64,000 bases of DNA from NCBI GenBank assembly GCA_902790935.1, contig CADATP010000004.1, positions 20,743 to 84,742 of the forward strand, written 5' to 3'. Of this stretch, positions 1 to 64,000 are shown piece by piece; positions within the stretch are counted from its first letter, which is position 1; each line of letters starts with the position of its first letter. Below the pieces are notes generated by a model. It saw only the letters and a list, made by a program, of their open reading frames with translations, did not search any database and was not told the origin of the DNA. Position numbers and translations under genes: made by a program. Origin of the DNA: an uncultured Lachnospiraceae bacterium. Its GTDB lineage: Bacteria; Bacillota; Clostridia; Lachnospirales; Lachnospiraceae.

Positions 1-384
1 ATAATCAAGTATCACCTTGCGCATCGTTTTTGCAAGTACGGAAAAAGGAAAATCTCCGACTCTTAAGTGGATATCCGACCTCTCATACTCCGAGAAATCG
101 AAATTAATAACTTCCTTTTCGCTCCCCCCCGATACGCTGTCCTCATCTTTGTATGTGACAAAAACTCCGCTCCTTTGGCGGCTCTCCGCATACCCCTCTT
201 CATTTAATAAAGTAAGAGCATGCTCTACCGTTATAACGCTGACTCCCGTTTCTTCGGCGATTATACGCTTTGAAGGAAGCTTGTCTCCATAGTGGTATAC
301 GCCTCCGGAAATATCCTTTACAAGCTGTCTGTAGAGCTGTATGTATGCGGGTTCGCTGCTTTTATCCGAAATAGAATAATTCAT
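1..384 (-). CDS. MocR/PdxR-type GntR-family transcriptional regulator (3' part cut by window edge)
   Basis: Only the first 128 residues are in the window. Residues about 10-75 form a GntR winged helix (AYIQLYRQLVKDISGG, then GDKLPSKRIIAEETGVS, then a recognition helix and GYAESRQRSGVFV). After it, the motif DIHLRVGDFPFSVLAKTMRK resembles the linker and first strand of the fold-I aminotransferase domain of MocR proteins, so the complete protein is probably a PLP-sensing regulator. The ATG at 384 is preceded in frame only by non-start codons, and its Shine-Dalgarno is weak. It is divergent from an ECF S-component, so a role in vitamin B6 or pyrimidine-vitamin uptake is inferred, not shown. Confidence 0.8.
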   Translation of the reverse strand, partial: MNYSISDKSSEPAYIQLYRQLVKDISGGVYHYGDKLPSKRIIAEETGVSVITVEHALTLLNEEGYAESRQRSGVFVTYKDEDSVSGGSEKEVINFDFSEYERSDIHLRVGDFPFSVLAKTMRKVILDY

Positions 385-385
385 C

Positions 386-439
386 TGGTCATATATTTCT
401 TTCTGGTTTTGGTTATTTTTATATGGTCAGATATATATT
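386..439. promoter_or_regulatory. Divergent control region with three TGGTYA direct repeats
   Basis: The 93-bp gap between the MocR gene and the ECF S-component holds TGGTCA at 386-391, TGGTTA at 410-415 and TGGTCA at 424-429, all in the same direction. MocR proteins such as GabR are known to bind direct repeats, so these are candidate operators. A possible plus-strand promoter is TTGGTT (409-414) with TATATA (432-437) at 17-bp spacing, which would place repeats on the -35 and just upstream of the -10. Confidence 0.4.
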
Positions 440-477
440 AATCTTTTTTACATCAAAAGTAAAGGAAGTACAAAAAC

Positions 478-1017
478 ATGAAGCAAAACCACATAACACC
501 CCTTAACATCACAATGACTGCTTTGTTTATGGCCTTGACCATCGCCTTCGCCTCATTCGGAATACCCGTTCCGGGCGGACACCTTTATCTTTGCGACGTA
601 CCGATCAGTATCGCTGCTATACTCCTTGGCCCCTTCGAAGCTTTCGTTGTAGGCGGCATAGGATCCTTCTTAGGAGACCTTATCTTCTATCCTCTTCCTA
701 TGTTCGTATCCCTGGTAACCCACGGACTTCAGGCAGTAGTCATTTCACTGATCTCACATTACACCTTAAAGAAGCATCCCAAGGTCGCCTCGGGTATCGG
801 TGTAACCGTCGGTGCTATCATCATGGTAGTAGGATACACCTTAGGAAAGATATTTGTATACAGCAACCTTGAAACCGCAATCCTTAAACTCCCTTACGAG
901 ATTGCTCAGGGTGCCATCGGCGCTATAGTCGGAATGATCATTTGCTGGCCTCTGCAGATAAGAAGACTCTTCTTAAAGTACTATGATTTAGGCGTTAAAA
1001 AGCCTACCAATAACTAA
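478..1017 (+). CDS. ECF transporter S component (HmpT/PdxU-like vitamin uptake)
   Basis: A 179-residue hydrophobic protein with about five to six membrane segments, typical in size for the substrate-binding S unit of energy-coupling-factor transporters. The segment DVPISIAAILLGPFEAFVVG followed by GSFLGDLIFYP matches the conserved core of the ECF-ribofla_trS family. It captures a vitamin and needs a shared EcfA/EcfA'/EcfT module, which is not in this window. The ATG follows AAAGGAAG at a good distance. The divergent MocR-type regulator suggests pyridoxal-type or hydroxymethylpyrimidine substrate; sequence alone does not settle this. Its stop overlaps the convergent neighbour by four bases. 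Confidence 0.82.
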   Translation: MKQNHITPLNITMTALFMALTIAFASFGIPVPGGHLYLCDVPISIAAILLGPFEAFVVGGIGSFLGDLIFYPLPMFVSLVTHGLQAVVISLISHYTLKKHPKVASGIGVTVGAIIMVVGYTLGKIFVYSNLETAILKLPYEIAQGAIGAIVGMIICWPLQIRRLFLKYYDLGVKKPTNN

Positions 1018-1841
1018 TCTTCGAGATATCCTTTTACCGTATCTATCTCAAGATTAAGCATATCCGTATCTACAAAGCCTTCTTTGTTAAAAGCCGTGGA
1101 TTCCAAAGTAAACGTTCCTTTGTACCCCGAGCTCTTAACAAAGGCAAAAAATCTGTCGAAATCGATGTGACCGCGCCCAACAGGCAAAGTCCTTAGATTT
1201 TCCCAATCTTTGTACCCACCGCCATAATCATTGATATGATAATGGCGGATGTGGTGCTCTTTCCAGAGTATCTCGTATTTCTCATCATACAAAAGATCAA
1301 GTTGATCGTGAAACTGAGCCATCTTCGTATCAAATATAAATCCAATATCAGGATAAATCTCTAAAAGCTCCATCCAGTGGCTCAGAGGGTCCTTTACATT
1401 ACAGACGACATTTTCTATCAAAAGATCCACGCCATAACCGTCGGCTATTTCTTTAAGGCGCGGATAAGCCCTTATATTGTTGTCAAAATACGCGTCCGAA
1501 GTGATCCCGTCCCAAAGATGCATAACCATCTTTTTCGCGCCGATCTCGGAAGCCATCTTAGCGTTAATCTCGAATTTTTCAAAAGCGTCCTTAGTATCCA
1601 GCGCACTTCCCTTGCTGATACTCTCGCCTATACTTTTCTGGCAATGCATAGTGGGGGTATTAATACTATTGCTTTTAAGAAAATCTACGATGTGATCCTC
1701 CTGTCCGTACCAGGTGCTGTACATCATAAACTCAAAGCCGTCAGATCTAATCTTCTTTGTAAGTTCCTTTAAAAGTCTGTAATCTCTTCCGTTTGGGCGC
1801 CCTATAAGAGCTCCCGTTGAGACCAGAATCGTATTTTCCAT
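1014..1841 (-). CDS. Sugar phosphate isomerase/epimerase-type TIM-barrel protein
   Basis: A 275-residue protein of the xylose isomerase-like/AP endonuclease 2 barrel superfamily. It shows the expected metal-ligand pattern along the barrel: MVMHLWDG (His), LLIENV (Glu), GFIFDTKMAQFHD (Asp, His), HYHINDYGG (His, Asp) and FTLESTAF (Glu). The family covers many sugar or inositol isomerases and epimerases, so the substrate cannot be named. It lies 43 bases downstream of an AlkD-like gene on the same strand and is probably cotranscribed. An endonuclease IV role is possible given that neighbour, but the sequence looks more like the sugar enzymes. Confidence 0.75.
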   Translation of the reverse strand: MENTILVSTGALIGRPNGRDYRLLKELTKKIRSDGFEFMMYSTWYGQEDHIVDFLKSNSINTPTMHCQKSIGESISKGSALDTKDAFEKFEINAKMASEIGAKKMVMHLWDGITSDAYFDNNIRAYPRLKEIADGYGVDLLIENVVCNVKDPLSHWMELLEIYPDIGFIFDTKMAQFHDQLDLLYDEKYEILWKEHHIRHYHINDYGGGYKDWENLRTLPVGRGHIDFDRFFAFVKSSGYKGTFTLESTAFNKEGFVDTDMLNLEIDTVKGYLED

Positions 1842-1884
1842 AAAAATCCTTTACAGTATCAAAATTATTAAAACTAACCTAAGG

Positions 1885-2643
1885 TTACTTTAAAGATCTA
1901 AGGTAATCCTTATGCTCCTTTGAAACTCTAAAGCTCTCCAGAGCCTTTTGTATTGACTTTCGCCTTGTCCATTCATCTAAAGGCGTAATATCCCCTTTAA
2001 AATCTTTATCCATATATTTAACGACCGCATCGTATTTCTTTGCAAGCGCCGTTGCGAAGTACCAGGCAACCATCATCCTGTGATAATAATCATCGGAAGC
2101 CTCCCGTGGAATGTCGATCCCGCCCTTTATATTTCCGGAGGAATTTCGTCTGACGGCTTCCGCGGCTTTAAAGCTGATATATTCGGGAAACGATTCGTCG
2201 AAATCCTCTTCAAGGAATTCATTCATATACATCCTTATACCGAAACGGGCGGTATATACATGCCCCGATGAGGTCCATTTTTCCAAAAGTGGGATCAGCT
2301 TAGAGTGGTACTTTTTAAAGACCTTTGGGCTTGACTGGTCCGATACCGGCCAGCAGTCAACGTAGGGGAGGAACTGCTCTGTCCTCTTAACGCACTCGTC
2401 AAAATCTTTGATCATTCCTATAACAAAAAAATGAACCAGATTCTCCTCGTAGTATTTATGAGGCAGGCTGTCCAAAAACTCCTCGTACTCTCCGCTTTTA
2501 AAGATCTCTTTGGCGATTTCTCGCATAGCCGGAGTTCTGACTCCAATGATAGAATCAGGGGAAATATTCGGAACAAGTCCGGTTTGAAATGCTTTATATT
2601 CGCTGTCAGACACCACTTTTAGTCTGTCGTAAACTGTTGTCAT
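1885..2643 (-). CDS. AlkD-like DNA alkylation repair (HEAT-like repeat) protein
   Basis: A 252-residue, almost all-helical protein of the DNA alkylation repair family, glycosylases that remove N3- and N7-alkyl purines using stacked HEAT-like repeats. Recognisable stretches are IIGVRTPAMREIAKEIFKSG near residue 33, then YYEENLVHFFVIGMIK, YVDCWPVSDQSSPKVFKKY and the late MMVAWYFATALAKKY. Trp and Asp residues of the DNA-contacting face appear to be kept (VDCWPVSD), but I cannot prove activity. The ATG follows AGGCAGG. It begins a two-gene unit and is divergent from a GH43 gene. Confidence 0.85.
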   Translation of the reverse strand: MTTVYDRLKVVSDSEYKAFQTGLVPNISPDSIIGVRTPAMREIAKEIFKSGEYEEFLDSLPHKYYEENLVHFFVIGMIKDFDECVKRTEQFLPYVDCWPVSDQSSPKVFKKYHSKLIPLLEKWTSSGHVYTARFGIRMYMNEFLEEDFDESFPEYISFKAAEAVRRNSSGNIKGGIDIPREASDDYYHRMMVAWYFATALAKKYDAVVKYMDKDFKGDITPLDEWTRRKSIQKALESFRVSKEHKDYLRSLK

Positions 2644-2735
2644 AGATTTTCCTGCCTCTTTGAGCCAAATAAAGTATTAAACAAAATTTATCGCATTAAC
2701 TCCCTAAAGTAGTATTATACTTCACATAGTCCTTA

Positions 2736-2776
2736 TTGCATACAAAAATAATATATATTAGAATGAAAATGTTTCA
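2736..2776 (+). promoter_or_regulatory. Sigma-A promoter and LacI-like operator for the broken GH43 gene
   Basis: TTGCAT (2736-2741) and TAGAAT (2759-2764) are separated by 17 bases. A palindrome TGAAA-ATG-TTTCA at 2764-2776 begins on the last base of the -10 and covers the expected start site. It resembles half-site spacing of LacI-family or catabolite operators but is one base short of the usual cre pattern. Confidence 0.5.
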
Positions 2777-2816
2777 AAAAACTTAAAAAATCTTGGAAAC
2801 GCAAAGGAAAAAACTA

Positions 2817-4257
2817 ATGAAAGAATTTATCAAGGGTGCAAATCCCTACATGCCTCTTTGGGAACATGTTCCCGACGGAGAGCCCAGAGTTTTCGAACAT
2901 AACGGAGAAAAAAGAGTCTATGTTTTCGGATCCCACGACATCGAGAGGGACAAGTACTGCGGAAGAAACTATGTTGCCTGGTCCGCGCCTGTTGACGATA
3001 TGACAAACTGGACCTGCCACGGCGTCTGCTACGAAACACATTACGACAGCATTCTCTACGCTCCCGATGTAGTTAAAAAGGGCGATGGGCGATACATATT
3101 ATATGTATGCCGCCGAAAGATGCGGAAGCCTTATCGTAGTTGCTTCCTCTAAGGATCCCTGGGGACCTTATGAAAACCCTGTGGAGACCAAGCTCGGTTT
3201 CGATCCCGGAGTACTGGTCGATGACGATGGTAAGGTATATGCTTTCTGGGGTGGATGCGCCGCTCCCTGCTATATCGCAGAACTTGAAGACGATATGGCT
3301 ACTATAAAGGAGGAAACCCTTGTTTCAAATCCTATGGGCCACGCCAACTGTCCCTGGGATCCTAAAGATGACGGACATATCGATCTTATAGACGCTTTCT
3401 TCGAGGCTTCAAGCCCGAGAAAAGTCCTCGGTAAATACGTTTATATCTACTCTGCAAGATACGAAAAACCTATCCCTGAGCTCGGCATCTTTGAGGATTG
3501 CAACGGCTTCCTCTCCTACAAGTTCAGCGATTCCCCCTTCGGTCCTTACAGAGACGGTGGAAATATAAGCTTTAACGGCGGAGAAATCTTAAGAGATTCA
3601 GAAGGTGTCGGAACTATGACTTACCGTTGGGGCAACAACCACGGTTCTATCATGGAAGTAAACGGAAAATGGTATGTTTTCTACCACAGACATACCGGTA
3701 CAACCGAGTACAGTCGCCAGGCGATGCTCGATCCCGTAGACGTTGCTCTCGGAACCGACGGAAGACTCTTTATCGGAGATATCAAGTTCCTTGCAGGGGA
3801 ACCCGTTAGCGCAAAGCCTGTAGAGATGACCTCTCAGGGCGCCCATATAAACGGTCTTGACGCCCGTAAGTGGATATCCGCCGGTTACGCCTGCCATATC
3901 TTTGGAAGTAAGAAAAATGCCAACATTCGCCCCGTTTATGATGAAAGAGATGATGTTTCCGCTCCCATCGACCTGATAACAGACGGAACAACCGTAGGCT
4001 TTAGATACCTTCAGTTTGGAAACAACACGCCTAAGACTGTTACCCTTATCCTTGAGGAATCAAAAAAGGTAAAGATCAATCTACGCGTAGATTCCTACAG
4101 AGGAAGGATCGTTTCCGTACTTACATCAGACGGCTTATCAAAAGAGATAACCGGCTCTTTAAATACCGGTATTATCGGAAAGCGCGCCGTATACTTCGAA
4201 TTCATCTCTGAGGATAAAGAAGAAGTATTTACATTTGACCGCTTTACATTCGATTAA
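2817..4257 (+). pseudogene. Glycoside hydrolase family 43 enzyme, interrupted by a frameshift
   Basis: Two overlapping reading frames together encode one GH43 five-bladed propeller plus a C-terminal beta-rich domain. Frame one starts at ATG 2817 (AAAGGA 8 bases upstream; an upstream TTG at 2793 is less likely) and stops at 3152 after 111 residues. Frame two carries the rest to 4257. The break is a 7-bp direct duplication at 3080-3093; removing one copy restores a protein of about 477 residues. Catalytic features sit on both sides: the N-terminal blade before the break, then FDPGVLVDDDG (transition-state Asp) and FFEASSPRK (general acid Glu). There is no signal peptide, so the intact enzyme would act on imported oligosaccharides, probably as a xylosidase or arabinofuranosidase. 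Confidence 0.85.
3080..3093 (+). repeat. 7-bp perfect tandem duplication (GGGCGAT x2) breaking GH43
   Basis: GGGCGAT at 3080-3086 is repeated at 3087-3093, directly after a run of five A. Seven is not a multiple of three, so the duplication shifts the frame. One copy gives the expected GH43 sequence VVKKGDTYYMYAAE across the junction. It is consistent with slipped-strand replication and could revert. Confidence 0.9.
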
Positions 4258-6133
4258 ACAGCTTAATAAATTCTGAAGTCGGGATAGGCTTTGAGTATAG
4301 AAAACCTTGCAGGTAATCACAGCCTATCCCTTTCATGTCATCCTCCATCTTAGTGTTTTCAATACCTTCAGCTGTAATTCCAAATCCCATGCTCTTAAAG
4401 GTACTTACCATATTCGGAAGGATAACGTCCGGCTCCTTGTCGTACCCCCAGACAAGGCTTTTATCCAGCTTAATATTGATAAATGGACATTTCTTAAGTC
4501 TCGAAAGATTAGAGTATCCCGTTCCGTAATCGTCCAGTACAAATTTAAATCCCTTCTCACCAAGTGCCTGAATCTGGCTTGTCATAAAGCTCTCGTCCAC
4601 AACAGATTCCTCTGTGATCTCAAGATGAATAAGTCCGGGATCCACTTTATGCTTTTTTGCAATAGCGGAATATCTTTCCGCAAGGTCTGTCCGTACAAAC
4701 TGAACCGGCGATAGATTCACATTTATCCAATCGAGATTAATGTTTTCCGCCATTAAATATCTCATAAAGGAACAAGTCTTTTCGAAAATCTGCTCTCCCA
4801 TCTCGTTTATACGTCCGCTGCTTTCCGCGAGAGGTATAAACATCCCAGGCGGTATTATACTTCCTTCAAAATCCTTTATACGGGCGAGGGCTTCCGCTCC
4901 GACTATCCTCCCCCTTCTGTTAACAAGCGGTTGCAGATAAAGTTCAACGGTATTGTTGTCTATCGCGCTTTCAAGATATCTTCTGACAAGTGTATCCGTC
5001 TTGTTTTTTTGAACATCCGCCTTGGAAATATAAAAGATTTCTCCGCTCTCGCTGTTTCCCGCCTTTTCAAAGATCCTTGACATTGAACCCAGTATTTCGT
5101 CCGCCGTAAAATCATTTTCGGAAAGGTCGATAGTCACAAATCCCGGAGTAAGATAAAGCTCCGCTTCCTCCGACTTCCAGGGCTTTCTAAATCTTTTGCT
5201 CAGATTCTTGCAGGCATATTCAACATCAGTTTTGGGATCTACAAAAACTACAAATCTGCCTTTTCTGTTGTAAAAAATCTTGTTCTTTGGAAAAAACTGC
5301 TTTAGATACTTTCCAATCAGGCTTAGTCCGACGTCTGTCTGATTTGCCCCGTATACCTCCCTTATAACCTGATATCTGTGTACTACGATGCCGATAACCT
5401 TATAATCCATCTTGCCGGCATTTTCTTCGATATACTCTCTTAAAGCAATGGAATTAAAAACAGTACTTCTAAGCTCAAGAAAATACTCCGGGTTTTCAAA
5501 TCCAAGATACACGATGATTATGTCTATAAGGACAAAGGTATCCATTAAAAGGGTGGTGGGGAGAGCCATTCTTACGATGAGAGAGGCAATAAGTATGATG
5601 TTGTATAAAACCATACAGTAGGACTCCCTCTTAGGCATGTCTTTATGGAAATACCTAAGTAGGATCAAAGATGTAATAGCGTATGAAAATCCCACAACAT
5701 AGATATAGGGATAAAGAATTCCGTAATGGAATCCGGATTCATCTACATAGAAAAGAAGTCTTAGGAAAGGGGAAAGAAGGGATACAACTATCCCAAAATA
5801 AAAGGGGATCCTGAGGATATGCCTGATATAGGGCTTCAGTATGATAGAAGCCCTTGTAACAGATAAAGTAAAGCAATACATGACAAAGGCTCTTGTAAAA
5901 AAGCCGATAAAATAGATCATGTTGAGATTATCAACAAGCCATTTCGGAACAGTCTGATAATTATTGTCGGCCACAGACGCAGCGATATCGAAGATAATAA
6001 CCAATGTCTCTATCGCTATCATCTGTATAAAAAGCAGATTCTTCTTAAGAGGAAGCCTTGGTCTTGAGAAGAAGAACACAAGCAAGATTGTCATTACAAG
6101 CAGGGTCGGAATTTCGAAACTATAGCTCCACAT
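4244..6133 (-). CDS. Membrane EAL-domain protein, probable c-di-GMP phosphodiesterase
   Basis: The first 215 or so residues form about seven membrane segments, a probable sensor module. Next comes a degenerate GGDEF domain (about 240-375) in which the signature is replaced by NRKGRFVVF. The last 245 residues are an EAL domain with most catalytic motifs present: GAEALARI, NVNLSPVQF, LEITEES, LDDYGTGYSNL, IKLDKSL and AEGIEN. It is therefore likely to hydrolyse c-di-GMP at the inner membrane. ATG 6133 is chosen because GGAGG lies five bases upstream; a further in-frame ATG at 6145 contains that Shine-Dalgarno. The 3' end overlaps the convergent GH43 by 14 bases. Confidence 0.88.
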   Translation of the reverse strand: MWSYSFEIPTLLVMTILLVFFFSRPRLPLKKNLLFIQMIAIETLVIIFDIAASVADNNYQTVPKWLVDNLNMIYFIGFFTRAFVMYCFTLSVTRASIILKPYIRHILRIPFYFGIVVSLLSPFLRLLFYVDESGFHYGILYPYIYVVGFSYAITSLILLRYFHKDMPKRESYCMVLYNIILIASLIVRMALPTTLLMDTFVLIDIIIVYLGFENPEYFLELRSTVFNSIALREYIEENAGKMDYKVIGIVVHRYQVIREVYGANQTDVGLSLIGKYLKQFFPKNKIFYNRKGRFVVFVDPKTDVEYACKNLSKRFRKPWKSEEAELYLTPGFVTIDLSENDFTADEILGSMSRIFEKAGNSESGEIFYISKADVQKNKTDTLVRRYLESAIDNNTVELYLQPLVNRRGRIVGAEALARIKDFEGSIIPPGMFIPLAESSGRINEMGEQIFEKTCSFMRYLMAENINLDWINVNLSPVQFVRTDLAERYSAIAKKHKVDPGLIHLEITEESVVDESFMTSQIQALGEKGFKFVLDDYGTGYSNLSRLKKCPFINIKLDKSLVWGYDKEPDVILPNMVSTFKSMGFGITAEGIENTKMEDDMKGIGCDYLQGFLYSKPIPTSEFIKLFNRM

Positions 6134-6157
6134 AGGCGCCTCCATTTAGCAATACGA

Positions 6158-7816
6158 CTAAGCATGAATTGTTTCCACAAGGTTAAGCAAAAACTGTTTC
6201 TTTCTTGATACTACTCCCGAAAGTCTTACTACTCCCTCTTTTGCATCCTTCCCGAAAGCTCTTTTAAGAGTGGGAAGGGCTTTTTCCCCTGAATATATTA
6301 TGTCCGAGGATCTCTCTGTGATATTTGTAAGCATAAGGAAAAGCATATCAAGCTTGTCCTTTTCTCTTGTAGAGTCAAGCTCCGGCGATACTTTTTCGCG
6401 GATTATATCCAGCTCATCATCGCTCATAGAGTTAACCTGGCCGATTCCGATGGTCTGTCCGTCTACCGTAAATATCTTGTAGTCGAGATGTATTATCTCT
6501 TCAGCTGACTTTTCATCAAGCATTGCGCCGGCTCTAAACATCTCTCGTCCGTAACTCTCGTAGTCAATACCCGCTATCTTTGAAAGAATCTGAGCCGCCT
6601 CTTTATCGATTTCTGTACAGGTAGGAGACCTTAGAATCAGCGTATCCGATAAAATAGCCGAAAGCATAAGACCCGCTGTCGTCTTATCTATCTCCACTCC
6701 GTTTTCTTTATACATCAGATAGATTATCGTGCAGGTTGATCCAAGAGGCTGATTACGGAAAAATATAGGTCCGGAGCTTTCGATGGATCCTAACCGGTGG
6801 TGATCTATGATCTCAACTATCTCTGCCTCTTCAAGTCCTTTAACAGCCTGGCTTTTTTCGTTATGGTCAACGAGAATAAGCTGCTTTTTCGAAGCTCCCA
6901 AAAGGTTTCTGTGGCTGACCATACCGATATAACGGTTGAATCTGTCAAGGACGGGAAAATACTTATATCTGACTGAAGCCATCGCTTCCCTTACATCATC
7001 AAGAAAATCATCAAGCTTAAATGACATCGGAACTTCCGAGTTCATAACATGTCCGACAGGAATACTCTGGGTAATAAGGTTCGCCGCGATAAAAAGCTCA
7101 TAAGGCGTTGCTATAAGCCTGATCTTTCTATCGGACAAACTCTTTATAAGATCACTGTCTAAAGTACGGTCCGGATCTTTTACGTTGCAGAGGATAATGC
7201 TGATATCTTCGCAGGATAAAACCTCTTCGGTAATATCCTCCTTTCCGGAAAAGATAATAACATCCCCGGGATTTATATCCCCCGTCGGCTCGATCTTAAC
7301 CTTGCCACCGTAGATTTTTTTATCAGCATCGCCAATAACAAGCTTTCCGTCAAGGGCGAGAGCTATATTTCCGACACAGGCTCCCGATTTCGATAAAAAC
7401 TCCGGGTCGCGCACCTGCATATAGGTCTCAACGATATCGCTCATTGTGATCGTTCCGACAACTTTTTCATCCTCGGTTACACAAAGAGTCGTTACGTTGG
7501 AATCATACATTCGCGTACCGGCTTCCTTAATGGGATCCGAAGGATTTGCCGCATCAACAAGCCTTATATCGATATCCCTCAGCCTTGCTCTTACGTCCGC
7601 AATATAGGGCGGTTCATCCACATCGAAATACGAAAGGACAAACTGCGTCTCTTCGTTTAATCTTCCCGCACGGCAGGCGATATAGTTGTCCCCATATATC
7701 TTGTTTTTCAGATTAGCATACACTATAGCGGCACAGATCGAATCCGTATCCGGATTCTTATGTCCGCAAATATATACAGGCCTTTGTCTTACTCTGATTT
7801 CGGATTCGCTCATCAT
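6158..7816 (-). CDS. ppaC: Manganese-dependent inorganic pyrophosphatase with CBS/DRTGG regulatory insert
   Basis: A 552-residue family II (DHH/DHHA2) pyrophosphatase. The N-terminal metal motif is GHKNPDTDSI, and the DHH centre is VDHNEKSQAV followed by EIIDHHRLGSIES; STCTIIY and late LSGVVSRKKQ belong to the C-terminal substrate lid. Between the metal motifs lies an insert of about 240 residues with paired CBS domains (NVTTLCVTEDEKVVGTITMSDI; SVRYKYFPVLDRFNRYIGMV) flanking a DRTGG-like domain. In characterised clostridial enzymes this insert binds adenine nucleotides to control activity. The enzyme drives biosynthesis by removing pyrophosphate. Either of two adjacent ATGs could start it. 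Confidence 0.93.
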   Translation of the reverse strand: MMSESEIRVRQRPVYICGHKNPDTDSICAAIVYANLKNKIYGDNYIACRAGRLNEETQFVLSYFDVDEPPYIADVRARLRDIDIRLVDAANPSDPIKEAGTRMYDSNVTTLCVTEDEKVVGTITMSDIVETYMQVRDPEFLSKSGACVGNIALALDGKLVIGDADKKIYGGKVKIEPTGDINPGDVIIFSGKEDITEEVLSCEDISIILCNVKDPDRTLDSDLIKSLSDRKIRLIATPYELFIAANLITQSIPVGHVMNSEVPMSFKLDDFLDDVREAMASVRYKYFPVLDRFNRYIGMVSHRNLLGASKKQLILVDHNEKSQAVKGLEEAEIVEIIDHHRLGSIESSGPIFFRNQPLGSTCTIIYLMYKENGVEIDKTTAGLMLSAILSDTLILRSPTCTEIDKEAAQILSKIAGIDYESYGREMFRAGAMLDEKSAEEIIHLDYKIFTVDGQTIGIGQVNSMSDDELDIIREKVSPELDSTREKDKLDMLFLMLTNITERSSDIIYSGEKALPTLKRAFGKDAKEGVVRLSGVVSRKKQFLLNLVETIHA

Positions 7817-7865
7817 TTTACCCCGGGAAACCTATTTTAATACCGGAACAGATCTATTTGTATCT

Positions 7866-8189
7866 TTACAGCCAAAACTCTCTCTTAAGCTTCGCAGTGC
7901 GGATATGAAGTAATCCGGCTGCGACTAAGGAAACTACCGCTATTAACAATCCTTTATATAAAACGGGCCTTAAAAGAGGCGAATACTCCTCCGGAAGAAA
8001 TATTCCGATGCTGTATAGGTGGAACGAATAGTAGATCCAATAAGCCGTTGCCGCAAAGGCGATAACCCAAAGGACGATACGGATTATAAAGAGGATCTTT
8101 ATCGTCTTTTTAGCTTTTTCCTTCGCAGGATTAATCTCAATTTCGTTTTCTGTATTGTTTTTGATTTCAGTAATGTCCATATGCCCCAA
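7866..8189 (-). CDS. Small membrane protein of unknown function
   Basis: A 107-residue protein with a charged N-terminal 30 residues (rich in Glu, Asn and Lys) and two clear membrane segments, IRIVLWVIAFAATAYWIYYS and LLIAVVSLVAAGLLHI, separated by a short loop with several prolines. I do not recognise a family. The start could be TTG 8189 or ATG 8180; neither has a strong Shine-Dalgarno. It lies 49 bases upstream of the pyrophosphatase on the same strand, but no functional link is evident. Confidence 0.6.
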   Translation of the reverse strand: MGHMDITEIKNNTENEIEINPAKEKAKKTIKILFIIRIVLWVIAFAATAYWIYYSFHLYSIGIFLPEEYSPLLRPVLYKGLLIAVVSLVAAGLLHIRTAKLKREFWL

Positions 8190-8258
8190 CTATTTTGCCT
8201 AAAATATCAGATTTCTTTAATAGGTATATTACAAGTTCATTTTACCATATTTTAAAGC

Positions 8259-8714
8259 CTAACTAAAGCGAAGATTATCATCAAGTACGGAAATCTTACT
8301 TGCGAAGAAAGAAAACTCTCCGCTGTCTAAGAGGTTTCCATTGTCATCGGTTACTCTTATATCAAATACAAGGATATGCTTTCCGGTCTTAAGCTTAAGG
8401 CATTCGCAGTAAATGTACTCTGTATTTACTGCAGGAAGCAAGAAATTCAGATTTGCGGATACTGTGGTAACATAGTATCCGTTCATACTTCCTGTCGCTC
8501 CGGCCATAGCATCAACAAAAGAAAGCAGCGCTCCGCCGTGAATACTTCCGTATGTATTTTGAAGTCTGTCCTCAAACTTTATCCTTGCCTTGCTGTAGGT
8601 AGGGCTGAGCTCCAAGATCTCAAAGCCGATGAACTTATTGTATTCATTGGCATAAAGCTCCTTTATCATCTTTTCCCTTATTGCATTTTCCTTTTCACTG
8701 TTCGCTTTACGCAT
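8259..8714 (-). CDS. PaaI-type hotdog thioesterase
   Basis: A 151-residue single hotdog-fold protein. The family signature is visible: NTYGSIHGGALLSFVDAMAG, followed by the strand TTVSANLNFLLPA and ILVFDIRVTDDNGNLL. Such enzymes hydrolyse acyl-CoA thioesters, often aromatic ones; the substrate here is unknown. GAGAGGTGAG lies just upstream of ATG 8714 and overlaps the stop of the preceding small gene, so the two are translationally coupled. Length is slightly above the family norm because of a charged N-terminal helix. Confidence 0.82.
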   Translation of the reverse strand: MRKANSEKENAIREKMIKELYANEYNKFIGFEILELSPTYSKARIKFEDRLQNTYGSIHGGALLSFVDAMAGATGSMNGYYVTTVSANLNFLLPAVNTEYIYCECLKLKTGKHILVFDIRVTDDNGNLLDSGEFSFFASKISVLDDNLRFS

Positions 8715-8720
8715 ATCATC

Positions 8721-8906
8721 TCACCTCTCGCCGTGTCTTTCTCCCCAGACGCCCGGATTCCATGAATCTTTCTTACCGTAGTAATGGCTCTCGCTAACCT
8801 CTCCTTTTTCCTTTTTATCGGAAAAAGAAACTCCGAGCCGGCTGATCCCGTCCTCCATCTTTCCGTCTATCATCTTTACAAGGTCATCAATTTCTTTGCT
8901 GTCCAT
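8721..8906 (-). CDS. Small uncharacterised protein upstream of the thioesterase
   Basis: A 61-residue, soluble, charged protein with an amphipathic N-terminal helix (MDSKEIDDLVKMIDGKM) and an aromatic/glycine tail (SHYYGKKDSWNPGVWGERHG). I do not recognise it. Support for its reality is an AAGGA-type ribosome-binding site, position inside a same-strand unit, and a stop codon that overlaps the Shine-Dalgarno of the next gene. Confidence 0.5.
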   Translation of the reverse strand: MDSKEIDDLVKMIDGKMEDGISRLGVSFSDKKEKGEVSESHYYGKKDSWNPGVWGERHGER

Positions 8907-8948
8907 ATTATATATCCGTCCTTAAAAAAATCAGTGTGGGCTGAGCCG

Positions 8949-9584
8949 TCATTGAAGCAGTACTTCGGGGGCAATGTCCAGTGTTCTTGATATGCTGATA
9001 ATATAATCTGCCCTTGCATGCTTAATATCTTTTTGCCCTTGCTCATACTGTTGAAGGGTACGAAGCGGCACTCCCGTCAGTTCGGCTAACTCGCTCTGCG
9101 AATATCCGGCCTTCTCTCGAAAGAGTTTTAAATAAGACTTAACTCTTGATAGGGATCTCATCTCATTTATTCTATCGTTAAAATGCGAGATATCCATCTC
9201 ATGATACTTTGGATACATATCAATTATACTACTAACAGGAACTTCATCGTTCAACATTTTAAAACTACAGCCGGTGTTCCACTGATAATAAGCCAACGCC
9301 CATCCAACCCAGTACTCCGGGCTTCTGTCATATGAATAATTTAACTCCCCTTTCGGAGCAGTACCGATTTGACTTTCTATAGTTTCAGCCGCCAACTCCG
9401 TTCCGGACATTCCGGACACTACATAGGGGTCACCTTTCTCAAATTTATCAGAGAATACAGAGTTAATAAAAAGCTCATAGTATTCCGGAAGCTTGTATCC
9501 AAAGATATATACAGCAGCATCAAAACTTCTTGCAAGTGTTCTCCTTGCATCATTTAAATACAAATCACTGTAAGCGTGGATCAT
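8949..9584 (-). CDS. XRE-family HTH protein, putative antitoxin of the DUF3990 pair
   Basis: A 211-residue protein. Residues about 147-211 form a lambda-repressor-type HTH: SRVKSYLKLFREKAGYSQSE, LAELTGVPLRTLQQYEQGQK. The N-terminal 140 residues are helical, rich in Tyr and Trp (SPEYWVGWALAYYQWNTG), and not a family I can name; they may hold the toxin. The gene overlaps the end of the DUF3990 gene by 20 bases, an arrangement typical of toxin-antitoxin operons in which the DNA-binding partner represses the shared promoter. A palindrome in that promoter (10246-10263) is the likely operator. Antitoxin function is inferred from context. Confidence 0.7.
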   Translation of the reverse strand: MIHAYSDLYLNDARRTLARSFDAAVYIFGYKLPEYYELFINSVFSDKFEKGDPYVVSGMSGTELAAETIESQIGTAPKGELNYSYDRSPEYWVGWALAYYQWNTGCSFKMLNDEVPVSSIIDMYPKYHEMDISHFNDRINEMRSLSRVKSYLKLFREKAGYSQSELAELTGVPLRTLQQYEQGQKDIKHARADYIISISRTLDIAPEVLLQ

Positions 9585-10236
9585 CAGGTTTCACCCCCTC
9601 ATCCAAAATCCTTGTCATGTAGAGTTCACCGGGGACATAATCCCTACGATTCATTTTCCTATATTCAAGTCTCGCTTTATCGTCTCTTGTTTTCTTTTTA
9701 GCGTACCAGTCTTTCGCTAATAAAGGAATATATTCTATAAACTCTATCCTCTCAAAAGAACATTCGCTTTTAAGCATAATCTGCTCTCCAAGTTTTCCTA
9801 ACCTCAAAGCGGCAGAAAGCTGGGAAAGCGAGATTTGTCCTCCTAAGAAATCCTGAGCAAAAGCAAAGTAACTGTCATCAGCGCGGTATCCCTTTATAAC
9901 ATCCGCATCCTTTGTATCAACATAATAATTCTCATTTAAGAATCTATACGCCTCTCTTAATAGAGAAGTATCAAGATCAAATCTACGATTGTTGATCAGT
10001 AAGCAGAGCCAGTGTAAAATTGTGTATTCACCGGAATTAAGGTCAATAACATTTAAACCATTGAGATTAATACTATAGCAATTAACAAAACCATCTCTAC
10101 TGCTATCGACTGCCCATTCAGAAGCCAGGGCTATATCTTCTGTACAATAAAAGCCAAGCCCGTAGTCATTATAAGGCTTACCGGCTCCAAATATGGGTTT
10201 TTCTATTATGTTTTCTGATCCATGATATATCTTCAT
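9565..10236 (-). CDS. DUF3990-domain protein, putative ADP-ribosyltransferase-like toxin
   Basis: A 223-residue protein beginning MKIYHGSENIIEKPIFG and continuing YNDYGLGFYCTEDIALASEW. These YHGS and GxGFY elements mark DUF3990, a family distantly related to ADP-ribosyltransferases. Later parts include a long helical region and a basic tail. The start is fixed: an in-frame TAA lies two codons upstream, and the conserved YHGS is only four residues from ATG 10236. There is no Shine-Dalgarno; the promoter puts the transcript start on the ATG itself. It is the first gene of a pair with an XRE protein. Toxicity is inference from family context. Confidence 0.75.
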   Translation of the reverse strand: MKIYHGSENIIEKPIFGAGKPYNDYGLGFYCTEDIALASEWAVDSSRDGFVNCYSINLNGLNVIDLNSGEYTILHWLCLLINNRRFDLDTSLLREAYRFLNENYYVDTKDADVIKGYRADDSYFAFAQDFLGGQISLSQLSAALRLGKLGEQIMLKSECSFERIEFIEYIPLLAKDWYAKKKTRDDKARLEYRKMNRRDYVPGELYMTRILDEGVKPDDPRLQ

Positions 10237-10242
10237 GGTTTA

Positions 10243-10271
10243 ACTATACTCCCAAAGGAGTATATAGTCAA
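10243..10271 (-). promoter_or_regulatory. Sigma-A promoter with internal operator; predicts leaderless DUF3990 mRNA
   Basis: Read on the minus strand: TTGACT (10271-10266), exactly 17 bases, TATAGT (10248-10243), six bases, then ATG at 10236, so the usual start site is the A of the ATG. Inside the spacer is an inverted repeat with 7-bp arms, ATACTCC (10246-10252) and GGAGTAT (10257-10263), four bases apart. A repressor bound there would block RNA polymerase directly. Confidence 0.72.
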
Positions 10272-10383
10272 GACTGTACTATAACACCATAGAATTAAGA
10301 AGAAGTTTAATTCCCCTATAAAATAGCACTACTCTCAAACACAAAAATTCCTTTTAACTAACAAAGGAAAAAATCAAATAAAA

Positions 10384-10411
10384 TACAGCCCAAGTTTTCA
10401 CTCGGGCTGTA
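10384..10411 (-). terminator. Rho-independent terminator after the 69-residue membrane gene
   Basis: Arms 10384-10395 and 10400-10411 pair over 12 bp (one G-U) around a four-base loop. On the minus strand the stem is followed by TTTTATTTGATTTTTT. Confidence 0.85.
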
Positions 10412-10422
10412 CTCAATCCATT

Positions 10423-10632
10423 TTAATCTTTTCTTTTTACAGCTCCCTCAATACACCAGATCAAGATTACTACTGCGCCTACTGCTATGGCAATTAATGG
10501 AAATCTGAATCCTGTAATAATAAGCACGGGGAAGATAAGGATTCTAAAGATGATCTTGATGATTCCGCCTGCTATCCTAAAGAAAAAGCCAAGCAGTCTG
10601 AATACTAATAACAAACATAAAAGAATCAGCAT
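10423..10632 (-). CDS. Very hydrophobic 69-residue membrane protein
   Basis: Nearly the whole sequence is membrane-embedded: two to three segments rich in Ile, Leu and Phe (FRILIFPVLIITGFRFPLIA, then AVGAVVILIWCI), ending in a charged EGAVKRKD tail. I do not recognise a family. GGAGGTGG sits five bases before the ATG, and a strong terminator follows, so it is a genuine single-gene unit. Size and hydrophobicity would also suit a small regulatory membrane peptide. Confidence 0.6.
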   Translation of the reverse strand: MLILLCLLLVFRLLGFFFRIAGGIIKIIFRILIFPVLIITGFRFPLIAIAVGAVVILIWCIEGAVKRKD

Positions 10633-10700
10633 ATTACCACCTCCTGTATGTGAAAATGCAATTTAGTTTATGTAGTTATTATCTATTATTTCCCATTTGG

Positions 10701-10766
10701 AATAAATCGCAAAATAAGCGGAATAACGCGGTTTATTTTTGTAGAAATAAATATCCCTTATATGCT
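10701..10766 (+). promoter_or_regulatory. Inverted repeat and weak promoter before the aldo/keto reductase
   Basis: Arms AATAAATCGC (10701-10710) and GCGGTTTATT (10728-10737) are complementary with one mismatch. Just after them lie a possible -35 TTGTAG (10739-10744) and -10 TATGCT (10761-10766), 16 bases apart. The repeat could be an operator; the promoter call is weak. Confidence 0.3.
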
Positions 10767-10803
10767 ACTTTAAATTTATAAGTACGCGAAAGGAGAAAAA
10801 TCT

Positions 10804-11928
10804 ATGCAAAAGAAACTTGGTTTTGGAACAATGCGTCTGCCCTTGCTTAATCCTGATGACGCTGCAAGTATAGATATCGAGCAGTTTAAAAAGATGGTTG
10901 ATGTTTTCCTTGATAGAGGATTTACCTACTTCGATACCGCCTATCCCTATCATCAGGAAAAGTCCGAGGATGCCGTAAAGCAGGCCCTTGTATCAAGATA
11001 TCCGAGGGACAGTTTTATCCTTGCCGATAAGATGCCGATTCTCCGAGTAACGGATTCCAAGGACTATCAGGTCTTTTTTGATGAGCAGCTAAAGCGCTGC
11101 GGAGTGGATTATTTTGATTATTATCTTCTCCACAATTTAGGACGCGACCGCTATATAAATACACAAAAGTTCGACGGTTTCGGTTTTATATCAAAGATGA
11201 AAGAAAAAGGATTTGTTAAGAATATCGGTTTTTCTTTTCATGATGATGCAGATACCCTTGACCGGATCCTGACGGACCACCCGGAGATTGATTTTGTACA
11301 GCTACAGATAAACTATCTCGACTGGGACGGAGCTGTGGCACAGTCCGGAAAATGCTATAACGTCGCTACAAAACACGGAAAAGAAGTAATGGTCATGGAG
11401 CCTGTTAAAGGCGGTACTTTGGCGAATTTACCCGCTCCTGCAAAGGCTGTGTTTGACGGCTACTACGCTAAAAAGGGATTAAAATCGCCCTCTCCCGCTT
11501 CCCTTGCTATAAGATATGCCGCCTCTTTAAGTAATGTAAAACACGTTTTGAGCGGTATGAGTAACTTGGATCAGCTCCTTGACAACACATCCTATATGAC
11601 GGATTTTGTTCCTCTTGATGATGGTGAGAAAAAGCTTGTCGAAGATATAACATCGGAATTAAAAAGATCCATAAAAGTACCCTGTACGGGTTGCAGATAC
11701 TGCCTTGAAGAATGCCCTATAAGCGTAAATATCCCCGATTATTTCGGGCTATTAAACTTACACGCCGTTACCGGAAACAAAACAGGTATGTACTACCAGC
11801 GTTTTAAAATGAACCATGCGACGGCTTCGGAGTGCCTTAAATGCGGAAAATGCGAGCGAATCTGCCCTCAGCATATCGCTATAAGAGAATACCTCGAGGA
11901 GTTCGCTGCTTTGTACGAAACTGACTAA
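10804..11928 (+). CDS. Aldo/keto reductase with C-terminal 2x[4Fe-4S] ferredoxin domain
   Basis: A 374-residue cytosolic oxidoreductase. The N-terminal 270 residues are an AKR barrel: LGFGTMRLPLL, FTYFDTAYPYH (catalytic Asp and Tyr), ILADKMPI (Lys), YYLLHNLG (His position) and LQINYLDWD. The C-terminal 100 residues hold two Cys clusters, CTGCRYCLEECP and CLKCGKCERICP, for a two-cluster ferredoxin. This architecture is common in anaerobes, where it probably links carbonyl reduction to ferredoxin electrons; the substrate is unknown. GAAAGGAG precedes ATG 10804. The stop codon lies in the palindrome described at 11927-12007. Confidence 0.93.
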   Translation: MQKKLGFGTMRLPLLNPDDAASIDIEQFKKMVDVFLDRGFTYFDTAYPYHQEKSEDAVKQALVSRYPRDSFILADKMPILRVTDSKDYQVFFDEQLKRCGVDYFDYYLLHNLGRDRYINTQKFDGFGFISKMKEKGFVKNIGFSFHDDADTLDRILTDHPEIDFVQLQINYLDWDGAVAQSGKCYNVATKHGKEVMVMEPVKGGTLANLPAPAKAVFDGYYAKKGLKSPSPASLAIRYAASLSNVKHVLSGMSNLDQLLDNTSYMTDFVPLDDGEKKLVEDITSELKRSIKVPCTGCRYCLEECPISVNIPDYFGLLNLHAVTGNKTGMYYQRFKMNHATASECLKCGKCERICPQHIAIREYLEEFAALYETD

Positions 11929-12007
11929 AATGACACAGGGGGACGGGGTTGGGGGTTCATTTTCTTATCAAAAATGGACCCCCAACCCCGTCCCCCTGTG
12001 TCATTTT
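11927..12007. repeat. Large REP-like palindrome filling a convergent intergenic gap
   Basis: Arms 11927-11963 and 11971-12007 are 37 bases each, complementary except for one position that still pairs as U-G in RNA, around a 7-base loop (CTTATCA). The outer part reads TGACACAGGGGGACGGGG. It reaches the stop codons of both flanking genes. A half-copy is at 14812-14840. From memory, similar TGACACAG...GGGACGG palindromes recur in Clostridia genomes; I cannot verify this here. It may double as a bidirectional terminator. Confidence 0.85.
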
Positions 12008-13484
12008 ATGCCTGCATTTTTTTGTCGTTGATATCTACAAAAAGACCGACGTAAGAAAGCGGGGTACCGTCATCGCGTCTAAGCAGTCTTCCGATGGCAT
12101 GATACCATCTCCACTCGCCGCTCTTGGTCTTTAGCCTGTATTCAACGTCGTAGTTTTTCTCTCCGGAGTAGTCATTTATCGCGTCATTAAACGCTTTTAT
12201 GACTCTGTCTTTGCAATCAGGATGTAAAAGATCGGACCAGGACTCCAACTTATTGGGAAAATCATTTTCGTCAGTGTAACCGATCATCCTTCTAAACTCA
12301 GGGCTCCACTCAACGGATACCATATTACCCTCTTCGTCAAATTCCATACCCCACATTCCGGAGCCTAAAGCTTCGTGCAAAGCCTTAATAGTCGCCTCTT
12401 TATGAGCGGCGATTTTACGTTCTTCCGTGTCTTTCAGTTTTGCCTTGTTCGCATACATCGCTCTGTCAGCAGATATCATAGCGTTATGTATGTCTTTATT
12501 TTTAACCATTTCATATCCGAAGGCACAAACATAGGGTGTTTTCGCCAATTCTTCACGCATATACTCTATATCGGTTTTTACGTATTCCTCTGTTTTTTTC
12601 AAGTAAAAAATCGCGTACTCATCGCCGCCGATACGATAGACTCTTTTATTCTTAAATTTGCCTTTTGTAAGACATTCCGCAACCGTAACAAGGGCTTTAT
12701 CTCCCGCTGCGTGTCCCTGAGTATCGTTTATCTTTTTTAGGTCATTCATATCTACAGAAACTACCGCTGTTATCTGTTCCTTACATTTTTCAGAATCAGC
12801 AAAATAGCACTGTCTGTTAAGAAGATGGGTTAAAGTGTCTTCCTTGGCTGTAAGAAGGGATAGAGACAAATAATAAACCAGCAAAAGCGATGCAAAAAGC
12901 GTGCTGTAGTCTACATCCATCTCCAGAACGATATGGAAAACAACTCCGATTATCGACACAACAACGCAGATAAAAATGCCTCTCCTCTCTGAAGTTCCAA
13001 AGTGGGTGTATCTGATTGCGAACAAAACGAAGAAAACAACCACATAGAGCAAGAACAGCAAATAAGGATAGTACCGCATAATACTATCCGAGGCAATAAA
13101 AAGGTTATTTTCATCAAACCAGTAAATCAGATGTGTCCATTGTGAAGAATAAAGAATCGGAGCGCTGATGATAACCGGCAGATAAAAAAGGATCTTACGC
13201 TTTTTCAAAAATTCCGCCATATCCATGATTCCGATAAGGATTATGGGATGGAGAAGATAAATAGTCGGAGTCAGGATAATCCTTGCCCAGGTAAGGTAAC
13301 CAATCTCACGAAGATATCGCTCAACCGCCCAAAAGACAGCTTCCATAGCTATGAGAATAATTACAATACGGGTTATATTTATAGTTCTCTTTGTAAGATG
13401 AACGTTAGATTTCAGCAAAAACCAAAGCCCTAAGAGCTCCGCAATCATAATATAATTGCCAAGTGTCAAAGTAACGATACTCAT
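12006..13484 (-). CDS. Membrane diguanylate cyclase, GGDEF followed by a C-terminal PAS domain
   Basis: A 492-residue protein. The first 215 or so residues contain about seven membrane segments. A GGDEF domain follows (about 225-365): VSVDMNDLKKINDTQGHAAG and RIGGDEYAIFY, with metal and GTP residues intact, so c-di-GMP synthesis is likely. The inhibitory RxxD site before GGDEY is missing (KNKR there). A PAS fold with PAC motif (GEWRWYHAIGRLLR) fills residues about 370-490; PAS after GGDEF reverses the common order. ATG 13484 follows AAGGAG. An extended -10 (TGA TAATAT) near 13570 may drive it. Confidence 0.9.
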   Translation of the reverse strand: MSIVTLTLGNYIMIAELLGLWFLLKSNVHLTKRTINITRIVIILIAMEAVFWAVERYLREIGYLTWARIILTPTIYLLHPIILIGIMDMAEFLKKRKILFYLPVIISAPILYSSQWTHLIYWFDENNLFIASDSIMRYYPYLLFLLYVVVFFVLFAIRYTHFGTSERRGIFICVVVSIIGVVFHIVLEMDVDYSTLFASLLLVYYLSLSLLTAKEDTLTHLLNRQCYFADSEKCKEQITAVVSVDMNDLKKINDTQGHAAGDKALVTVAECLTKGKFKNKRVYRIGGDEYAIFYLKKTEEYVKTDIEYMREELAKTPYVCAFGYEMVKNKDIHNAMISADRAMYANKAKLKDTEERKIAAHKEATIKALHEALGSGMWGMEFDEEGNMVSVEWSPEFRRMIGYTDENDFPNKLESWSDLLHPDCKDRVIKAFNDAINDYSGEKNYDVEYRLKTKSGEWRWYHAIGRLLRRDDGTPLSYVGLFVDINDKKMQA

Positions 13485-13642
13485 GCATATCTCCTTTTGA
13501 CCCCCGTGACTTTAGATGGGGTTAATTTCTCAAATAAAAATATGATGCATTACTTGATGATTATCTATTTATATTATCACAAGCCAATATATATTTCCAC
13601 TTTTGACAAAAAGGAGACGCAGATACCGGGACATTTTAAAAC

Positions 13643-13692
13643 CCCCGGGATGAAGAAACTGTGACGTAATATCACGGCAATTCATCCCGGGG
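13643..13692 (-). terminator. Hairpin terminator after the intact GH43
   Basis: CCCCGGGATGAA (13643-13654) pairs perfectly with TTCATCCCGGGG (13681-13692). The 26-base loop contains a small inner stem (TGTGA/TCACG). On the minus strand the structure is followed by GGTTTTAAAAT. The loop is longer than usual for a terminator. Confidence 0.65.
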
Positions 13693-13699
13693 TAATATT

Positions 13700-14680
13700 T
13701 TAATTATGGTCGTAAGGGTGGATCGTATCGATAGTTCCATCCTCATGAATATTAAGTTTTGTGTACTTTACGCATCTTTTGTGTGAGATGCCGCCTGAAA
13801 ACTCAGCATCATGATAGAAAAGATACCACTCTCCCTCGATCTCTACGATTGAATGGTGAGTAGTCCATCCGATAACAGGCTCCATAATCCTTCCTTTGTA
13901 GGTGAAAGGCCCTGCAGGGTTGTCGCCCTCTGCGTAGCAAAGATAATGTGTTGTACCGGTTGAATATGAAAGATAATACTTTCCGTTAAACTTGTGCATC
14001 CAGGGGCCTTCGAAGTATCTCCTGTCCTCGTCTCCGGCCTTGATAACCTCACCATTCTCATCAAGAATCTTGACCATCTTGGGCGCAGCCTTAAATCCGC
14101 TCATATCCTCTTTAAACTCAGCAAAGAGAGGTCCTAAAGAAGGCTCGTCTCCTTCGGGGCGATGCTCGTCAGGATTGTAGCTTCCTGACTGCCACATCTC
14201 AAGCTGTCCTCCCCAAAGTCCGCCGTTATAGCAGTAGATTCTTCCGTCATCGTCAAGAAGTACGGCAGGATCGATACTGTAGCTTCCCTCAATGAAGTTT
14301 TCCTGCGGCTTAAAAGGGCCAACAGGTGAATCGGACTCGGCAACACCGATACGGAAGATTCCCTCCTTATCCTTTGCGGGGAAAACAAGATAGTACTTGC
14401 CGTTTACCTTAACAGCATCGGGGGCCCAAAGCTGTCTGCTTACCCAGGGAACATCTTTCTCGTGGAGCGCGACGCCGTTATCAACGCATTCGCTGTCAAG
14501 TGAGTCCATAGAAAGTATATGATAATCCTCCATCTTGTACTGCTCTCCGTCATCATCTTCGGGAGCATCCCAGTCAAAATCGTGTGACGGATAGATATAG
14601 ATCTTTCCGTCAAATACATGAGCGGAAGGATCCGCAGTATAAATATTTGTTACTAAAGGCTTTCTTTCATTTTTTCTCAT
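13700..14680 (-). CDS. Glycoside hydrolase family 43, intracellular xylosidase/arabinofuranosidase-like
   Basis: A 326-residue five-bladed propeller enzyme with all three catalytic acids in place: TADPSAHVFDGK (base Asp), SIDPAVLLDDDGR (Asp) and YFEGPWMHKFNG (acid Glu). Substrate-pocket elements LWAPDAVKVNGKYYLVFPA and TTHHSIVEIEGEWYLFYHD are also present. No signal peptide is seen, so it acts in the cytosol on imported hemicellulose oligosaccharides. The family contains beta-xylosidases and alpha-L-arabinofuranosidases, and the exact linkage cannot be read from sequence. AAAGGA precedes ATG 14680. It may cover part of the role of the broken GH43 at 2817-4257, though the two differ in sequence. 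Confidence 0.92.
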   Translation of the reverse strand: MRKNERKPLVTNIYTADPSAHVFDGKIYIYPSHDFDWDAPEDDDGEQYKMEDYHILSMDSLDSECVDNGVALHEKDVPWVSRQLWAPDAVKVNGKYYLVFPAKDKEGIFRIGVAESDSPVGPFKPQENFIEGSYSIDPAVLLDDDGRIYCYNGGLWGGQLEMWQSGSYNPDEHRPEGDEPSLGPLFAEFKEDMSGFKAAPKMVKILDENGEVIKAGDEDRRYFEGPWMHKFNGKYYLSYSTGTTHYLCYAEGDNPAGPFTYKGRIMEPVIGWTTHHSIVEIEGEWYLFYHDAEFSGGISHKRCVKYTKLNIHEDGTIDTIHPYDHN

Positions 14681-14811
14681 TTTTTTGTTCCTTTACAATA
14701 TAATTACTTTAATTGTTACATAAGTCTCTATGGTATATCTTGCCATATATTTTCAAATAAAACTTATTAAATACTGTCATCTACTGTTCAAATTTTGTTA
14801 TTTTCTGAAAA

Positions 14812-14855
14812 TGACACAGAAGCCCCGTCCCCCTGTGTCAAAAATATGTTATAAT
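14812..14855 (+). promoter_or_regulatory. REP half-element and extended -10 promoter of the AIM24 gene
   Basis: TGACACAG (14812-14819) and CTGTGTCA (14833-14840) are inverted ends. The right side, 18 bases CCCCGTCCCCCTGTGTCA, is identical to the right arm of the 11927-12007 palindrome. Ten bases on is TGT-TATAAT (14847-14855), an extended -10, so the element occupies the -35 position. Confidence 0.6.
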
Positions 14856-14895
14856 AGGTGCGGCTTTTATAAAAAACCTTAAGGAGGTATTTCTA

Positions 14896-15576
14896 ATGCA
14901 GTACGTAATTGAAGGTGAGCCGTTACCGGTTGTGATCTGTACTCTCGAAAATGGCGAGACTATGATCACAGAAAGCGGCGCAATGAGCTGGATGTCTCCC
15001 AACATGAAGATGGAGACTTCATCAAATGGTGGTGTAGGAAAAATGCTCGGAAGAGCTTTCTCAGGAGAGAGCCTTTTCCAGAACCGCTACACAGCAGAAG
15101 GCGGACAGGGTACTATCGCTTTCGCATCAAGCTTCCCCGGATCAATCCGTGCTTTCGAGATCGGTCCCGGCAATGGCATCGTTGCTCAGAAGAAGGCTTT
15201 CCTTGCTTCAGAATCTTCTGTAGAGCTTTCCGTATTCTTCCAGAAGAAAGTCGGCGCAGGCTTCTTTGGTGGTGAAGGATTCATTATGCAGAAGCTCAGC
15301 GGCCAAGGAACAGCATTCCTTGAGTTCGACGGATATATCAAGGAGTACGAGCTTCAGGCAGGCGAGAAAATGATCCTTGATAACGGATATCTCGCAGCTA
15401 TGAGCGAAACCTGCAGCATCGACATCCAGACCGTATCCGGTGTCAAGAATGTATTGTTCGGCGGTGAAGGACTCTTCAACACAGTAATCACCGGTCCCGG
15501 ACATATTTGGCTCCAGACTATGCCTGTATCTCAGATGGCAGGTACTCTGGCTCCTTACCTTCCCGGAAAGAACTAA
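14896..15576 (+). CDS. AIM24/TIGR00266 family protein
   Basis: A 226-residue beta-sandwich protein of the TIGR00266 (AIM24-like) family: PLPVVICTLENGETMITESG at the start, a Gly-rich centre (GRAFSGESLFQNRYTAEGG), then the repeat-like strands GGEGFIMQKLSGQGTAFLEF and VLFGGEGLFNTVITGPG. The family is conserved from bacteria to mitochondria, but its biochemical role is not established. AAGGAGG is well placed before ATG 14896, and codons look like those of a well expressed gene. A perfect 18-bp hairpin terminator follows. Confidence 0.9.
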   Translation: MQYVIEGEPLPVVICTLENGETMITESGAMSWMSPNMKMETSSNGGVGKMLGRAFSGESLFQNRYTAEGGQGTIAFASSFPGSIRAFEIGPGNGIVAQKKAFLASESSVELSVFFQKKVGAGFFGGEGFIMQKLSGQGTAFLEFDGYIKEYELQAGEKMILDNGYLAAMSETCSIDIQTVSGVKNVLFGGEGLFNTVITGPGHIWLQTMPVSQMAGTLAPYLPGKN

Positions 15577-15588
15577 TATTTTTGAACT

Positions 15589-15629
15589 AAAAAGCAGGCA
15601 TGAACCGATTTGGTTCATGCCTGCTTTTT
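15589..15629. terminator. Bidirectional terminator between AIM24 and the NudC-like gene
   Basis: An 18-bp perfect stem (15589-15606 with 15612-15629) around GATTT has five A on one side and five T on the other, so it can terminate both strands. It reaches into the stop codon of the convergent gene. Confidence 0.92.
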
Positions 15630-16062
15630 ATACCGCTATGTATGCTCCCGCTTCCTTAAATACTTTCATCATTTCATTGGTAAGACTTAAATTGTTTGGC
15701 TGAAGAACAATATCTTCCCTTGCTACGGTCTCTTCAAGCGTCTCTCCGATTTCGGCGAATCCGGCCACAAGTGCATTATGCGAAAACTTCTCTCGCACTT
15801 CTCTGACAGAATAACTATCAAAGCCGTTTTTCTCGAAAGCATCATCCCCTAATTTCAAAAAGAACCTTGTATCATCAAGTGAAAACAGATATACAACGTC
15901 TTTTGCACCACAATCTATTCCCGTAAGAAAAACAGCCCTGCCCTCTTTTTCTGAAACAAGAATTTTGCCTTCGCTGTTAAATACAAGTAAAAGATCATTA
16001 TCTCTTATCTCGTAATTATAGTATTCGTTTTTTAATTTACTTGGATAAATATCCTGTACCAT
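15628..16062 (-). CDS. Degenerate NudC-like (NAD+ diphosphatase) protein, probably inactive
   Basis: A 144-residue protein. The first 90 residues resemble the N-terminal domain of clostridial NAD+ diphosphatase (VQDIYPSKLKNEYYNY, then VVYLFSLDDTRFFL). The sequence then jumps to the Nudix helix, ALVAGFAEIGETLEETVARE, and to QPNNLSLTNEMMKVF, which recalls the downstream SQPW motif. The four-Cys zinc ribbon and the first Nudix strands are absent, and the catalytic EE after RE is missing (REDIVLQ). Normal NudC is about 260-300 residues. This looks like in-frame internal deletions. GGGAGG precedes the ATG, so it may still be translated. Confidence 0.55.
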   Translation of the reverse strand: MVQDIYPSKLKNEYYNYEIRDNDLLLVFNSEGKILVSEKEGRAVFLTGIDCGAKDVVYLFSLDDTRFFLKLGDDAFEKNGFDSYSVREVREKFSHNALVAGFAEIGETLEETVAREDIVLQPNNLSLTNEMMKVFKEAGAYIAV

Positions 16063-16108
16063 TCCATCCTCCCATGATTCATATCACTTCACAAGTATAC
16101 TCAAATCA

Positions 16109-16987
16109 TTAAAGATCAAATATACTCATCTGCGTATACTTATCCGGAAATTCCTGCATAAAGCCAAAACACTCATCCGGATTTGACAGGATTCCGTTAT
16201 CATTACAGATACTCCGAAAAAGCTCTGTTAATTCTTTCGCATTCGGACTCGGCAGCTCATAAGCATTCCCATATCGTTTAATGTACCGTTCTTTCATGCC
16301 CGGAAAATGTTTATCAAGCGCGGCGTAATAGTATTCCCTGTCTCCTTCTCGAAGAGTCAGCCCCATGCCAAAATCTATAACACCCTTTACGCCTACTCGT
16401 ACACACTCATTCAAAATAGCAGTAATGTTTTCTTTTGTATCATTGATAAAAGGAAGTATCGGAGTAAGCCATACTATTGTTGGTATACCTCTTTTCTGCA
16501 TTTCTTCCAGGACTTCGATCCGCCGCTTTGTATCGCAGACATTCGGCTCTAATATCCGGCACAGATCATCGTCATAAGTTGTAAGCGTTATTTGCACCAC
16601 GCACTTTGCTGACCGGTTTATTTCAGAAAGCAGGTCAATATCCCGAAGGATGCGGTCTGATTTTGTCTGAATCGCAAGGCCAAAACCATTTTTCAGAATG
16701 ATCTCCAGGCATCGTCTTGTCAGCCTCAAGTTTTCTTCACAATGCATATATGGATCCGACATCGAACCTGTTCCGATCATGCACTTTTTTCTTTTCGATC
16801 TCAACGCCTTTTCCAGAAGCTCCGGCGCATTCTGTTTTACCTCAATATCTTCAAAAGGATGCGTGAAATGATAGCACCTGCTCCTGCTGTCACAGTATAT
16901 GCAGCCGTGAGTACATCCCCGATATATATTCATTCCATTATATCCGCCGTGGCCGGTCAAGATCGCTTTTGCATCAATAAAATGCAT
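16109..16987 (-). CDS. SPL-family radical SAM protein
   Basis: A 292-residue protein of COG1533, related to spore photoproduct lyase. The radical SAM motif is YRGCTHGCIYCDSR with Cys at about residues 25, 29 and 32, binding the [4Fe-4S] cluster that cleaves S-adenosylmethionine. GTGSMSDPYMHCE and AIQTKSDRILRDIDLL follow the family pattern, as does VWLTPILPFINDT. The substrate is unknown. It lacks a recognisable conserved Cys of true photoproduct lyase in the C-terminal part, so DNA repair is not assured. The start is two bases after the stop of the DUF3795 gene upstream, so the two form an operon. Confidence 0.85.
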   Translation of the reverse strand: MHFIDAKAILTGHGGYNGMNIYRGCTHGCIYCDSRSRCYHFTHPFEDIEVKQNAPELLEKALRSKRKKCMIGTGSMSDPYMHCEENLRLTRRCLEIILKNGFGLAIQTKSDRILRDIDLLSEINRSAKCVVQITLTTYDDDLCRILEPNVCDTKRRIEVLEEMQKRGIPTIVWLTPILPFINDTKENITAILNECVRVGVKGVIDFGMGLTLREGDREYYYAALDKHFPGMKERYIKRYGNAYELPSPNAKELTELFRSICNDNGILSNPDECFGFMQEFPDKYTQMSIFDL

Positions 16988-16989
16988 TT

Positions 16990-18060
16990 TTATAAATCTC
17001 CAAACCAGATATCTTCAAGTATTTTCAACGCTTCCTTATAGTCCTGTCCGAGGATCTCCTGCACTTTCTGAAATTCATATCTCTCATGAAGCCTTGTCTG
17101 AACTTTTAGAAATTCCTTCTTTCCATGCTTGCGGATATACAGACACTGTGCCCTTGCCGCACCGGCTCCGTCATTTGTCTGCACGAAGAATCCTTTATCA
17201 CAGTTTTCAAGCTCACTGCATTCGTAGCATCCGTCTATATTCTTTTCGCTGCAACACTTTACGTTGGGGCATACCCTGCCCTCCGAACATGTTGCAAAAG
17301 AGCAGACATTATACTCTGTTCTGCAGCCTCCACACCACTCACCAAGGAAACAATGCTCACAGGACAATCCGCAGACTGCTACAGGATCCTCTCCCTTTCG
17401 TGCGATTTTGCAAAGCCGGTTCTTTATCCGCTGCATCGCTTCTATATGCATGATCCAGTGGCGAGAAAACGGCATCTGAATGAGGCCCTTTATATCCTTA
17501 CCGCACCAGTAATCGATCAGCCAGAATGCATTTTCATCCTCGCTGACACATTTACTCTCCATCAGCTTCCGTTTCGTTTCTTGCGTAAATTTTCGTTTCA
17601 GTTCTTTGTACTGCAATTGCGATAAAATCCGGTCACTTGATTCTTTTACGGCTTTCGCATAGAGGTAGAGCTCCTGCACATTCAGTTTTTTTGAGAATTC
17701 AGCGATTTCTTCACCCTCAAGTTCATTACCGGTCGTAATGATTGGGGAAGCAATCGCGCTCAGATGATCATCCCTAAACAGAATCTGTTCATCCCCTGCT
17801 ATCATTTCATGTGCCACTATATCCTCAATCCTGAAAATATGCCAGATGGAATAAGCAAGCGTTTTGCTGTGATATCCCTTTGCTCCTGCAAAAGGCATTT
17901 GATAAAAAGCCTTCTCGGGATACCCTTCTACGATCCAGGTTATCTGTTGAAACAATTCATCTCTGAATTCTATCAGTTTCCTTATGGCTTCGCCAAAAGT
18001 GGATTCTTTTGACAAAAGGCGCTGTATTTCTTTATTCTTTTCTGACCAATCCTTATCCAT
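16990..18060 (-). CDS. DinB-like helical protein with C-terminal Cys-rich DUF3795 domain
   Basis: About 356 residues from the ATG at 18060 (GGGG nine bases upstream; an in-frame start at 18117 is less supported). Residues 1-220 resemble a DinB four-helix bundle, with Tyr/His-rich stretches such as KGYHSKTLAYSIWHIFRIED and FSRHWIMHIEAMQRI. The next 90 residues are a DUF3795 domain with more than a dozen Cys (AVCGLSCEHCFLGEWCGGC, CPNVKCCSEKNIDGCYEC), probably binding metal or zinc. The last part is helical. The combination is uncommon and its function unknown. Tight linkage to the radical SAM gene suggests they work together. Confidence 0.7.
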   Translation of the reverse strand: MDKDWSEKNKEIQRLLSKESTFGEAIRKLIEFRDELFQQITWIVEGYPEKAFYQMPFAGAKGYHSKTLAYSIWHIFRIEDIVAHEMIAGDEQILFRDDHLSAIASPIITTGNELEGEEIAEFSKKLNVQELYLYAKAVKESSDRILSQLQYKELKRKFTQETKRKLMESKCVSEDENAFWLIDYWCGKDIKGLIQMPFSRHWIMHIEAMQRIKNRLCKIARKGEDPVAVCGLSCEHCFLGEWCGGCRTEYNVCSFATCSEGRVCPNVKCCSEKNIDGCYECSELENCDKGFFVQTNDGAGAARAQCLYIRKHGKKEFLKVQTRLHERYEFQKVQEILGQDYKEALKILEDIWFGDL

Positions 18061-18204
18061 AAGCTTACCCCGATTTCTTCTCCGATTCTTTGATTCTATA
18101 GTAATCCTCCGAATCAATTACAATTTGAATATAATCTTTCGGCTTCGAAAAATTCTTACCCAAGCTGACGACAGTCTCGACGTTCTGACGCGTGGGCAAA
18201 AATA

Positions 18205-19695
18205 TTAATATCGTTCCGTTAAAATCATGTGAAGAACCTGCCTGATATTACTTTCCTTATCATGTATATACCTGATCCTGGAAAGTGTGTTTTTCACTTC
18301 CGCTATACCCACCTGACGATCATCCTCATCCCGGCTTTTTCCCAGAGCGCGTGTAATGTTATACTCCAACCACTCTATCCATGTATACGCCAATCCAAAG
18401 ACCTTATCATAATCTTTAAAACCGTTATCGTACACAGCGAGATATCCTTTAAAAAAAGCTTTCACCTTATTAAGATCGATATCACACATCGTTATGCCCG
18501 CCCACTGAAGGGATAACTGAAGAGCGCTTGAAACGGGATCCCCGTAATCGAGACACTCAAGATCGATCACAAATGGTTTCCCTTTATTCCACATAACATT
18601 CTTAGGATCCATATCTTCATCGATGATGGTCGCTATCTCAGGAAGGTTTTTTCTTGCCATGTTTAATTCTTCCTGAACTTCATAAAGAAGATTCCTGTTT
18701 TCCTCAAGGCATGAAGCAATCTCACTTTGCATCGTTTGTGCTTCTTTTATGTACTCATCCCAGTCAATCTGACTTAGTTCAGATGTTGTTTCTGCCTTTT
18801 TATTCTCTATGGAATGAATCCTGCCCTGAATTTCTCCTGCCATGATACACTGACCTGGCGAAATGCTGTTCCAATCGGTAATACTGCCTTCCTGCCACTT
18901 AAATATATAAAAATACTCCCCACAGATCTTCTGCATTTTTGAGCCATATATCGTCATTGCTGTTATAACCGGAATATCTGCATCCTCAAGAATCTGCTCG
19001 AGTTCTTCTGCCCTTTTATAATTCTTAAGGGCTTCCGGCCGCTCCATTATAGCCGGGTTTAAATGCTTCACGGCATACATTTTCCCGGCTGCTTCAACCT
19101 TATACATTTTGTGCATGAAGCCGCCGGAAACAGGAGTGATTGGTAATTGAATCCTTCCTAAGTTTTTCGTTTCAAATAATTCTGAGATTAATTCTTCTGT
19201 TCCAAAGATACTCCCTATAGTTTTGCCCCAATTAAGAATCAGCTTTTCCACACTCCATGCAGCATTAGCCGGGCTGGTGGAGGGAAGACAATCTGCTTTA
19301 ATTCCGAGTTCCTGCTCGATATATCTTTTATAATATTTTTCTGCTGTTTTTCCGTTGACAAAAATGCCATGAATATCAGCCATTTTTAGGATCTTCGAAA
19401 TGTCATTGACTATTACGTTATCAATGCTTGAATCGGACGATCCTTCAATATCACAGGAACCGATCACATCCCACAAAGCAATATGATGTACTCTCAAAAA
19501 AGCCTTCTTTTCAGGAACGATAGCAGGTTCCTTATCAGAAAATACCGACGCAATCACTTTCCAAAAACGGTTCTGAGGATGTCCATAGAAGAACATTTGC
19601 TCTCGTGATTTCACAGACGGAAAGCTTCCAAGAATAAGTATTTTTGATTCCTTGTCATAAAATGGCGGAATCGGGTGTAATATGTGTTCCTTCAA
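18205..19695 (-). CDS. Fusion: DNA-deoxyinosine glycosylase (UDG superfamily) + APH-like kinase
   Basis: One continuous frame of 496 residues holds two enzymes. Residues 1-165 match the hypoxanthine-DNA glycosylase branch of the uracil-DNA glycosylase fold: ILILGSFPSVKSREQMFFYG, HPQNRFWKVI, IALWDVIGSCD and PSTSPANAAW. Residues about 180-495 are a choline/aminoglycoside-kinase fold: PVSGGFMHKMYKVEAAGKMY, AVKHL, then the catalytic loop DEDMDPKNVMW and FVIDLECLDYGDP, with loop Asp and Asn kept and His replaced. The start is a TTG with AGGAAG upstream. The first half removes deaminated adenine from DNA; the kinase substrate is unknown. I know of no precedent for this pairing. Confidence 0.82.
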   Translation of the reverse strand: MKEHILHPIPPFYDKESKILILGSFPSVKSREQMFFYGHPQNRFWKVIASVFSDKEPAIVPEKKAFLRVHHIALWDVIGSCDIEGSSDSSIDNVIVNDISKILKMADIHGIFVNGKTAEKYYKRYIEQELGIKADCLPSTSPANAAWSVEKLILNWGKTIGSIFGTEELISELFETKNLGRIQLPITPVSGGFMHKMYKVEAAGKMYAVKHLNPAIMERPEALKNYKRAEELEQILEDADIPVITAMTIYGSKMQKICGEYFYIFKWQEGSITDWNSISPGQCIMAGEIQGRIHSIENKKAETTSELSQIDWDEYIKEAQTMQSEIASCLEENRNLLYEVQEELNMARKNLPEIATIIDEDMDPKNVMWNKGKPFVIDLECLDYGDPVSSALQLSLQWAGITMCDIDLNKVKAFFKGYLAVYDNGFKDYDKVFGLAYTWIEWLEYNITRALGKSRDEDDRQVGIAEVKNTLSRIRYIHDKESNIRQVLHMILTERY

Positions 19696-19724
19696 TTTCT
19701 TCTTCCTTCTTTGTGATTACTATG

Positions 19725-20141
19725 TTATAAGGCCTTTATCATGATCATTTCCATCGGCTGTTCATATCCTGGAATATCAACCACAAATCCACCGCAATCC
19801 TTATATCCAAGTTTACGATAGAAATGCTGAGCTTCCTCATCTACCTGCGTCGATGTCATCAACATTCCATATCCCTTGGTTCTCATGTCCTGTTCCCAGT
19901 GCTCCATCAGCAGTTTTCCGTATCCCTTTTTGCGATGATCAGAATCAATAAAAAGCATTGTGCAAAATGGTGTATTGTCCCAGAAGAGATTATACCTGAG
20001 CACTCCGATTATCTTATCGTCTTCAGTTAATACATAGCCCTGTTTATTTCTGATTTTTTCTTCAAATCCCTCTTCAGGCAAATGGCGATCAAGCCTGAAC
20101 CATTCCGTCTTATCATTTAATTGTGCGTATCTTATTAACAT
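19725..20141 (-). CDS. GNAT-family N-acetyltransferase
   Basis: A 138-residue single-domain acetyltransferase. The acetyl-CoA loop is FIDSDHRKKGYGKLLMEHWE, matching the Q/RxxGxG/A pattern, followed by a strand and the AQHFYRKLGYKDCGGF motif of the C-terminal part. The acceptor substrate is unknown. GAGG precedes ATG 20141. It ends 29 bases before the fusion gene on the same strand. Confidence 0.85.
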   Translation of the reverse strand: MLIRYAQLNDKTEWFRLDRHLPEEGFEEKIRNKQGYVLTEDDKIIGVLRYNLFWDNTPFCTMLFIDSDHRKKGYGKLLMEHWEQDMRTKGYGMLMTSTQVDEEAQHFYRKLGYKDCGGFVVDIPGYEQPMEMIMIKAL

Positions 20142-20341
20142 ATATATTCCTCGCTATATCGTATTTATTTGACAAATCCCTCTTTTTTTGGTATCTTTCT
20201 AACTAAGAAATGGGTTTTCACCGGGTAGGACTTAGGTCTGACAGGACTTGCCTGTTTCTTTTTTTATTTCCAAAATATCATAAAGATATTTCTTCCCACT
20301 TGAAGCATGTCTGATTAAAAGATTTCAATATGCTCCTTTGC

Positions 20342-21751
20342 TTATCTTACCCTCTCAAGCAAACAACAGACTTCGCAATTCGCAGTCCAGGGGAACTGAT
20401 CCACACAGGCGATTCTCTTTGCTTCGTATCCGTTTTCAATAAAGATTTCAAGATCTCTGGCGAGGCTGGTTGGCTTGCAGGAAATATAAAGAATACTCTT
20501 TACACCGTAATCGATTATCTTTCCGATAGCCTTCGGATGGATTCCGTCACGGGGTGGATCGAGGATTATCATATCCGGCTTCTCCTCGATATCGTCGATT
20601 ACCTTAAGTACATCTCCTGCAATAAACTCACAGTTCGTAAGACCGTTGCCGGCCGCATTTTCCTTTGCAGCCTCCACGGCCTCGGGTACGATTTCCACTC
20701 CTATGACTTTGCTAACCGACGGTGACATAAGCTGAGCTATCGTTCCGGTTCCCGAGTACAGATCGTAAAGTACACCGACCTTCTCTTTGCTATCTTCCGC
20801 TTCCCTTCCAAGAGATTTCATAGCATCCTCTGCAAACTCTCTTGCCTTGCTGTAAAGAACCTCACAGCTATAGGTATTGGTTTGGAAAAATGAAAACTCT
20901 GTAATCCTGAATTTAAGCCCGAGAACCTCCTCATTTATATAATCCCTGCCGTAAAGAATATCTGTTTTATCCGACTGAACAACATCCGCTTGCGAATCAT
21001 TAAAGGTATGGAGAATACTTACAATCTCACCGTCAACCTTTAATCCCTTAAGTAAAGATACATACTCGCTCATATCAAAATCCAGCTGCGTAGTGGTAAC
21101 TATAGCAACCATGATCTCTCCGGTCTTGGCAGCCTTTCTCACCAAGAGATGTCTCAAATAACCGTCATGTCTCAGCCTGTGGTAAAAGGGAAGCTTCTTG
21201 TTTCTAAAGTAACCTACGGTTACTTCAAGTATTCTTCGATAGTCCTCGTCAACTATCTTACATTCCGAGACATTTACAATATCGTAAAAGCTGCCTCTCT
21301 TATGCATTCCAAGAGCCAAGGGACCACCCATATATTCATCACCAAAGGTAAACTCCATTTTGTTTCTGTAACCATAGGTTACAGGACTCTTACAGATATC
21401 TTCCCAGGAGTATTCACCTGACTGCTTCTCAAGAACAGGCAAAAGTAGCTTTTTAACTTGCTCGTTTTTTATCTTAGTCTGTTCTTCATAAGGCAAGGAG
21501 ATATAGGTACATCCTCCGCACTTACCAAAGTGCGGGCATCCTTCTCCGGTCTCAAGTTCAGACTTTTCAATTACCTCTAAAAGCGCGCCTTCCGCCTTTC
21601 CGTGTCTTAACTTATTGATCCTGGCGCGCACGGTCTGCCCCGGAAGAGAGTTTTTAACTACAACCTTCTCTCCCTCATCAGTTTCAACTATACCGATATT
21701 GGGGAATCTGATCTCAACGACCTTCCCTACTATTTCCTGTCCCTTTTTCAT
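20342..21751 (-). CDS. rlmD: 23S rRNA (uracil-5-)-methyltransferase, RlmD/RlmCD type
   Basis: A 469-residue tRNA/rRNA m5U methyltransferase. The N-terminal TRAM domain (residues 1-65) is followed by the [4Fe-4S] ligands in CPHFGKCGGC (Cys 72, 78, 81) and Cys 164 in VSECKIVDE. The Rossmann domain carries LYDLYSGTGTIAQLMS for AdoMet and the catalytic ILDPPRDGIHPKAI and YISCKPTSLARDL (nucleophile Cys). Gram-positive relatives often modify both U747 and U1939. Two terminators lie upstream, so it is transcribed separately from the pcrA group. Confidence 0.95.
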   Translation of the reverse strand: MKKGQEIVGKVVEIRFPNIGIVETDEGEKVVVKNSLPGQTVRARINKLRHGKAEGALLEVIEKSELETGEGCPHFGKCGGCTYISLPYEEQTKIKNEQVKKLLLPVLEKQSGEYSWEDICKSPVTYGYRNKMEFTFGDEYMGGPLALGMHKRGSFYDIVNVSECKIVDEDYRRILEVTVGYFRNKKLPFYHRLRHDGYLRHLLVRKAAKTGEIMVAIVTTTQLDFDMSEYVSLLKGLKVDGEIVSILHTFNDSQADVVQSDKTDILYGRDYINEEVLGLKFRITEFSFFQTNTYSCEVLYSKAREFAEDAMKSLGREAEDSKEKVGVLYDLYSGTGTIAQLMSPSVSKVIGVEIVPEAVEAAKENAAGNGLTNCEFIAGDVLKVIDDIEEKPDMIILDPPRDGIHPKAIGKIIDYGVKSILYISCKPTSLARDLEIFIENGYEAKRIACVDQFPWTANCEVCCLLERVR

Positions 21752-21788
21752 AAAACCACCAATTTCCTAAATCTAAGACTTTAAAAAA

Positions 21789-21814
21789 GCAGATACTGTA
21801 GCTTCAATATCTGC
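21789..21814 (-). terminator. Terminator, second of a tandem pair
   Basis: GCAGATA (21789-21795) pairs with TATCTGC (21808-21814); on the minus strand the stem runs into TTTTTTAAA. It acts behind the first terminator at 21824-21852 to separate the pcrA group from rlmD. Confidence 0.7.
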
Positions 21815-21823
21815 ACACAAAAA

Positions 21824-21852
21824 GTAGGGAACGCATAGACTGCCTTCCCTAC
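21824..21852 (-). terminator. Terminator, first of a tandem pair
   Basis: GTAGGGAA (21824-21831) pairs with TTCCCTAC (21845-21852); on the minus strand it is followed by TTTTTGTG. It lies 34 bases after the stop of the small membrane gene. Confidence 0.8.
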
Positions 21853-21885
21853 AAAAAATCTAATCTACCAAACCGGATAGAAGTA

Positions 21886-22191
21886 TTATTCTTCGTCCTC
21901 AAAGAATTCGTCGTCGTCAACAAAGTCGGAATCAAAATCATCAAGATAGTCGGGTTTCTTCTTAGCACGGTAGATGATATATCCTACAAGGCATCCGATA
22001 GCGATAACTCCGATAACAGCAAGGATGATAACCCAAACCTTAACCTTGCGCTCCTCTTCTACTTCCTCAATAATCTCTTCAGCTTCCTTTTTTTTAAGGA
22101 AATTCTTAAGTTTGATATTCTCTTTGATTTCCTCAAACTTAGCGGGAGCTTCAGTTTTAATGCTTCCGATATAATCTTCAAACTTACTCAT
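21886..22191 (-). CDS. Small single-pass membrane protein with acidic tail
   Basis: About 101 residues from ATG 22191, which has GAGAGGA six bases upstream (a longer frame from 22245 is less likely). The N-terminal half is helical and charged (IKLKNFLKKKEAEEIIEEVE). It is followed by one membrane segment, VIILAVIGVIAIGCLVGYII, a basic stop-transfer (YRAKKK), and a strongly acidic tail of Asp and Glu. I do not recognise a family. It sits downstream of pcrA on the same strand and ends in tandem terminators. Confidence 0.65.
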   Translation of the reverse strand: MSKFEDYIGSIKTEAPAKFEEIKENIKLKNFLKKKEAEEIIEEVEEERKVKVWVIILAVIGVIAIGCLVGYIIYRAKKKPDYLDDFDSDFVDDDEFFEDEE

Positions 22192-22250
22192 TATTTCCTC
22201 TCTTTCCGGGCTTCCCCCATAAAAGAATTTTCTTAATTTTATCACAACTG

Positions 22251-24641
22251 TCAGACTTTTTCAAGTTTGGCAAACGAAGCGTACATTATTTTTGTACCGT
22301 ATGCATCAAAATCAACAGTCACCTTGTAATCCCTTGGCTCTTTAGAAATACTTGTCACTACTCCGGTTCCGAACTTGCGGTGCCTGACGGTATCTCCCGT
22401 TTTAAACGAAAGCTCTCCGGGATTTGCTGCCGGCATACCTTTGCTAAGTCCGGCTATAGCGTTAAGATTCTTGATCTCAGATTGCATAGCAGGCTTTCTG
22501 GCCTCAGGAGTAGCGTAGCTTTTAAGTCTGGCCGAAGGTCTTCCGAGCGAGCCTCCTCCGTATCCCCCGCCGAAGCTGTCCCGTCTGTCATAGGAGCCGC
22601 CGTAAGAGCTTCCATAGGTTCTGTCATAAGAGTTGTCCGACTTTCTGCCGGATGAATATCTTCTTTCGTAATCATCTTCGTCAAAGTCACTTCTGCTAAG
22701 TCTGCTTCCCGGTACCATACCGTCTATAAGCTCTCCGGGGATTTCCTTGACAAATCGGCTTACGGGGTTAAACTGAGTTTCTCCTCTTAGCATCCTCATC
22801 TTAGCGCAGGTAATTGTAAGATACTCCTTTGCTCTTGTAATACCTACATAAGCAAGGCGTCTTTCCTCCTCCATATCCTCATTGTCTCCGGAGGATATAG
22901 TTGTCATCCCCGGAAACAGACCATCTTCCATTCCGGCGATAAATACTCTTGGAAACTCCAGTCCCTTAGCGCTGTGAAGGGTCATAAGAAGTACTCTTCC
23001 GTCTCCGTTATCTATATTATCGATATCCGAAACGAGCGCTACCTCTTCAAGAAATCCCGTAAGAGAAGGATCTTCCGCAGTTTCCTCGTAAGCAACAGCC
23101 TTATTTACAAGCTCGTCTACGTTGGAAATACGATCGTCCGCCGACTCTTCGTCCTGGTCCTTAAGGTACTCGTAGTAATCCGTTTCCTCGATGATCTTCT
23201 TTAAGGTTTCCGCGATACCGATCTTAGAAATCTCCGCCCTGCGTCCCTCGATAAGCTTAACAAAAGCTCCGATTTTAAGCGAGGCCTTTCCAAGTCCCGA
23301 GATATTATCTGCATTTTGCATTGCTCCATACAAAGAATCGTCGGTAATCTCCGCAAAATCCAAAAGTTTATCTATGGTAGCCGTCCCTATGCTTCTTTTA
23401 GGGACGTTGATTATCCTTCGAAGCGCCACCTCATCAAGACCGTTTTCAATAGTCTTAAGGTACGCGATCATATCCTTGATCTCGGCTCTTGCGTAGAAGT
23501 TTGTACCGCCAACAACATTGTACGGTATGCCTCTTATAACAAGTCTCTCTTCAATAAGTCTCGCCTGGGCGTTTGTTCTGTAAAGGACGGCAAAATCATT
23601 ATATGAACATCCGTCTCTCCTTACACTCGTAGAGATCTCATCTACTATTGTGTCAGCTTCCTCGTAAGCATTGTCAAGCTGCATAAATCGGATCTTGTGC
23701 CCGGGTCCCTCCGCCGTCCAAAGACTCTTGCTCTTTCGGGACCTGTTGTTTGCGATAACAGCATTCGCCGCATCGAGAATATTCTGAGTTGAACGATAGT
23801 TTTGTTCAAGTTTTATAACCTTGGCATCGGGATAAAACTCCTCGAAATCAAGTATATTTCGGATATTTGCACCTCTGAATTTGTAGATGGACTGATCGTC
23901 ATCACCTACTACACAAAGATTTCTGTATTTATCCGCAAGAAGTCGTATAAGTTCAAACTGGGCTTTATTGGTATCCTGATACTCGTCAACGCTGATATAT
24001 TTAAACCTATCCTGGTAAAACTCCAGGATTTCCGGATTCTCTTTAAAGAGCTGAACCGTCAGCATGATAATATCGTCGAAATCCACCGCATTGCTCTTTT
24101 TAAGCTGATCCTGATATTCCTTGTAGGCTCTCGCTATAACGATCTTTGTAAAATCTCCAAAGGTTTCGAGAGAATACTCGGCGGCGGTGATGAGATTATC
24201 CTTCGCAGCGGATATGGCATTTAAAAGGGTCTTTTCTTTGTAACTCTTTGTATCTATATTCAGCTTCTTGCAGACATTCTTCATAACGGTCTTTTGATCG
24301 TCGCTGTCATAAACCGTAAAATTGATATCATATCCCAATCGGTCAATATGTCTTCTTAAGATACGCATACAGGTAGAGTGGAAGGTTGTAACCCAGATCC
24401 TCTCTCCGCCTTCACCTACCATAGCACAGACTCTGTCTCGCATCTCCCCTGCGGCCTTGTTGGTAAAGGTAATAGCAAGGATGTTAAAAGGATCAACCTT
24501 TTTATCATGTATCAGATGTGCAATACGGTTTGTAAGGGTCTTTGTCTTTCCCGAGCCCGCACCGGCAAGAATAAGCAGTGGACCCTCTGTAGTATCCACT
24601 GCCAATTGTTGCTGCGAATTTAAAACATTTTTATCAATCAT
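22251..24641 (-). CDS. pcrA: ATP-dependent DNA helicase PcrA
   Basis: A 796-residue superfamily 1A helicase. Motif I is LAGAGSGKTKTL (about residues 25-36), Ia ITFTNKAAGEM, II VDEYQDTN, III VVGDDDQSIYKFRGA, IV LEQNYRST, V VLLMTLHSAKGLEFPRVF and VI EERRLAYVGITRAKEYL. A Gly/Ser/Tyr-rich linker and a terminal Tudor-like RNA-polymerase-binding module (DTVRHRKFGTGVVTSI) finish it. It unwinds DNA in repair and replication-transcription conflicts. Neighbours DUF1836 and YerC match the setting of pcrA in related Firmicutes, though ligA is not beside it here. Confidence 0.96.
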   Translation of the reverse strand: MIDKNVLNSQQQLAVDTTEGPLLILAGAGSGKTKTLTNRIAHLIHDKKVDPFNILAITFTNKAAGEMRDRVCAMVGEGGERIWVTTFHSTCMRILRRHIDRLGYDINFTVYDSDDQKTVMKNVCKKLNIDTKSYKEKTLLNAISAAKDNLITAAEYSLETFGDFTKIVIARAYKEYQDQLKKSNAVDFDDIIMLTVQLFKENPEILEFYQDRFKYISVDEYQDTNKAQFELIRLLADKYRNLCVVGDDDQSIYKFRGANIRNILDFEEFYPDAKVIKLEQNYRSTQNILDAANAVIANNRSRKSKSLWTAEGPGHKIRFMQLDNAYEEADTIVDEISTSVRRDGCSYNDFAVLYRTNAQARLIEERLVIRGIPYNVVGGTNFYARAEIKDMIAYLKTIENGLDEVALRRIINVPKRSIGTATIDKLLDFAEITDDSLYGAMQNADNISGLGKASLKIGAFVKLIEGRRAEISKIGIAETLKKIIEETDYYEYLKDQDEESADDRISNVDELVNKAVAYEETAEDPSLTGFLEEVALVSDIDNIDNGDGRVLLMTLHSAKGLEFPRVFIAGMEDGLFPGMTTISSGDNEDMEEERRLAYVGITRAKEYLTITCAKMRMLRGETQFNPVSRFVKEIPGELIDGMVPGSRLSRSDFDEDDYERRYSSGRKSDNSYDRTYGSSYGGSYDRRDSFGGGYGGGSLGRPSARLKSYATPEARKPAMQSEIKNLNAIAGLSKGMPAANPGELSFKTGDTVRHRKFGTGVVTSISKEPRDYKVTVDFDAYGTKIMYASFAKLEKV

Positions 24642-24667
24642 ATAAAATCCTTAATCGTTTAGCAAAA

Positions 24668-25465
24668 TTATTTGAAAAGGTCACTCTTTTGCGATCTTCT
24701 TTCGGAAGAATACTTAAGACCGGAAACCTTTTCTCTTCTAAGCTTCTCGGCCGTCTTACTCTTTTCGGCCTTAAGCTTTGCAATCCTCATCGCCTCCATA
24801 GTTGCTTCCTTGGCTGCCTTTTTACGCATTTCGTCATCGTAAGAGCTCTCTCTTTCGATAATATAGTCGTCCGCTATTTCGTCAACCATCTGCTCGATGA
24901 TGTATTTTTTTAAATAGATATCGTAAGAAAGCTCGCAGATAAAAGCAAACTTCTTAAGATATTCCCTCTTGCTCTCCGGTACATCTTCAAAGGCACCGCT
25001 GATTGCCTCGAGATTCTTTGAAACCTCTTCCCGTAGCTTTCCTCTTGAACCTTTAAGCACACCGGCCATATAGGTATATATATCTTCTATACCGAAGCCT
25101 TTTTCTTTACGTTTTCCGAAAAACTCCGCGGTAATAGGTGTAAGCAGAGTCTGGATATCCCCGATGGACATAAAGTTTTTGAAGTAAAAGATAAACAAAA
25201 GCTCGTAGAGATGATCTTTTGAATAACGCTTCTTAATCGGTGGCGGAATAAGGTCGTTTTTAGCGTAGTTGTTGATCATCGTCTTGGTAAGGACCTTGTC
25301 CTCCGAAGGACTGCGAAGCGTGTCTCTTAGTTTACTGTCCATAAAGGTAGTAAGCTGGTCCATATAAAGCGGAACTGTCGGCACATCGTCTACATTTATC
25401 GGATTTATACCGGAGATTTTCTTGTCTATTTTACTGAGAACCTGCTCTAAGCTTTGTTCCTGCAT
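24668..25465 (-). CDS. DUF1836 domain protein
   Basis: A 265-residue protein. The DUF1836 segment at about 35-140 contains a MerR-like helical core: VLTKTMINNYAKNDLIPPPI followed by KKRYSKDHLYELLFIFYFKN and MSIGDIQTLL, suggesting DNA binding. The C-terminal 120 residues are charged and helical with no clear match, ending in a basic tail. The role is unknown. It is 26 bases upstream of pcrA and likely cotranscribed. Confidence 0.8.
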   Translation of the reverse strand: MQEQSLEQVLSKIDKKISGINPINVDDVPTVPLYMDQLTTFMDSKLRDTLRSPSEDKVLTKTMINNYAKNDLIPPPIKKRYSKDHLYELLFIFYFKNFMSIGDIQTLLTPITAEFFGKRKEKGFGIEDIYTYMAGVLKGSRGKLREEVSKNLEAISGAFEDVPESKREYLKKFAFICELSYDIYLKKYIIEQMVDEIADDYIIERESSYDDEMRKKAAKEATMEAMRIAKLKAEKSKTAEKLRREKVSGLKYSSERRSQKSDLFK

Positions 25466-25613
25466 AACTACCTCTCAAAAGGATATTTCTATCTGTCTAT
25501 TATAGTTTTTTTAGGTAAATTAGGCAAGCAGACTTTACTTTATTACGACAAAGAGTTAAAATAATATTAGTTTCATGTTTTAACGTATGAAAGTGATTCC
25601 GATGGAGGATTAT

Positions 25614-25919
25614 ATGATGAACGATAAATTAAAAACTGAAGCAACAGATACTCTGTTTAATGCTATTCTTCAGCTTCGCTCTTTAGATGAATGTTATGAC
25701 TTTTTTGAGGACCTCTGCACAGTTAACGAGCTACAGTCCATGTCCCAAAGATTTGAAGTAGCCGCTATGCTAAAAAAAGACCAGACCTATCTTGCCATTG
25801 CCGCCAAAACCGGAGCTTCTACCGCTACTATCAGCCGTGTAAACCGCTCTCTTTCCTATGGAAATGACGGTTATGACCTTGTACTTGCAAGACTCGAGGG
25901 AAAAGAGGAAGCTAAATAA
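25614..25919 (+). CDS. yerC: YerC/YecD family TrpR-related regulator
   Basis: About 101 residues from the tandem ATGs at 25614/25617, with GGAGG at 25604-25608. The TrpR-like HTH reads DFFEDLCTVNELQSMSQRFE, AAMLKKDQTYLAIAAKTGAS, TATISRVNRSL, the signature of TIGR02531. A ligand is not established for this group; it is unlikely to be a true tryptophan repressor because no trp genes are near. In Bacillus, yerC lies near pcrA, and here it is divergent from the DUF1836-pcrA unit. A possible promoter is TTTACT-17-TAAAAT in the gap. Confidence 0.9.
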   Translation: MMNDKLKTEATDTLFNAILQLRSLDECYDFFEDLCTVNELQSMSQRFEVAAMLKKDQTYLAIAAKTGASTATISRVNRSLSYGNDGYDLVLARLEGKEEAK

Positions 25920-25960
25920 AACTCCACCATCCTTAAATTCCAAAGCTAAGCAAAATAATA

Positions 25961-25997
25961 AGCCTGCAAAGATACTTGTTAAGATTCTTTGCAGGCT
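25961..25997 (+). terminator. Terminator after yerC
   Basis: AGCCTGCAAAGA (25961-25972) pairs perfectly with TCTTTGCAGGCT (25986-25997), followed by TTTACTTTTTT on the plus strand. Reverse reading gives TTATTATTTTG, so weaker action on the opposite strand is possible for the convergent bactofilin gene. Confidence 0.9.
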
Positions 25998-26062
25998 TTT
26001 ACTTTTTTAGATCGTTTTCTTTCTCTTTAAGCTCGTCACACAAAAAGCTTATGGGGGGAATC

Positions 26063-26530
26063 CTAAACTTCCTCTGTAGGGATCTCTTCTCCGTCGGCCT
26101 CAACTTCCTTAAGAGCTTCAGCTACTGCAAAGGCTGCGCTCTTTTTCTCTTCTTTAACAGTCTTCTTAAAAGCGAATCCCTTATTTCTTGGAGAAGCTTC
26201 CTGGTTCATATTAACAGCACCCTGAAATACTGCATTCTCGTCAATAACGATAACATTTGTAGTAAGATTTCCGATAACCTTAGCGGTAGATGTAAGCTCT
26301 GCCTTCTCGGGAGCACTGATATCTCCGTTTACTTCGCCGCCTATCTGTACAGCCTTTGCAAGGATATCTCCGTTGATCTTACCTACCGCGCCTAAAACAA
26401 GTACGCCGTCGATCTCAACATTGCCATTGATCGTTCCGTCGATGCGTGCGCTTCCGGGACATTTAAAATCTCCGTCACAAACGCTGCCTGCACCGATAAG
26501 AGTTGATATTTTAATTGCTTCTTTACTCAT
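26063..26530 (-). CDS. Bactofilin (polymer-forming cytoskeletal protein)
   Basis: About 155 residues from ATG 26530 (AAAGGAGA upstream). Residues 10-100 form the right-handed beta-helix of the DUF583/bactofilin family with regularly spaced Gly and hydrophobic residues: GSARIDGTINGNVEIDGVLV, LGAVGKINGDILAK, VQIGGEVNGDI. The tail is charged and low in complexity. Bactofilins polymerise without nucleotide and localise cell-wall enzymes. The gene directly follows (10 bases) a membrane LytM-like protein, the partnership known from other bacteria, so it probably scaffolds that protein. Confidence 0.92.
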   Translation of the reverse strand: MSKEAIKISTLIGAGSVCDGDFKCPGSARIDGTINGNVEIDGVLVLGAVGKINGDILAKAVQIGGEVNGDISAPEKAELTSTAKVIGNLTTNVIVIDENAVFQGAVNMNQEASPRNKGFAFKKTVKEEKKSAAFAVAEALKEVEADGEEIPTEEV

Positions 26531-26540
26531 TTTGTCTCCT

Positions 26541-27278
26541 TTAACCATTAATCTGCAAAACATCCAGTGGATTAATAAACTCGCCGTTTTGTGAAATCTG
26601 ATAACACATTTCAAGATTGTCGCTGCTGATTATGAAAAGAGTCGTTCCCATAGAAACGGAATCTCCTTTCTTAACGAGCGGATCTCCTTTGTTCTTGTAA
26701 TAGGTTTTGTAACCGTTGGTATGGTCGATTATAACAACATTTCCGTAGGTTTCATCCTCAAGTACGTCTTCCACAACTCCCGTAGCTGTAGCGACAACGG
26801 TTATTCCGTCTGAACCTGTAAATATGCAGGCCGGCTCCTCTCCGTCCACCTCTTCAAAAGAAGCGCTTCCGGTAAGAGGGAAATCTGAAGGAACTGCCTG
26901 AGCTTCGATAGTCTCGGCAAGCTCCGCTTCGCTTGCAGTCTTGGTAGTAACCGTATTACTCAGTATTTCAATTGTATTATTGAGCGATTCGATCTGTGAA
27001 GTAAGAGCGGTGTTATCTGCCGTCAGAGTTTCTATCTGCTGATCTCTTTCTTTGATCTTACGCTCATATCTGGCATCTCTTTTGCTTTCAAAAACCAGTA
27101 GTCCCACAAATCCTCCAAAGACAAAGAGCATTACGGCAAGAAAAGCTATAAAGCCCGATACGTTGTACTTAAAAACCCTGGGAGTAGACTCCGTATCGTC
27201 GGATGCAAGGATAAGATGTCTGAACTTTTTGCGCTTATGTGTGCTTGGTTTTAGAGTTACAATATATGGATTGCTCAA
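26541..27278 (-). CDS. Membrane protein with coiled coil and degenerate M23/LytM domain
   Basis: About 245 residues from TTG 27278, chosen because GGAGGTG lies eight bases upstream. Order: a basic cytosolic segment of about 40 residues, one membrane helix (SGFIAFLAVMLFVFGGFVGL), a coiled coil (residues about 70-115), and a LytM-type beta domain (VATATGVVEDVLEDETYGNV, VIIDHTNGYKTYYKNKGDPL). The catalytic HxH of M23 peptidases is absent (MCYQIS where it should be), so it is probably a non-enzymatic activator or regulator of wall hydrolysis. It precedes a bactofilin gene. Confidence 0.85.
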   Translation of the reverse strand: MSNPYIVTLKPSTHKRKKFRHLILASDDTESTPRVFKYNVSGFIAFLAVMLFVFGGFVGLLVFESKRDARYERKIKERDQQIETLTADNTALTSQIESLNNTIEILSNTVTTKTASEAELAETIEAQAVPSDFPLTGSASFEEVDGEEPACIFTGSDGITVVATATGVVEDVLEDETYGNVVIIDHTNGYKTYYKNKGDPLVKKGDSVSMGTTLFIISSDNLEMCYQISQNGEFINPLDVLQING

Positions 27279-27340
27279 TAAAATCACCTCCACATCAGAT
27301 TAAATAACTCTAACACATATTGCATTTTTGCGCAACATTT

Positions 27341-28111
27341 TTAATAATTTCGTAATACTTTCTCGAATGAAAGGCTGCCTCCAAAAAGGTCAAGCGCGCT
27401 TCCAATGGTCATATTAATCCTGTCTTTTCCCAATGTTTTAAGGAGATTTATATCTTCGTAGCTGTGAACTCCGCCGGCATATGTTACAGGCCTTCCCTCG
27501 TAGTCCGCAAGCATCTTTACAAGGTCAGTTTCTATTCCGGAGTTTTTCCCTTCAACATCAACCGCGTGGATAAGATATTCGTCACAGTATTCCGAAAGCT
27601 CTTCAAGAAGCTTAATGTCAACGGTTACATCACTCATCTTCTGCCATCTGTCGGTTACAACCTTATAACCATCGGCAGTCTTTTTACAGGAAAGATCAAG
27701 TACAAGTCTCTCTCTTCCAACCGTATCGGATATAGCCTTAAGATTGTCATATTTTATCGTACCGTCTTTAAACACATAAGATGTAACAATAACATGTGTT
27801 GCTCCTGCGTCAAGAAACTCTTTTGCGGTATCAGGTGTTATTCCTCCGCCTAACTGCATCCCTCCGGGAAACGCTTTTAGAGCATCAATAGCCTGTGCCT
27901 TTGTAGCTTCATAGTATTCGCTGCCCACAGGGTTTAAAAGAATGATATGTCCCCCTTTGAGATTATGCTTTTTATATAAACACGCAAAGAAGCTCGCATT
28001 ACTATCAGCTACAAAATTTTCTGTAGCTTTGTTGTCAGAATCAGTAAGCGAGCTTCCTACTATTTGTTTTACTTTTCCGTTGTGAATATCAATACAGGGT
28101 CGAAATTCCAT
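27341..28111 (-). CDS. hisA: HisA, ProFAR isomerase of the eukaryote-like type
   Basis: A 256-residue barrel for the isomerisation step of histidine biosynthesis. The start FRPCIDIHNGKVKQIVGSSL resembles yeast HIS6 (TIGR02129) more than standard bacterial HisA. Catalytic Asp positions are visible in CIDIHNGK and LVLDLSCKK, with phosphate-binding GGGI and YAGGVHSYEDI. No other his gene is in the window; it sits three bases after dapB and is probably expressed with it. The eukaryote-like form appears in some Lachnospiraceae. Confidence 0.88.
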   Translation of the reverse strand: MEFRPCIDIHNGKVKQIVGSSLTDSDNKATENFVADSNASFFACLYKKHNLKGGHIILLNPVGSEYYEATKAQAIDALKAFPGGMQLGGGITPDTAKEFLDAGATHVIVTSYVFKDGTIKYDNLKAISDTVGRERLVLDLSCKKTADGYKVVTDRWQKMSDVTVDIKLLEELSEYCDEYLIHAVDVEGKNSGIETDLVKMLADYEGRPVTYAGGVHSYEDINLLKTLGKDRINMTIGSALDLFGGSLSFEKVLRNY

Positions 28112-28114
28112 GGA

Positions 28115-28888
28115 TCATCCTATAAGTTCGTCAATAACATTGCTCATGTCATAGAGGCCTGCAGGTTTTCCTGCAAGGAATTTAGATGCGGATACGGCTC
28201 CTCTTCCGAATAATGCCTTTGAGTACGCGGTATGTGAAAAAGTAACCACCTCATCCTGTCCGGCGAAGATAACATCATGGTCGCCTACAATGCTTCCGCC
28301 TCTGACTGCACTTATACCGATTTCCTTATCAGGTCTTTGCATACGTCTTGAGCTTCTGTCATATACGTATTCGTATTTATCTCCTTCCGCAAAGCCTTCA
28401 TTTACGGCATCCGCAAGGGCAATAGCCGTTCCTGAGGGAGCATCAAGCTTAAGTCTGTGGTGTTTTTCAACTATCTCAATATCAAAGCCGTTATCAGCTA
28501 AGATAGGTGCATACGCTGTAAGGATCTTCATCAAAAGATTGACGCCGAGAGACATATTTGCACTCTTTAAGATCGCAATCTTTGAAGACAGGGCGGATAC
28601 TCTCTCAAGCTGTTCCTTAGAAAGACCTGTAGTACAAAGGACTACGGGTGTACCTTTCTTTTCACAGTAATCAAGGAGTCCGTCCACGGCGGGAGCTGCT
28701 GAAAAATCGATAATAACATCAACTCCCTCCGGAAGATCGTTTATATCTGAGAACACAGGATAAGGGTTATGTCCGTCGTCAAACTTATCAACTCCGGCGA
28801 TCATATTCAGATCCTTGTCTTTTGCAACGATCTCAGAGATAACCTGTCCCATCTTTCCGTTGCAGCCGTGCATTACTACATTAACCAT
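28115..28888 (-). CDS. dapB: 4-hydroxy-tetrahydrodipicolinate reductase
   Basis: A 257-residue NAD(P)H enzyme in lysine and diaminopimelate synthesis. Nucleotide-binding VVMHGCNGKMGQVISEIV starts the protein; VIIDFSAAPA and VVLCTTGLSKEQL follow. The substrate site shows EIVEKHHRLKLDAPSGTAIA with the catalytic His and Lys, and AVRGGSIVGDHDVIFAG. It supplies peptidoglycan precursors. It lies 30 bases after dapA and three before hisA in one operon. Confidence 0.97.
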   Translation of the reverse strand: MVNVVMHGCNGKMGQVISEIVAKDKDLNMIAGVDKFDDGHNPYPVFSDINDLPEGVDVIIDFSAAPAVDGLLDYCEKKGTPVVLCTTGLSKEQLERVSALSSKIAILKSANMSLGVNLLMKILTAYAPILADNGFDIEIVEKHHRLKLDAPSGTAIALADAVNEGFAEGDKYEYVYDRSSRRMQRPDKEIGISAVRGGSIVGDHDVIFAGQDEVVTFSHTAYSKALFGRGAVSASKFLAGKPAGLYDMSNVIDELIG

Positions 28889-28918
28889 ATCCTTGTCCTC
28901 GCTTAGTAAGTATTTAAA

Positions 28919-29803
28919 TTAAAGAATTCCGAATTCCTTCATAGCCTTAGAAAGTCTCTCGCAATTGGCAGGCTCCATCTCTGTAAGAGGAAGTCTGAGT
29001 CCGCCGGGGATCATCTTCATAAGCTCGAGTGCTTTCTTAACGGGAATCGGGTTAACCTCGCAAAACAGTGCATTGCAAAGATCAAGTGCTCTGAGCTGCT
29101 CATCACAGGATTCCTTAACCTTACCGTCAAAGTAGTACTGACAGATGTTATGTGTTTCCTTGGGTGCAACGTTTGCAAGTACGGAGATAACGCCCTTTCC
29201 GCCTAATGAAAGGATAGGAACGATCTGGTCGTCATTTCCTGAATAAATGTCTATACATCCCTTGCTTATAGCTGCAAGGTGTGCGATCTGGCTGATATTG
29301 CCGCTTGCTTCCTTGATAGCAACGATGTTCTTGCAATCCTTAGCAAGTCTGACTACAGTCTCGGGAAGAATATTGCAGCCCGTACGGCTGGGTACATTAT
29401 AAAGGATTACAGGGATATTTATAGCATCGGCAGTAGTCTTAAAGTGCTGATAAAGACCGTTCTGCGTAGCCTTATTGTAATAAGGGCTTACAAGAAGCAC
29501 TGCATCTACTCCGTAGCTTTCAGCTTCCTTGGAAAGATATACAGCGGTCTCGGTGCAGTTTGAGCCGGTTCCTGCGATAACAGGAACTCTCTTTTTAACT
29601 ACATCTACACAGAACTTAACAGTCTCAAGATGCTCTTCGTGGCTCTGAGTAGATGCCTCACCTGTAGTTCCGCATACGATTATCGCATCGGTACCACCGG
29701 CAATCTGGAATTCTATAAGCTTTTCAAAAGCGGGATAATCAATCTCCCCATTAGCCTTCATAGGTGTTACTATCGCTACACCGGATCCTGTAAATATAGA
29801 CAT
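28919..29803 (-). CDS. dapA: 4-hydroxy-tetrahydrodipicolinate synthase
   Basis: A 294-residue class I aldolase that condenses pyruvate and aspartate semialdehyde, the first committed lysine step. Typical motifs are GTTGEASTQSHEEHLETVKF, LLVSPYYNKATQNGLYQHFK, ILYNVPSRTGCNI (catalytic Tyr) and VAIKEASGNISQI (Schiff-base Lys). ATG 29803 follows GAGGA. The leader is only about 40 bases, too short for a lysine riboswitch. Confidence 0.97.
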   Translation of the reverse strand: MSIFTGSGVAIVTPMKANGEIDYPAFEKLIEFQIAGGTDAIIVCGTTGEASTQSHEEHLETVKFCVDVVKKRVPVIAGTGSNCTETAVYLSKEAESYGVDAVLLVSPYYNKATQNGLYQHFKTTADAINIPVILYNVPSRTGCNILPETVVRLAKDCKNIVAIKEASGNISQIAHLAAISKGCIDIYSGNDDQIVPILSLGGKGVISVLANVAPKETHNICQYYFDGKVKESCDEQLRALDLCNALFCEVNPIPVKKALELMKMIPGGLRLPLTEMEPANCERLSKAMKEFGIL

Positions 29804-29849
29804 AATTTATCCTCTTTTCGTAAAAAACAAGTTGTAACAAACCAAAATG

Positions 29850-29878
29850 ATTATAACACTAGGTTAGTTCATATTCAA
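29850..29878 (-). promoter_or_regulatory. Sigma-A promoter of the dapA-dapB-hisA operon
   Basis: Minus strand: TTGAAT (29878-29873), 17 bases, TATAAT (29855-29850), with a TG one base before the -10 as well. The start would be near 29843. Confidence 0.75.
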
Positions 29879-29890
29879 TAAAAAAGGTTT

Positions 29891-31729
29891 CTACTGGTTC
29901 TGCGTAAAGCCTGCTCTCTTTCTTAGCCTTGAATCAAGGAGCTTCTTTCTGATACGGAGCTTTGTGGGAGTAACCTCCAAAAGCTCATCGGTCTCGATAA
30001 AGTCAAGTGCCTGCTCAAGGGAAAGGATTCTGGGAGGCGTAAGTCTGAGTGCCTCATCCGCGCTGGAAGAACGGGTATTTGTAAGCTGCTTTTTCTTGCA
30101 GACATTTACTTCGATATCCTCTGACTTACCTGTCTGTCCAACTACCATTCCGGCGTATACCTTTTCACCGGGTCCGATAAATAAGGTTCCTCTCTCCTGT
30201 GCATTGAAAAGACCGTATGTGATAGCTTCTCCGGCCTCGAATGCGATAAGAGATCCCTGCTTACGATAAGAGATATCTCCCTTGTAAGGAGCGTATCCGT
30301 CGAATACGGTATTGATGATTCCGTTACCCTTGGTATCGGTCATAAACTCGCCTCTGTATCCGATAAGACCTCTTGAAGGTATAGAAAACTCAAGTCTTGT
30401 ATATGTTCCGCCGGAGATACTTCCCATATTGCGGAGCTCTCCCTTGCGCTGTCCGAGTTTTTCGATAACAGCTCCGGAAAATTCGTTGGGAACATCGATA
30501 TAGGCAAGTTCCATAGGCTCAAGCTTCTTTCCGTTTTCATCCTCTTTGTAGAGAACCTGCGCCTTGGAAACGGCAAACTCGAATCCTTCACGTCTCATAT
30601 TCTCGATAAGGACCGAAAGGTGAAGTTCTCCTCTTCCGCTTACTTTGAATCTGTCTGTTGAATCGGTCTCCTCCACGCGAAGAGATACGTCTGTGTTAAG
30701 TTCCCTTAAAAGCCTGTCTCTTATATGACGGCTGGTAACATACTTACCTTCCTGACCTGCCAAAGGAGAATCGTTTACGATAAAGTCCATAGCGATGGTG
30801 GGCTCTGAGATCTTCTGGAAGGGTATGGGATTTACTGCTTCAGGAGAGCAAATGGTGTCTCCAATATGAATGTCTGTGATACCGGAAATAGCTACGATCG
30901 ATCCGATTCCGGCTTCCTTTACTTCTACTTTATTAAGTCCGTCGAACTCATAGAGTTTGCTTACCTTAACCTTAAGTTGCTTATCAGGCTCGTGGTGGTT
31001 GCAGATAACGACGTCCTGGTTAACCTTGATAGTTCCGTTGTCCACTTTACCTACGCCGATACGTCCAACGTAATCGTTGTAATCGATAGTACTGATAAGT
31101 ACCTGGGTTCCAGCCTCGGGATCTCCCTCAGGCGCGGGGATGTAATCAAGGATCGTCTCAAATAAAGGCTCCATATCGGTTCCGGGCTCTGAAGAATCCA
31201 AAGAAGCGATACCTGCCTTAGCCGATGCAAATACAAAAGGACAATCAAGCTGTGAATCGTCGGCATCAAGCTCAAGGAAAAGCTCAAGTACTTCGTCAAC
31301 AACTTCGTCGGGTCTTGCTTCGGGTCTGTCTATCTTATTGATGCAGACGATAACGGGGAGCTTAAGCTCAAGCGCCTTACGAAGTACAAACTTGGTCTGG
31401 GGCATTGCACCCTCAAAAGCGTCAACCACAAGGATTACACCGTTTACCATCTTAAGTACTCGCTCAACCTCGCCTCCGAAGTCCGCGTGGCCGGGAGTGT
31501 CTATAATATTGATCTTGGTGTTTTTGTACATAACGGCAGTATTCTTAGAGAGAATAGTTATTCCTCTTTCTCTCTCAATGTCGTTACTGTCCATAACTCG
31601 CTCCGCTACTTCCTGATTGTCGCGGAATACGCCGCTTTGCTTTAAAAGCTCGTCGACAAGAGTGGTCTTACCGTGGTCGACATGGGCAATAATTGCGATA
31701 TTTCTTACATCTTCTCTTTTCTGTCTCAT
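29891..31729 (-). CDS. typA: Translational GTPase TypA/BipA
   Basis: A 612-residue ribosome-associated GTPase. G1 is HVDHGKTTLVDELLKQ, G2 region ERERGITILSKNTAV, G3 DTPGHADFGGEV, G4 INKIDRPEAR and G5 VFASAKAG. EF-G-like domains II, III and V follow, with RGELHLSVLIENMRREGFE and the unique C-terminal domain at the end. It helps ribosome assembly and stress or cold adaptation. It follows recN, with 41 bases between. Confidence 0.97.
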   Translation of the reverse strand: MRQKREDVRNIAIIAHVDHGKTTLVDELLKQSGVFRDNQEVAERVMDSNDIERERGITILSKNTAVMYKNTKINIIDTPGHADFGGEVERVLKMVNGVILVVDAFEGAMPQTKFVLRKALELKLPVIVCINKIDRPEARPDEVVDEVLELFLELDADDSQLDCPFVFASAKAGIASLDSSEPGTDMEPLFETILDYIPAPEGDPEAGTQVLISTIDYNDYVGRIGVGKVDNGTIKVNQDVVICNHHEPDKQLKVKVSKLYEFDGLNKVEVKEAGIGSIVAISGITDIHIGDTICSPEAVNPIPFQKISEPTIAMDFIVNDSPLAGQEGKYVTSRHIRDRLLRELNTDVSLRVEETDSTDRFKVSGRGELHLSVLIENMRREGFEFAVSKAQVLYKEDENGKKLEPMELAYIDVPNEFSGAVIEKLGQRKGELRNMGSISGGTYTRLEFSIPSRGLIGYRGEFMTDTKGNGIINTVFDGYAPYKGDISYRKQGSLIAFEAGEAITYGLFNAQERGTLFIGPGEKVYAGMVVGQTGKSEDIEVNVCKKKQLTNTRSSSADEALRLTPPRILSLEQALDFIETDELLEVTPTKLRIRKKLLDSRLRKRAGFTQNQ

Positions 31730-31770
31730 TTTTTCATAATCCTCTTTTTATCTAAATAATTACTTTTGCA

Positions 31771-33462
31771 TTATTCCCCCATATCGTTTTTATATTCTTT
31801 TGCTTTAAGTAACATATCTCTGGCGTTGTCAAGCGCAGCTTCCGACTCCTCATCACTTCCCAAAAGCCTTGCAAGCTCACGCACAGATTCTTCCCCATTT
31901 AGATTTCGGATAAAGGTTCTTGTGGAATCCTTTGTCGCTTCCTTCTCTATCGCAAAATGCTCATCTGCCATAGCGGCTATCTGAGGCAAGTGCGTTATAC
32001 AAAGCACCTGGTGAGCTTTCGCAAGCTTTCCGAGCTGCTTAGATACCTTAAATGCTGTTCTTCCGCTGATACCTGTATCGATCTCGTCAAATATCAGCGT
32101 GTCGACCCTATCCTCCCCTGCCATAACAGTCTTGAGTCCGAGCATGATCCTTGAAAGCTCACCTCCGCTGGCTACGCTTCCGAGACTCTTTAGCGCTTCT
32201 CCGGGATTAGTGGAGATCATAAACTCAACTTCATCATAACCATTGGCACCCGGTTTATTTCCGGGGCGTACATCTATTTCGAATTCAACGCTTAGGAAAT
32301 TCAGTCCGACAAGGGACTCCTTCAGCTTTGCGCTTAAGTCTTTCGCTATCTTCTTTCTTTCTTTTGAAAGAGCCTCGCAGTTTTTCAAAAGAACTGCTTC
32401 CGACTTTTCAACCTTTTCTTTTAATCTATATATATATCCTTCATAGTCGGCATATTTGTCAAGCTTATCCGAAGCTTCTTTTGCAAATTCGAGTATTTCG
32501 GATATACTGTCTCCGTACTTTCTCTTGAAAGAATTGATCATATCAAGTCTTTCGCTGACTGCCTCAAACTCTCCCTCCTCAAAGGTAAAATCTGACATAT
32601 ATCCCGAAAGGTCCCTGTTAAAATCGTTTACAAGCCCCTCTATATCAGATAGCTGTGACTCCAAGGATTCGATAGACCTGTCGTATCCTGCGACGCTTCC
32701 CACAGCCCTAAGAGCGCTTCCGAGTAAAGAAGAAACATTTGACTGAGCCGCCGAGGTATAATTATAAGCCTCTGAGAGTGACTCTGCAATCTTTCTTGCA
32801 TTGGCCATCTTCGAATACTTTTCTTCAAGTTCAGTATCCTCGCCCTCCGAAAGGGATGCCGCTTCTATTTCCGAGACTTCAAACTCCAAAAGGGATTTTT
32901 CTCTTTCTATATCCGAAGTATCTTTTTCATTCTCCGAAAGCTCGGCTGCAGCCTCTTTGTACACTTTATAGCTCTCGGCAGTCTTTTCAAGAAGAGGTTT
33001 TAGCGTCTTTCCCCCAAAAGCATCAAGTATATCAAGGTGCTTGGACTTCTTAAGAAGACTCTGGTGTTCGTGCTGTCCGTGGATATCTATAAGTTCCTCG
33101 GCAAGTCTTCCCACCTGCTTTGCGGTAACGCTCTCTCCGTTTATCTTACAGCTGCTTTTTCCCTGGGAAAACTTTCTCAAAAGGATGATGGTTCCATCCT
33201 CCTCGGGCTCAATATCCATCTCGCGAAGAAGATTTTTTACCTTTTCATCTTCCGAAACAAATACAAGCTTTACGAAGCCGTCCTCAGCTCCCTTTCTCAA
33301 TGTAGAGGTGTCAAACTTTCCTCCGAGAGCAAGATTGACAGACCCTATAAGAAGGGATTTACCGGCACCGGTCTCACCTGTAATGATATTGAGGCCTTCG
33401 CCGAATTCAACTTCCGTTTCTTCAATTAATGCCAGATTTTTTACGTGAATACTCTGTAACAT
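31771..33462 (-). CDS. recN: DNA repair protein RecN
   Basis: A 563-residue SMC-like ATPase. Walker A GLNIITGETGAGKSLLIGSV is near residue 25, long coiled coils fill the centre, and the ABC signature VASGGELSRIMLGLK, Walker B TLIFDEIDTGISG and VLCITHLPQIAAMAD follow. It binds double-strand breaks and works with RecA. It is the last gene of the long Asp23-nusB operon in its usual position after argR. Confidence 0.97.
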   Translation of the reverse strand: MLQSIHVKNLALIEETEVEFGEGLNIITGETGAGKSLLIGSVNLALGGKFDTSTLRKGAEDGFVKLVFVSEDEKVKNLLREMDIEPEEDGTIILLRKFSQGKSSCKINGESVTAKQVGRLAEELIDIHGQHEHQSLLKKSKHLDILDAFGGKTLKPLLEKTAESYKVYKEAAAELSENEKDTSDIEREKSLLEFEVSEIEAASLSEGEDTELEEKYSKMANARKIAESLSEAYNYTSAAQSNVSSLLGSALRAVGSVAGYDRSIESLESQLSDIEGLVNDFNRDLSGYMSDFTFEEGEFEAVSERLDMINSFKRKYGDSISEILEFAKEASDKLDKYADYEGYIYRLKEKVEKSEAVLLKNCEALSKERKKIAKDLSAKLKESLVGLNFLSVEFEIDVRPGNKPGANGYDEVEFMISTNPGEALKSLGSVASGGELSRIMLGLKTVMAGEDRVDTLIFDEIDTGISGRTAFKVSKQLGKLAKAHQVLCITHLPQIAAMADEHFAIEKEATKDSTRTFIRNLNGEESVRELARLLGSDEESEAALDNARDMLLKAKEYKNDMGE

Positions 33463-33489
33463 ATGTTCCTTATTCCCCCCTGAATCAAA

Positions 33490-33939
33490 TTATTGTACCA
33501 TATTCTTTATCTTTTCCATCAGTGATCTGGTTTCACCAACGGTTCTTACAGCGGCCATAATAGTGTCGTCACCGGCAATACTTCCAACTATCTCGGAAAA
33601 ATCCATTGCATCAATAGCTGCGGCTACAGCCATCGCCATTCCGGCAACTGTCTTTATGACCAAAATGTTTTGTGCCATGTCCACCGAAACAAAACCATCC
33701 TTAAGAACTCTGATGAATTTGTCCGAAAGGTCTCCTTTGCCGGTGTTTATCAAAATATACTTTTGATTTCCGCCTGTTCCCGAAACCTTTGTAAGTCCAA
33801 GCTCTCTGATATCTCTCGATACAGTTGCCTGGGTAACGTCAAAGCCGCTCTTTTTCAGCATAAGAGCAAGTTCTTCCTGAGTTCCGATCTCGTTTTGTTC
33901 GATGAGTTCAATCAATTTCTTTTGTCTGGTTGATTTCAT
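33490..33939 (-). CDS. argR: Arginine repressor ArgR
   Basis: A 149-residue repressor. The N-terminal winged helix reads LIEQNEIGTQEELALMLKKS and VTQATVSRDIRELGLTKV. The C-terminal hexamerisation and arginine-binding domain contains VIKTVAGMAMAVAAAIDAM and EIVGSIAGDDTIMAAV. It controls arginine metabolism; regulated genes are not in this window. The ATG overlaps the stop region of nadK, in the standard nadK-argR-recN order. Confidence 0.95.
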   Translation of the reverse strand: MKSTRQKKLIELIEQNEIGTQEELALMLKKSGFDVTQATVSRDIRELGLTKVSGTGGNQKYILINTGKGDLSDKFIRVLKDGFVSVDMAQNILVIKTVAGMAMAVAAAIDAMDFSEIVGSIAGDDTIMAAVRTVGETRSLMEKIKNMVQ

Positions 33940-33941
33940 AA

Positions 33942-34751
33942 TTATTTCTCACTCATTTTTCTGTTAAGGATGTCAAGGAAACTGTCTTTTCCAAGCTTTG
34001 CAAAGCAAACTTTTTTCTCGGAGCAGCGAACGGTGACGCTCTCTCCGGTCTTAACGATTTCCTTGCTGCTTCCGTCGAAGCTGACTTCGAGTTCCTGGTT
34101 TCCGCCGTCCTTGGATGCTGGTATTTCAATCCTCACCTCATCCTTACTTGAAAGGATGATGCTCCTGTGGTTTAAAGTATGAGGACAAATAGGAGTCATA
34201 ATTATAAGTTCCGATGCCGGGCTGGCGATAGGTCCGCCCGCCGAAAGATTATACCCCGTAGAGCCGGTGGGAGTCGATATGATGACTCCATCCGCAAAAT
34301 ACTGTGCAAGGAACAATCCGTTTACATAGAGATTAAAGGAATTGATCCTAAGACCGCCAAACCTGGTAAGTACAACGTCATTCAAGGCATTTATCGCATT
34401 TTGCGCCGTCTTTCCCTCGAGAAGAAGTCTGTCTTCAAGGGTAAATCTGTCTTCCACCAGCGCCTTCATGGCATTTTCAATATTTGCTGTCTCGATCTCC
34501 GTAAGGAACCCTAAAGTTCCTAAATTGATCCCGATAACCGGTCCCAGCGAAAACTCAGCCTCTCTTATGGCCTGAAGTATCGTTCCGTCTCCGCCAAGGA
34601 CAATAGTCATAATATCTTCCGTAAACTCGCCCTTATACTTGTCAAAATCCGTAACCTCGGCTCCAAGATTCAAAAGGCATTCCTTTACCTTGTTTTTGAC
34701 TGCTTCGTCTTTGTCTTTATATGGATTTTTGTATATTAAAAACTTTTTCAT
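33942..34751 (-). CDS. nadK: NAD kinase
   Basis: A 269-residue enzyme that makes NADP from NAD and ATP. The catalytic motif is TIVLGGDGTILQA, followed by GINLGTLGFLTEI, LNDVVLTRFGG and the zone DGVIISTPTGSTGYNLSAGG. It is short, as is normal for clostridial forms. It starts 11 bases after tlyA. Confidence 0.95.
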   Translation of the reverse strand: MKKFLIYKNPYKDKDEAVKNKVKECLLNLGAEVTDFDKYKGEFTEDIMTIVLGGDGTILQAIREAEFSLGPVIGINLGTLGFLTEIETANIENAMKALVEDRFTLEDRLLLEGKTAQNAINALNDVVLTRFGGLRINSFNLYVNGLFLAQYFADGVIISTPTGSTGYNLSAGGPIASPASELIIMTPICPHTLNHRSIILSSKDEVRIEIPASKDGGNQELEVSFDGSSKEIVKTGESVTVRCSEKKVCFAKLGKDSFLDILNRKMSEK

Positions 34752-34762
34752 ATCTAATGCCT

Positions 34763-35644
34763 TTAAAGTTCGTGTGAACCCGATACGATGTCTTCGATGA
34801 TCCCGCTAAACTCCTCACCGAAAGCAAGTCCTTTTTTCTCTTCAAGCATTCCTTGGAGCTTCTCTTCCGCCTCTTTTTCTGAAAGCGTAAGGATATCATC
34901 CCCTATAGATTCTTTTTTTGTTATATACATAAGATATTCGATATTTCCTTCGGGACCTTTGATAGGCGAAAAGTCGATGGCTTTTACGTCAAAGCCGATC
35001 ATATCCGCGAAGGTAACTATCTTTGAAATAACATCCTTATGTGTCTGGGCCTCTCTTACTACGCCGTTTTTACCGACTTTGTCTCTTCCGGCCTCAAACT
35101 GCGGCTTAATAAGACAGACCATTCCTGCTCCGCTCTTTAAAAGATTTCTGGCGGGTATAAGGATCTTGGTAAGTGAGATGAAAGAGACATCTACGCTGGC
35201 GAAATCAAGGGTATCCTCAATATCTTCAGGTTTCATAAATCTGAAATTGGTCTGTTCCATAACAACGACTCTCTCGTCGTTTCTAAGCTTCCAGTCGAGC
35301 TGTCCGTGTCCGACATCAACCGAGTATACCTTAGACGCTCCGTTTTGGAGCATACAATCCGTAAAACCACCGGTAGAAGCGCCGATGTCCATACAGATAT
35401 GCCCCTCAAGGTTAAAGCCCCAGATTTCCATAGCCTTTTCCAACTTAAGACCGCCTCGGCTTACGTACTTGGGACTTTGTCCTCTAACCTCAACCTTTAC
35501 CTTCGAGGTATCAAAAAAGCTTCCCGCCTTGTCTTCCTTTTGGCCGTTGACATAGACAACGCCGCTCATTATGATAGCTTTCGCTTTTTCTCTGGACGGA
35601 GCGTATCCGTCCTGTACCAATATAACATCAAGTCTTTCTTTCAT
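34763..35644 (-). CDS. tlyA: TlyA-family rRNA 2'-O-methyltransferase/haemolysin-like
   Basis: A 293-residue protein. An S4 RNA-binding domain covers residues 1-60 (ERLDVILVQDGYAPSREKAK). The FtsJ-like domain follows with CMDIGASTGGFTDCMLQNGA for AdoMet and VSFISLTKILIPARNLL. Characterised relatives methylate riboses in 16S and 23S rRNA; the haemolysin name is historical. It starts three bases after dxs ends. Confidence 0.92.
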   Translation of the reverse strand: MKERLDVILVQDGYAPSREKAKAIIMSGVVYVNGQKEDKAGSFFDTSKVKVEVRGQSPKYVSRGGLKLEKAMEIWGFNLEGHICMDIGASTGGFTDCMLQNGASKVYSVDVGHGQLDWKLRNDERVVVMEQTNFRFMKPEDIEDTLDFASVDVSFISLTKILIPARNLLKSGAGMVCLIKPQFEAGRDKVGKNGVVREAQTHKDVISKIVTFADMIGFDVKAIDFSPIKGPEGNIEYLMYITKKESIGDDILTLSEKEAEEKLQGMLEEKKGLAFGEEFSGIIEDIVSGSHEL

Positions 35645-35647
35645 AAA

Positions 35648-37513
35648 TCAAACTCTTTCGAGGATCTTTTCGGTAATGCTGTCCGCATCGATTCCGTTTG
35701 CAGCCTTTAAAATAGCGCTGTCTCCGTGCTCGATAAAGCAATCCGGAAGACTTATGATAAGGCAGTCCGCGCCCGGCTCTTTACCTGCAAGCTTTTCAGA
35801 ATTTATAAAGTCCAAAACTCTCTCACCGAATCCGCCGCTTCTAACGTTTTCTTCCAGTGTAACGATAAGCTTGTGGCAGCGCATTGCCTCTCTTATGCTC
35901 TCAGTGTCTATGGGACTTACAAATCTCGCGTTGATAAGGCTTGCTTTGTGCCCCTTCTTTTCAAGACCAGTCCTGACCTTTTCGGCGGTTTCAACCATAG
36001 AACCAACGGCTACAAGAGCGATCTCTTCTTCTCTGTAGATCCACTCGGCCTCACCGATGGCAATATCCGCTCTAAACTCCTCGAGGCCTTCATATACTGC
36101 ACCTCTGGGGTATCTGACGGCGATGGGGTGCCCGTAAGAAACCGCAAATTTCAGCATATCCGAAAACTCCCAAAGGTTCTTGGGTGCCATAACCGTCATC
36201 CCCGGGATTCCCGAAAGGAAGGACAGATCGAATATACCCTGGTGAGTCTCGCCGTCGTTTCCGACAATGCCCGCTCTGTCAACGGCAAAAACAACAGGAA
36301 GATCCTGCAGACACACATCGTGGATTATCTGGTCGTAGGCTCTTTGTAAAAATGAAGAATAGATAGCCACAACCGGGATAAGCCCTCCCGCGGCAAGTCC
36401 CGCTGCAAAGGTAACAGCATGCTCCTCGGCGATCCCTACGTCAAAAAATCTCTCGGGATATGCATTATAAAATCTCTTAAGTCCCGTTCCGTCAGGCATA
36501 GCCGCCGTTACGGCACAGATTTTCGGATTCCTTGCCCCGAGCTTTACCATAACCGTAGAAAAGACATTGGTCCAGGATACAGCAGAGGATTTCTTTGGAA
36601 GTCCCGTTTCTATATCAAAGGGGCCGGTTCCGTGGAATCTTGCCGGGTGTCTTATGGCAGGTTCATATCCCTTTCCTTTTTCTGTGATCACATGGATCAT
36701 AACCGCCCTCTTAATACGCTTGGCTTCTTTTAAAGCCTTGCGCATAGCGTCTATGTCATGTCCGTTAATGGGGCCCAAATATACAATACCCATTTCCTCG
36801 AACATCATACCCGGGGAATAAAGGGATTTAAAGCTGTTTTTAGCTCTTCTGATATTTTTTACGATATTATTTCCGGCCGGAGTTCCTACGATCTTGTTGT
36901 AAACGTCATCTTTAAGATCAAGGTATCCTTCGCTTGTACGGATTGAGTTTAAGTACTTGGGAATAGCTCCTACATTCTCTGAAATAGACATCTTATTATC
37001 GTTAAGGATGATAATAAAATTGCTGTCCGATTTTCCCGCATTATTTAAAGCTTCAAAGGCAAGTCCGCCGGTAAGGGATCCGTCACCTATTACGGAAACC
37101 ACAGTCTTTTTCTCCCCGGAGATATCTCTTGCTTTTACAAGTCCGAGACCCGCAGAAATGGAAGTTGAGCTGTGGCCTGTATCGAAGCAGTCACAGTCAC
37201 TCTCCCTTCTTTTAGGGAAACCGCTCATTCCGTGGTACATGCGAAGGCTGTCAAACCCCTCTCTTCTTCCGGACAAAAGCTTGTGTGTATAGGACTGGTG
37301 TCCTACATCCCAGATAATATCGTCTTTAGGAAGATTAAGCTCAAGATGAAGCGCTACCGTAAGTTCAACGACTCCAAGATTAGAGCCTAAATGTCCTCCG
37401 GTATGGCTTATTTTTTCTATTAAGAAATCCCTTATCTCGTCACATAAAGCTCCGAGATGTTCGGCGGGAATCTTTTTTACATCGCCGACTTTATTTATCT
37501 TTTCAAGATACAT
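35648..37513 (-). CDS. dxs: 1-deoxy-D-xylulose-5-phosphate synthase
   Basis: A 621-residue thiamine diphosphate enzyme opening the MEP isoprenoid pathway. Motifs are DIIWDVGHQSYTHKLLSGR, the ThDP signature VIGDGSLTGGLAFEALNNAG with the later NDNKMSIS, catalytic GIAEEHAVTFAAGLA, and RAGIVGNDGETHQGIFDLSF. It lies between ispA and tlyA in one operon; ispF of the same pathway is at 52961. Confidence 0.97.
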   Translation of the reverse strand: MYLEKINKVGDVKKIPAEHLGALCDEIRDFLIEKISHTGGHLGSNLGVVELTVALHLELNLPKDDIIWDVGHQSYTHKLLSGRREGFDSLRMYHGMSGFPKRRESDCDCFDTGHSSTSISAGLGLVKARDISGEKKTVVSVIGDGSLTGGLAFEALNNAGKSDSNFIIILNDNKMSISENVGAIPKYLNSIRTSEGYLDLKDDVYNKIVGTPAGNNIVKNIRRAKNSFKSLYSPGMMFEEMGIVYLGPINGHDIDAMRKALKEAKRIKRAVMIHVITEKGKGYEPAIRHPARFHGTGPFDIETGLPKKSSAVSWTNVFSTVMVKLGARNPKICAVTAAMPDGTGLKRFYNAYPERFFDVGIAEEHAVTFAAGLAAGGLIPVVAIYSSFLQRAYDQIIHDVCLQDLPVVFAVDRAGIVGNDGETHQGIFDLSFLSGIPGMTVMAPKNLWEFSDMLKFAVSYGHPIAVRYPRGAVYEGLEEFRADIAIGEAEWIYREEEIALVAVGSMVETAEKVRTGLEKKGHKASLINARFVSPIDTESIREAMRCHKLIVTLEENVRSGGFGERVLDFINSEKLAGKEPGADCLIISLPDCFIEHGDSAILKAANGIDADSITEKILERV

Positions 37514-37531
37514 AAGCTAACTCCGATTAAA

Positions 37532-38452
37532 TCACCGCATTCTTCCTATAAGGGAATCAATAAGCATCGATAGGAAATCTTTATCTCCCGGCAGAGACTT
37601 CAAAAGCTCTTCGGCTTCCTTGCTAAGGCTCTCAGCCTCGGCCTCAGACTCCTCGATGCCTTTAAGGGTAACATAGGTTACTTTGTCATTTTGAGCATCG
37701 CTTCCGGTCTTTTTACCGAGCTCTTCGGTATTTCCGATAACATCAAGAATATCGTCTCTTATCTGGAAAGCTATTCCTACATTCGATCCGATCTTTTTAA
37801 GGATTTCTATCTCTTTTTCATCCGCGCCTCCGAGGATGCCTCCCACCATAAGGGCGGCTTCGATAAGGCATGCCGTTTTATGTTCATGAATAAAGAGAAG
37901 ATCTCCGATGGTTACGTCCGAACCTCTTCCTTCCGCCTCAAGATCGGCGCACTGGCCTCCTATCATGCCGAAGCTTCCGCTTTTTTCGGAAAGTACGGCA
38001 CCGGCCTTCGCGATCCTTTTAAGTCTAACCGCATCTTCCGTCTGCAGAGCCGACTTAAAAACAGTCTCAAAGGCATAATTTAAAAGCGCATCTCCCGATA
38101 AGACCCCCATACCGTCACCGTACACTTTCCAGGTTGTAAGGCGACCTCTTCTGAACTCGTCATTGTCCATAGCCGGCAGATCGTCATGTACAAGGGAGTA
38201 GCTGTGTATAAACTCGATCGCTGCCGCGAAGCTTTCCACTTCAAAGGGAAGCTCATCACTTCCAGAAAAAAGCTTATAGCTTTCTGTAAGGATGATGGGA
38301 CGAAGCCTCTTTCCTCCCGCCAAACAGGAATACTCCATAGACTCTAACACAGTTTTTTGAAGTCCCTTCGGCTCAGGCAGATGCCTGTTTAATATATCTT
38401 CAACCTCGCTTACCTTTTTATCAAGCAAGGCTTCAAATTCCTTTTTATCCAT
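37532..38452 (-). CDS. ispA: Short-chain polyprenyl (farnesyl/geranyl) diphosphate synthase
   Basis: A 306-residue trans-prenyltransferase. First Asp-rich motif: LVHDDLPAMDNDEFRRG; second: QIRDDILDVIGN. GGKRLRPIILTES near the N-terminus binds diphosphate. Bulky residues before the first Asp motif (FIHSYSLVHDD) favour a C15-type product. Its ATG overlaps the stop of xseB. Confidence 0.95.
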   Translation of the reverse strand: MDKKEFEALLDKKVSEVEDILNRHLPEPKGLQKTVLESMEYSCLAGGKRLRPIILTESYKLFSGSDELPFEVESFAAAIEFIHSYSLVHDDLPAMDNDEFRRGRLTTWKVYGDGMGVLSGDALLNYAFETVFKSALQTEDAVRLKRIAKAGAVLSEKSGSFGMIGGQCADLEAEGRGSDVTIGDLLFIHEHKTACLIEAALMVGGILGGADEKEIEILKKIGSNVGIAFQIRDDILDVIGNTEELGKKTGSDAQNDKVTYVTLKGIEESEAEAESLSKEAEELLKSLPGDKDFLSMLIDSLIGRMR

Positions 38453-38682
38453 TATTCAAAGTCCTCTGTTTCCCCATTATCAAGAAGCTTTTGGACCTTT
38501 TTCTCGACACGGTCCACCTTTTTGTTTGCCTCGGCTATAAGCTTTACTCCCTTTGAGTATTCGGCAAAAGCCTCCTCCAAAGGCAGCTCCTCGTCCTCGA
38601 GCTTTTCGATTATCTCATCGATATTATCAAGCATCTTTTCAAGGGTGATATTCTCTTTTTCTTTGGTCTTTGATTCTGCCAT
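38452..38682 (-). CDS. xseB: Exonuclease VII small subunit
   Basis: A 76-residue helical protein with the family core TLEKMLDNIDEIIEKLEDEE and LPLEEAFAEYSKGVKLI. It binds XseA to form exonuclease VII. The start is two bases after the xseA stop. Confidence 0.93.
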   Translation of the reverse strand: MAESKTKEKENITLEKMLDNIDEIIEKLEDEELPLEEAFAEYSKGVKLIAEANKKVDRVEKKVQKLLDNGETEDFE

Positions 38683-38684
38683 AT

Positions 38685-39899
38685 TTACACCTGATCTTTG
38701 TTTTCTTTGATCTCATCCACAGTGGCGGTGGCATATCCATCGGTTAGAGCCATATCTATCTTCATGCCACTTCTTAGCTGCTTTACGCTCTTAACTCTCT
38801 TGCCCTTTTCGTTCGTAACAAAGGCATAACCGCTCTTTAGTCTTTTAAGAGGCGACGAGCCGTCAAGTCTCGATGAAAGGAGGGACAGGCGCTGCCTTCG
38901 GGATTTGATTATTCCCTCTATCGCATCATTTAAAGCAATCTCTATTCTTGCAAGTCTTTCTTTAGACTGCCTTAGTTTATACTCCGGGTCAAGAAGCTTT
39001 AACTGTCTCAGCTGATGTTCTATACGTCCTTTTTTTTCTGACAAATGATTCATCATCAGCCCGTCAAGCTCTTCTTTTCTTGAGTAAATTGCTTCATCGA
39101 TCCTATCGATTTCACTTACAGCAAGCTCAGCGGCAGCTGAAGGTGTAGCAGCCCTAAGGTCAGCTACAAAATCCGCTATCGTAAAGTCAATTTCATGTCC
39201 TACAGCAGAAATAATAGGTACGCTGCAGTCGAATATGGCCTGGGCAACCATCTCTTCATTAAAAGCCCATAGATCCTCGATAGATCCGCCTCCGCGTCCT
39301 ACTATCATAAGATCTACGCCGTATTTTTCAAGAGCCTTGATTCCTTTTACTATGCTGGGGGCAGCTTCAGGTCCCTGTACTATAGCGGGATATAAGATAA
39401 GCTGTATATACGGATTGCGTCTTTTAGAGACATTAATAATATCCCTTATAGCGGCTCCCGTGGAGGCTGTAACGATTCCGATGCACTTGGCGTCTGCAGG
39501 GATCTTTTGCTTATACTCTTCGGCAAACATGCCTCTTTCTTCAAGATCCTCTTTTAATCTTTCGAACCTTTCGTACAGTTCGCCCGCACCCTCTTTGGTA
39601 ACAGACTTGGCGTACAGCTGGTACGCACCGTCCGCTAAGTATACGTCCACGTACCCGGTTACATTAACAAGCATCCCGTCGGTCATCTTAAAGGGAAGCC
39701 CACCTCTGTTTCCGGCAAACATAATACACTTTACGCTGCCGGCCTCATCCTTTAACGTAAAGAAAATGTGCCCGGAGGAATGGTACTTGCAGTTACTTAC
39801 CTCCCCCTTAACCGTAAGATTCCGCAGAACGTAATCGCCGTTAAATATATTCTTGATATATCTATTTAATTGTCCTACGGTATACACAGTTTGCGGCAT
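38685..39899 (-). CDS. xseA: Exonuclease VII large subunit
   Basis: A 404-residue nuclease subunit. The N-terminal OB fold (VGQLNRYIKNIFNGDYVLRN) is followed by catalytic motifs IGIVTASTGAAIRDI, VGRGGGSIEDLWAFNEE and SAVGHEIDFTIADFVADLRA. Long helices and a short C-terminal beta segment finish it. It degrades single-stranded DNA in repair. It is 53 bases after nusB. Confidence 0.96.
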   Translation of the reverse strand: MPQTVYTVGQLNRYIKNIFNGDYVLRNLTVKGEVSNCKYHSSGHIFFTLKDEAGSVKCIMFAGNRGGLPFKMTDGMLVNVTGYVDVYLADGAYQLYAKSVTKEGAGELYERFERLKEDLEERGMFAEEYKQKIPADAKCIGIVTASTGAAIRDIINVSKRRNPYIQLILYPAIVQGPEAAPSIVKGIKALEKYGVDLMIVGRGGGSIEDLWAFNEEMVAQAIFDCSVPIISAVGHEIDFTIADFVADLRAATPSAAAELAVSEIDRIDEAIYSRKEELDGLMMNHLSEKKGRIEHQLRQLKLLDPEYKLRQSKERLARIEIALNDAIEGIIKSRRQRLSLLSSRLDGSSPLKRLKSGYAFVTNEKGKRVKSVKQLRSGMKIDMALTDGYATATVDEIKENKDQV

Positions 39900-39952
39900 A
39901 TTTTTCCGTCCTGTAAAAATGGAAAGAAAGCAGTACCTTTTTTGGCACTGCT

Positions 39953-40375
39953 TTACTCTATTCCTCTGGCTGTTTTGATCTTTGATAAAACCGCGTTGAC
40001 GAAGGCACCGGAATTATCCTGTCCGAACTTCTTGGCAAGCTCGACGGCCTCGTTCATCGCCACACCGGTAGGTATATCATCGTCATAGCAAAGCTCGTAT
40101 ACCGAAAGCCGAAGGATCGCGAGCTCGACTTTACCGATTCTTGTAATATCCCATCCGGAAGCGTTCTCATCGATTGTCTTATCAATCTCTTCCTTAAGGT
40201 TCATTATCTTTTCGTACTTTCCGGTAACGTACTCGCCATCTTCGGTTTCGAGTGTCCCGTTTTCAGCGTCCTCGCAGAACATTTTAATCTGCTCCGGCAT
40301 CTCTTCCGGGCTATTAAATTCAATACGGAACAAAAGCTTAAAAAGCCTTTCCCGCAGTTCATGCCTGTTCATCAT
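39953..40375 (-). CDS. nusB: Transcription antitermination factor NusB
   Basis: A 140-residue all-helical RNA-binding protein. RHELRERLFKLLFRIEF opens it, and the C-terminal half has WDITRIGKVELAILRLSVYE and IPTGVAMNEAVELAKKFG, the family signature. With NusE it supports rRNA antitermination. It lies seven bases after the Asp23 gene. Confidence 0.95.
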   Translation of the reverse strand: MMNRHELRERLFKLLFRIEFNSPEEMPEQIKMFCEDAENGTLETEDGEYVTGKYEKIMNLKEEIDKTIDENASGWDITRIGKVELAILRLSVYELCYDDDIPTGVAMNEAVELAKKFGQDNSGAFVNAVLSKIKTARGIE

Positions 40376-40382
40376 ATATTAA

Positions 40383-40784
40383 TCAGACCTCTACATCGAT
40401 AACTCGGACATTTACACTCTTAACAGTCATACCGGTCATATTCTCAACGGAATTCTTAACCTTCTTTTGTACCTGCTGTGAAATGTCCGGAATTGAAAAT
40501 CCGTTCATAATTGTAATAGCAAGGGAAACTCTTACGATATTCTCTCTGATGTCAACCTTAACACCCTTGGTCTTGTCGTGTACTCCGACCTTGCTCATAA
40601 GCTCGCTTGTGTATGTATTTCCTACGTTGCTGACTCCGTCTGTCTCGGAAGCTGCAAGAGCGGCGATCATCGCTACAACATCGTCCGCAATAAGTATCTC
40701 TCCGCCTAAAGGATCTCCTCCAAGTCTGGTAGTAGACTTATTCTTGTCCGTAGTGTATCTGTTTATTATAGTCTGTGCTGCCAT
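40383..40784 (-). CDS. Asp23/Gls24 family envelope stress response protein
   Basis: About 133 residues from ATG 40784 (AAAGGAG upstream). The Asp23 domain shows GEILIADDVVAMIAALAASE, VGNTYTSEL and ISQQVQKKVKNSVENMTGM. Relatives sit at the membrane in cell-envelope homeostasis or, in clostridia, open this operon upstream of nusB. Two related groups (AmaP, Gls24) are not here. The exact role is unknown. Confidence 0.9.
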   Translation of the reverse strand: MAAQTIINRYTTDKNKSTTRLGGDPLGGEILIADDVVAMIAALAASETDGVSNVGNTYTSELMSKVGVHDKTKGVKVDIRENIVRVSLAITIMNGFSIPDISQQVQKKVKNSVENMTGMTVKSVNVRVIDVEV

Positions 40785-40800
40785 AATAACTCCTTTCAAT

Positions 40801-40860
40801 CCGCCGAATTATTGGCGGTCGATTCAATAATTTAGAGCCTAAATCAGATTAATTATAGCA
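40801..40860 (-). promoter_or_regulatory. Promoter and 5' leader of the Asp23-nusB-...-recN operon
   Basis: An extended -10 (TGC TATAAT, 40860-40852) is the best promoter in the 85-base gap after prfC; the -35 (about TTCCCT) is poor. Between it and the Shine-Dalgarno is a small hairpin, GGCGG/CCGCC (40801-40818). A weak AATCAG/CTGATT dyad around the -10 may serve as the prfC terminator. Confidence 0.5.
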
Positions 40861-40884
40861 TAAAGCGCTATAAAAGGGAACTGA

Positions 40885-42480
40885 TTAATTCTTACTGAAT
40901 TCCGTGAGAATAAGCCCTTTGTTTCTCTCTTCCGTCATGCCGATACTCCAGGGATTGATAAAGAGAAGTAAGGGATTACCCTTCATATCCTTAACCTTCT
41001 TCATATCGGAAGTACCGGAGAGCTTGGCGATATCGAAATCCTGATAATTCTCTATCCAACGGATATGTTCATAAGGAAGATTTTCAAGCTTTATCTCAAC
41101 ATTGTACTCATTTTCAAGTCTGTATTTAAGCACATCAAACTGAAGCACACCGACTACTCCGACGATGATCTCTTCAAGACCCGTGTTAAACTCCTGGAAG
41201 ATCTGGATCGCACCTTCCTGGGCTATCTGCTCGATACCCTTGACGAACTGCTTACGCTTCATGGTATCCATCTGTCTGACTCTTGCGAAATGCTCCGGAG
41301 CGAAGGTGGGGATTCCCTCGTATTTAAAGTTTAACTTGGGAGCGCAAAGCGTATCTCCGATTGAAAAGATACCCGGATCAAATATACCGATGATGTCGCC
41401 GGCATATGCCTCACTAAGGATCTTACGGTCGTCAGCCATGATCTGCTGGGGCTGTGAAAGACGCATTACCTTATTGCCCTGTACATGTCTTACTTCCGCA
41501 GCGGCATCATATCTGCCGGAGCAAACTCTGATAAATGCGATCCTGTCTCTGTGGGCTTTGTTCATATTAGCCTGTATCTTAAAGACAAACGCAGAAAAAT
41601 CTTCGCTTAAAGGATCGATCTCACCGCAGTCAGCCTTTCTCGGAAGGGGCGTTGTAGCCATTTTGAGGAAATGCTTAAGGAATATTTCTACGCCGAAATT
41701 CGTAAGAGCAGATCCGAAGCAAACAGGAGTAAGGTCTCCCTTTCTTACGGTATCAAGATCAAAGTCGGCTCCGGCTCCGTCAAGAAGCTCAAGCTCTTCA
41801 AAAAGCTTATCAGCCGCTTCATCACCGATGGTCTCTCTAAGGAGCTTTTCATCCGAAACGGGGATTTCGGTGGCTGTTCCTTCCTTGGTACCCTTTTCGG
41901 TGTCAGAGTAACAGATAACACATTTTTTCTCTCTGTCGTATACGCCCTTAAAGCCCTTACCCGAGCCGATAGGCCAGTTAACGGGGCATGTAGCGATACC
42001 GAGCTCTTTTTCTATATCGTCGAGGAGCTCAAAGGTATCCATAGCGTCTCTGTCCATCTTGTTGATAAATGTAAAGATGGGGATATGACGCATAACGCAG
42101 ACCTTAAAGAGCTTTCTTGTCTGTGCCTCGACGCCCTTCGAAGCATCGATAACCATGACTGCAGAGTCTGCCGCCATAAGGGTACGATATGTATCCTCGG
42201 AGAAGTCCTGGTGTCCAGGGGTATCAAGGATATTTATGCAATATCCGTCATATTCAAACTGAAGTACGGAAGAAGTAACAGAAATACCACGCTCCTTCTC
42301 AATCTCCATCCAGTCGGAAACCGCATGTCTTGCGGTAGCCTTTCCCTTTACGGAACCGGCAAGATTGATCGCTCCTCCGTAAAGAAGGAACTTCTCGGTA
42401 AGGGTTGTCTTACCTGCATCGGGGTGGGATATTATCGCAAATGTACGTCTTCTTTTGATTTCGCTAATTGTATCAGGCAT
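40885..42480 (-). CDS. prfC: Peptide chain release factor 3
   Basis: A 531-residue translational GTPase. G1 is HPDAGKTTLTEKFLL, G2 area EIEKERGISVTSSV, G3 DTPGHQDFSEDTY and G4 FINKMDRDAMDTFELL. RF3-specific C-terminal regions include GVVGVLQFDVLKYRLENEY and NLPYEHIRWIENY. It recycles RF1 and RF2 after peptide release. Its own promoter lies just upstream. Confidence 0.97.
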   Translation of the reverse strand: MPDTISEIKRRRTFAIISHPDAGKTTLTEKFLLYGGAINLAGSVKGKATARHAVSDWMEIEKERGISVTSSVLQFEYDGYCINILDTPGHQDFSEDTYRTLMAADSAVMVIDASKGVEAQTRKLFKVCVMRHIPIFTFINKMDRDAMDTFELLDDIEKELGIATCPVNWPIGSGKGFKGVYDREKKCVICYSDTEKGTKEGTATEIPVSDEKLLRETIGDEAADKLFEELELLDGAGADFDLDTVRKGDLTPVCFGSALTNFGVEIFLKHFLKMATTPLPRKADCGEIDPLSEDFSAFVFKIQANMNKAHRDRIAFIRVCSGRYDAAAEVRHVQGNKVMRLSQPQQIMADDRKILSEAYAGDIIGIFDPGIFSIGDTLCAPKLNFKYEGIPTFAPEHFARVRQMDTMKRKQFVKGIEQIAQEGAIQIFQEFNTGLEEIIVGVVGVLQFDVLKYRLENEYNVEIKLENLPYEHIRWIENYQDFDIAKLSGTSDMKKVKDMKGNPLLLFINPWSIGMTEERNKGLILTEFSKN

Positions 42481-42513
42481 TTTTTATCTCCTATTTTTGC
42501 ACATACATTCGCA

Positions 42514-42542
42514 ATAATATCATTTTTGTAAAGAAAAGTAAA
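42514..42542 (-). promoter_or_regulatory. Sigma-A promoter of prfC
   Basis: Minus strand: TTTACT (42542-42537), 17 bases, TATTAT (42519-42514). The start is about 27 bases before the ATG, and an AGGAG-type site precedes it. Confidence 0.6.
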
Positions 42543-42551
42543 TATTTAGCT

Positions 42552-43496
42552 TTAGATCAGTCCCATGCTCCTTAAAAGCCAGAGCCAGAAGGTAAGGGAG
42601 AATGCGGATAAAAGAGTTGTAAGCATAATGACTGATGAAGATACTACGCCTTCATGTCCCATGTTTTTAGCCATAACAAAGCAGCTTACGGTCGTTGCGC
42701 TTCCGAGCATAACGAGGGTTGCCACAAGCTGTTCATCCCGATATCCCATTTTTACCGCAAGGGGTAAAAATATAGCGGCAAATCCAAAAAGCTTCATAAA
42801 TGCAGCAGCAAGAGCCGGTCCCAGCTTTCCGAATGCCTTTTTAAAATCAAAGGTCGCTCCCATAGCCATAAGTCCCAGAGGAGTTGCTATATTTCCTACG
42901 CTTGTAACCGCCTTTTGAAGGATGCCGCCAAGTGGGATCCGCAGGAGGGACCAGATAATACCTGTCACGATTCCTATAAGGATCGGATTGGTGGCAATAC
43001 CTTTAAGGGTCCCGAGAATCGTCTTTTTGGAAATACCCTTGCTCCCGGGTTTAAAAAGTTCAAGTACCGTCACCGCCATAATATTATAAAGCGGAACGCT
43101 TCCGATTATCATTAGGGGCGCTAGGTGTGAGCTTCCGTAGATATTCTGTATAAAGGCTATTCCAAGCAGAGCTGCGCTTGAACGGTACGAGGACTGAATA
43201 AACTCTCCCTGTATCCCCTTTTTCCTCCAGATAAAAGAAATACCTGTAGCGATCAGAATCGATGCGATGGTCACAAGGAAACAAAACAGAACGTATTTGC
43301 CATCCCAGGCCCTACGAAAATCGACCTCTGCCAGGTCTTCAAAAACCAAAACCGGCAGAGGTACGGTGAATACAAACTTATTCATTTTAGAGGCGAATAC
43401 ATCATCTATCCACCCAATTTTGTGAAACAAAAATCCTAACACCATAAGTAAAAATATAGGGACGGTGGCATTAAGACTAAAAACAAGATTTTCCAT
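42552..43496 (-). CDS. AEC-family transporter (auxin efflux carrier-like)
   Basis: A 314-residue protein with about ten membrane segments in the two-fold repeat typical of AEC carriers. Family features are FLLMVLGFLFHKIGWIDD, the kinked helix NPILIGIVTGIIWSLL and QLVATLVMLGSATTVSCFVM. Bacterial members move malate or other small acids; substrate unknown. It starts two bases after the HDOD gene stop and is cotranscribed with it. Confidence 0.87.
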   Translation of the reverse strand: MENLVFSLNATVPIFLLMVLGFLFHKIGWIDDVFASKMNKFVFTVPLPVLVFEDLAEVDFRRAWDGKYVLFCFLVTIASILIATGISFIWRKKGIQGEFIQSSYRSSAALLGIAFIQNIYGSSHLAPLMIIGSVPLYNIMAVTVLELFKPGSKGISKKTILGTLKGIATNPILIGIVTGIIWSLLRIPLGGILQKAVTSVGNIATPLGLMAMGATFDFKKAFGKLGPALAAAFMKLFGFAAIFLPLAVKMGYRDEQLVATLVMLGSATTVSCFVMAKNMGHEGVVSSSVIMLTTLLSAFSLTFWLWLLRSMGLI

Positions 43497-43498
43497 TA

Positions 43499-44725
43499 CT
43501 AAACGCCTACAATTGTCTTTCTGTACCAGTTAAGTGTATCAAGATATGACTGGTATACTTTGTCGGCATCGATCTCCTTAAGGAGCATTACCCTTGAAAC
43601 CTCGCTCCAATCAGCCTGCTCGTAAGCAAGGATGAATTCATATACAGGAGCAAACTTTCCTTCCTTGGAAACGAGAGCCGCCTTGATGTCATTTGAAACA
43701 TGAATCATCTCTAAAGCTTCACTCATAGGCTTATCAAGGATAACATCAAGCATCGAGAAAAGTCCCATAAGGAACAGTTCTTCGCTTTGCATCTTGAGTC
43801 CGAAGAATCCTGCGATGTTTTCGGCAAATCTCGCGCGGAGCAAGGTAAGACGAGTGATCTCGCTGGGCTGGTCTGAGCTGATTTCTCCCACAACAGCCGT
43901 ATTGATCCATTTCTTTAATTCTTTTTGTCCCAGCATAGCTGCGGCATGTCTGATAGTTGTGATCTCAGCAGTCTTAACAACTCTGTTTACCATCTGCAAA
44001 AGCGATAATGTAAGAGCTGTATCTCTTCCGATGATGTCAGCTGCATCATTGAGCTCAAAGTCAGGATTGTTAACGATCTTTAAGAGCTCTAACTGTGTGA
44101 TCTTAGAGGGAGCGATGTCCTTGCTTCCCTTGGTAACGGGAAGTCTGTAGAACTCTCCTTCGTAATAATGATAACCACCGGTTTTCTTTAAGGATTCAAA
44201 GGTATCCATAGTGTCGATATTTCCGGCGATAAGCTTTGCCGAAGGATAAAGCTTTGAGAAGAACAACTTTGCTTTATCGATGGCGATCTTTTTGTTGTTG
44301 AGGAATACAAAATCAACAAGCTCCAATATAGGTGCATATACCTGGAACTCAGAAACAGCCAGTTTTCTGATGGCTATCTTAAAGCCTGCAGCCTTTAATT
44401 CCTTTAATCTCTTTACATAGGACTCAACCGGAGGAACAGTTCTGTCGATAAGGAGCGCAACCTTTACGTGAGGTACCTTGCACTGCTCTTCGATGTTGGA
44501 AAAGATGGAGACGTTAGATACCGGAACAAATACCATCTTGTCACCGGACAGGGTCTCAATACCCATAGAATTAACGGCCTCAATGCCCTGCACATAAGTA
44601 GCTCCGTCGTATACACCCGTTACCTGTCCGAGAGGATTTAGGAACATGTTATCTTTCTGAGAAAAGACCGAGTATGCACTTACGGCAATATTCTCATCAA
44701 ACAACGGGATAAGTGTTAGCAACAT
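43499..44725 (-). CDS. HDOD-domain protein with degenerate EAL module (YuxH-like)
   Basis: A 408-residue cytosolic protein. The first 200 residues resemble an EAL barrel (AYSVFSQKDNMFLNPLG, VALLIDRTV, VYAPILELVDFVFLNN) but have lost the EAL signature and metal ligands, so no phosphodiesterase activity is expected. Residues about 210-400 are an HDOD domain (ITQLELLKIVNNPDFELNDA, TALTLSLLQMVN, IRHAAAMLGQKELKKWI). Such proteins are signalling adaptors in c-di-GMP networks. AAAGGAG precedes ATG 44725. Confidence 0.88.
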   Translation of the reverse strand: MLLTLIPLFDENIAVSAYSVFSQKDNMFLNPLGQVTGVYDGATYVQGIEAVNSMGIETLSGDKMVFVPVSNVSIFSNIEEQCKVPHVKVALLIDRTVPPVESYVKRLKELKAAGFKIAIRKLAVSEFQVYAPILELVDFVFLNNKKIAIDKAKLFFSKLYPSAKLIAGNIDTMDTFESLKKTGGYHYYEGEFYRLPVTKGSKDIAPSKITQLELLKIVNNPDFELNDAADIIGRDTALTLSLLQMVNRVVKTAEITTIRHAAAMLGQKELKKWINTAVVGEISSDQPSEITRLTLLRARFAENIAGFFGLKMQSEELFLMGLFSMLDVILDKPMSEALEMIHVSNDIKAALVSKEGKFAPVYEFILAYEQADWSEVSRVMLLKEIDADKVYQSYLDTLNWYRKTIVGV

Positions 44726-44769
44726 ACAAAACTCCTTTCCGTTCGGCTTTTGCGCGAACCACCAGAGGC

Positions 44770-45267
44770 TTAAAGCGCTCTGTCCTTTGCAGTAAGATTT
44801 GAAATAAAATACAGAATAAGTCCAAATCCGATAAAGACATCGGAAAGATTAAATACCAGGTTTCTTATCTTGGCAGGTTTAACGTCCAGACTTACATAGT
44901 CCATAACGTATCCCTTTTTCACCCGGTCGTAAGTATTGCTAAGCGCTCCTCCAAGTATAAAGGCAAGTCCTGTCTTCTCAAAGACGCGTCCCCTCTTAGA
45001 TGAAGAAAAACAGAGCATCAAAAATGTCATAACAGTAGAGCCTATCGAAAGCCCCTTGACTTCCCCGGGATATTTCTGTCCAAGGTTTAACATAGCTCCG
45101 CGATTGTGGTGACGCCTGAATCTAAAGATACCCTTTTTAACCTCGGTATCCTCTTCTCCCGGCAGCTCGCAATCCATTTTGCTCTTGATGTACAAGTCTG
45201 CACCCGCGATGGTTGCTGCGCCGATAAAAGGAGCCAGTACACTAAGCAGTGAAGTCCTTTTTTTCAT
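44770..45267 (-). CDS. lspA: Lipoprotein signal peptidase (LspA-like)
   Basis: A 165-residue membrane protein with about four helices. Conserved parts are HNRGAMLN, FILGGALSNTYDRVKKGYVM with DYVS following, and VFNLSDVFIGFGLILYF. The two aspartates of the active-site pair (MDYVS, LSDVF) are present. Some positions differ from the consensus (SNTYDR in place of GNLxDR), so it may be a diverged paralogue. It would remove signal peptides of lipoproteins such as those at 56460 and 60629. Confidence 0.82.
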   Translation of the reverse strand: MKKRTSLLSVLAPFIGAATIAGADLYIKSKMDCELPGEEDTEVKKGIFRFRRHHNRGAMLNLGQKYPGEVKGLSIGSTVMTFLMLCFSSSKRGRVFEKTGLAFILGGALSNTYDRVKKGYVMDYVSLDVKPAKIRNLVFNLSDVFIGFGLILYFISNLTAKDRAL

Positions 45268-45315
45268 AAAGCTATACCTCTTTTACAAAAATAATATAAA
45301 GATATTTGCACTGTT

Positions 45316-45344
45316 ATTTTACCATTTTCTGACTAATTTGAAAA
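45316..45344 (-). promoter_or_regulatory. Probable promoter of lspA
   Basis: Minus strand: TTTTCA (45344-45339), 17 bases, TAAAAT (45321-45316), with TGG just before the -10. The -35 is imperfect. Confidence 0.4.
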
Positions 45345-45347
45345 CTA

Positions 45348-46553
45348 TTAGTTTTTTATTCCGTGGGCCTTAAAAATTTCTGCCATTTCAGTGTATTGTT
45401 TTGCATACACGTGGAAACCGTCGAAGGTATATTCATCGATCAGATACCCGTCCTTATCCACAAAAGGAGCGTTTATATCAAAGTAAAAAACTCTCTCCCC
45501 GTCCGCAAGTTCGGCGATTGCCGTGTTTTTATCGTTGATGTTTAAATTCCTGTAAACGCCGGTCTTGTCATTTTTCTCCGCATCCTTCGATATTCTCATA
45601 TTGGAAACCGTAAAAATAACCGCATCGGGAAGCTGGGTTTTTATCATCTCAAGCATCTCAGAATAGCTTTCCTTAAAGCTTTCCGTCGTACCGTAGCCGC
45701 AATCGTTTGTTCCCATCATAATATAAACTTTGCCGTATTTTTTTCTCTTTATAGCGTCCTCTAACTTGTACTTTTTGTTATTGTTCTGACAGATAACGTT
45801 TTTGCCTCCCATGTAATTGTAGATGCAATAACCATTGTCACAATAAAAGTCCGCTTTATTCCACCCCGCATAGTCAAAGATTCCCACCATTCTTGAATCT
45901 CCCACGAAGCAGGCATCATCAAAATAATCATCTTCCACCGTAACGTAATCCGCGGGAGTATCAAGGGCGATCTTACCGCAGTCTTTGTAATATCTTGAGT
46001 CTATATCTGCGGGATTGTATACTATGCAGTTTCCCTCTACTTCTCCGAAACTGTAGGGGTATTTTTCGGTATCGTAAGATAAATCCGCCGTTTCCGCCCC
46101 GGTTACTGTTTCAGCTGCTTCGCCATCCCCAGGCGCAGCCTCCCCAGAGCCGCATTCGGCACCTACCTCTCCTTCCGCAAGCGTAACTCCGTTCCCGTTC
46201 TCACTACCTTCAGCTCCTGCTGCAGATCCTGTATTTCCCGCACCATCAATTACAGTATTATCTATATTTTCTGTATTCTCCGCACTCACTGCAATATCTG
46301 CATTGCCCTGACTGAAAGCTGAATCAGCTTCTCCTAATGTAGCGGGTATGAATGCGATCTCATCTGTTTTGGATTCCGGAATTGTATTTTCCGGAAACTT
46401 CTCATTTTCGGAAGGGAAGCTGACCCTGCCGTCCTCCAGAAAAGGGATCCTTATCTGCCCCGAGGCATTTAAAGCCTTGTATCCCCAAAAGAGGCAGATA
46501 AAAACAAGTATAAGCACGGTATAGGGCGCTTTTTTAATAAATGATTCTTTCAT
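45348..46553 (-). CDS. Membrane-anchored SGNH/GDSL hydrolase, partner of MBOAT acyltransferase
   Basis: About 401 residues from ATG 46553 (a longer in-frame extension overlaps the MBOAT gene and is unlikely). One N-terminal membrane helix (APYTVLILVFICLFWGYKAL) is followed by a low-complexity linker of about 130 residues rich in Glu, Gly, Ala and Asn. The SGNH domain comes next: CFVGDSRMVGIFDYAGW (nucleophile Ser), YIMMGTNDCG (Asn) and FDGFHVYAKQ (catalytic Asp and His). It lies 17 bases after an MBOAT gene, so it likely transfers or edits O-acetyl groups on an extracellular polysaccharide. Confidence 0.85.
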   Translation of the reverse strand: MKESFIKKAPYTVLILVFICLFWGYKALNASGQIRIPFLEDGRVSFPSENEKFPENTIPESKTDEIAFIPATLGEADSAFSQGNADIAVSAENTENIDNTVIDGAGNTGSAAGAEGSENGNGVTLAEGEVGAECGSGEAAPGDGEAAETVTGAETADLSYDTEKYPYSFGEVEGNCIVYNPADIDSRYYKDCGKIALDTPADYVTVEDDYFDDACFVGDSRMVGIFDYAGWNKADFYCDNGYCIYNYMGGKNVICQNNNKKYKLEDAIKRKKYGKVYIMMGTNDCGYGTTESFKESYSEMLEMIKTQLPDAVIFTVSNMRISKDAEKNDKTGVYRNLNINDKNTAIAELADGERVFYFDINAPFVDKDGYLIDEYTFDGFHVYAKQYTEMAEIFKAHGIKN

Positions 46554-46570
46554 ATATATCACCGAAATTT

Positions 46571-47893
46571 TTAGAAAATATAATACATAAACGCTCCGCC
46601 CTTCCCCTGAATGATAAAGTAAACGGATATTGCGAACATAGGTGCCAGAATAAGCACCATCCACCACTTCTTTCCGAACTTTTTGGCAAACATTCTCGGA
46701 AGAGGCGTCATAGCAAAGATTCCACCCGCCAAAAGATACCAGTATGTCCTTATGTATCTCATAAACTGACTGCCTGCAGGGGATGCCCCTTCGATACGTA
46801 TTCCGAAAAGGCACTTTAAATAATCAATAAGTGAGCTCATATCATTAATAGCAAAGACAACCCAGCTTATTACGATGACAAAGATAAGGTATACGTTTCC
46901 GAGCCCTTTAACCTTTGTAAGCTTTCCAAGGGGAGTAAACTTTTCAAGGACGATAAGTAAAAACAGCAAAAGTCCCCAGATTATAAAGTTAAGCCCGAAG
47001 CCGTGCCAAAATCCGGTAATAAGCCAAACGATCAAAAGGTTTAAGATATTTCGAAAGGCGCCTTTTTTGCTGCCGCCTAAGGGGATATAAATATAATCCC
47101 TAAACCAGGCTCCGAGAGTAATATGCCATCTTCTCCAAAACTCTCCCACGCTCCTTGAGGAATAAGGCTCGTTAAAGTTTTCCGGAAGGTTAATCCCAAA
47201 CATCTTTCCGAGAGCTACAGCCATCAGCGAATATCCGAAAAAGTCCATATAAAGCTCTATGGTATACGTAATCGCTCCGAGCCAGGCTACGCTTGTCGTA
47301 ATTCCGGCGGCTCCGGCTACATTTATTGAGTTCCAAAGCGTTGCAAGATTATCGGCAATAACAACCTTTATAAACATACCCGCCGTAAAAAGCCTTGCGC
47401 CCTCTTCAATACCTTCGGCGGTAACAAGTCTTTTTTCGTCCGCCCTCTTAAGGTCGTCTTTATAATCCTTGTATCTAACAAGGGGGCCCATAACCAACTT
47501 AGGGAAATACATAGACATAGTGCAAAAATCTATAAAGGTTATCTTTTCGTTTTTCGTATCAACCAAAAGGGATATCATCTGGAATGTATAAAAGCTGATG
47601 CCCAAAGGTAAGAATCCTAAAATTTTGCACGCAAGTAAAATCCCGGCATTAAATATGACGGAAACTACCAAAGGTGCTGTTTTTCTTTTAACATTTAAAA
47701 TCCATTTTTGAAATCCGAAATTGATTGCCACTGATGCGGCCAGACCAATAACGAGATATTTTTGCCCAAAAGTATAAAAAAGTAATCCTCCAAGTACAAG
47801 AAGGGGCTTTTGAAATTTAACCGATACTACTCTTAATGCTAATATATAAACGGGCAGAAAAATAAATAAGAAATTAATCTGCACGAAACTCAC
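46571..47893 (-). CDS. MBOAT-family membrane O-acyltransferase (AlgI/DltB-like)
   Basis: A 440-residue protein with about ten or more membrane helices. The family motif is FWRRWHITLGAWFRDYIYIP, and the active-site His is in VWLITGFWHGFGLNF. It moves acyl groups across the membrane onto a secreted polymer together with an SGNH partner, which is encoded next. No dltA or dltC is near, so exopolysaccharide acetylation is more likely than teichoic acid D-alanylation. GTG 47893 is the start, with AGGAG ten bases before. A possible promoter (TTGACG-16-TATTTT) is back-to-back with the tRNA promoter. Confidence 0.9.
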   Translation of the reverse strand: MSFVQINFLFIFLPVYILALRVVSVKFQKPLLVLGGLLFYTFGQKYLVIGLAASVAINFGFQKWILNVKRKTAPLVVSVIFNAGILLACKILGFLPLGISFYTFQMISLLVDTKNEKITFIDFCTMSMYFPKLVMGPLVRYKDYKDDLKRADEKRLVTAEGIEEGARLFTAGMFIKVVIADNLATLWNSINVAGAAGITTSVAWLGAITYTIELYMDFFGYSLMAVALGKMFGINLPENFNEPYSSRSVGEFWRRWHITLGAWFRDYIYIPLGGSKKGAFRNILNLLIVWLITGFWHGFGLNFIIWGLLLFLLIVLEKFTPLGKLTKVKGLGNVYLIFVIVISWVVFAINDMSSLIDYLKCLFGIRIEGASPAGSQFMRYIRTYWYLLAGGIFAMTPLPRMFAKKFGKKWWMVLILAPMFAISVYFIIQGKGGAFMYYIF

Positions 47894-47935
47894 TTTTATG
47901 TTGCTCCTAAAATAAAAATTTTTTTAAAATAATTG

Positions 47936-47964
47936 TTGACATCTAATCGTCAATTTGATATTAT
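47936..47964 (+). promoter_or_regulatory. Sigma-A promoter of tRNA-Thr, overlapping a divergent -35
   Basis: TTGACA (47936-47941) and TATTAT (47959-47964) are 17 bases apart, almost ideal. CGTCAA at 47948-47953 is TTGACG on the other strand, so the two -35 boxes of tRNA and MBOAT lie within one dyad (TTGAC...GTCAA). Confidence 0.85.
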
Positions 47965-47994
47965 AGCCTTCGGTTGCTGAAACACGCAACGCAA

Positions 47995-48067
47995 GCTGAT
48001 GTGGCTCAGTCGGTAGAGCGTCGCCTTGGTAAGGCGGAGGTCACGGGTCCGATTCCCGTCATCAGCT
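47995..48067 (+). tRNA. tRNA-Thr (anticodon GGT)
   Basis: All arms pair: acceptor GCTGATG/CATCAGC, D stem GCTC/GAGC, anticodon stem TCGCC/GGCGG with loop TTGGTAA (anticodon at 48028-48030), and T stem ACGGG/CCCGT. Total 73 bases with discriminator T; CCA is not encoded. The T loop reads TCCGATT, with C in place of the near-universal T55. A run of T follows as terminator. Confidence 0.95.
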
Positions 48068-48090
48068 TCTTTTTTTTGCTTATTTTTAAG

Positions 48091-48690
48091 CTAATGCTTT
48101 TTCTTTCCATAGCTGTAGTACTCTCCCATCATCTCTTCCCTCTTTTTGTTTTCGTTATGGTCCATAACAAATCCGATGCTGAGTGCGATGATCATTGAGA
48201 TGGCAAATCCGATCCATACGCTTCCGATGACGATTCCCAAAAGGACTCCCACGATAATTCCGATGATAAAATATAGTCCCAGCCAGCTGGTCTTTTCGCG
48301 AATTACGGAATACTTCTCTACTCCGCCCTTTTCGATACTCTGCCCCTCTCTGTAGACAAAGCCGCTCTTTTCGAGTGAGGATATAAGGGCAGAATCCTCC
48401 TTATCCGCAAAAGCCTCAACAACATAAATATTGCTGTGTAAGAAGGCCCATTCCTTCATCATCTTAAGGACATTTGTTCCAAACCCTCTTCCCCTGAAAG
48501 ACTTTTCGATCTCGACGGAAATAGGAACGATTCCGGCATGCTTTTCCCCTTCGAAAGAAACCCAGCCAATCTTTGTATTATCATTGTCCTTGTCAGCAAG
48601 AAATACATCCCACTTAGAGTCCCAGATGTTGTTTTCATCCGTTGCTCTCGCGATGAGATTTCCTGATTTATATTCGTACTTCTTCGCCAT
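48091..48690 (-). CDS. GNAT acetyltransferase with C-terminal membrane anchor
   Basis: A 199-residue protein. Residues 1-135 are a GNAT domain with acetyl-CoA loop EIEKSFRGRGFGTNVLKMMK and ALISSLEKSGFVYREG. Residues about 137-178 form two membrane helices (WLGLYFIIGIIVGVLLGIVI; WIGFAISMIIALSIGFVM), and a His/Lys-rich tail ends it. The acetyltransferase would face the cytosol. The substrate is unknown. Confidence 0.82.
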   Translation of the reverse strand: MAKKYEYKSGNLIARATDENNIWDSKWDVFLADKDNDNTKIGWVSFEGEKHAGIVPISVEIEKSFRGRGFGTNVLKMMKEWAFLHSNIYVVEAFADKEDSALISSLEKSGFVYREGQSIEKGGVEKYSVIREKTSWLGLYFIIGIIVGVLLGIVIGSVWIGFAISMIIALSIGFVMDHNENKKREEMMGEYYSYGKKKH

Positions 48691-48717
48691 ATTTACCCCC
48701 TATATTAAGTAAAAATC

Positions 48718-49707
48718 TTAAGCTACATCATTTCCGTTTTTAACGCCTGCGGCGGCGTCTACCATATTTTGAAGCGTGGTTTCGGCGATGGCTTCAAGCG
48801 CTTCCTTAGTGTAGAATCCCTGGTGGGATGTTATCATAACATTCGGGAAAGAAAGGAGTCTTGCGGTAACCGAATGCTGCATTATCTCGTCCGAGCGGTC
48901 TTCGTATACATTGCCGGTCTCTTCCTCGTATACATCAAGTCCGACGCCGAGGAATTTGTTAAGTCTGATACCCTCGATAAGCTCGTCTGTATCTACAAGA
49001 GCGCCTCTGGATGTATTTACAAGTATGACTCCGTCCTTCATCTTTTTGATGTTCTCAATATTTATCATATGATAAGTAGAGTCCATTAAAGGGCAGTGTA
49101 GCGAAATAAGATCAGATCGACTAAGAAGCTCATCTAAGGACACATACTCCGTAAATTCCAAGAGATCGGGATTTTGGTATACATCGTACGCAATGATCTT
49201 CATACCGAATCCCCGGCATATCCTTGCCATAGCAGCGCCGATCTTTCCGGTTCCGACGATTCCCGCGGTCTTTCCGTAGAAGTTTACTCCGCGAAGTCCC
49301 GTAAGGGTGTAATCGTTTTCACGAACTTTATTGTAGGCTTTGTATAACCTTCGGTTAACAGCAAGAGCAAGTCCCATAGCAAGCTCGGCTACAGATTCGG
49401 GGGAGTATCCCGGAACTCTCTTTACTACGATGCCCAGCTCTTTAGCCTTATCTACATCAACATTGTTAAATCCCGCGCATCTCATAAGGACGCACTTAAC
49501 GCCGCATTCTTTAAGTACCTCTAAGGTCTTTGCACCCACATCTGCGCTTACAAAAGCGCATACACCGTCATATCCCTTTGCCAGAGCGGCAGTCATGGGT
49601 TCAAGCTCATGGTCGATATAATCAATGGTTATATCGGGATATTTTTCATTAACAGGTCCAAAAGACTTTTTGTCGTAGATTTTAGCTGCGTAGAAAAGAA
49701 GTTTCAT
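48718..49707 (-). CDS. ldhA: D-lactate dehydrogenase (2-hydroxyacid dehydrogenase, LdhA type)
   Basis: A 329-residue enzyme reducing pyruvate to D-lactate with NADH in fermentation. NAD site: TAGIVGTGKIGAAMARICRG, with Asp in AYDVYQ. Catalytic residues: Arg in VNTSRGALVDTDEL, Glu in VGLDVYEEETG and His in VMITSHQGFYTKEAL. The DVYEEE...LLSFPNV segment is characteristic of the LdhA group rather than phosphoglycerate dehydrogenase. Confidence 0.92.
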   Translation of the reverse strand: MKLLFYAAKIYDKKSFGPVNEKYPDITIDYIDHELEPMTAALAKGYDGVCAFVSADVGAKTLEVLKECGVKCVLMRCAGFNNVDVDKAKELGIVVKRVPGYSPESVAELAMGLALAVNRRLYKAYNKVRENDYTLTGLRGVNFYGKTAGIVGTGKIGAAMARICRGFGMKIIAYDVYQNPDLLEFTEYVSLDELLSRSDLISLHCPLMDSTYHMINIENIKKMKDGVILVNTSRGALVDTDELIEGIRLNKFLGVGLDVYEEETGNVYEDRSDEIMQHSVTARLLSFPNVMITSHQGFYTKEALEAIAETTLQNMVDAAAGVKNGNDVA

Positions 49708-49721
49708 ATTTTGCCCTCCAT

Positions 49722-50351
49722 TTACTGCGTGCGGATCTTTTTGAGCTTTTTCTTCGCTCTCTGGATCGCGTTATCTGTTTCCTTTGCGCTCTTGCCCATA
49801 ATCCTGGCAACATCGCTGCTCTTCATACCTGTAATATAAAGTCCTAAGGCTTCCCTTTCAAGAGCGGTTAAATCCTCTCTGAAGGCCTTTTCAAACCTTT
49901 CTTTAAGTTCGGCTGTAAGGACAGTTTTTTCCGGATCCGACTCTTCGCTTCCGGGAAGCTGTTCAACAAGCTCCAAAGGCCCCTTCGCGTCTTTATTTCC
50001 GGAATCGAAAAAGGATATATAATTGTTTAGAAATGAATGTTTTTTGTCATTTGAAGCCTTTATGGCGCTGTAAACCTTTCGCGTAACACAAAGATCCGCA
50101 AAGGTAAAAAAGGATGCGTCACGTCCGAAATCATAATCATTTACAGCCTGAAAAAGACCGATCATCCCCTCCTGGATCAGATCTTCGCTCTCCCCGCCCA
50201 ATATAAAAAGGGAGCGGGTTTTTGAGAGTACCAGGTTCTTATATTTTACCATAAGATAATCAATAATTCCCGTCTCTCCTGCTCTGTACTTTTCGATCAG
50301 TTCCTCATCCGTATATTTTTCGTATTCCGACCTTAGTATTGGTTCCGCCAT
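49722..50351 (-). CDS. sigH: Sigma-70 family factor, SigH (sigma-30) type
   Basis: A 209-residue group with region 2 (YKNLVLSKTRSLFILGGESE, DLIQEGMIGLFQAVNDYDF) and region 4 (LTALEREALGLYITGMKSSD, VARIMGKSAKETDNAIQRAK). Position directly after rlmB matches sigH in Firmicutes. It steers transition-state or early sporulation genes in spore formers; here its role may differ because spo0A is absent from its usual place after recN. The ATG overlaps the rlmB stop by one base (TAATG). Confidence 0.93.
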   Translation of the reverse strand: MAEPILRSEYEKYTDEELIEKYRAGETGIIDYLMVKYKNLVLSKTRSLFILGGESEDLIQEGMIGLFQAVNDYDFGRDASFFTFADLCVTRKVYSAIKASNDKKHSFLNNYISFFDSGNKDAKGPLELVEQLPGSEESDPEKTVLTAELKERFEKAFREDLTALEREALGLYITGMKSSDVARIMGKSAKETDNAIQRAKKKLKKIRTQ

Positions 50352-51091
50352 TATGAAAGCCTCTGTCTAACGATCTCGTACGCAAGTACGCCTGCTGCCA
50401 CCGACGCGTTAAGGGAATCGATATCTCCCTTCATAGGTATGGAAGCTACCATATCGCATTTTTCCTTAACAAGTCTTCCGACTCCCTCGCCTTCGTTTCC
50501 GATGACAAGGCCGATGGGTCCCTTAAGATTTAACTTATACATTTCCGTACCGCCCATATCGGCGCAGACAAACCAGAGACCTTCTTTTTTAAGTTCCTCT
50601 ATAGTCTTCGAAAGGTTCGTAACCTTTGCAACGGGAGTATAGTTTAAAGCTCCGGCGCTTGTTCTTGCTACGGTGGCGGTAAGACCCACCGCACGATTCT
50701 TGGGGATGATAACGCCGTGGGCTCCGGCAAGATTGGCAGTCCTTATAATAGCGCCGAGATTGTGGGGATCTTCAATATTATCAAGTAAAAAGATAAAAGG
50801 ATCCTCACCCTTTTTTCTCGCATTCTCGAGAATATCCTTAACCTCACTGTACTCGTAAGCGGCGCACTCTGCGATAACGCCCTGGTGCTTTCCCGTTTCG
50901 GACATACGGTCAAGTACTTCCTTGGTAACAAATTTAAGGATCGTATCACCCTTTTTTGCTTCTTTTTTAATTGTGTTTATAGGGCCGTCCTGACATCCGT
51001 CAAGGATATAGAGCTTGTCTATCGGCTTTCCGCTTCTTAAAGCCTCTATAACGGCATTGCGGCCTTCTATTTTAAATTCCTGATAACCCAT
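50351..51091 (-). CDS. rlmB: 23S rRNA (guanosine-2'-O)-methyltransferase RlmB
   Basis: A 246-residue SPOUT methyltransferase. The N-terminal substrate-binding part begins FKIEGRNAVIEALRSGKPID. The knot contains LLDNIEDPHNLGAIIRTANL, IIPKNRAVGLTATVARTSAG, LVIGNEGEGVGRLVKEKCD and SIPMKGDIDSLNASVAAGVL. Homologues modify G2251. It lies between mrnC and sigH. Confidence 0.96.
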   Translation of the reverse strand: MGYQEFKIEGRNAVIEALRSGKPIDKLYILDGCQDGPINTIKKEAKKGDTILKFVTKEVLDRMSETGKHQGVIAECAAYEYSEVKDILENARKKGEDPFIFLLDNIEDPHNLGAIIRTANLAGAHGVIIPKNRAVGLTATVARTSAGALNYTPVAKVTNLSKTIEELKKEGLWFVCADMGGTEMYKLNLKGPIGLVIGNEGEGVGRLVKEKCDMVASIPMKGDIDSLNASVAAGVLAYEIVRQRLS

Positions 51092-51544
51092 TTAGCTTTC
51101 CTCACTGTCTAAGTATTCAACGGCGTACGCGGCGATCTCAACAACTCTTTGCTGACGTCCCGTAAGATAGAGATATCCTATAAGTGCTTCAAATCCCGTA
51201 GCCTTACGGTAGTCCTGTATATCCGCGTTTTTGGCAGAGGTTTGGGACTTGGCGTTCCTGCCCCTTTTGTAGATTTCCTGCTCCTCCTCGGAGAGGATAT
51301 CTCCGCACTTTAAAATATGAACTATGGCCTTTGACTGAGCCTCGGCCTTAACGTACTTTACCGCCTCTTTATTAAGCTCGTTTGCGGGCCTGTTGGCACG
51401 CTCCACCACAAGAGTCCTTACGATGGTATCGTAAACATCATCGCCTATATAAGCCAAAGCAAGCGGGGAGTAAGCATTTATATCCTTATCCCCGCATGCG
51501 AATGCGTCTTTAATCTGTTTAAGAAGTGTTACTGTCTCTTCCAC
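51092..51544 (-). CDS. mrnC: Mini-ribonuclease III
   Basis: A 150-residue RNase III catalytic domain without the dsRNA-binding domain: AYSPLALAYIGDDVYDTIVR, then FEALIGYLYLTGRQQRVVEI with the metal-binding Glu and Asp. It matures 23S rRNA ends. Its start overlaps the end of cysS by 16 bases. Confidence 0.94.
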   Translation of the reverse strand: MEETVTLLKQIKDAFACGDKDINAYSPLALAYIGDDVYDTIVRTLVVERANRPANELNKEAVKYVKAEAQSKAIVHILKCGDILSEEEQEIYKRGRNAKSQTSAKNADIQDYRKATGFEALIGYLYLTGRQQRVVEIAAYAVEYLDSEES

Positions 51545-52932
51545 TTAACACCCTCTCTGGTATCTTCTATAACAATACCCTTAGACAAGAGTTCATTTCT
51601 GATGGCATCGGCCTTTTCGAAATCCTTGGCCTTCTTGGCCTGCTTTCTCTCTTCGATCTTGGCCTCTACGTATGCGGTAAGCTCGTCTTCTTCGCCGCCT
51701 TTAGCTTCTTCATCAGCCTTTAAAAGATCGAGGCTTAATACGTAATCGAAGTCATCTACGATCGCTCTCTTTGTATTTCCGTTAAGGTCGGTTTTAAGAA
51801 CATCGTATAAAAGGGTAATACCCATAGAGGTATTTACATCATTTCCCACAGTCTCCGCGAATTTGCCGTGCCACTCTTCAACAGCTTTCTCATCCACCTC
51901 TCCCTCTTCGGGTACCAAGAGGATCTTGTTCTTAAGCTTTTTGTATGTAGCGGTAGCCTGGTCGAGGGCATCGTAAGAGAAGGTAAGGGGCTTACGGTAG
52001 TGTGACAAAAGAGTAAAGAATCTGTAAGCTATAGGATCGTATCCCTTCTCCTCGAGTAATGAAACGGTAAGGAACTCGCCTTTGCTCTTACTCATCTTAC
52101 CGGTTTCGTCGTTAAGGTGGTGAACATGGAACCAGTATTTGCACCATTTATGTCCCGAAAAAGCTTCGCTCTGGGCGATCTCATTGGTGTGGTGAGGGAA
52201 CATATTGTCGACACCGCCGCAGTGGATATCCATGTACTCTCCGAGATGCTTCATACCGATGCATGAGCACTCGATATGCCATCCGGGATATCCTACGCCC
52301 CAGGGGCTGTCCCACTTAAGAGCCTGGTCTTCGAATTTTGACTTTGTAAACCAGAGTACGAAGTCGTTTTTATTGCGCTTATTTGTATCTTCGGTAACAT
52401 CGTCTCTTGCACCGATCTTAAGATCGTCGCTTGACTGGTTTCCGAATACATAATAGCTCTCAAGCTTTGATGTATCGAAGTAGATATTCTCTCCTGCTTT
52501 GTAAGCGTATCCTTTTTCAAGGAGCACCTCGATCATATGGATAAACTCGGGGATGCAGTTCGTTGCGGGCTCAACAACATCGGGAGTCTTGATGTTTAGT
52601 TTTGCGCAGTCGCTCATAAAAGCATCGGTATAGTACTTCGCGATCTCCATAACGGATTTGTGCTCTCTCTTTGCGCCCTTAAGCATCTTGTCCTCACCGC
52701 TGTCCGCATCGGATGAAAGATGTCCTACGTCTGTGATGTTCATAACTCTCTTAACGTCAAAGCCGTTGTAGCGAAGGGTCTTTTCAAGAACATCCTCCAT
52801 AATGTAGCTTCTTAAGTTTCCGATATGTGCAAAGTGGTAAACTGTAGGTCCGCAGGTATACATAGCTACCTTGCCGGGTGTGTGAGGAACAAACTCCTCT
52901 ACTTTTTTTGAAAGTGAATTATATAAATACAT
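51529..52932 (-). CDS. cysS: Cysteinyl-tRNA synthetase
   Basis: A 467-residue class I synthetase from ATG 52932 (GGAG upstream; a TTG six bases earlier is not needed). HIGH is present as FAHIGNLRSYIMEDVL, KMSKS as GKMSKSKGEFLTVSLLEEKG, and zinc ligands occur in YTCGPTVYHF, HIECSCIGM and HCGGVDNMFPHHTNE. No T-box leader fits in the 28 bases to ispF. Confidence 0.97.
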   Translation of the reverse strand: MYLYNSLSKKVEEFVPHTPGKVAMYTCGPTVYHFAHIGNLRSYIMEDVLEKTLRYNGFDVKRVMNITDVGHLSSDADSGEDKMLKGAKREHKSVMEIAKYYTDAFMSDCAKLNIKTPDVVEPATNCIPEFIHMIEVLLEKGYAYKAGENIYFDTSKLESYYVFGNQSSDDLKIGARDDVTEDTNKRNKNDFVLWFTKSKFEDQALKWDSPWGVGYPGWHIECSCIGMKHLGEYMDIHCGGVDNMFPHHTNEIAQSEAFSGHKWCKYWFHVHHLNDETGKMSKSKGEFLTVSLLEEKGYDPIAYRFFTLLSHYRKPLTFSYDALDQATATYKKLKNKILLVPEEGEVDEKAVEEWHGKFAETVGNDVNTSMGITLLYDVLKTDLNGNTKRAIVDDFDYVLSLDLLKADEEAKGGEEDELTAYVEAKIEERKQAKKAKDFEKADAIRNELLSKGIVIEDTREGVKWKRQ

Positions 52933-52960
52933 GATCAATCTCCGTTGGTTAATTTAAAGT

Positions 52961-53509
52961 TTAACTTTTTGAGCAGCCGCTACACCCGGGGCAACCTCCC
53001 GCGGAGCCGTATACTGCGCTTAATTTAGAGTAGTCCATCACATTCTCCAAAAGACAGACTGCGGAAGAAGCGATTCCCTCTCCGCTTCCCGTAAAGCCAA
53101 GTCCCTCTTCGGTTGTGGCCTTGACATTTACCTGGTCTATATCAAGACCTAAGGTGTCCGCGATATTTTTTCTCATCTCATCGATATACGGACGCATCTT
53201 CGGCGCCTGTGCGATTATGGTCGCGTCGATATTTCCGACAACGTATCCCTCCTCCGAGAGCATTCCTCCCACATGACTTAAAAGATCGATGGAAGAGATT
53301 CCTTTGTAGGCAGGGTCCGAATCCGGGAAATGCTTTCCTATATCACCCATAGCCGCAGCACCAAGCATAGCGTCCATTATAGCGTGAAGTAAAACATCCG
53401 CATCCGAATGGCCCAAAAGACCTTTTTCATAGGGTATTTCTACGCCGCCGATAATAAGCTTACGATTTTCCGCAAGGCGGTGTACATCATATCCCGATCC
53501 TATTCTCAT
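52961..53509 (-). CDS. ispF: 2-C-methyl-D-erythritol 2,4-cyclodiphosphate synthase with Cys-rich tail
   Basis: A 182-residue enzyme of the MEP pathway. Motifs: [20 protein letters not shown] (metal Asp and His), [20 protein letters not shown] (second His), [15 protein letters not shown] and [15 protein letters not shown]. The family usually ends near residue 158; here about 24 more residues end in [12 protein letters not shown] with three Cys, which is unusual. It shares the pathway with dxs (35648). Confidence 0.95.
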
Positions 53510-53513
53510 ATAA

Positions 53514-54599
53514 CTAATCCTCTAATTCAAATTTCATTACAACCGGGTTATGGTCCGAGAATTCATAACCGGTCTGCAGATTCTCATACGACAGACATTT
53601 AATGTTGTCAGAGATTATAAATCCGTCAACGGTAACTGTATATCCGTTTTTCTCATCGTAGGCGACTCCTGCGTCCCTGCAAGTATTTCCAAGGCTTTCC
53701 CTCTCATCATCGCTTAAAAGATCCATAGCAAAATCAAAATGCTCCGGTAAAAGATCTCTGTCGTAGTAATGTGCCCAATAAAGAGAAGGCATATCCTCCT
53801 TAAGCTTAAGGTCATGGTTAAAATCACCGCCGGCTATTACGTAATTTCCTGCCGCGTACTCTTTTTCCATCTCGGCTTTTAGCATATTTGTCTGGCCTTC
53901 TCTGACCTTTGCGGAAGATCCGTATGCCGAAAGATGAAGGTTTATGACCACAAGTTCCTTCCCTCCGGATACGGGGATCCTTGAAACAGTATAGGCTCTG
54001 TCAAGGTCTACCAGCTTTGAAAGGGAGTCAGACACGGGAAGCTGTCTTCTGTAGCAGTCCTTGATGATATATCCGCTGAGGGTCAAGAGGCCGGCCTTGC
54101 TTGCTCCGTGGGGCTCATAAAAAGGATAAAGCAAAAATGGCGAATCATAATTTAATGCAAAGACCCCTGAATAGTCCGGAAACTCTCCGCTTAGCATCTT
54201 TACCTGATTTACGTGGTAGCTTCTTGTCGAATCAAGATCTACTTCCTGAAAAAGCACGATATCGGGATCTGTCTCAAGAACAGTCTCCCCGGCTAAGGCA
54301 ACCATTTTTCTGACGCTTTCTTTACTCTCGGCCCAGGACCTTTTTCCTCCGTCCATAAAAAAAGTATAATCCGGAGTATAAGCGCCAAAGCCTATATTGT
54401 AGGAGACGATCGTCATTTCCTCTTTGCAGGGAGCTTCCTCTAAGGAAACGCTGCTAAGGGGAGCTGTAATACCTACCCTGATGCCGTCCTCTATCCTATC
54501 GTAAGATACAAGAACATACATGCAGTAACTCAGGGCAAGCATAATGAACGCACCTATGATCATTCCGATTTTTAAAAGTACGGACTTTAATTTACTCAT
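53514..54599 (-). CDS. Membrane-anchored endonuclease/exonuclease/phosphatase (EEP) family protein
   Basis: About 361 residues from ATG 54599. One N-terminal membrane helix ([20 protein letters not shown]) tethers an outward-facing EEP domain: [15 protein letters not shown] (Asn), [11 protein letters not shown] (Glu), [11 protein letters not shown] (His), [13 protein letters not shown] (Asp and Asn) and [12 protein letters not shown] (Asp-His). Substrate may be a phosphodiester lipid, inositol phosphate or DNA. A further in-frame start at 54635 exists; the promoter, which leaves no leader, favours 54599. Confidence 0.82.
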
Positions 54600-54606
54600 A
54601 GATAAT

Positions 54607-54635
54607 ATTCTATGATTTTTAGTGCCTTTTTTCAA
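54607..54635 (-). promoter_or_regulatory. Sigma-A promoter of the EEP gene; predicts leaderless mRNA
   Basis: Minus strand: TTGAAA (54635-54630), 17 bases, TAGAAT (54612-54607), then seven bases to ATG 54599. The start site would fall on or one base before the A of the ATG. No Shine-Dalgarno is visible. Confidence 0.55.
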
Positions 54636-54696
54636 GGAAAAGGAATCTAATTTCTAAAAAATATGAACAGAAATGTTTTTTCCCCGTAATTTATGC

Positions 54697-54725
54697 TATA
54701 CTGACCATTGATAATTTCTATCAAT
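54697..54725 (+). promoter_or_regulatory. Extended -10 promoter and operator-like dyad of the malic enzyme gene
   Basis: TGC-TATACT (54694-54702) is an extended -10; the -35 is poor. ATTGATA (54707-54713) and TATCAAT (54719-54725) form a perfect inverted repeat five bases apart across the expected start site, a good place for a repressor. Confidence 0.6.
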
Positions 54726-54741
54726 CATAAGGAGAATACAA

Positions 54742-55896
54742 ATGGACGTTAATGAAATTGCTCTCAAAAAGCACGAAGAATGGGGCGGAAAGATCGAAAC
54801 CGTTTCAAAGGCACCTGTTAAAAATGCTACAGACCTTTCGATTGCTTATACCCCCGGCGTTGCAGAGCCCTGCCGCGTAATTGCCAAGGATAAAGAGGCT
54901 GCTTACAAATACACTATGAAGGCAAATACAGTAGCAGTCGTATCCGACGGAAGCGCAGTTTTAGGTCTCGGAAATATCGGACCTTACGCTGCTATGCCCG
55001 TTATGGAAGGTAAATCCGTTCTCTTCAAAGAATTCGGCGGAGTTAACGCAGTTCCCATTTGTCTCGATACCCAGGATACAGAAGAGATAATCAAAGCCGT
55101 TACCTATCTTGCTCCCGGATTTGGAGGAATCAATCTTGAGGATATCTCCGCTCCGAGATGCTTTGAGATAGAGGAAAGATTAAAGGCAAAGCTTGATATC
55201 CCCGTATTCCACGATGATCAGCACGGAACAGCGATCGTTGTTCTCGCAGGTGTTATCAACGGACTTAAAGTCGTTGGTAAAAAGAAGGAAGAATGTAAGG
55301 TCATCGTCAACGGCGCCGGAAGCGCAGGTATCGCCATTACAAAACTCCTTTTAAGATACGGATTTAAAAATGTTACTCTTTGCGATAAGGTTGGTATCCT
55401 TAACAAAAAGACCGAAGGTCTTAACTGGATGCAGGAAAAGATGATGGATGAGACCAATCCCGAGCAGCTTTCAGGAAGCCTTGCAGACGCTCTTAAAGGT
55501 GCCGATATCTTCGTAGGAGTTTCCGCTCCCGGAATCGTGACCAAGGAAATGGCTGCTTCAATGAACAAAGACGCCATCATGTTTGCTATGGCAAATCCTA
55601 CTCCCGAGATTATGCCCGACCTTGCCAAAGAAGCAGGCGTCCGCGTTATCGGTACCGGAAGAAGCGATTTCCCCAATCAGGTAAACAATGTCTTAGCATT
55701 CCCCGGAATCTTCCGCGGTGCCCTTGAGGCAAGAGCTACCCAGATCACCGAAGAGATGAAGCTTGCGGCAGCAGAAGCTATCGCTTCCCTCGTTCCCGAA
55801 GATGAGCTCAGCGAGGACAAGGTAATGCCCGAAGCCTTTAATCCCAAGGTTGCGGAGCTTGTAGCAGAGGCTGTTAAGAGCCATATCGTAAGATAA
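54742..55896 (+). CDS. NAD(P)-dependent malic enzyme
   Basis: A 384-residue short bacterial form that decarboxylates malate to pyruvate. Motifs: LSIAYTPGVAEPCRVIAKD (catalytic Tyr), NTVAVVSDGSAVLGLGNIGP, INLEDISAPRCFEIEERL (metal Glu and Asp), PVFHDDQHGTAIVVLAGVIN (metal Asp) and VNGAGSAGIAITKLL for the cofactor. It supplies pyruvate and reducing power. AAGGAG precedes the ATG; terminator at 55917. Confidence 0.96.
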   Translation: MDVNEIALKKHEEWGGKIETVSKAPVKNATDLSIAYTPGVAEPCRVIAKDKEAAYKYTMKANTVAVVSDGSAVLGLGNIGPYAAMPVMEGKSVLFKEFGGVNAVPICLDTQDTEEIIKAVTYLAPGFGGINLEDISAPRCFEIEERLKAKLDIPVFHDDQHGTAIVVLAGVINGLKVVGKKKEECKVIVNGAGSAGIAITKLLLRYGFKNVTLCDKVGILNKKTEGLNWMQEKMMDETNPEQLSGSLADALKGADIFVGVSAPGIVTKEMAASMNKDAIMFAMANPTPEIMPDLAKEAGVRVIGTGRSDFPNQVNNVLAFPGIFRGALEARATQITEEMKLAAAEAIASLVPEDELSEDKVMPEAFNPKVAELVAEAVKSHIVR

Positions 55897-55916
55897 TATA
55901 CAAAACATATAAATCG

Positions 55917-55947
55917 AAAAAGGTGTGCTTTTTGGGCACACCTTTTT
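55917..55947 (+). terminator. Terminator after malic enzyme
   Basis: AAAAAGGTGTGC (55917-55928) pairs with GCACACCTTTTT (55936-55947), loop seven bases. The A and T flanks allow action on both strands, also serving the convergent chemoreceptor-like gene. Confidence 0.88.
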
Positions 55948-56002
55948 CTTAAGGATAAGGACATAGAAAGGTTCAAAAATCCAATCCGGATTTAAAGTTA
56001 AG

Positions 56003-56326
56003 TTAGCTTTCCGCCACTTCTCCGGAAGCCTCTTCAACAACAGCCTTCTCGGCAGCCTGCTTAGCTTCCTTTTCAAGCTTCTTTACAAGAGTCGCAATAG
56101 AATCAACATTTTTAGATATCGAATTGTTCAGCTCATCACAGTTTTTAGCGAGAGCTCCAACTTCCTGAGCTACCACTGCGAATCCTCTTCCGGCTTCTCC
56201 GGCTCTGGCTGCTTCGATAGAAGCGTTAAGTGCAAGAATGTTTTGTCTTTTCTGAATTCCGTCGAGCTTTTTGGAGTCATTCTGGATAGCTTCTACAAGG
56301 CTCTCAATCATTTCCATATCAGTCAT
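56003..56326 (-). CDS. Mini chemoreceptor: isolated MCP hairpin-tip protein
   Basis: About 107 residues from ATG 56326 (GGAGGG upstream). Residues 25-60 carry the canonical receptor tip that contacts CheA and Che[21 protein letters not shown] followed by [15 protein letters not shown]. There is no sensor, HAMP, membrane segment or methylation helix; the remaining sequence is a charged coiled coil ([15 protein letters not shown]) with an acidic tail. Full receptors exceed 450 residues. It could act as a dominant partner for arrays or a cytosolic adaptor. No che genes are in the window. Confidence 0.8.
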
Positions 56327-56351
56327 GAACAGTCCCTCCGTATCTATTATT

Positions 56352-56397
56352 ATTAAAATTGTTGGAAAATTTCCATATATTTTTAATAATGATAACA
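56352..56397 (-). promoter_or_regulatory. Extended -10 and large dyad before the mini chemoreceptor
   Basis: TGT-TATCAT (56397-56389, minus strand) is an extended -10. Directly downstream is a dyad with core TGGAAA-A-TTTCCA (56363-56375) and outer arms ATTAAAA (56352-56358) and TTTTTAAT (56380-56387), covering the first 30 transcribed bases. Confidence 0.45.
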
Positions 56398-56459
56398 CAT
56401 TTCATCCAAAATTAACACATAATTTTTAATACAAAGAGATTTAGGATAGATCATTCCCA

Positions 56460-58490
56460 TTAATCCTTATAAAGACAAAAGTCATCCATTGTTCCCCAGC
56501 CGCCTTTCTCGCATTTAACGCGCATTCCGACTGTCAGTTCATCTCCCGCTTTTGCAGTTACATCTTCTGCCGTCAGCTTTTGCCAGTTAACCCAGCCTTT
56601 AAGGTACTCTCCGCCAAAGAAGCAGACTTCTTCACCGTTTCTCTTTACGTATATTTCTACATAATGCTCCCCGGCATCTCCGCCCTGGATGCTTGCGAAA
56701 GCGTTGTAATTGCCGTCCTCCGAGACTGTTACGGACTGTTCTACGCTAAATTCTATATCCTCGGTTCCGCTCCAAAAATGAAACGCCTTTTCCCCGGATA
56801 CGGCATCAGCAGCTTTGGTCTGAACATCCGTGGGGTCTGCGCTCATATCTGTCTGCACAATCCAAGGTGATAAGCCGCCTTCAAACCCGGGATTTTCCAG
56901 CAGATTAACGTATGAGATCTTAATGTCACAACTAACCGGTGTGCCGTCAGCCGTCTTTCCCGATACGCTGTATTCTCCTCCCATTTTGGTGTCTATCTTT
57001 GCCAGTTCGTCAGCGTTCCATGTAACGTCAATTTCTTTGTTCAGGCTCCTGTCATTAAATACGGCATATACTCCCTCCGGCATTATGAGTTCTTGTCCCT
57101 GGGGAGATTCAACTAAGCATTCCTTTATCATTTCTATGGCGGGGGTTGCGGCCTTTCCCTCTTTTAAATACTTAGGGTTAAAGACGCTTATTGAATCAAG
57201 AACATTTCCTTCAAAATCAAAAAATGCCTGATTATCCCAGGAGCATCCCCCGTAGTATTTTCCGGCATCATTCGGATCATATACTACGGAATATTTACTT
57301 GCCCATCCGCTTCCGTATTCGTTCCATTTTTCTTCATTGGAGGTCTTATCACTTCCAACGGGAATCCAGGCACCCTCCCAGTAAAAAATCCCAAGGCCGC
57401 CTATTTCAGTCATACATTTCATAACATCCCAAACCGCGTTTGCCTGGCTTTGAGGAGAGCAGATGTATTCACCTTTAATATCGCCTTCGCTTACGCTGTT
57501 TCCGAAGCCGTCTCCGTCATCCCCTGTATAGGGAAAAGCAGTCTCCAATACACATACATCTTTTCCGTATGTTGCTTTTACGATATCCATCGTATTTTTC
57601 ATATTCTTAAGGCTTCCGTGCCAGTAAGGGTAATATGATATTCCAAAGATGTCGTAATCTACCTCGTTTTCGGAAAGTCTCAGGGCTTTCTTTGTAATTC
57701 CGACCGAGTCGTCAACCTCCGTATAATGGATAGCTATCTTGATATCTTTCTCATACTTTGCCGAAATATCTCTAACGGCCTTTGAAGCTGATTTAAGAAG
57801 AGTCATTATGGCCTCTTCGCTCTTTTCTCCCGCAAGTCCGTTATTTATCTCATTTCCGATCTGGACCATTCCGACATCGCTTCCCGCGTCTATGATCATA
57901 GAAAGACTCTCTACGGTATAGTCATATAAAGCTTTTGACTTTTCCTCAATATTCATATCCTTCCAGGCCTTCGGTACCATCTGTTTTGAAGGATCGGCCC
58001 AAAAGTCAGAGTAGTGAAAATCAACGTTAAGCTTCATTCCGTAATCGGCGGCTCTTTTTCCGATTTCCGCACATGTACTCGCGTCATTATTGCCTCCGCC
58101 GTATCCTTTCCCGTTTTCATCGAAGGGATCGTTCCAGACTCTCACTCTTACGTAGTTTATTCCGTTTTCAGCCAAAATCTTAAAGAGATCTTCCTCTTCG
58201 CCTTTAAAGTTTTTATACGTAACTCCACTATTTTCCTCAGAGATAATACTGGAAATATCCATACCCCTTATAAATTCATCGCTAAATCCCGGAAGAGGCG
58301 CTATAAAAACTCCGTCCTCTAAACCATCACCAAGGGTTATGCCTTGAGCCTCTCCTGTTTCGCCCTTTTCGCTACCGGTTTTATCCCCTTGCTGCCCTGA
58401 TGCGCAGCCTGCCGCAGAAACTAAAAGAGCGGCTGAAAGTAAAGCTGCTTCTATAGTTTTTAAAATGCTTTTAACATCAATCTTTTTCAT
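56460..58490 (-). CDS. Secreted GH53 arabinogalactan endo-beta-1,4-galactanase lipoprotein
   Basis: About 676 residues from ATG 58490 (GGAGG upstream). A lipobox ends at Cys 29 (LLVSAAGC), so the enzyme is anchored outside the membrane. The GH53 barrel spans about 75-420: FIRGMDISSIISEENSGVTY, YVRVRVWNDP, VDFHYSDFW, QIGNEINNG (acid/base Glu) and VCVLETAFPYTG (nucleophile Glu). A Big_4 Ig-like domain (EIDVTWNADELAKIDT) and a C-terminal jelly-roll module (NLLENPGFEGGLSPW), CBM61-like, follow. It cleaves pectic galactan side chains. Confidence 0.93.
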   Translation of the reverse strand: MKKIDVKSILKTIEAALLSAALLVSAAGCASGQQGDKTGSEKGETGEAQGITLGDGLEDGVFIAPLPGFSDEFIRGMDISSIISEENSGVTYKNFKGEEEDLFKILAENGINYVRVRVWNDPFDENGKGYGGGNNDASTCAEIGKRAADYGMKLNVDFHYSDFWADPSKQMVPKAWKDMNIEEKSKALYDYTVESLSMIIDAGSDVGMVQIGNEINNGLAGEKSEEAIMTLLKSASKAVRDISAKYEKDIKIAIHYTEVDDSVGITKKALRLSENEVDYDIFGISYYPYWHGSLKNMKNTMDIVKATYGKDVCVLETAFPYTGDDGDGFGNSVSEGDIKGEYICSPQSQANAVWDVMKCMTEIGGLGIFYWEGAWIPVGSDKTSNEEKWNEYGSGWASKYSVVYDPNDAGKYYGGCSWDNQAFFDFEGNVLDSISVFNPKYLKEGKAATPAIEMIKECLVESPQGQELIMPEGVYAVFNDRSLNKEIDVTWNADELAKIDTKMGGEYSVSGKTADGTPVSCDIKISYVNLLENPGFEGGLSPWIVQTDMSADPTDVQTKAADAVSGEKAFHFWSGTEDIEFSVEQSVTVSEDGNYNAFASIQGGDAGEHYVEIYVKRNGEEVCFFGGEYLKGWVNWQKLTAEDVTAKAGDELTVGMRVKCEKGGWGTMDDFCLYKD

Positions 58491-58523
58491 TTTCCTACCT
58501 CCATCTTTGGTAACAATTGAATG

Positions 58524-58552
58524 ATAACATGTTTGCGCAACCGATTCCACAA
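58524..58552 (-). promoter_or_regulatory. Promoter of GH53 with internal TTGCGCAA palindrome
   Basis: Minus strand: TTGTGG (58552-58547), 17 bases, TGTTAT (58529-58524); the -10 is weak, fitting an activated or inducible promoter. The palindrome TTGCGCAA (58533-58540) lies between the boxes and has the CG-centred form of LacI-family operators. Confidence 0.45.
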
Positions 58553-58690
58553 GCAATTTTACTGTATTTGAGCCGCTTATTTATGCGTTTTGCCAAAGAT
58601 TATTTTCCGGTAGCGATAATTATTCTCGTATGGTAAAATTCAGTTGTATTCAAACTTTTCAATTATCGGATTAAACTTGAGAGGAAATAT

Positions 58691-60625
58691 ATGTTTGACT
58701 ATAATCTTGATCCGTCTCAGATTGATTATCTTACAGGTCGTGCAAACAGACGCGGACTGTATGATTTTTATTCAGGTCTTTATCCCGGCACAACAATCCA
58801 CGCTATGTATATCGACATCGACAATTTCAAGCGGGTTAATGATATATACGGACATGATGCGGGGGATCAGCTCCTTGTTCAGATAAGCGATCTTATTTTA
58901 CGCGAAACCGGAAACTTCACATCCCGTATAGGCGGCGACGAATATGTTGTTGTGTTCTATGGCCCTTTCTACAGTCATGAAGCTCTCGAAAAGATTGCGG
59001 AAAAGCTGCTTATTGCTTTAGGAGAGCTGGATTTCAGAAAAGATATCCTCTCCATCATCTCCCTTAGCATCGGTATTGTTTTTGACCAAAACGTCAATCA
59101 GGCGCTTGAGGACATCCTGAAAAAATGCGATACCGCTATGTACCGGGCCAAGACCAGCGGCAAAAACCGTTACAGCGTTTACCAGGCAAACGACATCGAG
59201 CAGCAAAAGATCTACAAGATCGAGGCCGAGATGGAAGACGCTTTAAAGAGCTGTCAGTTTATTCCTTTCTTCCAGCCAAGGATAAATATGGTTACAATGC
59301 AAATAGTAGGTGCAGAAGTATCCGTTAAGTGGATCCACCCTACCGACGGAATACTCTCTCCTAAGATATTTATGCCTATTTTCGAGAAAAACGGCTTTAT
59401 TTCAAAGCTTGATATTTATCTGATAGAAGCAGCCTGCAAGATTAAATCCGGCTGGGCCGATGAGAAATATGCTCATCTTCCCCTGTCCCTTTCCATATCC
59501 CGCCTGCAGCTCTTTGACGAAACCTTCCCTACAAGACTCAGCATTATCTGCGACAAGTATAATATTGCTCACAGCGAGATTGAGATTCAGATGAGTGAGA
59601 AGGTATTTATCCAGGACTATAAAGAGATGAAGCGAATGGTTGATGCCCTTATCAGCAAGGATTTCATGGTTTCCATCAATGACTTCGGATCCGGTTTTTC
59701 AGCTCTTAATATGCTTCAAAACATCCCTGTAGATACTATCCGGATGGACAGCGATTTCGTCAGGGATTCAATATCAAACGACAGAGGACGCCACGTACTT
59801 AGAAATATCATCTCTCTTTGTAAGGATTTAAAGCTTGATATAGTGGCAGGCGGAGTTTGCGATAACGATATGGCCAATTTTATTATGACCTGCGGCTGTT
59901 CCCACGGACAGGGTAAGCTCTACTCCGACCCTATGATAGAGACTGATTTTATCCGCTATGCCGAGGAATACTACACCGACGCCACGGACTCTTTTAAATT
60001 CAGTTTTGATGGTGATCTGTTAAGCGACGACGGTATGAAAGAAGCTGGGCTTATCGGCGAAGGAATTACCTTTAAGGAAGGAATCTTTGAAGGGAAAAAA
60101 GCTGTTTCTTTCCCCGGCGGCCCGGTTCAGAAAAACTGTATCATCATACCTAATGAAGTACTGTTTAACGACAGTTATACAATATCCTTATGGATAAAGC
60201 CCAGAAGGAATATTATGTGGAGCTCTGCTCTATACGTTAAATTCGAGACCGGATTTTGCAGTATTGTTCCCATGTCTCCCGATTCCCACTCCGACTTTAG
60301 GATAAGGGATTCAAGACAGGTGAGCGGCTGGTATGACCTTGTGGCTCTGCAGCTTCAGGAGGATACCTGGTACCACTATACCGTTATATACAACGCCCGC
60401 ACGGAAAAAGCCATCAGCTTTGTGAACGGCGAAGTTGCCTTTATAATGGAAAACGTCCCCACCAACAGATTTGCTAAGCTGATCCTTCTTGGCGGAGACG
60501 TATTTCAGCCCTCTTTCGAGGGAGATATCTGTGAACTTGTAATCTACAATGAAGCCAAGGATTTTGATTTCGTGGCCCAGGACCATGAAAACTATCTGCA
60601 AACCCCCGGCTTCATCGGAAACTAG
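58691..60625 (+). CDS. Cytosolic GGDEF + degenerate EAL + C-terminal LamG-like domain protein
   Basis: A 644-residue protein with no signal peptide or membrane helix. GGDEF (about 10-165): DYLTGRANRRGLYDFY, YIDIDNFKRVNDIYGHDAGD and RIGGDEYVVVF (GGDEY at 81-85) are intact, so c-di-GMP synthesis is likely; no RxxD inhibitory site. The EAL domain (about 175-425) has lost its chemistry: EVSVKW for EAL, NDFGSG for DDFGTG, AGGVC for AEGVE. The last 200 residues are a concanavalin-like LamG fold (AVSFPGGPVQKNCIIIPN, YTISLWIKPRRNI, DTWYHYTVIYN, LGGDVFQPSFEGDICELVIY), which normally binds sugars outside cells. It is divergent from GH53. Confidence 0.88.
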   Translation: MFDYNLDPSQIDYLTGRANRRGLYDFYSGLYPGTTIHAMYIDIDNFKRVNDIYGHDAGDQLLVQISDLILRETGNFTSRIGGDEYVVVFYGPFYSHEALEKIAEKLLIALGELDFRKDILSIISLSIGIVFDQNVNQALEDILKKCDTAMYRAKTSGKNRYSVYQANDIEQQKIYKIEAEMEDALKSCQFIPFFQPRINMVTMQIVGAEVSVKWIHPTDGILSPKIFMPIFEKNGFISKLDIYLIEAACKIKSGWADEKYAHLPLSLSISRLQLFDETFPTRLSIICDKYNIAHSEIEIQMSEKVFIQDYKEMKRMVDALISKDFMVSINDFGSGFSALNMLQNIPVDTIRMDSDFVRDSISNDRGRHVLRNIISLCKDLKLDIVAGGVCDNDMANFIMTCGCSHGQGKLYSDPMIETDFIRYAEEYYTDATDSFKFSFDGDLLSDDGMKEAGLIGEGITFKEGIFEGKKAVSFPGGPVQKNCIIIPNEVLFNDSYTISLWIKPRRNIMWSSALYVKFETGFCSIVPMSPDSHSDFRIRDSRQVSGWYDLVALQLQEDTWYHYTVIYNARTEKAISFVNGEVAFIMENVPTNRFAKLILLGGDVFQPSFEGDICELVIYNEAKDFDFVAQDHENYLQTPGFIGN

Positions 60626-60628
60626 ATT

Positions 60629-63028
60629 TTATCTGTTTTCCTGAACATAGATACTTACTCTGCTCTGGATGATCTTTGCTGTTTCATCCAGAGTTTTTTG
60701 TCCGGCAAAATAGCTTCCGGTTTCCTCTTCGATGATCTTAAAGATCTCTCCCGAACCGCTATCTTCCACCTTTGCTTCAGAAAGAATGCGATTTAAGGTA
60801 TCAATCTCTTCCTGTGTAGCGTAGTGGTACTCATACATAGGTCCGTCGCCATAGCTCATTCCTGAGCCGGTAAGACCGGTCTTTGAAAGTTCCTTATCAA
60901 GAAGCTTCTTGTACTCATTTTTGTTGGTAGGGAATCCCCAGTCACTGTCAGTGAATTCCTTAGTAAGCATAAACTCGATAAATTCCCATGCAGAGTCTTT
61001 GTTCTTAGAACCTGAGCAGATTGAATATACGCCCGTGGCACTTATCTTTGCGGAAGGAGTTCCGTCTATTGTAGGGAATCCGATAAAGTTTGCTTTTCCG
61101 GCAAAGATGTAATCGTTATACTCCTGAACTGACTGAAAATTATAGAAGCTGCAAGGATAGCTCATAATAAGTCCGTTTGCAAGTTTCTCCATAGGAGTGT
61201 AATTGTCAGCCTCTGCTGCTTCCCAGTCGATTTCTTCGGGATAGGTCTTTAAGTATTCAAGGATCTGCTTGAACTCATCCGAGTCAAACTTACACTCTCC
61301 GGTCTGTCTGTTTACAAAGTAATCAATATTATATACAAGGCAAAGCTGGATAAGCTCTTCTCTGCTTACATACTCGGACAAAGCCATATCGGGATGAGCT
61401 AAGTCATACTCTATCATATCGCTCATCTTAAGTCCGGGCTTGTCTCCGAAAAGATCCTTGCTTACAGCAAGTGTGTTTAAAGTGTAGCTGTAGGGAACGG
61501 CAACAAGTGTATCTCCAAATCTGTACGCATTTACAACATCTTCGTTGAAATCCTCAAGCTTTACATCAGTGCTGTTATTAAGATAAGGAGTCAGATCCTC
61601 AATAACATGCTGGCTTACATAATCGTTCACATCAAGGTTTGAAAGGTTGATGATATCGATCTTTCCTGATGATGTGATATCGTTAAGCATGGTAGCTGTA
61701 GCGTCCTTAATATCTGCCCCCTCGTTTTCCCATGAAAAGTATGACTTAAGGGTTACATGTACATCGGGATTAAGCTTATTGAACTGAACTACACTGTTTT
61801 TAACATCATAATCCTCATAAAGAGATGCTATAACGATCTCCTTCTTTTCGGTTACTTCGCTGCGCTTCTTTTCTGTTACCTTAATAAGTTCGGTTTCACC
61901 GGTCTCGTAATTGTGGGCAAAAAGATAGATAGTTCCGTCCTCTGCAACATATATCTTGTTTACAGTTCCCTCAACGACGTCAATATCGAGGAAAGCAAAA
62001 AGCTGCTTGGTTTCCTTGGTAGCCGCGTCATACTCATAAAACTTGTCGTATGAAGCGAAGTAGAATTTATTGTTGCTGTAAGTAATAGCGTTGATCCCAC
62101 CGTCGGTTACATCATTTGAAAGTTCAAAGGGTGTGCCAATGGTTAAATCCTCGTTATTAAATTCGGCTATCTTAGTCTCCCAGTCTTTATCGTTGTATAC
62201 GATAAGGCTCTTCTCGCCCTGGTAAATTATTCCGTTTATCCCCTGAACTTCAGGTGAAGCGGTTGTAACAATATTAAGCTCGGAGTCTAATTTGATCAGG
62301 GAAACCTTTACATTTTCTCCGGACCAGTCCATATAAAGAGCGATAATATTTCCCTTACCGTCGGAATAAAAACCGTTCATGTAAGAGCCATCGGTTATAC
62401 CTAACTCTTCATTGGTATACTCTTTAAACGAGGTTATGTTTCCGTCCTCATCAAGAAAAGCAAAACCGGATCTGTAATTGCTTAAAGACTCGTCGTAGTT
62501 TTCGGGATCGGGCTGTTCTACATACCATCCGTAGTTTACGGAAGCGACAAAACCTCCGTTTTCCATTTTAATGACATTGTTTACGTTCGCAGATGTCTTA
62601 GCTTTTTCCTTATGTTCTTCGGGAACAATTGCTTTAACATCTACGAATTCACTTACATTTCCGCCGATATTCGTTTCGGATACAAGCTCTCCGCTTGTCA
62701 GATCAAAAACATCAAAAAATGTAGCAGACTCCTCGTCTTCTTCCGAGTACGCCGACTTAACAATGCTAACCTTGTCCCCTTCGATCTGTGCAGTTGCATC
62801 GTCATAGTAAGTGTTTTCTTCCTTACTAAAGTTAAGAGGAATATATTCCGAAGTATACACATACTCGGAAAGATTCTCCTCTCCGGTACTATCCGCAGTC
62901 TTGTCCCCTTTTCCGCAACCCGTTACAAAAGTGGCAGCGGTCGCAATTGCAAGCAATAATCCGGCTCCCCTTTTGAGGATCGCATTTTTGCTTTGAAAAT
63001 TCTTTCTCATGTTTTCAATTCTCCTCAT
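60629..63028 (-). CDS. Lipoprotein: N-terminal beta-propeller fused to family 1 solute-binding domain
   Basis: Up to 799 residues. A lipobox ends at Cys 38 (ATAATFVTGC). Residues about 60-390 contain repeated strands typical of a propeller (GFAFLDEDGNITSFKEY; YVAEDGTIYLFAHN). From about 400 to the end is a sugar-type ABC solute-binding domain: EIVIASLYEDYDVKNSVVQF, then NKLNPDVHVTLKSYF, IDIINLSNLDV, VVNAYRFGDTLVAVPYSYT and DSAWEFIEFML. ATG 63028 has GGGAG eight bases upstream; ATG 63010 with GAGGAG is an alternative. It lies 12 bases after a histidine kinase; no permease follows within the window. Confidence 0.85.
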   Translation of the reverse strand: MRRIENMRKNFQSKNAILKRGAGLLLAIATAATFVTGCGKGDKTADSTGEENLSEYVYTSEYIPLNFSKEENTYYDDATAQIEGDKVSIVKSAYSEEDEESATFFDVFDLTSGELVSETNIGGNVSEFVDVKAIVPEEHKEKAKTSANVNNVIKMENGGFVASVNYGWYVEQPDPENYDESLSNYRSGFAFLDEDGNITSFKEYTNEELGITDGSYMNGFYSDGKGNIIALYMDWSGENVKVSLIKLDSELNIVTTASPEVQGINGIIYQGEKSLIVYNDKDWETKIAEFNNEDLTIGTPFELSNDVTDGGINAITYSNNKFYFASYDKFYEYDAATKETKQLFAFLDIDVVEGTVNKIYVAEDGTIYLFAHNYETGETELIKVTEKKRSEVTEKKEIVIASLYEDYDVKNSVVQFNKLNPDVHVTLKSYFSWENEGADIKDATATMLNDITSSGKIDIINLSNLDVNDYVSQHVIEDLTPYLNNSTDVKLEDFNEDVVNAYRFGDTLVAVPYSYTLNTLAVSKDLFGDKPGLKMSDMIEYDLAHPDMALSEYVSREELIQLCLVYNIDYFVNRQTGECKFDSDEFKQILEYLKTYPEEIDWEAAEADNYTPMEKLANGLIMSYPCSFYNFQSVQEYNDYIFAGKANFIGFPTIDGTPSAKISATGVYSICSGSKNKDSAWEFIEFMLTKEFTDSDWGFPTNKNEYKKLLDKELSKTGLTGSGMSYGDGPMYEYHYATQEEIDTLNRILSEAKVEDSGSGEIFKIIEEETGSYFAGQKTLDETAKIIQSRVSIYVQENR

Positions 63029-63040
63029 TTATATTTCTCC

Positions 63041-64000
63041 CTATACTGTAACAACTTTATTAAATTCAAGAGTTACTTTGAAAAGATCTCCGTCTATGGA
63101 AATATCCATATTTCCCTTTTGAAGCTGGGTAAGACTAGAAGCTATTGAAAGCCCCAGTCCGTTACCTTCCGCTCCTTCCCTTGATTTATCGCCTCTGACA
63201 AATCTTGCCATCAGCTCCTCGGGAGAAAGGTCAAGTTCTTTCGCTGAAGTATTCTTGAAGATAATCCTGCATTTGTTCTCGTCCTCTTCCAGGCTCATAT
63301 ATACTCTTGTTCCGCTTTGAGCGTACTTACATATATTTCCCAAAAGATTGTCAAATACTCTCCACATACGCCTGGGATCGGCCATGATCATAGTATCGGA
63401 GTCCACATTCTTTGTAATAAGAGTAAGATCCCTTTCGCGAAGTTTTTCTTCAAACTCACCCGCAGCCTGGTTAAGAAGTACTGCTGCCCTGCAGGGCTCT
63501 AACTTTACATCCAAAGCTCCGGCCTGTGCCTTCGAAACTTCAATAAGGTCCTCTAAAAGCCTCTTTAATCTGCTCGACTGTCTTCCGAGGACTTCCGCAT
63601 ACTCGTTTATCTTTGTATTGTCGCAGCTCTCCCTTGAAATAAGATCTGCGTAGTTAATTATCGAAGTAAGCGGTGTCTTGATGTCATGGGAGACATTGGT
63701 TATAAGTGCAGACTGAGTTTTTTCGCTGGCTTCCCTTTTTTCGTTTGATATAACGATTCCTCCGGAAATCTTATCGAGGTCATCAGCCTGATTTCTAAAG
63801 GAAGAAAGCATATATTTTTGATCGACGGGCTGCCCCATTTCTCCGTTTGAAAGTTCTTTCGTCTTTTTAACTATCTTTCCGTAGGATATGGTAATGCGAA
63901 GGAAAAATCCCAGTGAAGCCACAAATATAAAGACAAACAAAACCCAGCCAAAGGCATCGATATTGGTCCATATTCTGAAGTTTCCTATGCAAAGCGCGCT
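63041..64000 (-). CDS. Sensor histidine kinase (5' end beyond window)
   Basis: At least 320 residues in frame to the edge, so the N-terminus is missing. A membrane helix (WVLFVFIFVASLGFFLRITI) leads into a HAMP-like stretch, then the H box NVSHDIKTPLTSIINYADLI, N box VFDNLLGNICKYAQSGTRVY, G1 region EELMARFVRGDKSREGAEGN and G2 GLGLSIASSL. This is a PhoR/VanS-type kinase. Its response regulator is probably further upstream, outside the window. The solute-binding lipoprotein encoded directly after it may deliver or sense the signal. Confidence 0.92.
   Translation of the reverse strand, partial: SALCIGNFRIWTNIDAFGWVLFVFIFVASLGFFLRITISYGKIVKKTKELSNGEMGQPVDQKYMLSSFRNQADDLDKISGGIVISNEKREASEKTQSALITNVSHDIKTPLTSIINYADLISRESCDNTKINEYAEVLGRQSSRLKRLLEDLIEVSKAQAGALDVKLEPCRAAVLLNQAAGEFEEKLRERDLTLITKNVDSDTMIMADPRRMWRVFDNLLGNICKYAQSGTRVYMSLEEDENKCRIIFKNTSAKELDLSPEELMARFVRGDKSREGAEGNGLGLSIASSLTQLQKGNMDISIDGDLFKVTLEFNKVVTV

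What the first reader, a model, noticed from the sequence alone, without database searches (positions are those of the whole stretch)
58691..60625. Cytosolic diguanylate cyclase with dead EAL and a lectin-like LamG domain
LamG/concanavalin folds usually bind glycans outside cells. Here one is joined to a soluble c-di-GMP synthase with an EAL domain that lost all key acids. Located back-to-back with a galactanase, it may read intracellular oligosaccharide and set c-di-GMP, tying nutrient arrival to lifestyle. I know of no described example of this arrangement.
Basis: partly seen in the sequence, partly recalled or inferred. Interest (0 to 1): 0.74.

Follow-up and report, generated by a model that had tools for sequence, protein, structure and literature searches.

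The report
Sugar-sensor-like c-di-GMP synthase family
In plant-fibre-eating gut bacteria, a soluble enzyme predicted to make the signal molecule c-di-GMP carries a sugar-binding-type domain inside the cell, so it may tell the bacterium that pieces of pectin side chains have arrived; this is inferred from sequence comparisons and not yet tested.

Summary
The feature is real. Window 58691-60625 (+) encodes a soluble 644-aa protein: intact GGDEF, EAL without its catalytic set, C-terminal Laminin_G_3. "Lost all key acids" is too strong: E209, E303 and D331 remain.

It belongs to a family: one scan found 41 loci, titled Lachnospiraceae, other Clostridia or unclassified. All 35 full-length members aligned have the three domains; 29 of 35 keep every checked residue of both active sites. 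The dead EAL is one derived clade, where 17 of 92 otherwise conserved EAL columns changed, against 2 of 49 in GGDEF and 0 of 43 in LamG. A few members lost GGDEF instead.

The LamG model's best solved match is Domain 4 of arabinanase AbnA, which binds arabinan (PMC9110388). Two of four other bacterial LamGs share this nearest hit, so it does not fix the ligand. Glycosidase genes adjoin 16 of 42 family ORFs versus 3 of 52 control GGDEF-EAL genes.

Best reading: a cytosolic oligosaccharide sensor wired to c-di-GMP, cyclase-only in this clade. Ligand, activity and direction of response are untested.

The parts
58691..60625 (+). GGDEF - degenerate EAL - Laminin_G_3 protein, 644 aa, soluble
58718..59170 (+). 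GGDEF domain (residues 10-160); GGDEY, D42, K47, N50, D59 intact; no RxxD I-site at the usual place (reads ETGN)
   Evidence: I-site position recalled from PleD
59228..59932 (+). EAL domain (residues 180-414), catalytic set lost (S268, Q300, N330, R351, G387, C390), E209/E303/D331/Q407 kept
59966..60622 (+). C-terminal LamG / concanavalin-like beta-sandwich (residues 426-644; Pfam core 484-622), nearest solved structure AbnA Domain 4
58532..58569 (.). intergenic block kept in all four dead-EAL species (TTGCGCAACCG[AT]TTCCACAA at 58533-58552), LacI-family-operator-like
   Evidence: operator reading is inference
58629..58639 (+). TATGGTAAAAT, extended -10-like element kept in the four species (one base varies) upstream of the cyclase gene
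   Evidence: function is inference, not among the hits
56460..58556 (-). GH53 endo-galactanase, probable lipoprotein, divergent neighbour; likely true start near 58490 (MKKIDVKS, inference)
60629..63028 (-). SBP_bac_1-type probable lipoprotein, 799 aa, convergent neighbour kept in the clade
63041..64000 (-). histidine kinase (cut by the window end; followed by an OmpR-type regulator in sister locus L054)

Best explanation
A soluble diguanylate cyclase gated by an intracellular glycan. Imported oligosaccharides from pectin side chains (arabinan, galactan or arabinogalactan; galactan-type most likely in this clade because of the GH53 partner) bind the LamG sandwich. The signal passes through the EAL domain, which in this clade no longer cuts c-di-GMP and serves as dimerisation and relay scaffold, to the intact GGDEF domain and changes c-di-GMP synthesis. 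In most of the family the same sensor sits on a GGDEF-EAL pair with both sites intact; in a few members only the phosphodiesterase side remains. Shown by computation: architecture, conservation pattern, fold, neighbourhood. Inferred: ligand, coupling, direction of response, effect on lifestyle.
For: Family of 41 loci; all 35 full-length sequences aligned, window included, have the three Pfam domains. In the dead-EAL clade 17 of 92 otherwise conserved EAL columns changed, versus 2 of 49 in GGDEF and 0 of 43 in LamG (EAL vs the other two, Fisher p = 0.0004): cyclase and LamG were kept, phosphodiesterase residues were not. LamG residues W501, W510, E519, F522, R537, R539, W547, D549, W560, D603 and Q606 are invariant in 39 of 39 aligned sequences. 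Confident sandwich model; the first four Foldseek hits are AbnA structures, 5hon E 1.1e-14, TMq 0.76, next fold 1.4e-9; family profile vs PDB sequences 5hon 3.7e-12, next non-AbnA 0.0034. AbnA Domain 4 holds arabinopentaose in its concave cleft, Kd 7.7-11.1 uM for arabinan. A glycosidase is adjacent to 16 of 42 family ORFs vs 3 of 52 controls; clustered at 80% identity, 13 of 33 vs 3 of 37, p = 0.002. GH53 is in 7 of 7 carriers of the gene in the genus vs 13 of 24 non-carriers, one-sided p = 0.03. PilZ proteins (5) and a flagellin are in the genome, so c-di-GMP targets exist.
Against: No binding or enzyme data. AbnA Domain 4 is also the nearest solved relative of 2 of 4 other bacterial LamGs tested, so nearness is not ligand-specific. 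The Trp aligned with an AbnA 'GW' Trp is W in 29 of 39 sequences but P530 in all four dead-EAL species. No GH51 hit in the window's own genome, which is 83% complete. GH enrichment weakens with stricter clustering: at 70% identity 7 of 23 vs 3 of 32, p = 0.05; at 60%, by majority in each cluster, 3 of 9 vs 3 of 28, p = 0.14. Nine of the 12 GH seeds came from family neighbourhoods, which favours the family. 22 of 42 family ORFs have no seed-detected glycosidase within two genes. The conserved operator-like block resembles one at a LacI gene in a maltose-type operon, not a shown galactan one.
Confidence: 0.52

Rival explanations
1. The LamG domain is a protein-protein or oligomerisation module (as in pentraxins) that assembles or localises the cyclase; glycans are irrelevant.
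For: LamG-type sandwiches also match pentraxins; the domain sits beside the EAL dimerisation domain; 22 of 42 family ORFs have no seed-detected glycosidase within two genes.
Against: Best match by sequence and fold is a carbohydrate-binding module, not pentraxin; glycosidase neighbours are enriched; the invariant residues are mainly polar, charged and aromatic.
Confidence: 0.25
2. The LamG binds an endogenous polymer or metabolite (glycogen, nascent exopolysaccharide, cell-wall precursor) and reports internal carbon state rather than imported pectin fragments.
For: Cytosolic location; the operator-like block between GH53 and this gene has its only other match within three mismatches in the genome upstream of a LacI gene whose operon, in two sister genomes, holds maltose-type permeases and an alpha-amylase.
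Against: Neighbouring enzymes found are GH53, GH43, GH51, GH127, GH3 and GH36; no alpha-amylase or other starch enzyme among the 30 neighbour proteins scanned.
Confidence: 0.13
3. A decaying bifunctional enzyme: the EAL has failed and the rest is on the way out.
For: EAL has the highest dN of the three domains between window and L054 (0.104 vs 0.054 GGDEF and 0.074 LamG); one sister copy has an internal TGA; a LamG copy in another genome is broken by stops.
Against: Against L055 EAL and GGDEF dN are equal (0.203, 0.206) and an EAL-intact pair, L064-L065, also has EAL faster than GGDEF. Conserved-column losses are almost confined to EAL; LamG is untouched; the gene is kept with its neighbours in four species.
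Confidence: 0.06

Closest known systems
E. coli DgcE (GGDEF with degenerate EAL; PMC6510439, abstract and passages seen)
   Same: Active-type GGDEF beside an EAL that lost its catalytic residues; there the dead EAL is an inhibitory, dimerising regulator.
   Different: DgcE has MASE1 and PAS sensors at the N-terminus and sits in the membrane; this protein is soluble, its only extra domain is a C-terminal LamG, and its EAL keeps three of the acidic positions.
Domain 4 of Geobacillus stearothermophilus arabinanase AbnA (PDB 5hon, 5hp6; PMC9110388, sections 6, 7, 13 read)
   Same: Same beta-sandwich (TMq 0.76-0.79), 23-24% identity in the Foldseek alignments, shared WYD motif.
   Different: Domain 4 is a module of a secreted hydrolase; here the domain is fused to a cytosolic signalling enzyme, with Arg/Glu/Lys residues invariant or nearly so in a stretch where AbnA has several Trp.
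FimX / LapD (c-di-GMP receptors with GGDEF and EAL both degenerate; recalled)
   Same: Catalytically dead EAL used for regulation.
   Different: GGDEF here is intact, and much of the EAL site is lost.
Bifunctional GGDEF-EAL proteins such as MorA (PDB 4rnh, best PDB match)
   Same: Same GGDEF-EAL order; GGDEF and EAL both intact is the commonest state of this family.
   Different: The MorA chain matched has the EAL residues intact and the match ends before the LamG.

Membership tests
GGDEF diguanylate cyclase | GG(D/E)EF signature with metal and nucleotide residues | tested here: met
   GGDEY, D42, K47, N50, D59, D83, E84
GGDEF diguanylate cyclase | makes c-di-GMP | not testable with these tools
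   needs assay
EAL phosphodiesterase | metal ligands and catalytic Glu/Lys present | tested here: not met
   N268S, E300Q, D330N, K351R, E387G, E390C
Laminin_G_3 / concanavalin-A-like superfamily | Pfam score over cut-off and beta-sandwich fold | tested here: met
   54.9 vs 27.6 bits; model pLDDT 94.2; Foldseek
AbnA Domain 4-type arabinan-binding module | nearest relative by sequence and fold | tested here: met
AbnA Domain 4-type arabinan-binding module | aromatic concave cleft | tested here: inconclusive
   WYD kept, W at 530 absent in this clade; no coordinates available to map the cleft
AbnA Domain 4-type arabinan-binding module | binds arabino-oligosaccharide | not testable with these tools
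   needs ITC or glycan array
DgcE-like cyclase with regulatory dead EAL | intact GGDEF plus degenerate EAL | tested here: met
DgcE-like cyclase with regulatory dead EAL | N-terminal MASE1-PAS input | tested here: not met
   GGDEF starts at residue 10
FimX/LapD-type receptor | GGDEF degenerate as well | tested here: not met
   GGDEF intact

The most novel reading that the evidence does not exclude
A carbohydrate-binding module moved from secreted hydrolases into the cytosol to become the input domain of c-di-GMP enzymes in gut Lachnospiraceae, and the same sensor has been rewired to opposite outputs by inactivating either the EAL (window clade) or the GGDEF (L085; L080, L082 and one L084 copy lack GGDEF) while the sensor stays unchanged.
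Probability: 0.42. Interest if true: 0.78.

Novelty: new variant of a known kind. Interest (0 to 1): 0.62.

Why it matters
Fibre-degrading gut bacteria can carry many c-di-GMP enzymes (16 EAL genes in this 83%-complete genome), whose signals are mostly unknown (general knowledge). In the rumen bacterium Fibrobacter succinogenes c-di-GMP was about 2.5 times higher on cellulose than on glucose, and the authors state that the conditions its GGDEF regulators respond to are not known (PMC6851124, section 8 read). This family offers a concrete, testable molecule: a soluble glycan-sensor candidate whose purified LamG can be screened for ligands, with natural variants in which only the cyclase or only the phosphodiesterase side is intact.

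Tried and rejected
Viral contigs: no relative. Phylum sample at E 1e-12: only the own genome and one 1446-aa LamG frame in 398 genomes. AbnA nearness as proof of ligand: rejected as decisive, because a secreted-type LamG protein of the same genome and L175 also hit AbnA best; L171 and L173 prefer 4qvs. One LacI regulator controlling a galactan regulon: the operator-like match led to a LacI gene, but its operon in sister genomes holds MalF/MalG-like permeases and an alpha-amylase; its binding protein scores GanS (galacto-oligosaccharide) best and MalE next, both far below the cut-offs, so nothing was claimed. In six sister genomes the 20-mer has 10 matches within three mismatches: 3 exact ones at this locus (G008, G013, G014), 2 upstream of the LacI gene (G012, G013) and 5 elsewhere; the reversed-pattern control has 1. 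dN/dS by domain: dS is saturated in most pairs, only dN is usable. GH51 co-occurrence: no association, 5 of 7 vs 21 of 24. One search printed 4 of 53 controls because one gene was counted twice (window 4244-6145 = L125); 3 of 52 is the corrected figure. The 52 come from 49 of 54 fetched control regions; L126-L130 had no ORF that passed the filter. Looked at afterwards, the EAL genes in L126-L129 have no seed-detected glycosidase within two genes. A Pfam scan of neighbours in L126-L129 failed and was not repeated. The PDB_via library was unavailable.

Literature (open library only): 0 papers with GGDEF+EAL+LamG, with diguanylate cyclase+laminin G+carbohydrate, with c-di-GMP+Lachnospiraceae+GGDEF+polysaccharide, or with four sugar-sensing terms. 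Nine papers hold GGDEF+EAL+carbohydrate-binding module; passages of two were seen and one section of one, and these do not describe this fusion; the other seven were seen only in the listing. Four papers hold Butyrivibrio+Roseburia+diguanylate cyclase (listing only). In one search none of the 8 listed papers held 'Laminin_G_3'. Searches were used as listings, plus the abstract of PMC8341724.

Full report
OBSERVATION. Window 58691-60625 (+) is an open frame of 644 aa starting at ATG, with AGAGGA (58680-58685) five bases before it. Pfam finds GGDEF (10-160), EAL (180-414) and Laminin_G_3 (484-622), all above the curated cut-offs. No membrane helix or signal peptide is likely: GGDEF starts at residue 10 and the highest 19-residue hydropathy mean is 1.34. 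The GGDEF site is intact (D42, K47, N50, D59, GGDEY); the usual inhibitory RxxD is absent (I-site position recalled). In the EAL, alignment with MorA and relatives shows N268, E300, D330, K351, E387 and E390 replaced by S, Q, N, R, G, C. E209, E303, D331 and Q407 remain, so 'lost all key acids' is too strong, but catalysis is not expected.

A FAMILY. A scan of genome contigs with the LamG alignment A2 gave 41 relatives among 174 pattern matches, titled mostly as Lachnospiraceae and otherwise as Clostridia, Eubacteriaceae or unclassified bacteria, including Butyribacter intestini, Roseburia and Butyrivibrio records. The scan rests on two short peptide patterns, so 41 is a lower bound (G347 holds a further member). 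Of these 41, 34 are full length; L092-L094 are cut by contig ends, L056 has an internal TGA, and L080, L082 and the hit copy in L084 are EAL-LamG without GGDEF. With the window protein this gives 35 full-length sequences; all 35 carry the three domains. In the genus 7 of 31 genomes hold the gene. In an order-wide sample 17 of 392 genomes matched A2 at E 0.001, but only three had strong hits (G000, G347, G406), of which the G347 protein and one of G406 were confirmed as GGDEF-EAL-LamG. In a phylum sample 2 of 398 matched at 1e-12, one of them the own genome.

OUTPUT STATE VARIES, SENSOR DOES NOT. Of the 35, 29 keep every checked residue of both active sites (nine in GGDEF, ten in EAL). Exceptions: window, L054, L055 (EAL lost), L067 (K351S), L091 (D331N, K351D), and L085 (GGDEF lost: EGNEF). 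L087 has D353A, a position outside the checklist. L056 shares the EAL losses in the part after its stop only in part (E300 and E303 kept, D330S, E387D, E390S). The EAL of the GGDEF-less copies in L080 and L084 is intact where aligned; that of L082 looks intact by eye. The EAL-dead members form one clade (100/100) on a long stem of 1.03 changes per site (35-sequence tree, L056 not included; the forks that place the clade in the family are less well supported). Columns conserved in at least 93% of the 32 other full-length members: GGDEF 49, EAL 92, LamG 43. Changed in all three dead-EAL proteins: 2, 17, 0; changed in some: 1, 11, 0. EAL against the other two domains gives Fisher p = 0.0004; columns are not independent, so this is a guide only. 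dN between window and L054 is 0.054 (GGDEF), 0.104 (EAL), 0.074 (LamG), but between window and L055 it is 0.206, 0.203, 0.131, and an EAL-intact pair (L064-L065) also has faster EAL than GGDEF; dS is saturated in most pairs. The dN data alone therefore do not show relaxation.

THE LAMG DOMAIN. AlphaFold2 on 40 aligned LamG sequences gives a confident sandwich (pLDDT 94.2, pTM 0.91); the full-length model is confident per domain but less so in domain arrangement (pLDDT 88.1, pTM 0.63). The first four Foldseek hits are structures of AbnA (5hon E 1.1e-14; next fold 1.4e-9). Independently, the sequence profile's best PDB match is AbnA Domain 4 (3.7e-12) and the next non-AbnA entry is 0.0034. The window domain alone gives 2.5e-5. 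The paper on AbnA reports arabinopentaose in the concave cleft of Domain 4 and Kd 7.7-11.1 uM for arabinan (PMC9110388, sections 6, 7, 13). Control: the other LamG protein of this genome hits AbnA alone (2.8e-7) and L175 hits it first (1.5e-17), while L171 and L173 prefer 4qvs. The match therefore supports a carbohydrate-binding-module ancestry but not a particular sugar. Residues invariant in 39 of 39 include W501, W510, E519, F522, P527, R537, R539, W547, D549, W560, D603, Q606. Position 530 is W in 29 of 39 but P in the four dead-EAL species, which could mean a changed ligand in this clade.

NEIGHBOURHOOD. In the four dead-EAL species the gene keeps GH53 on one side and an SBP-like protein and histidine kinase on the other, with a response regulator next in the three whose flank reaches it. 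Elsewhere the neighbours include GH43 (L059, L064, L065, L068, L074, L078, L083; second neighbour in L091, L092), GH51 (L062, L084, L085; second neighbour in L059, L087), GH127 (L088), GH3 (L061, L063) and GH36 (second neighbour, L072); Pfam was run on representatives and the rest assigned by BLAST cluster. Several loci also hold oligosaccharide ABC transporter genes. Systematic count with phmmer and 12 glycosidase seeds: adjacent to 16 of 42 family ORFs against 3 of 52 control GGDEF-EAL genes, 11 from the own genome and 41 from the genus (p = 0.0001). The 42 include near-identical species, both copies in L070, L071 and L084, and one half of the broken L056. After clustering at 80% identity 13 of 33 against 3 of 37 (p = 0.002); at 70%, 7 of 23 against 3 of 32 (p = 0.05); at 60% by majority 3 of 9 against 3 of 28 (p = 0.14). 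Nine of the 12 seeds came from family neighbourhoods, which biases the test upward; controls come from one genus only and were picked by me from the list plus the own genome. GH53 occurs in 7 of 7 carriers and 13 of 24 non-carriers in the genus (one-sided p = 0.03); GH51 shows no association and was not found in the window's genome.

REGULATION. The roughly 200 bp between GH53 (start taken near 58490) and this gene hold a block conserved in all four species (58532-58569) and an extended -10-like element (58629-58639). The core 20-mer has one other match within three mismatches in the genome. That match lies just upstream of the likely start of a LacI-family gene; orthologues in G012 and G013 have the same arrangement, and five further matches in sister genomes lie elsewhere. 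The operon encodes an SBP whose best sub-cut-off model is GanS, then MalE, with MalF/MalG-like permeases and an alpha-amylase in the sister genomes. I take the block as LacI-family-operator-like, regulator unknown.

MECHANISM. Shown: domains, active-site states, conservation, fold, gene context. Inferred: an imported oligosaccharide binds LamG; the EAL relays; GGDEF output changes. Precedent for a regulatory dead EAL: DgcE, where it dimerises and inhibits (PMC6510439, abstract and passages). c-di-GMP targets are plausible: five PilZ proteins and a flagellin gene in the genome.

NOVELTY. I found no paper on a GGDEF/EAL-LamG protein in the open library; subscription papers are not covered. Sensor-linked GGDEF-EAL proteins are a known kind; a cytosolic carbohydrate-binding-module-like input domain with swapped output polarity is a new variant.

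Noticed in passing
L066:10724-13171 and L069:5608-8022: Tandem partner of the family gene: GGDEF-EAL followed by about 380 residues without a Pfam match (L066 copy scanned) that look beta-helical by eye; possibly another cytosolic glycan-binding-type domain on a c-di-GMP protein.
   Followed up: partly
window 4244-6145 (-) and 3085-4257 (+): A second EAL protein in the window (N-terminal 390 residues without Pfam match) lies against a GH43 gene.
   Followed up: partly
L080:2204-3679, L082:1924-3534, L084:9209-10732: EAL-LamG proteins without GGDEF; EAL intact where aligned in L080 and L084, by eye in L082: phosphodiesterase-only versions.
   Followed up: partly
window 58533-58552; L184:1501-1520: LacI-operator-like 20-mer between GH53 and the cyclase gene, and its only other near-match in the genome upstream of a LacI gene of maltose-type context.
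   Followed up: partly
L056 (G008) and L180 (G406 C22): Family copies with an in-frame stop (L056, in the EAL) or broken by stops (L180); assembly error or pseudogene not distinguished.
   Followed up: no
L067:2462-4447, and the same cluster in L070 and L071: A 661-710 aa protein, without any Pfam match in the one scanned (L067), sits divergently next to the family gene in three genomes.
   Followed up: no
L053:2120-4954: 945-aa probable lipoprotein with a LamG whose only PDB match is AbnA Domain 4, in a locus that by eye holds transporter- and GH43-like genes.
   Followed up: partly
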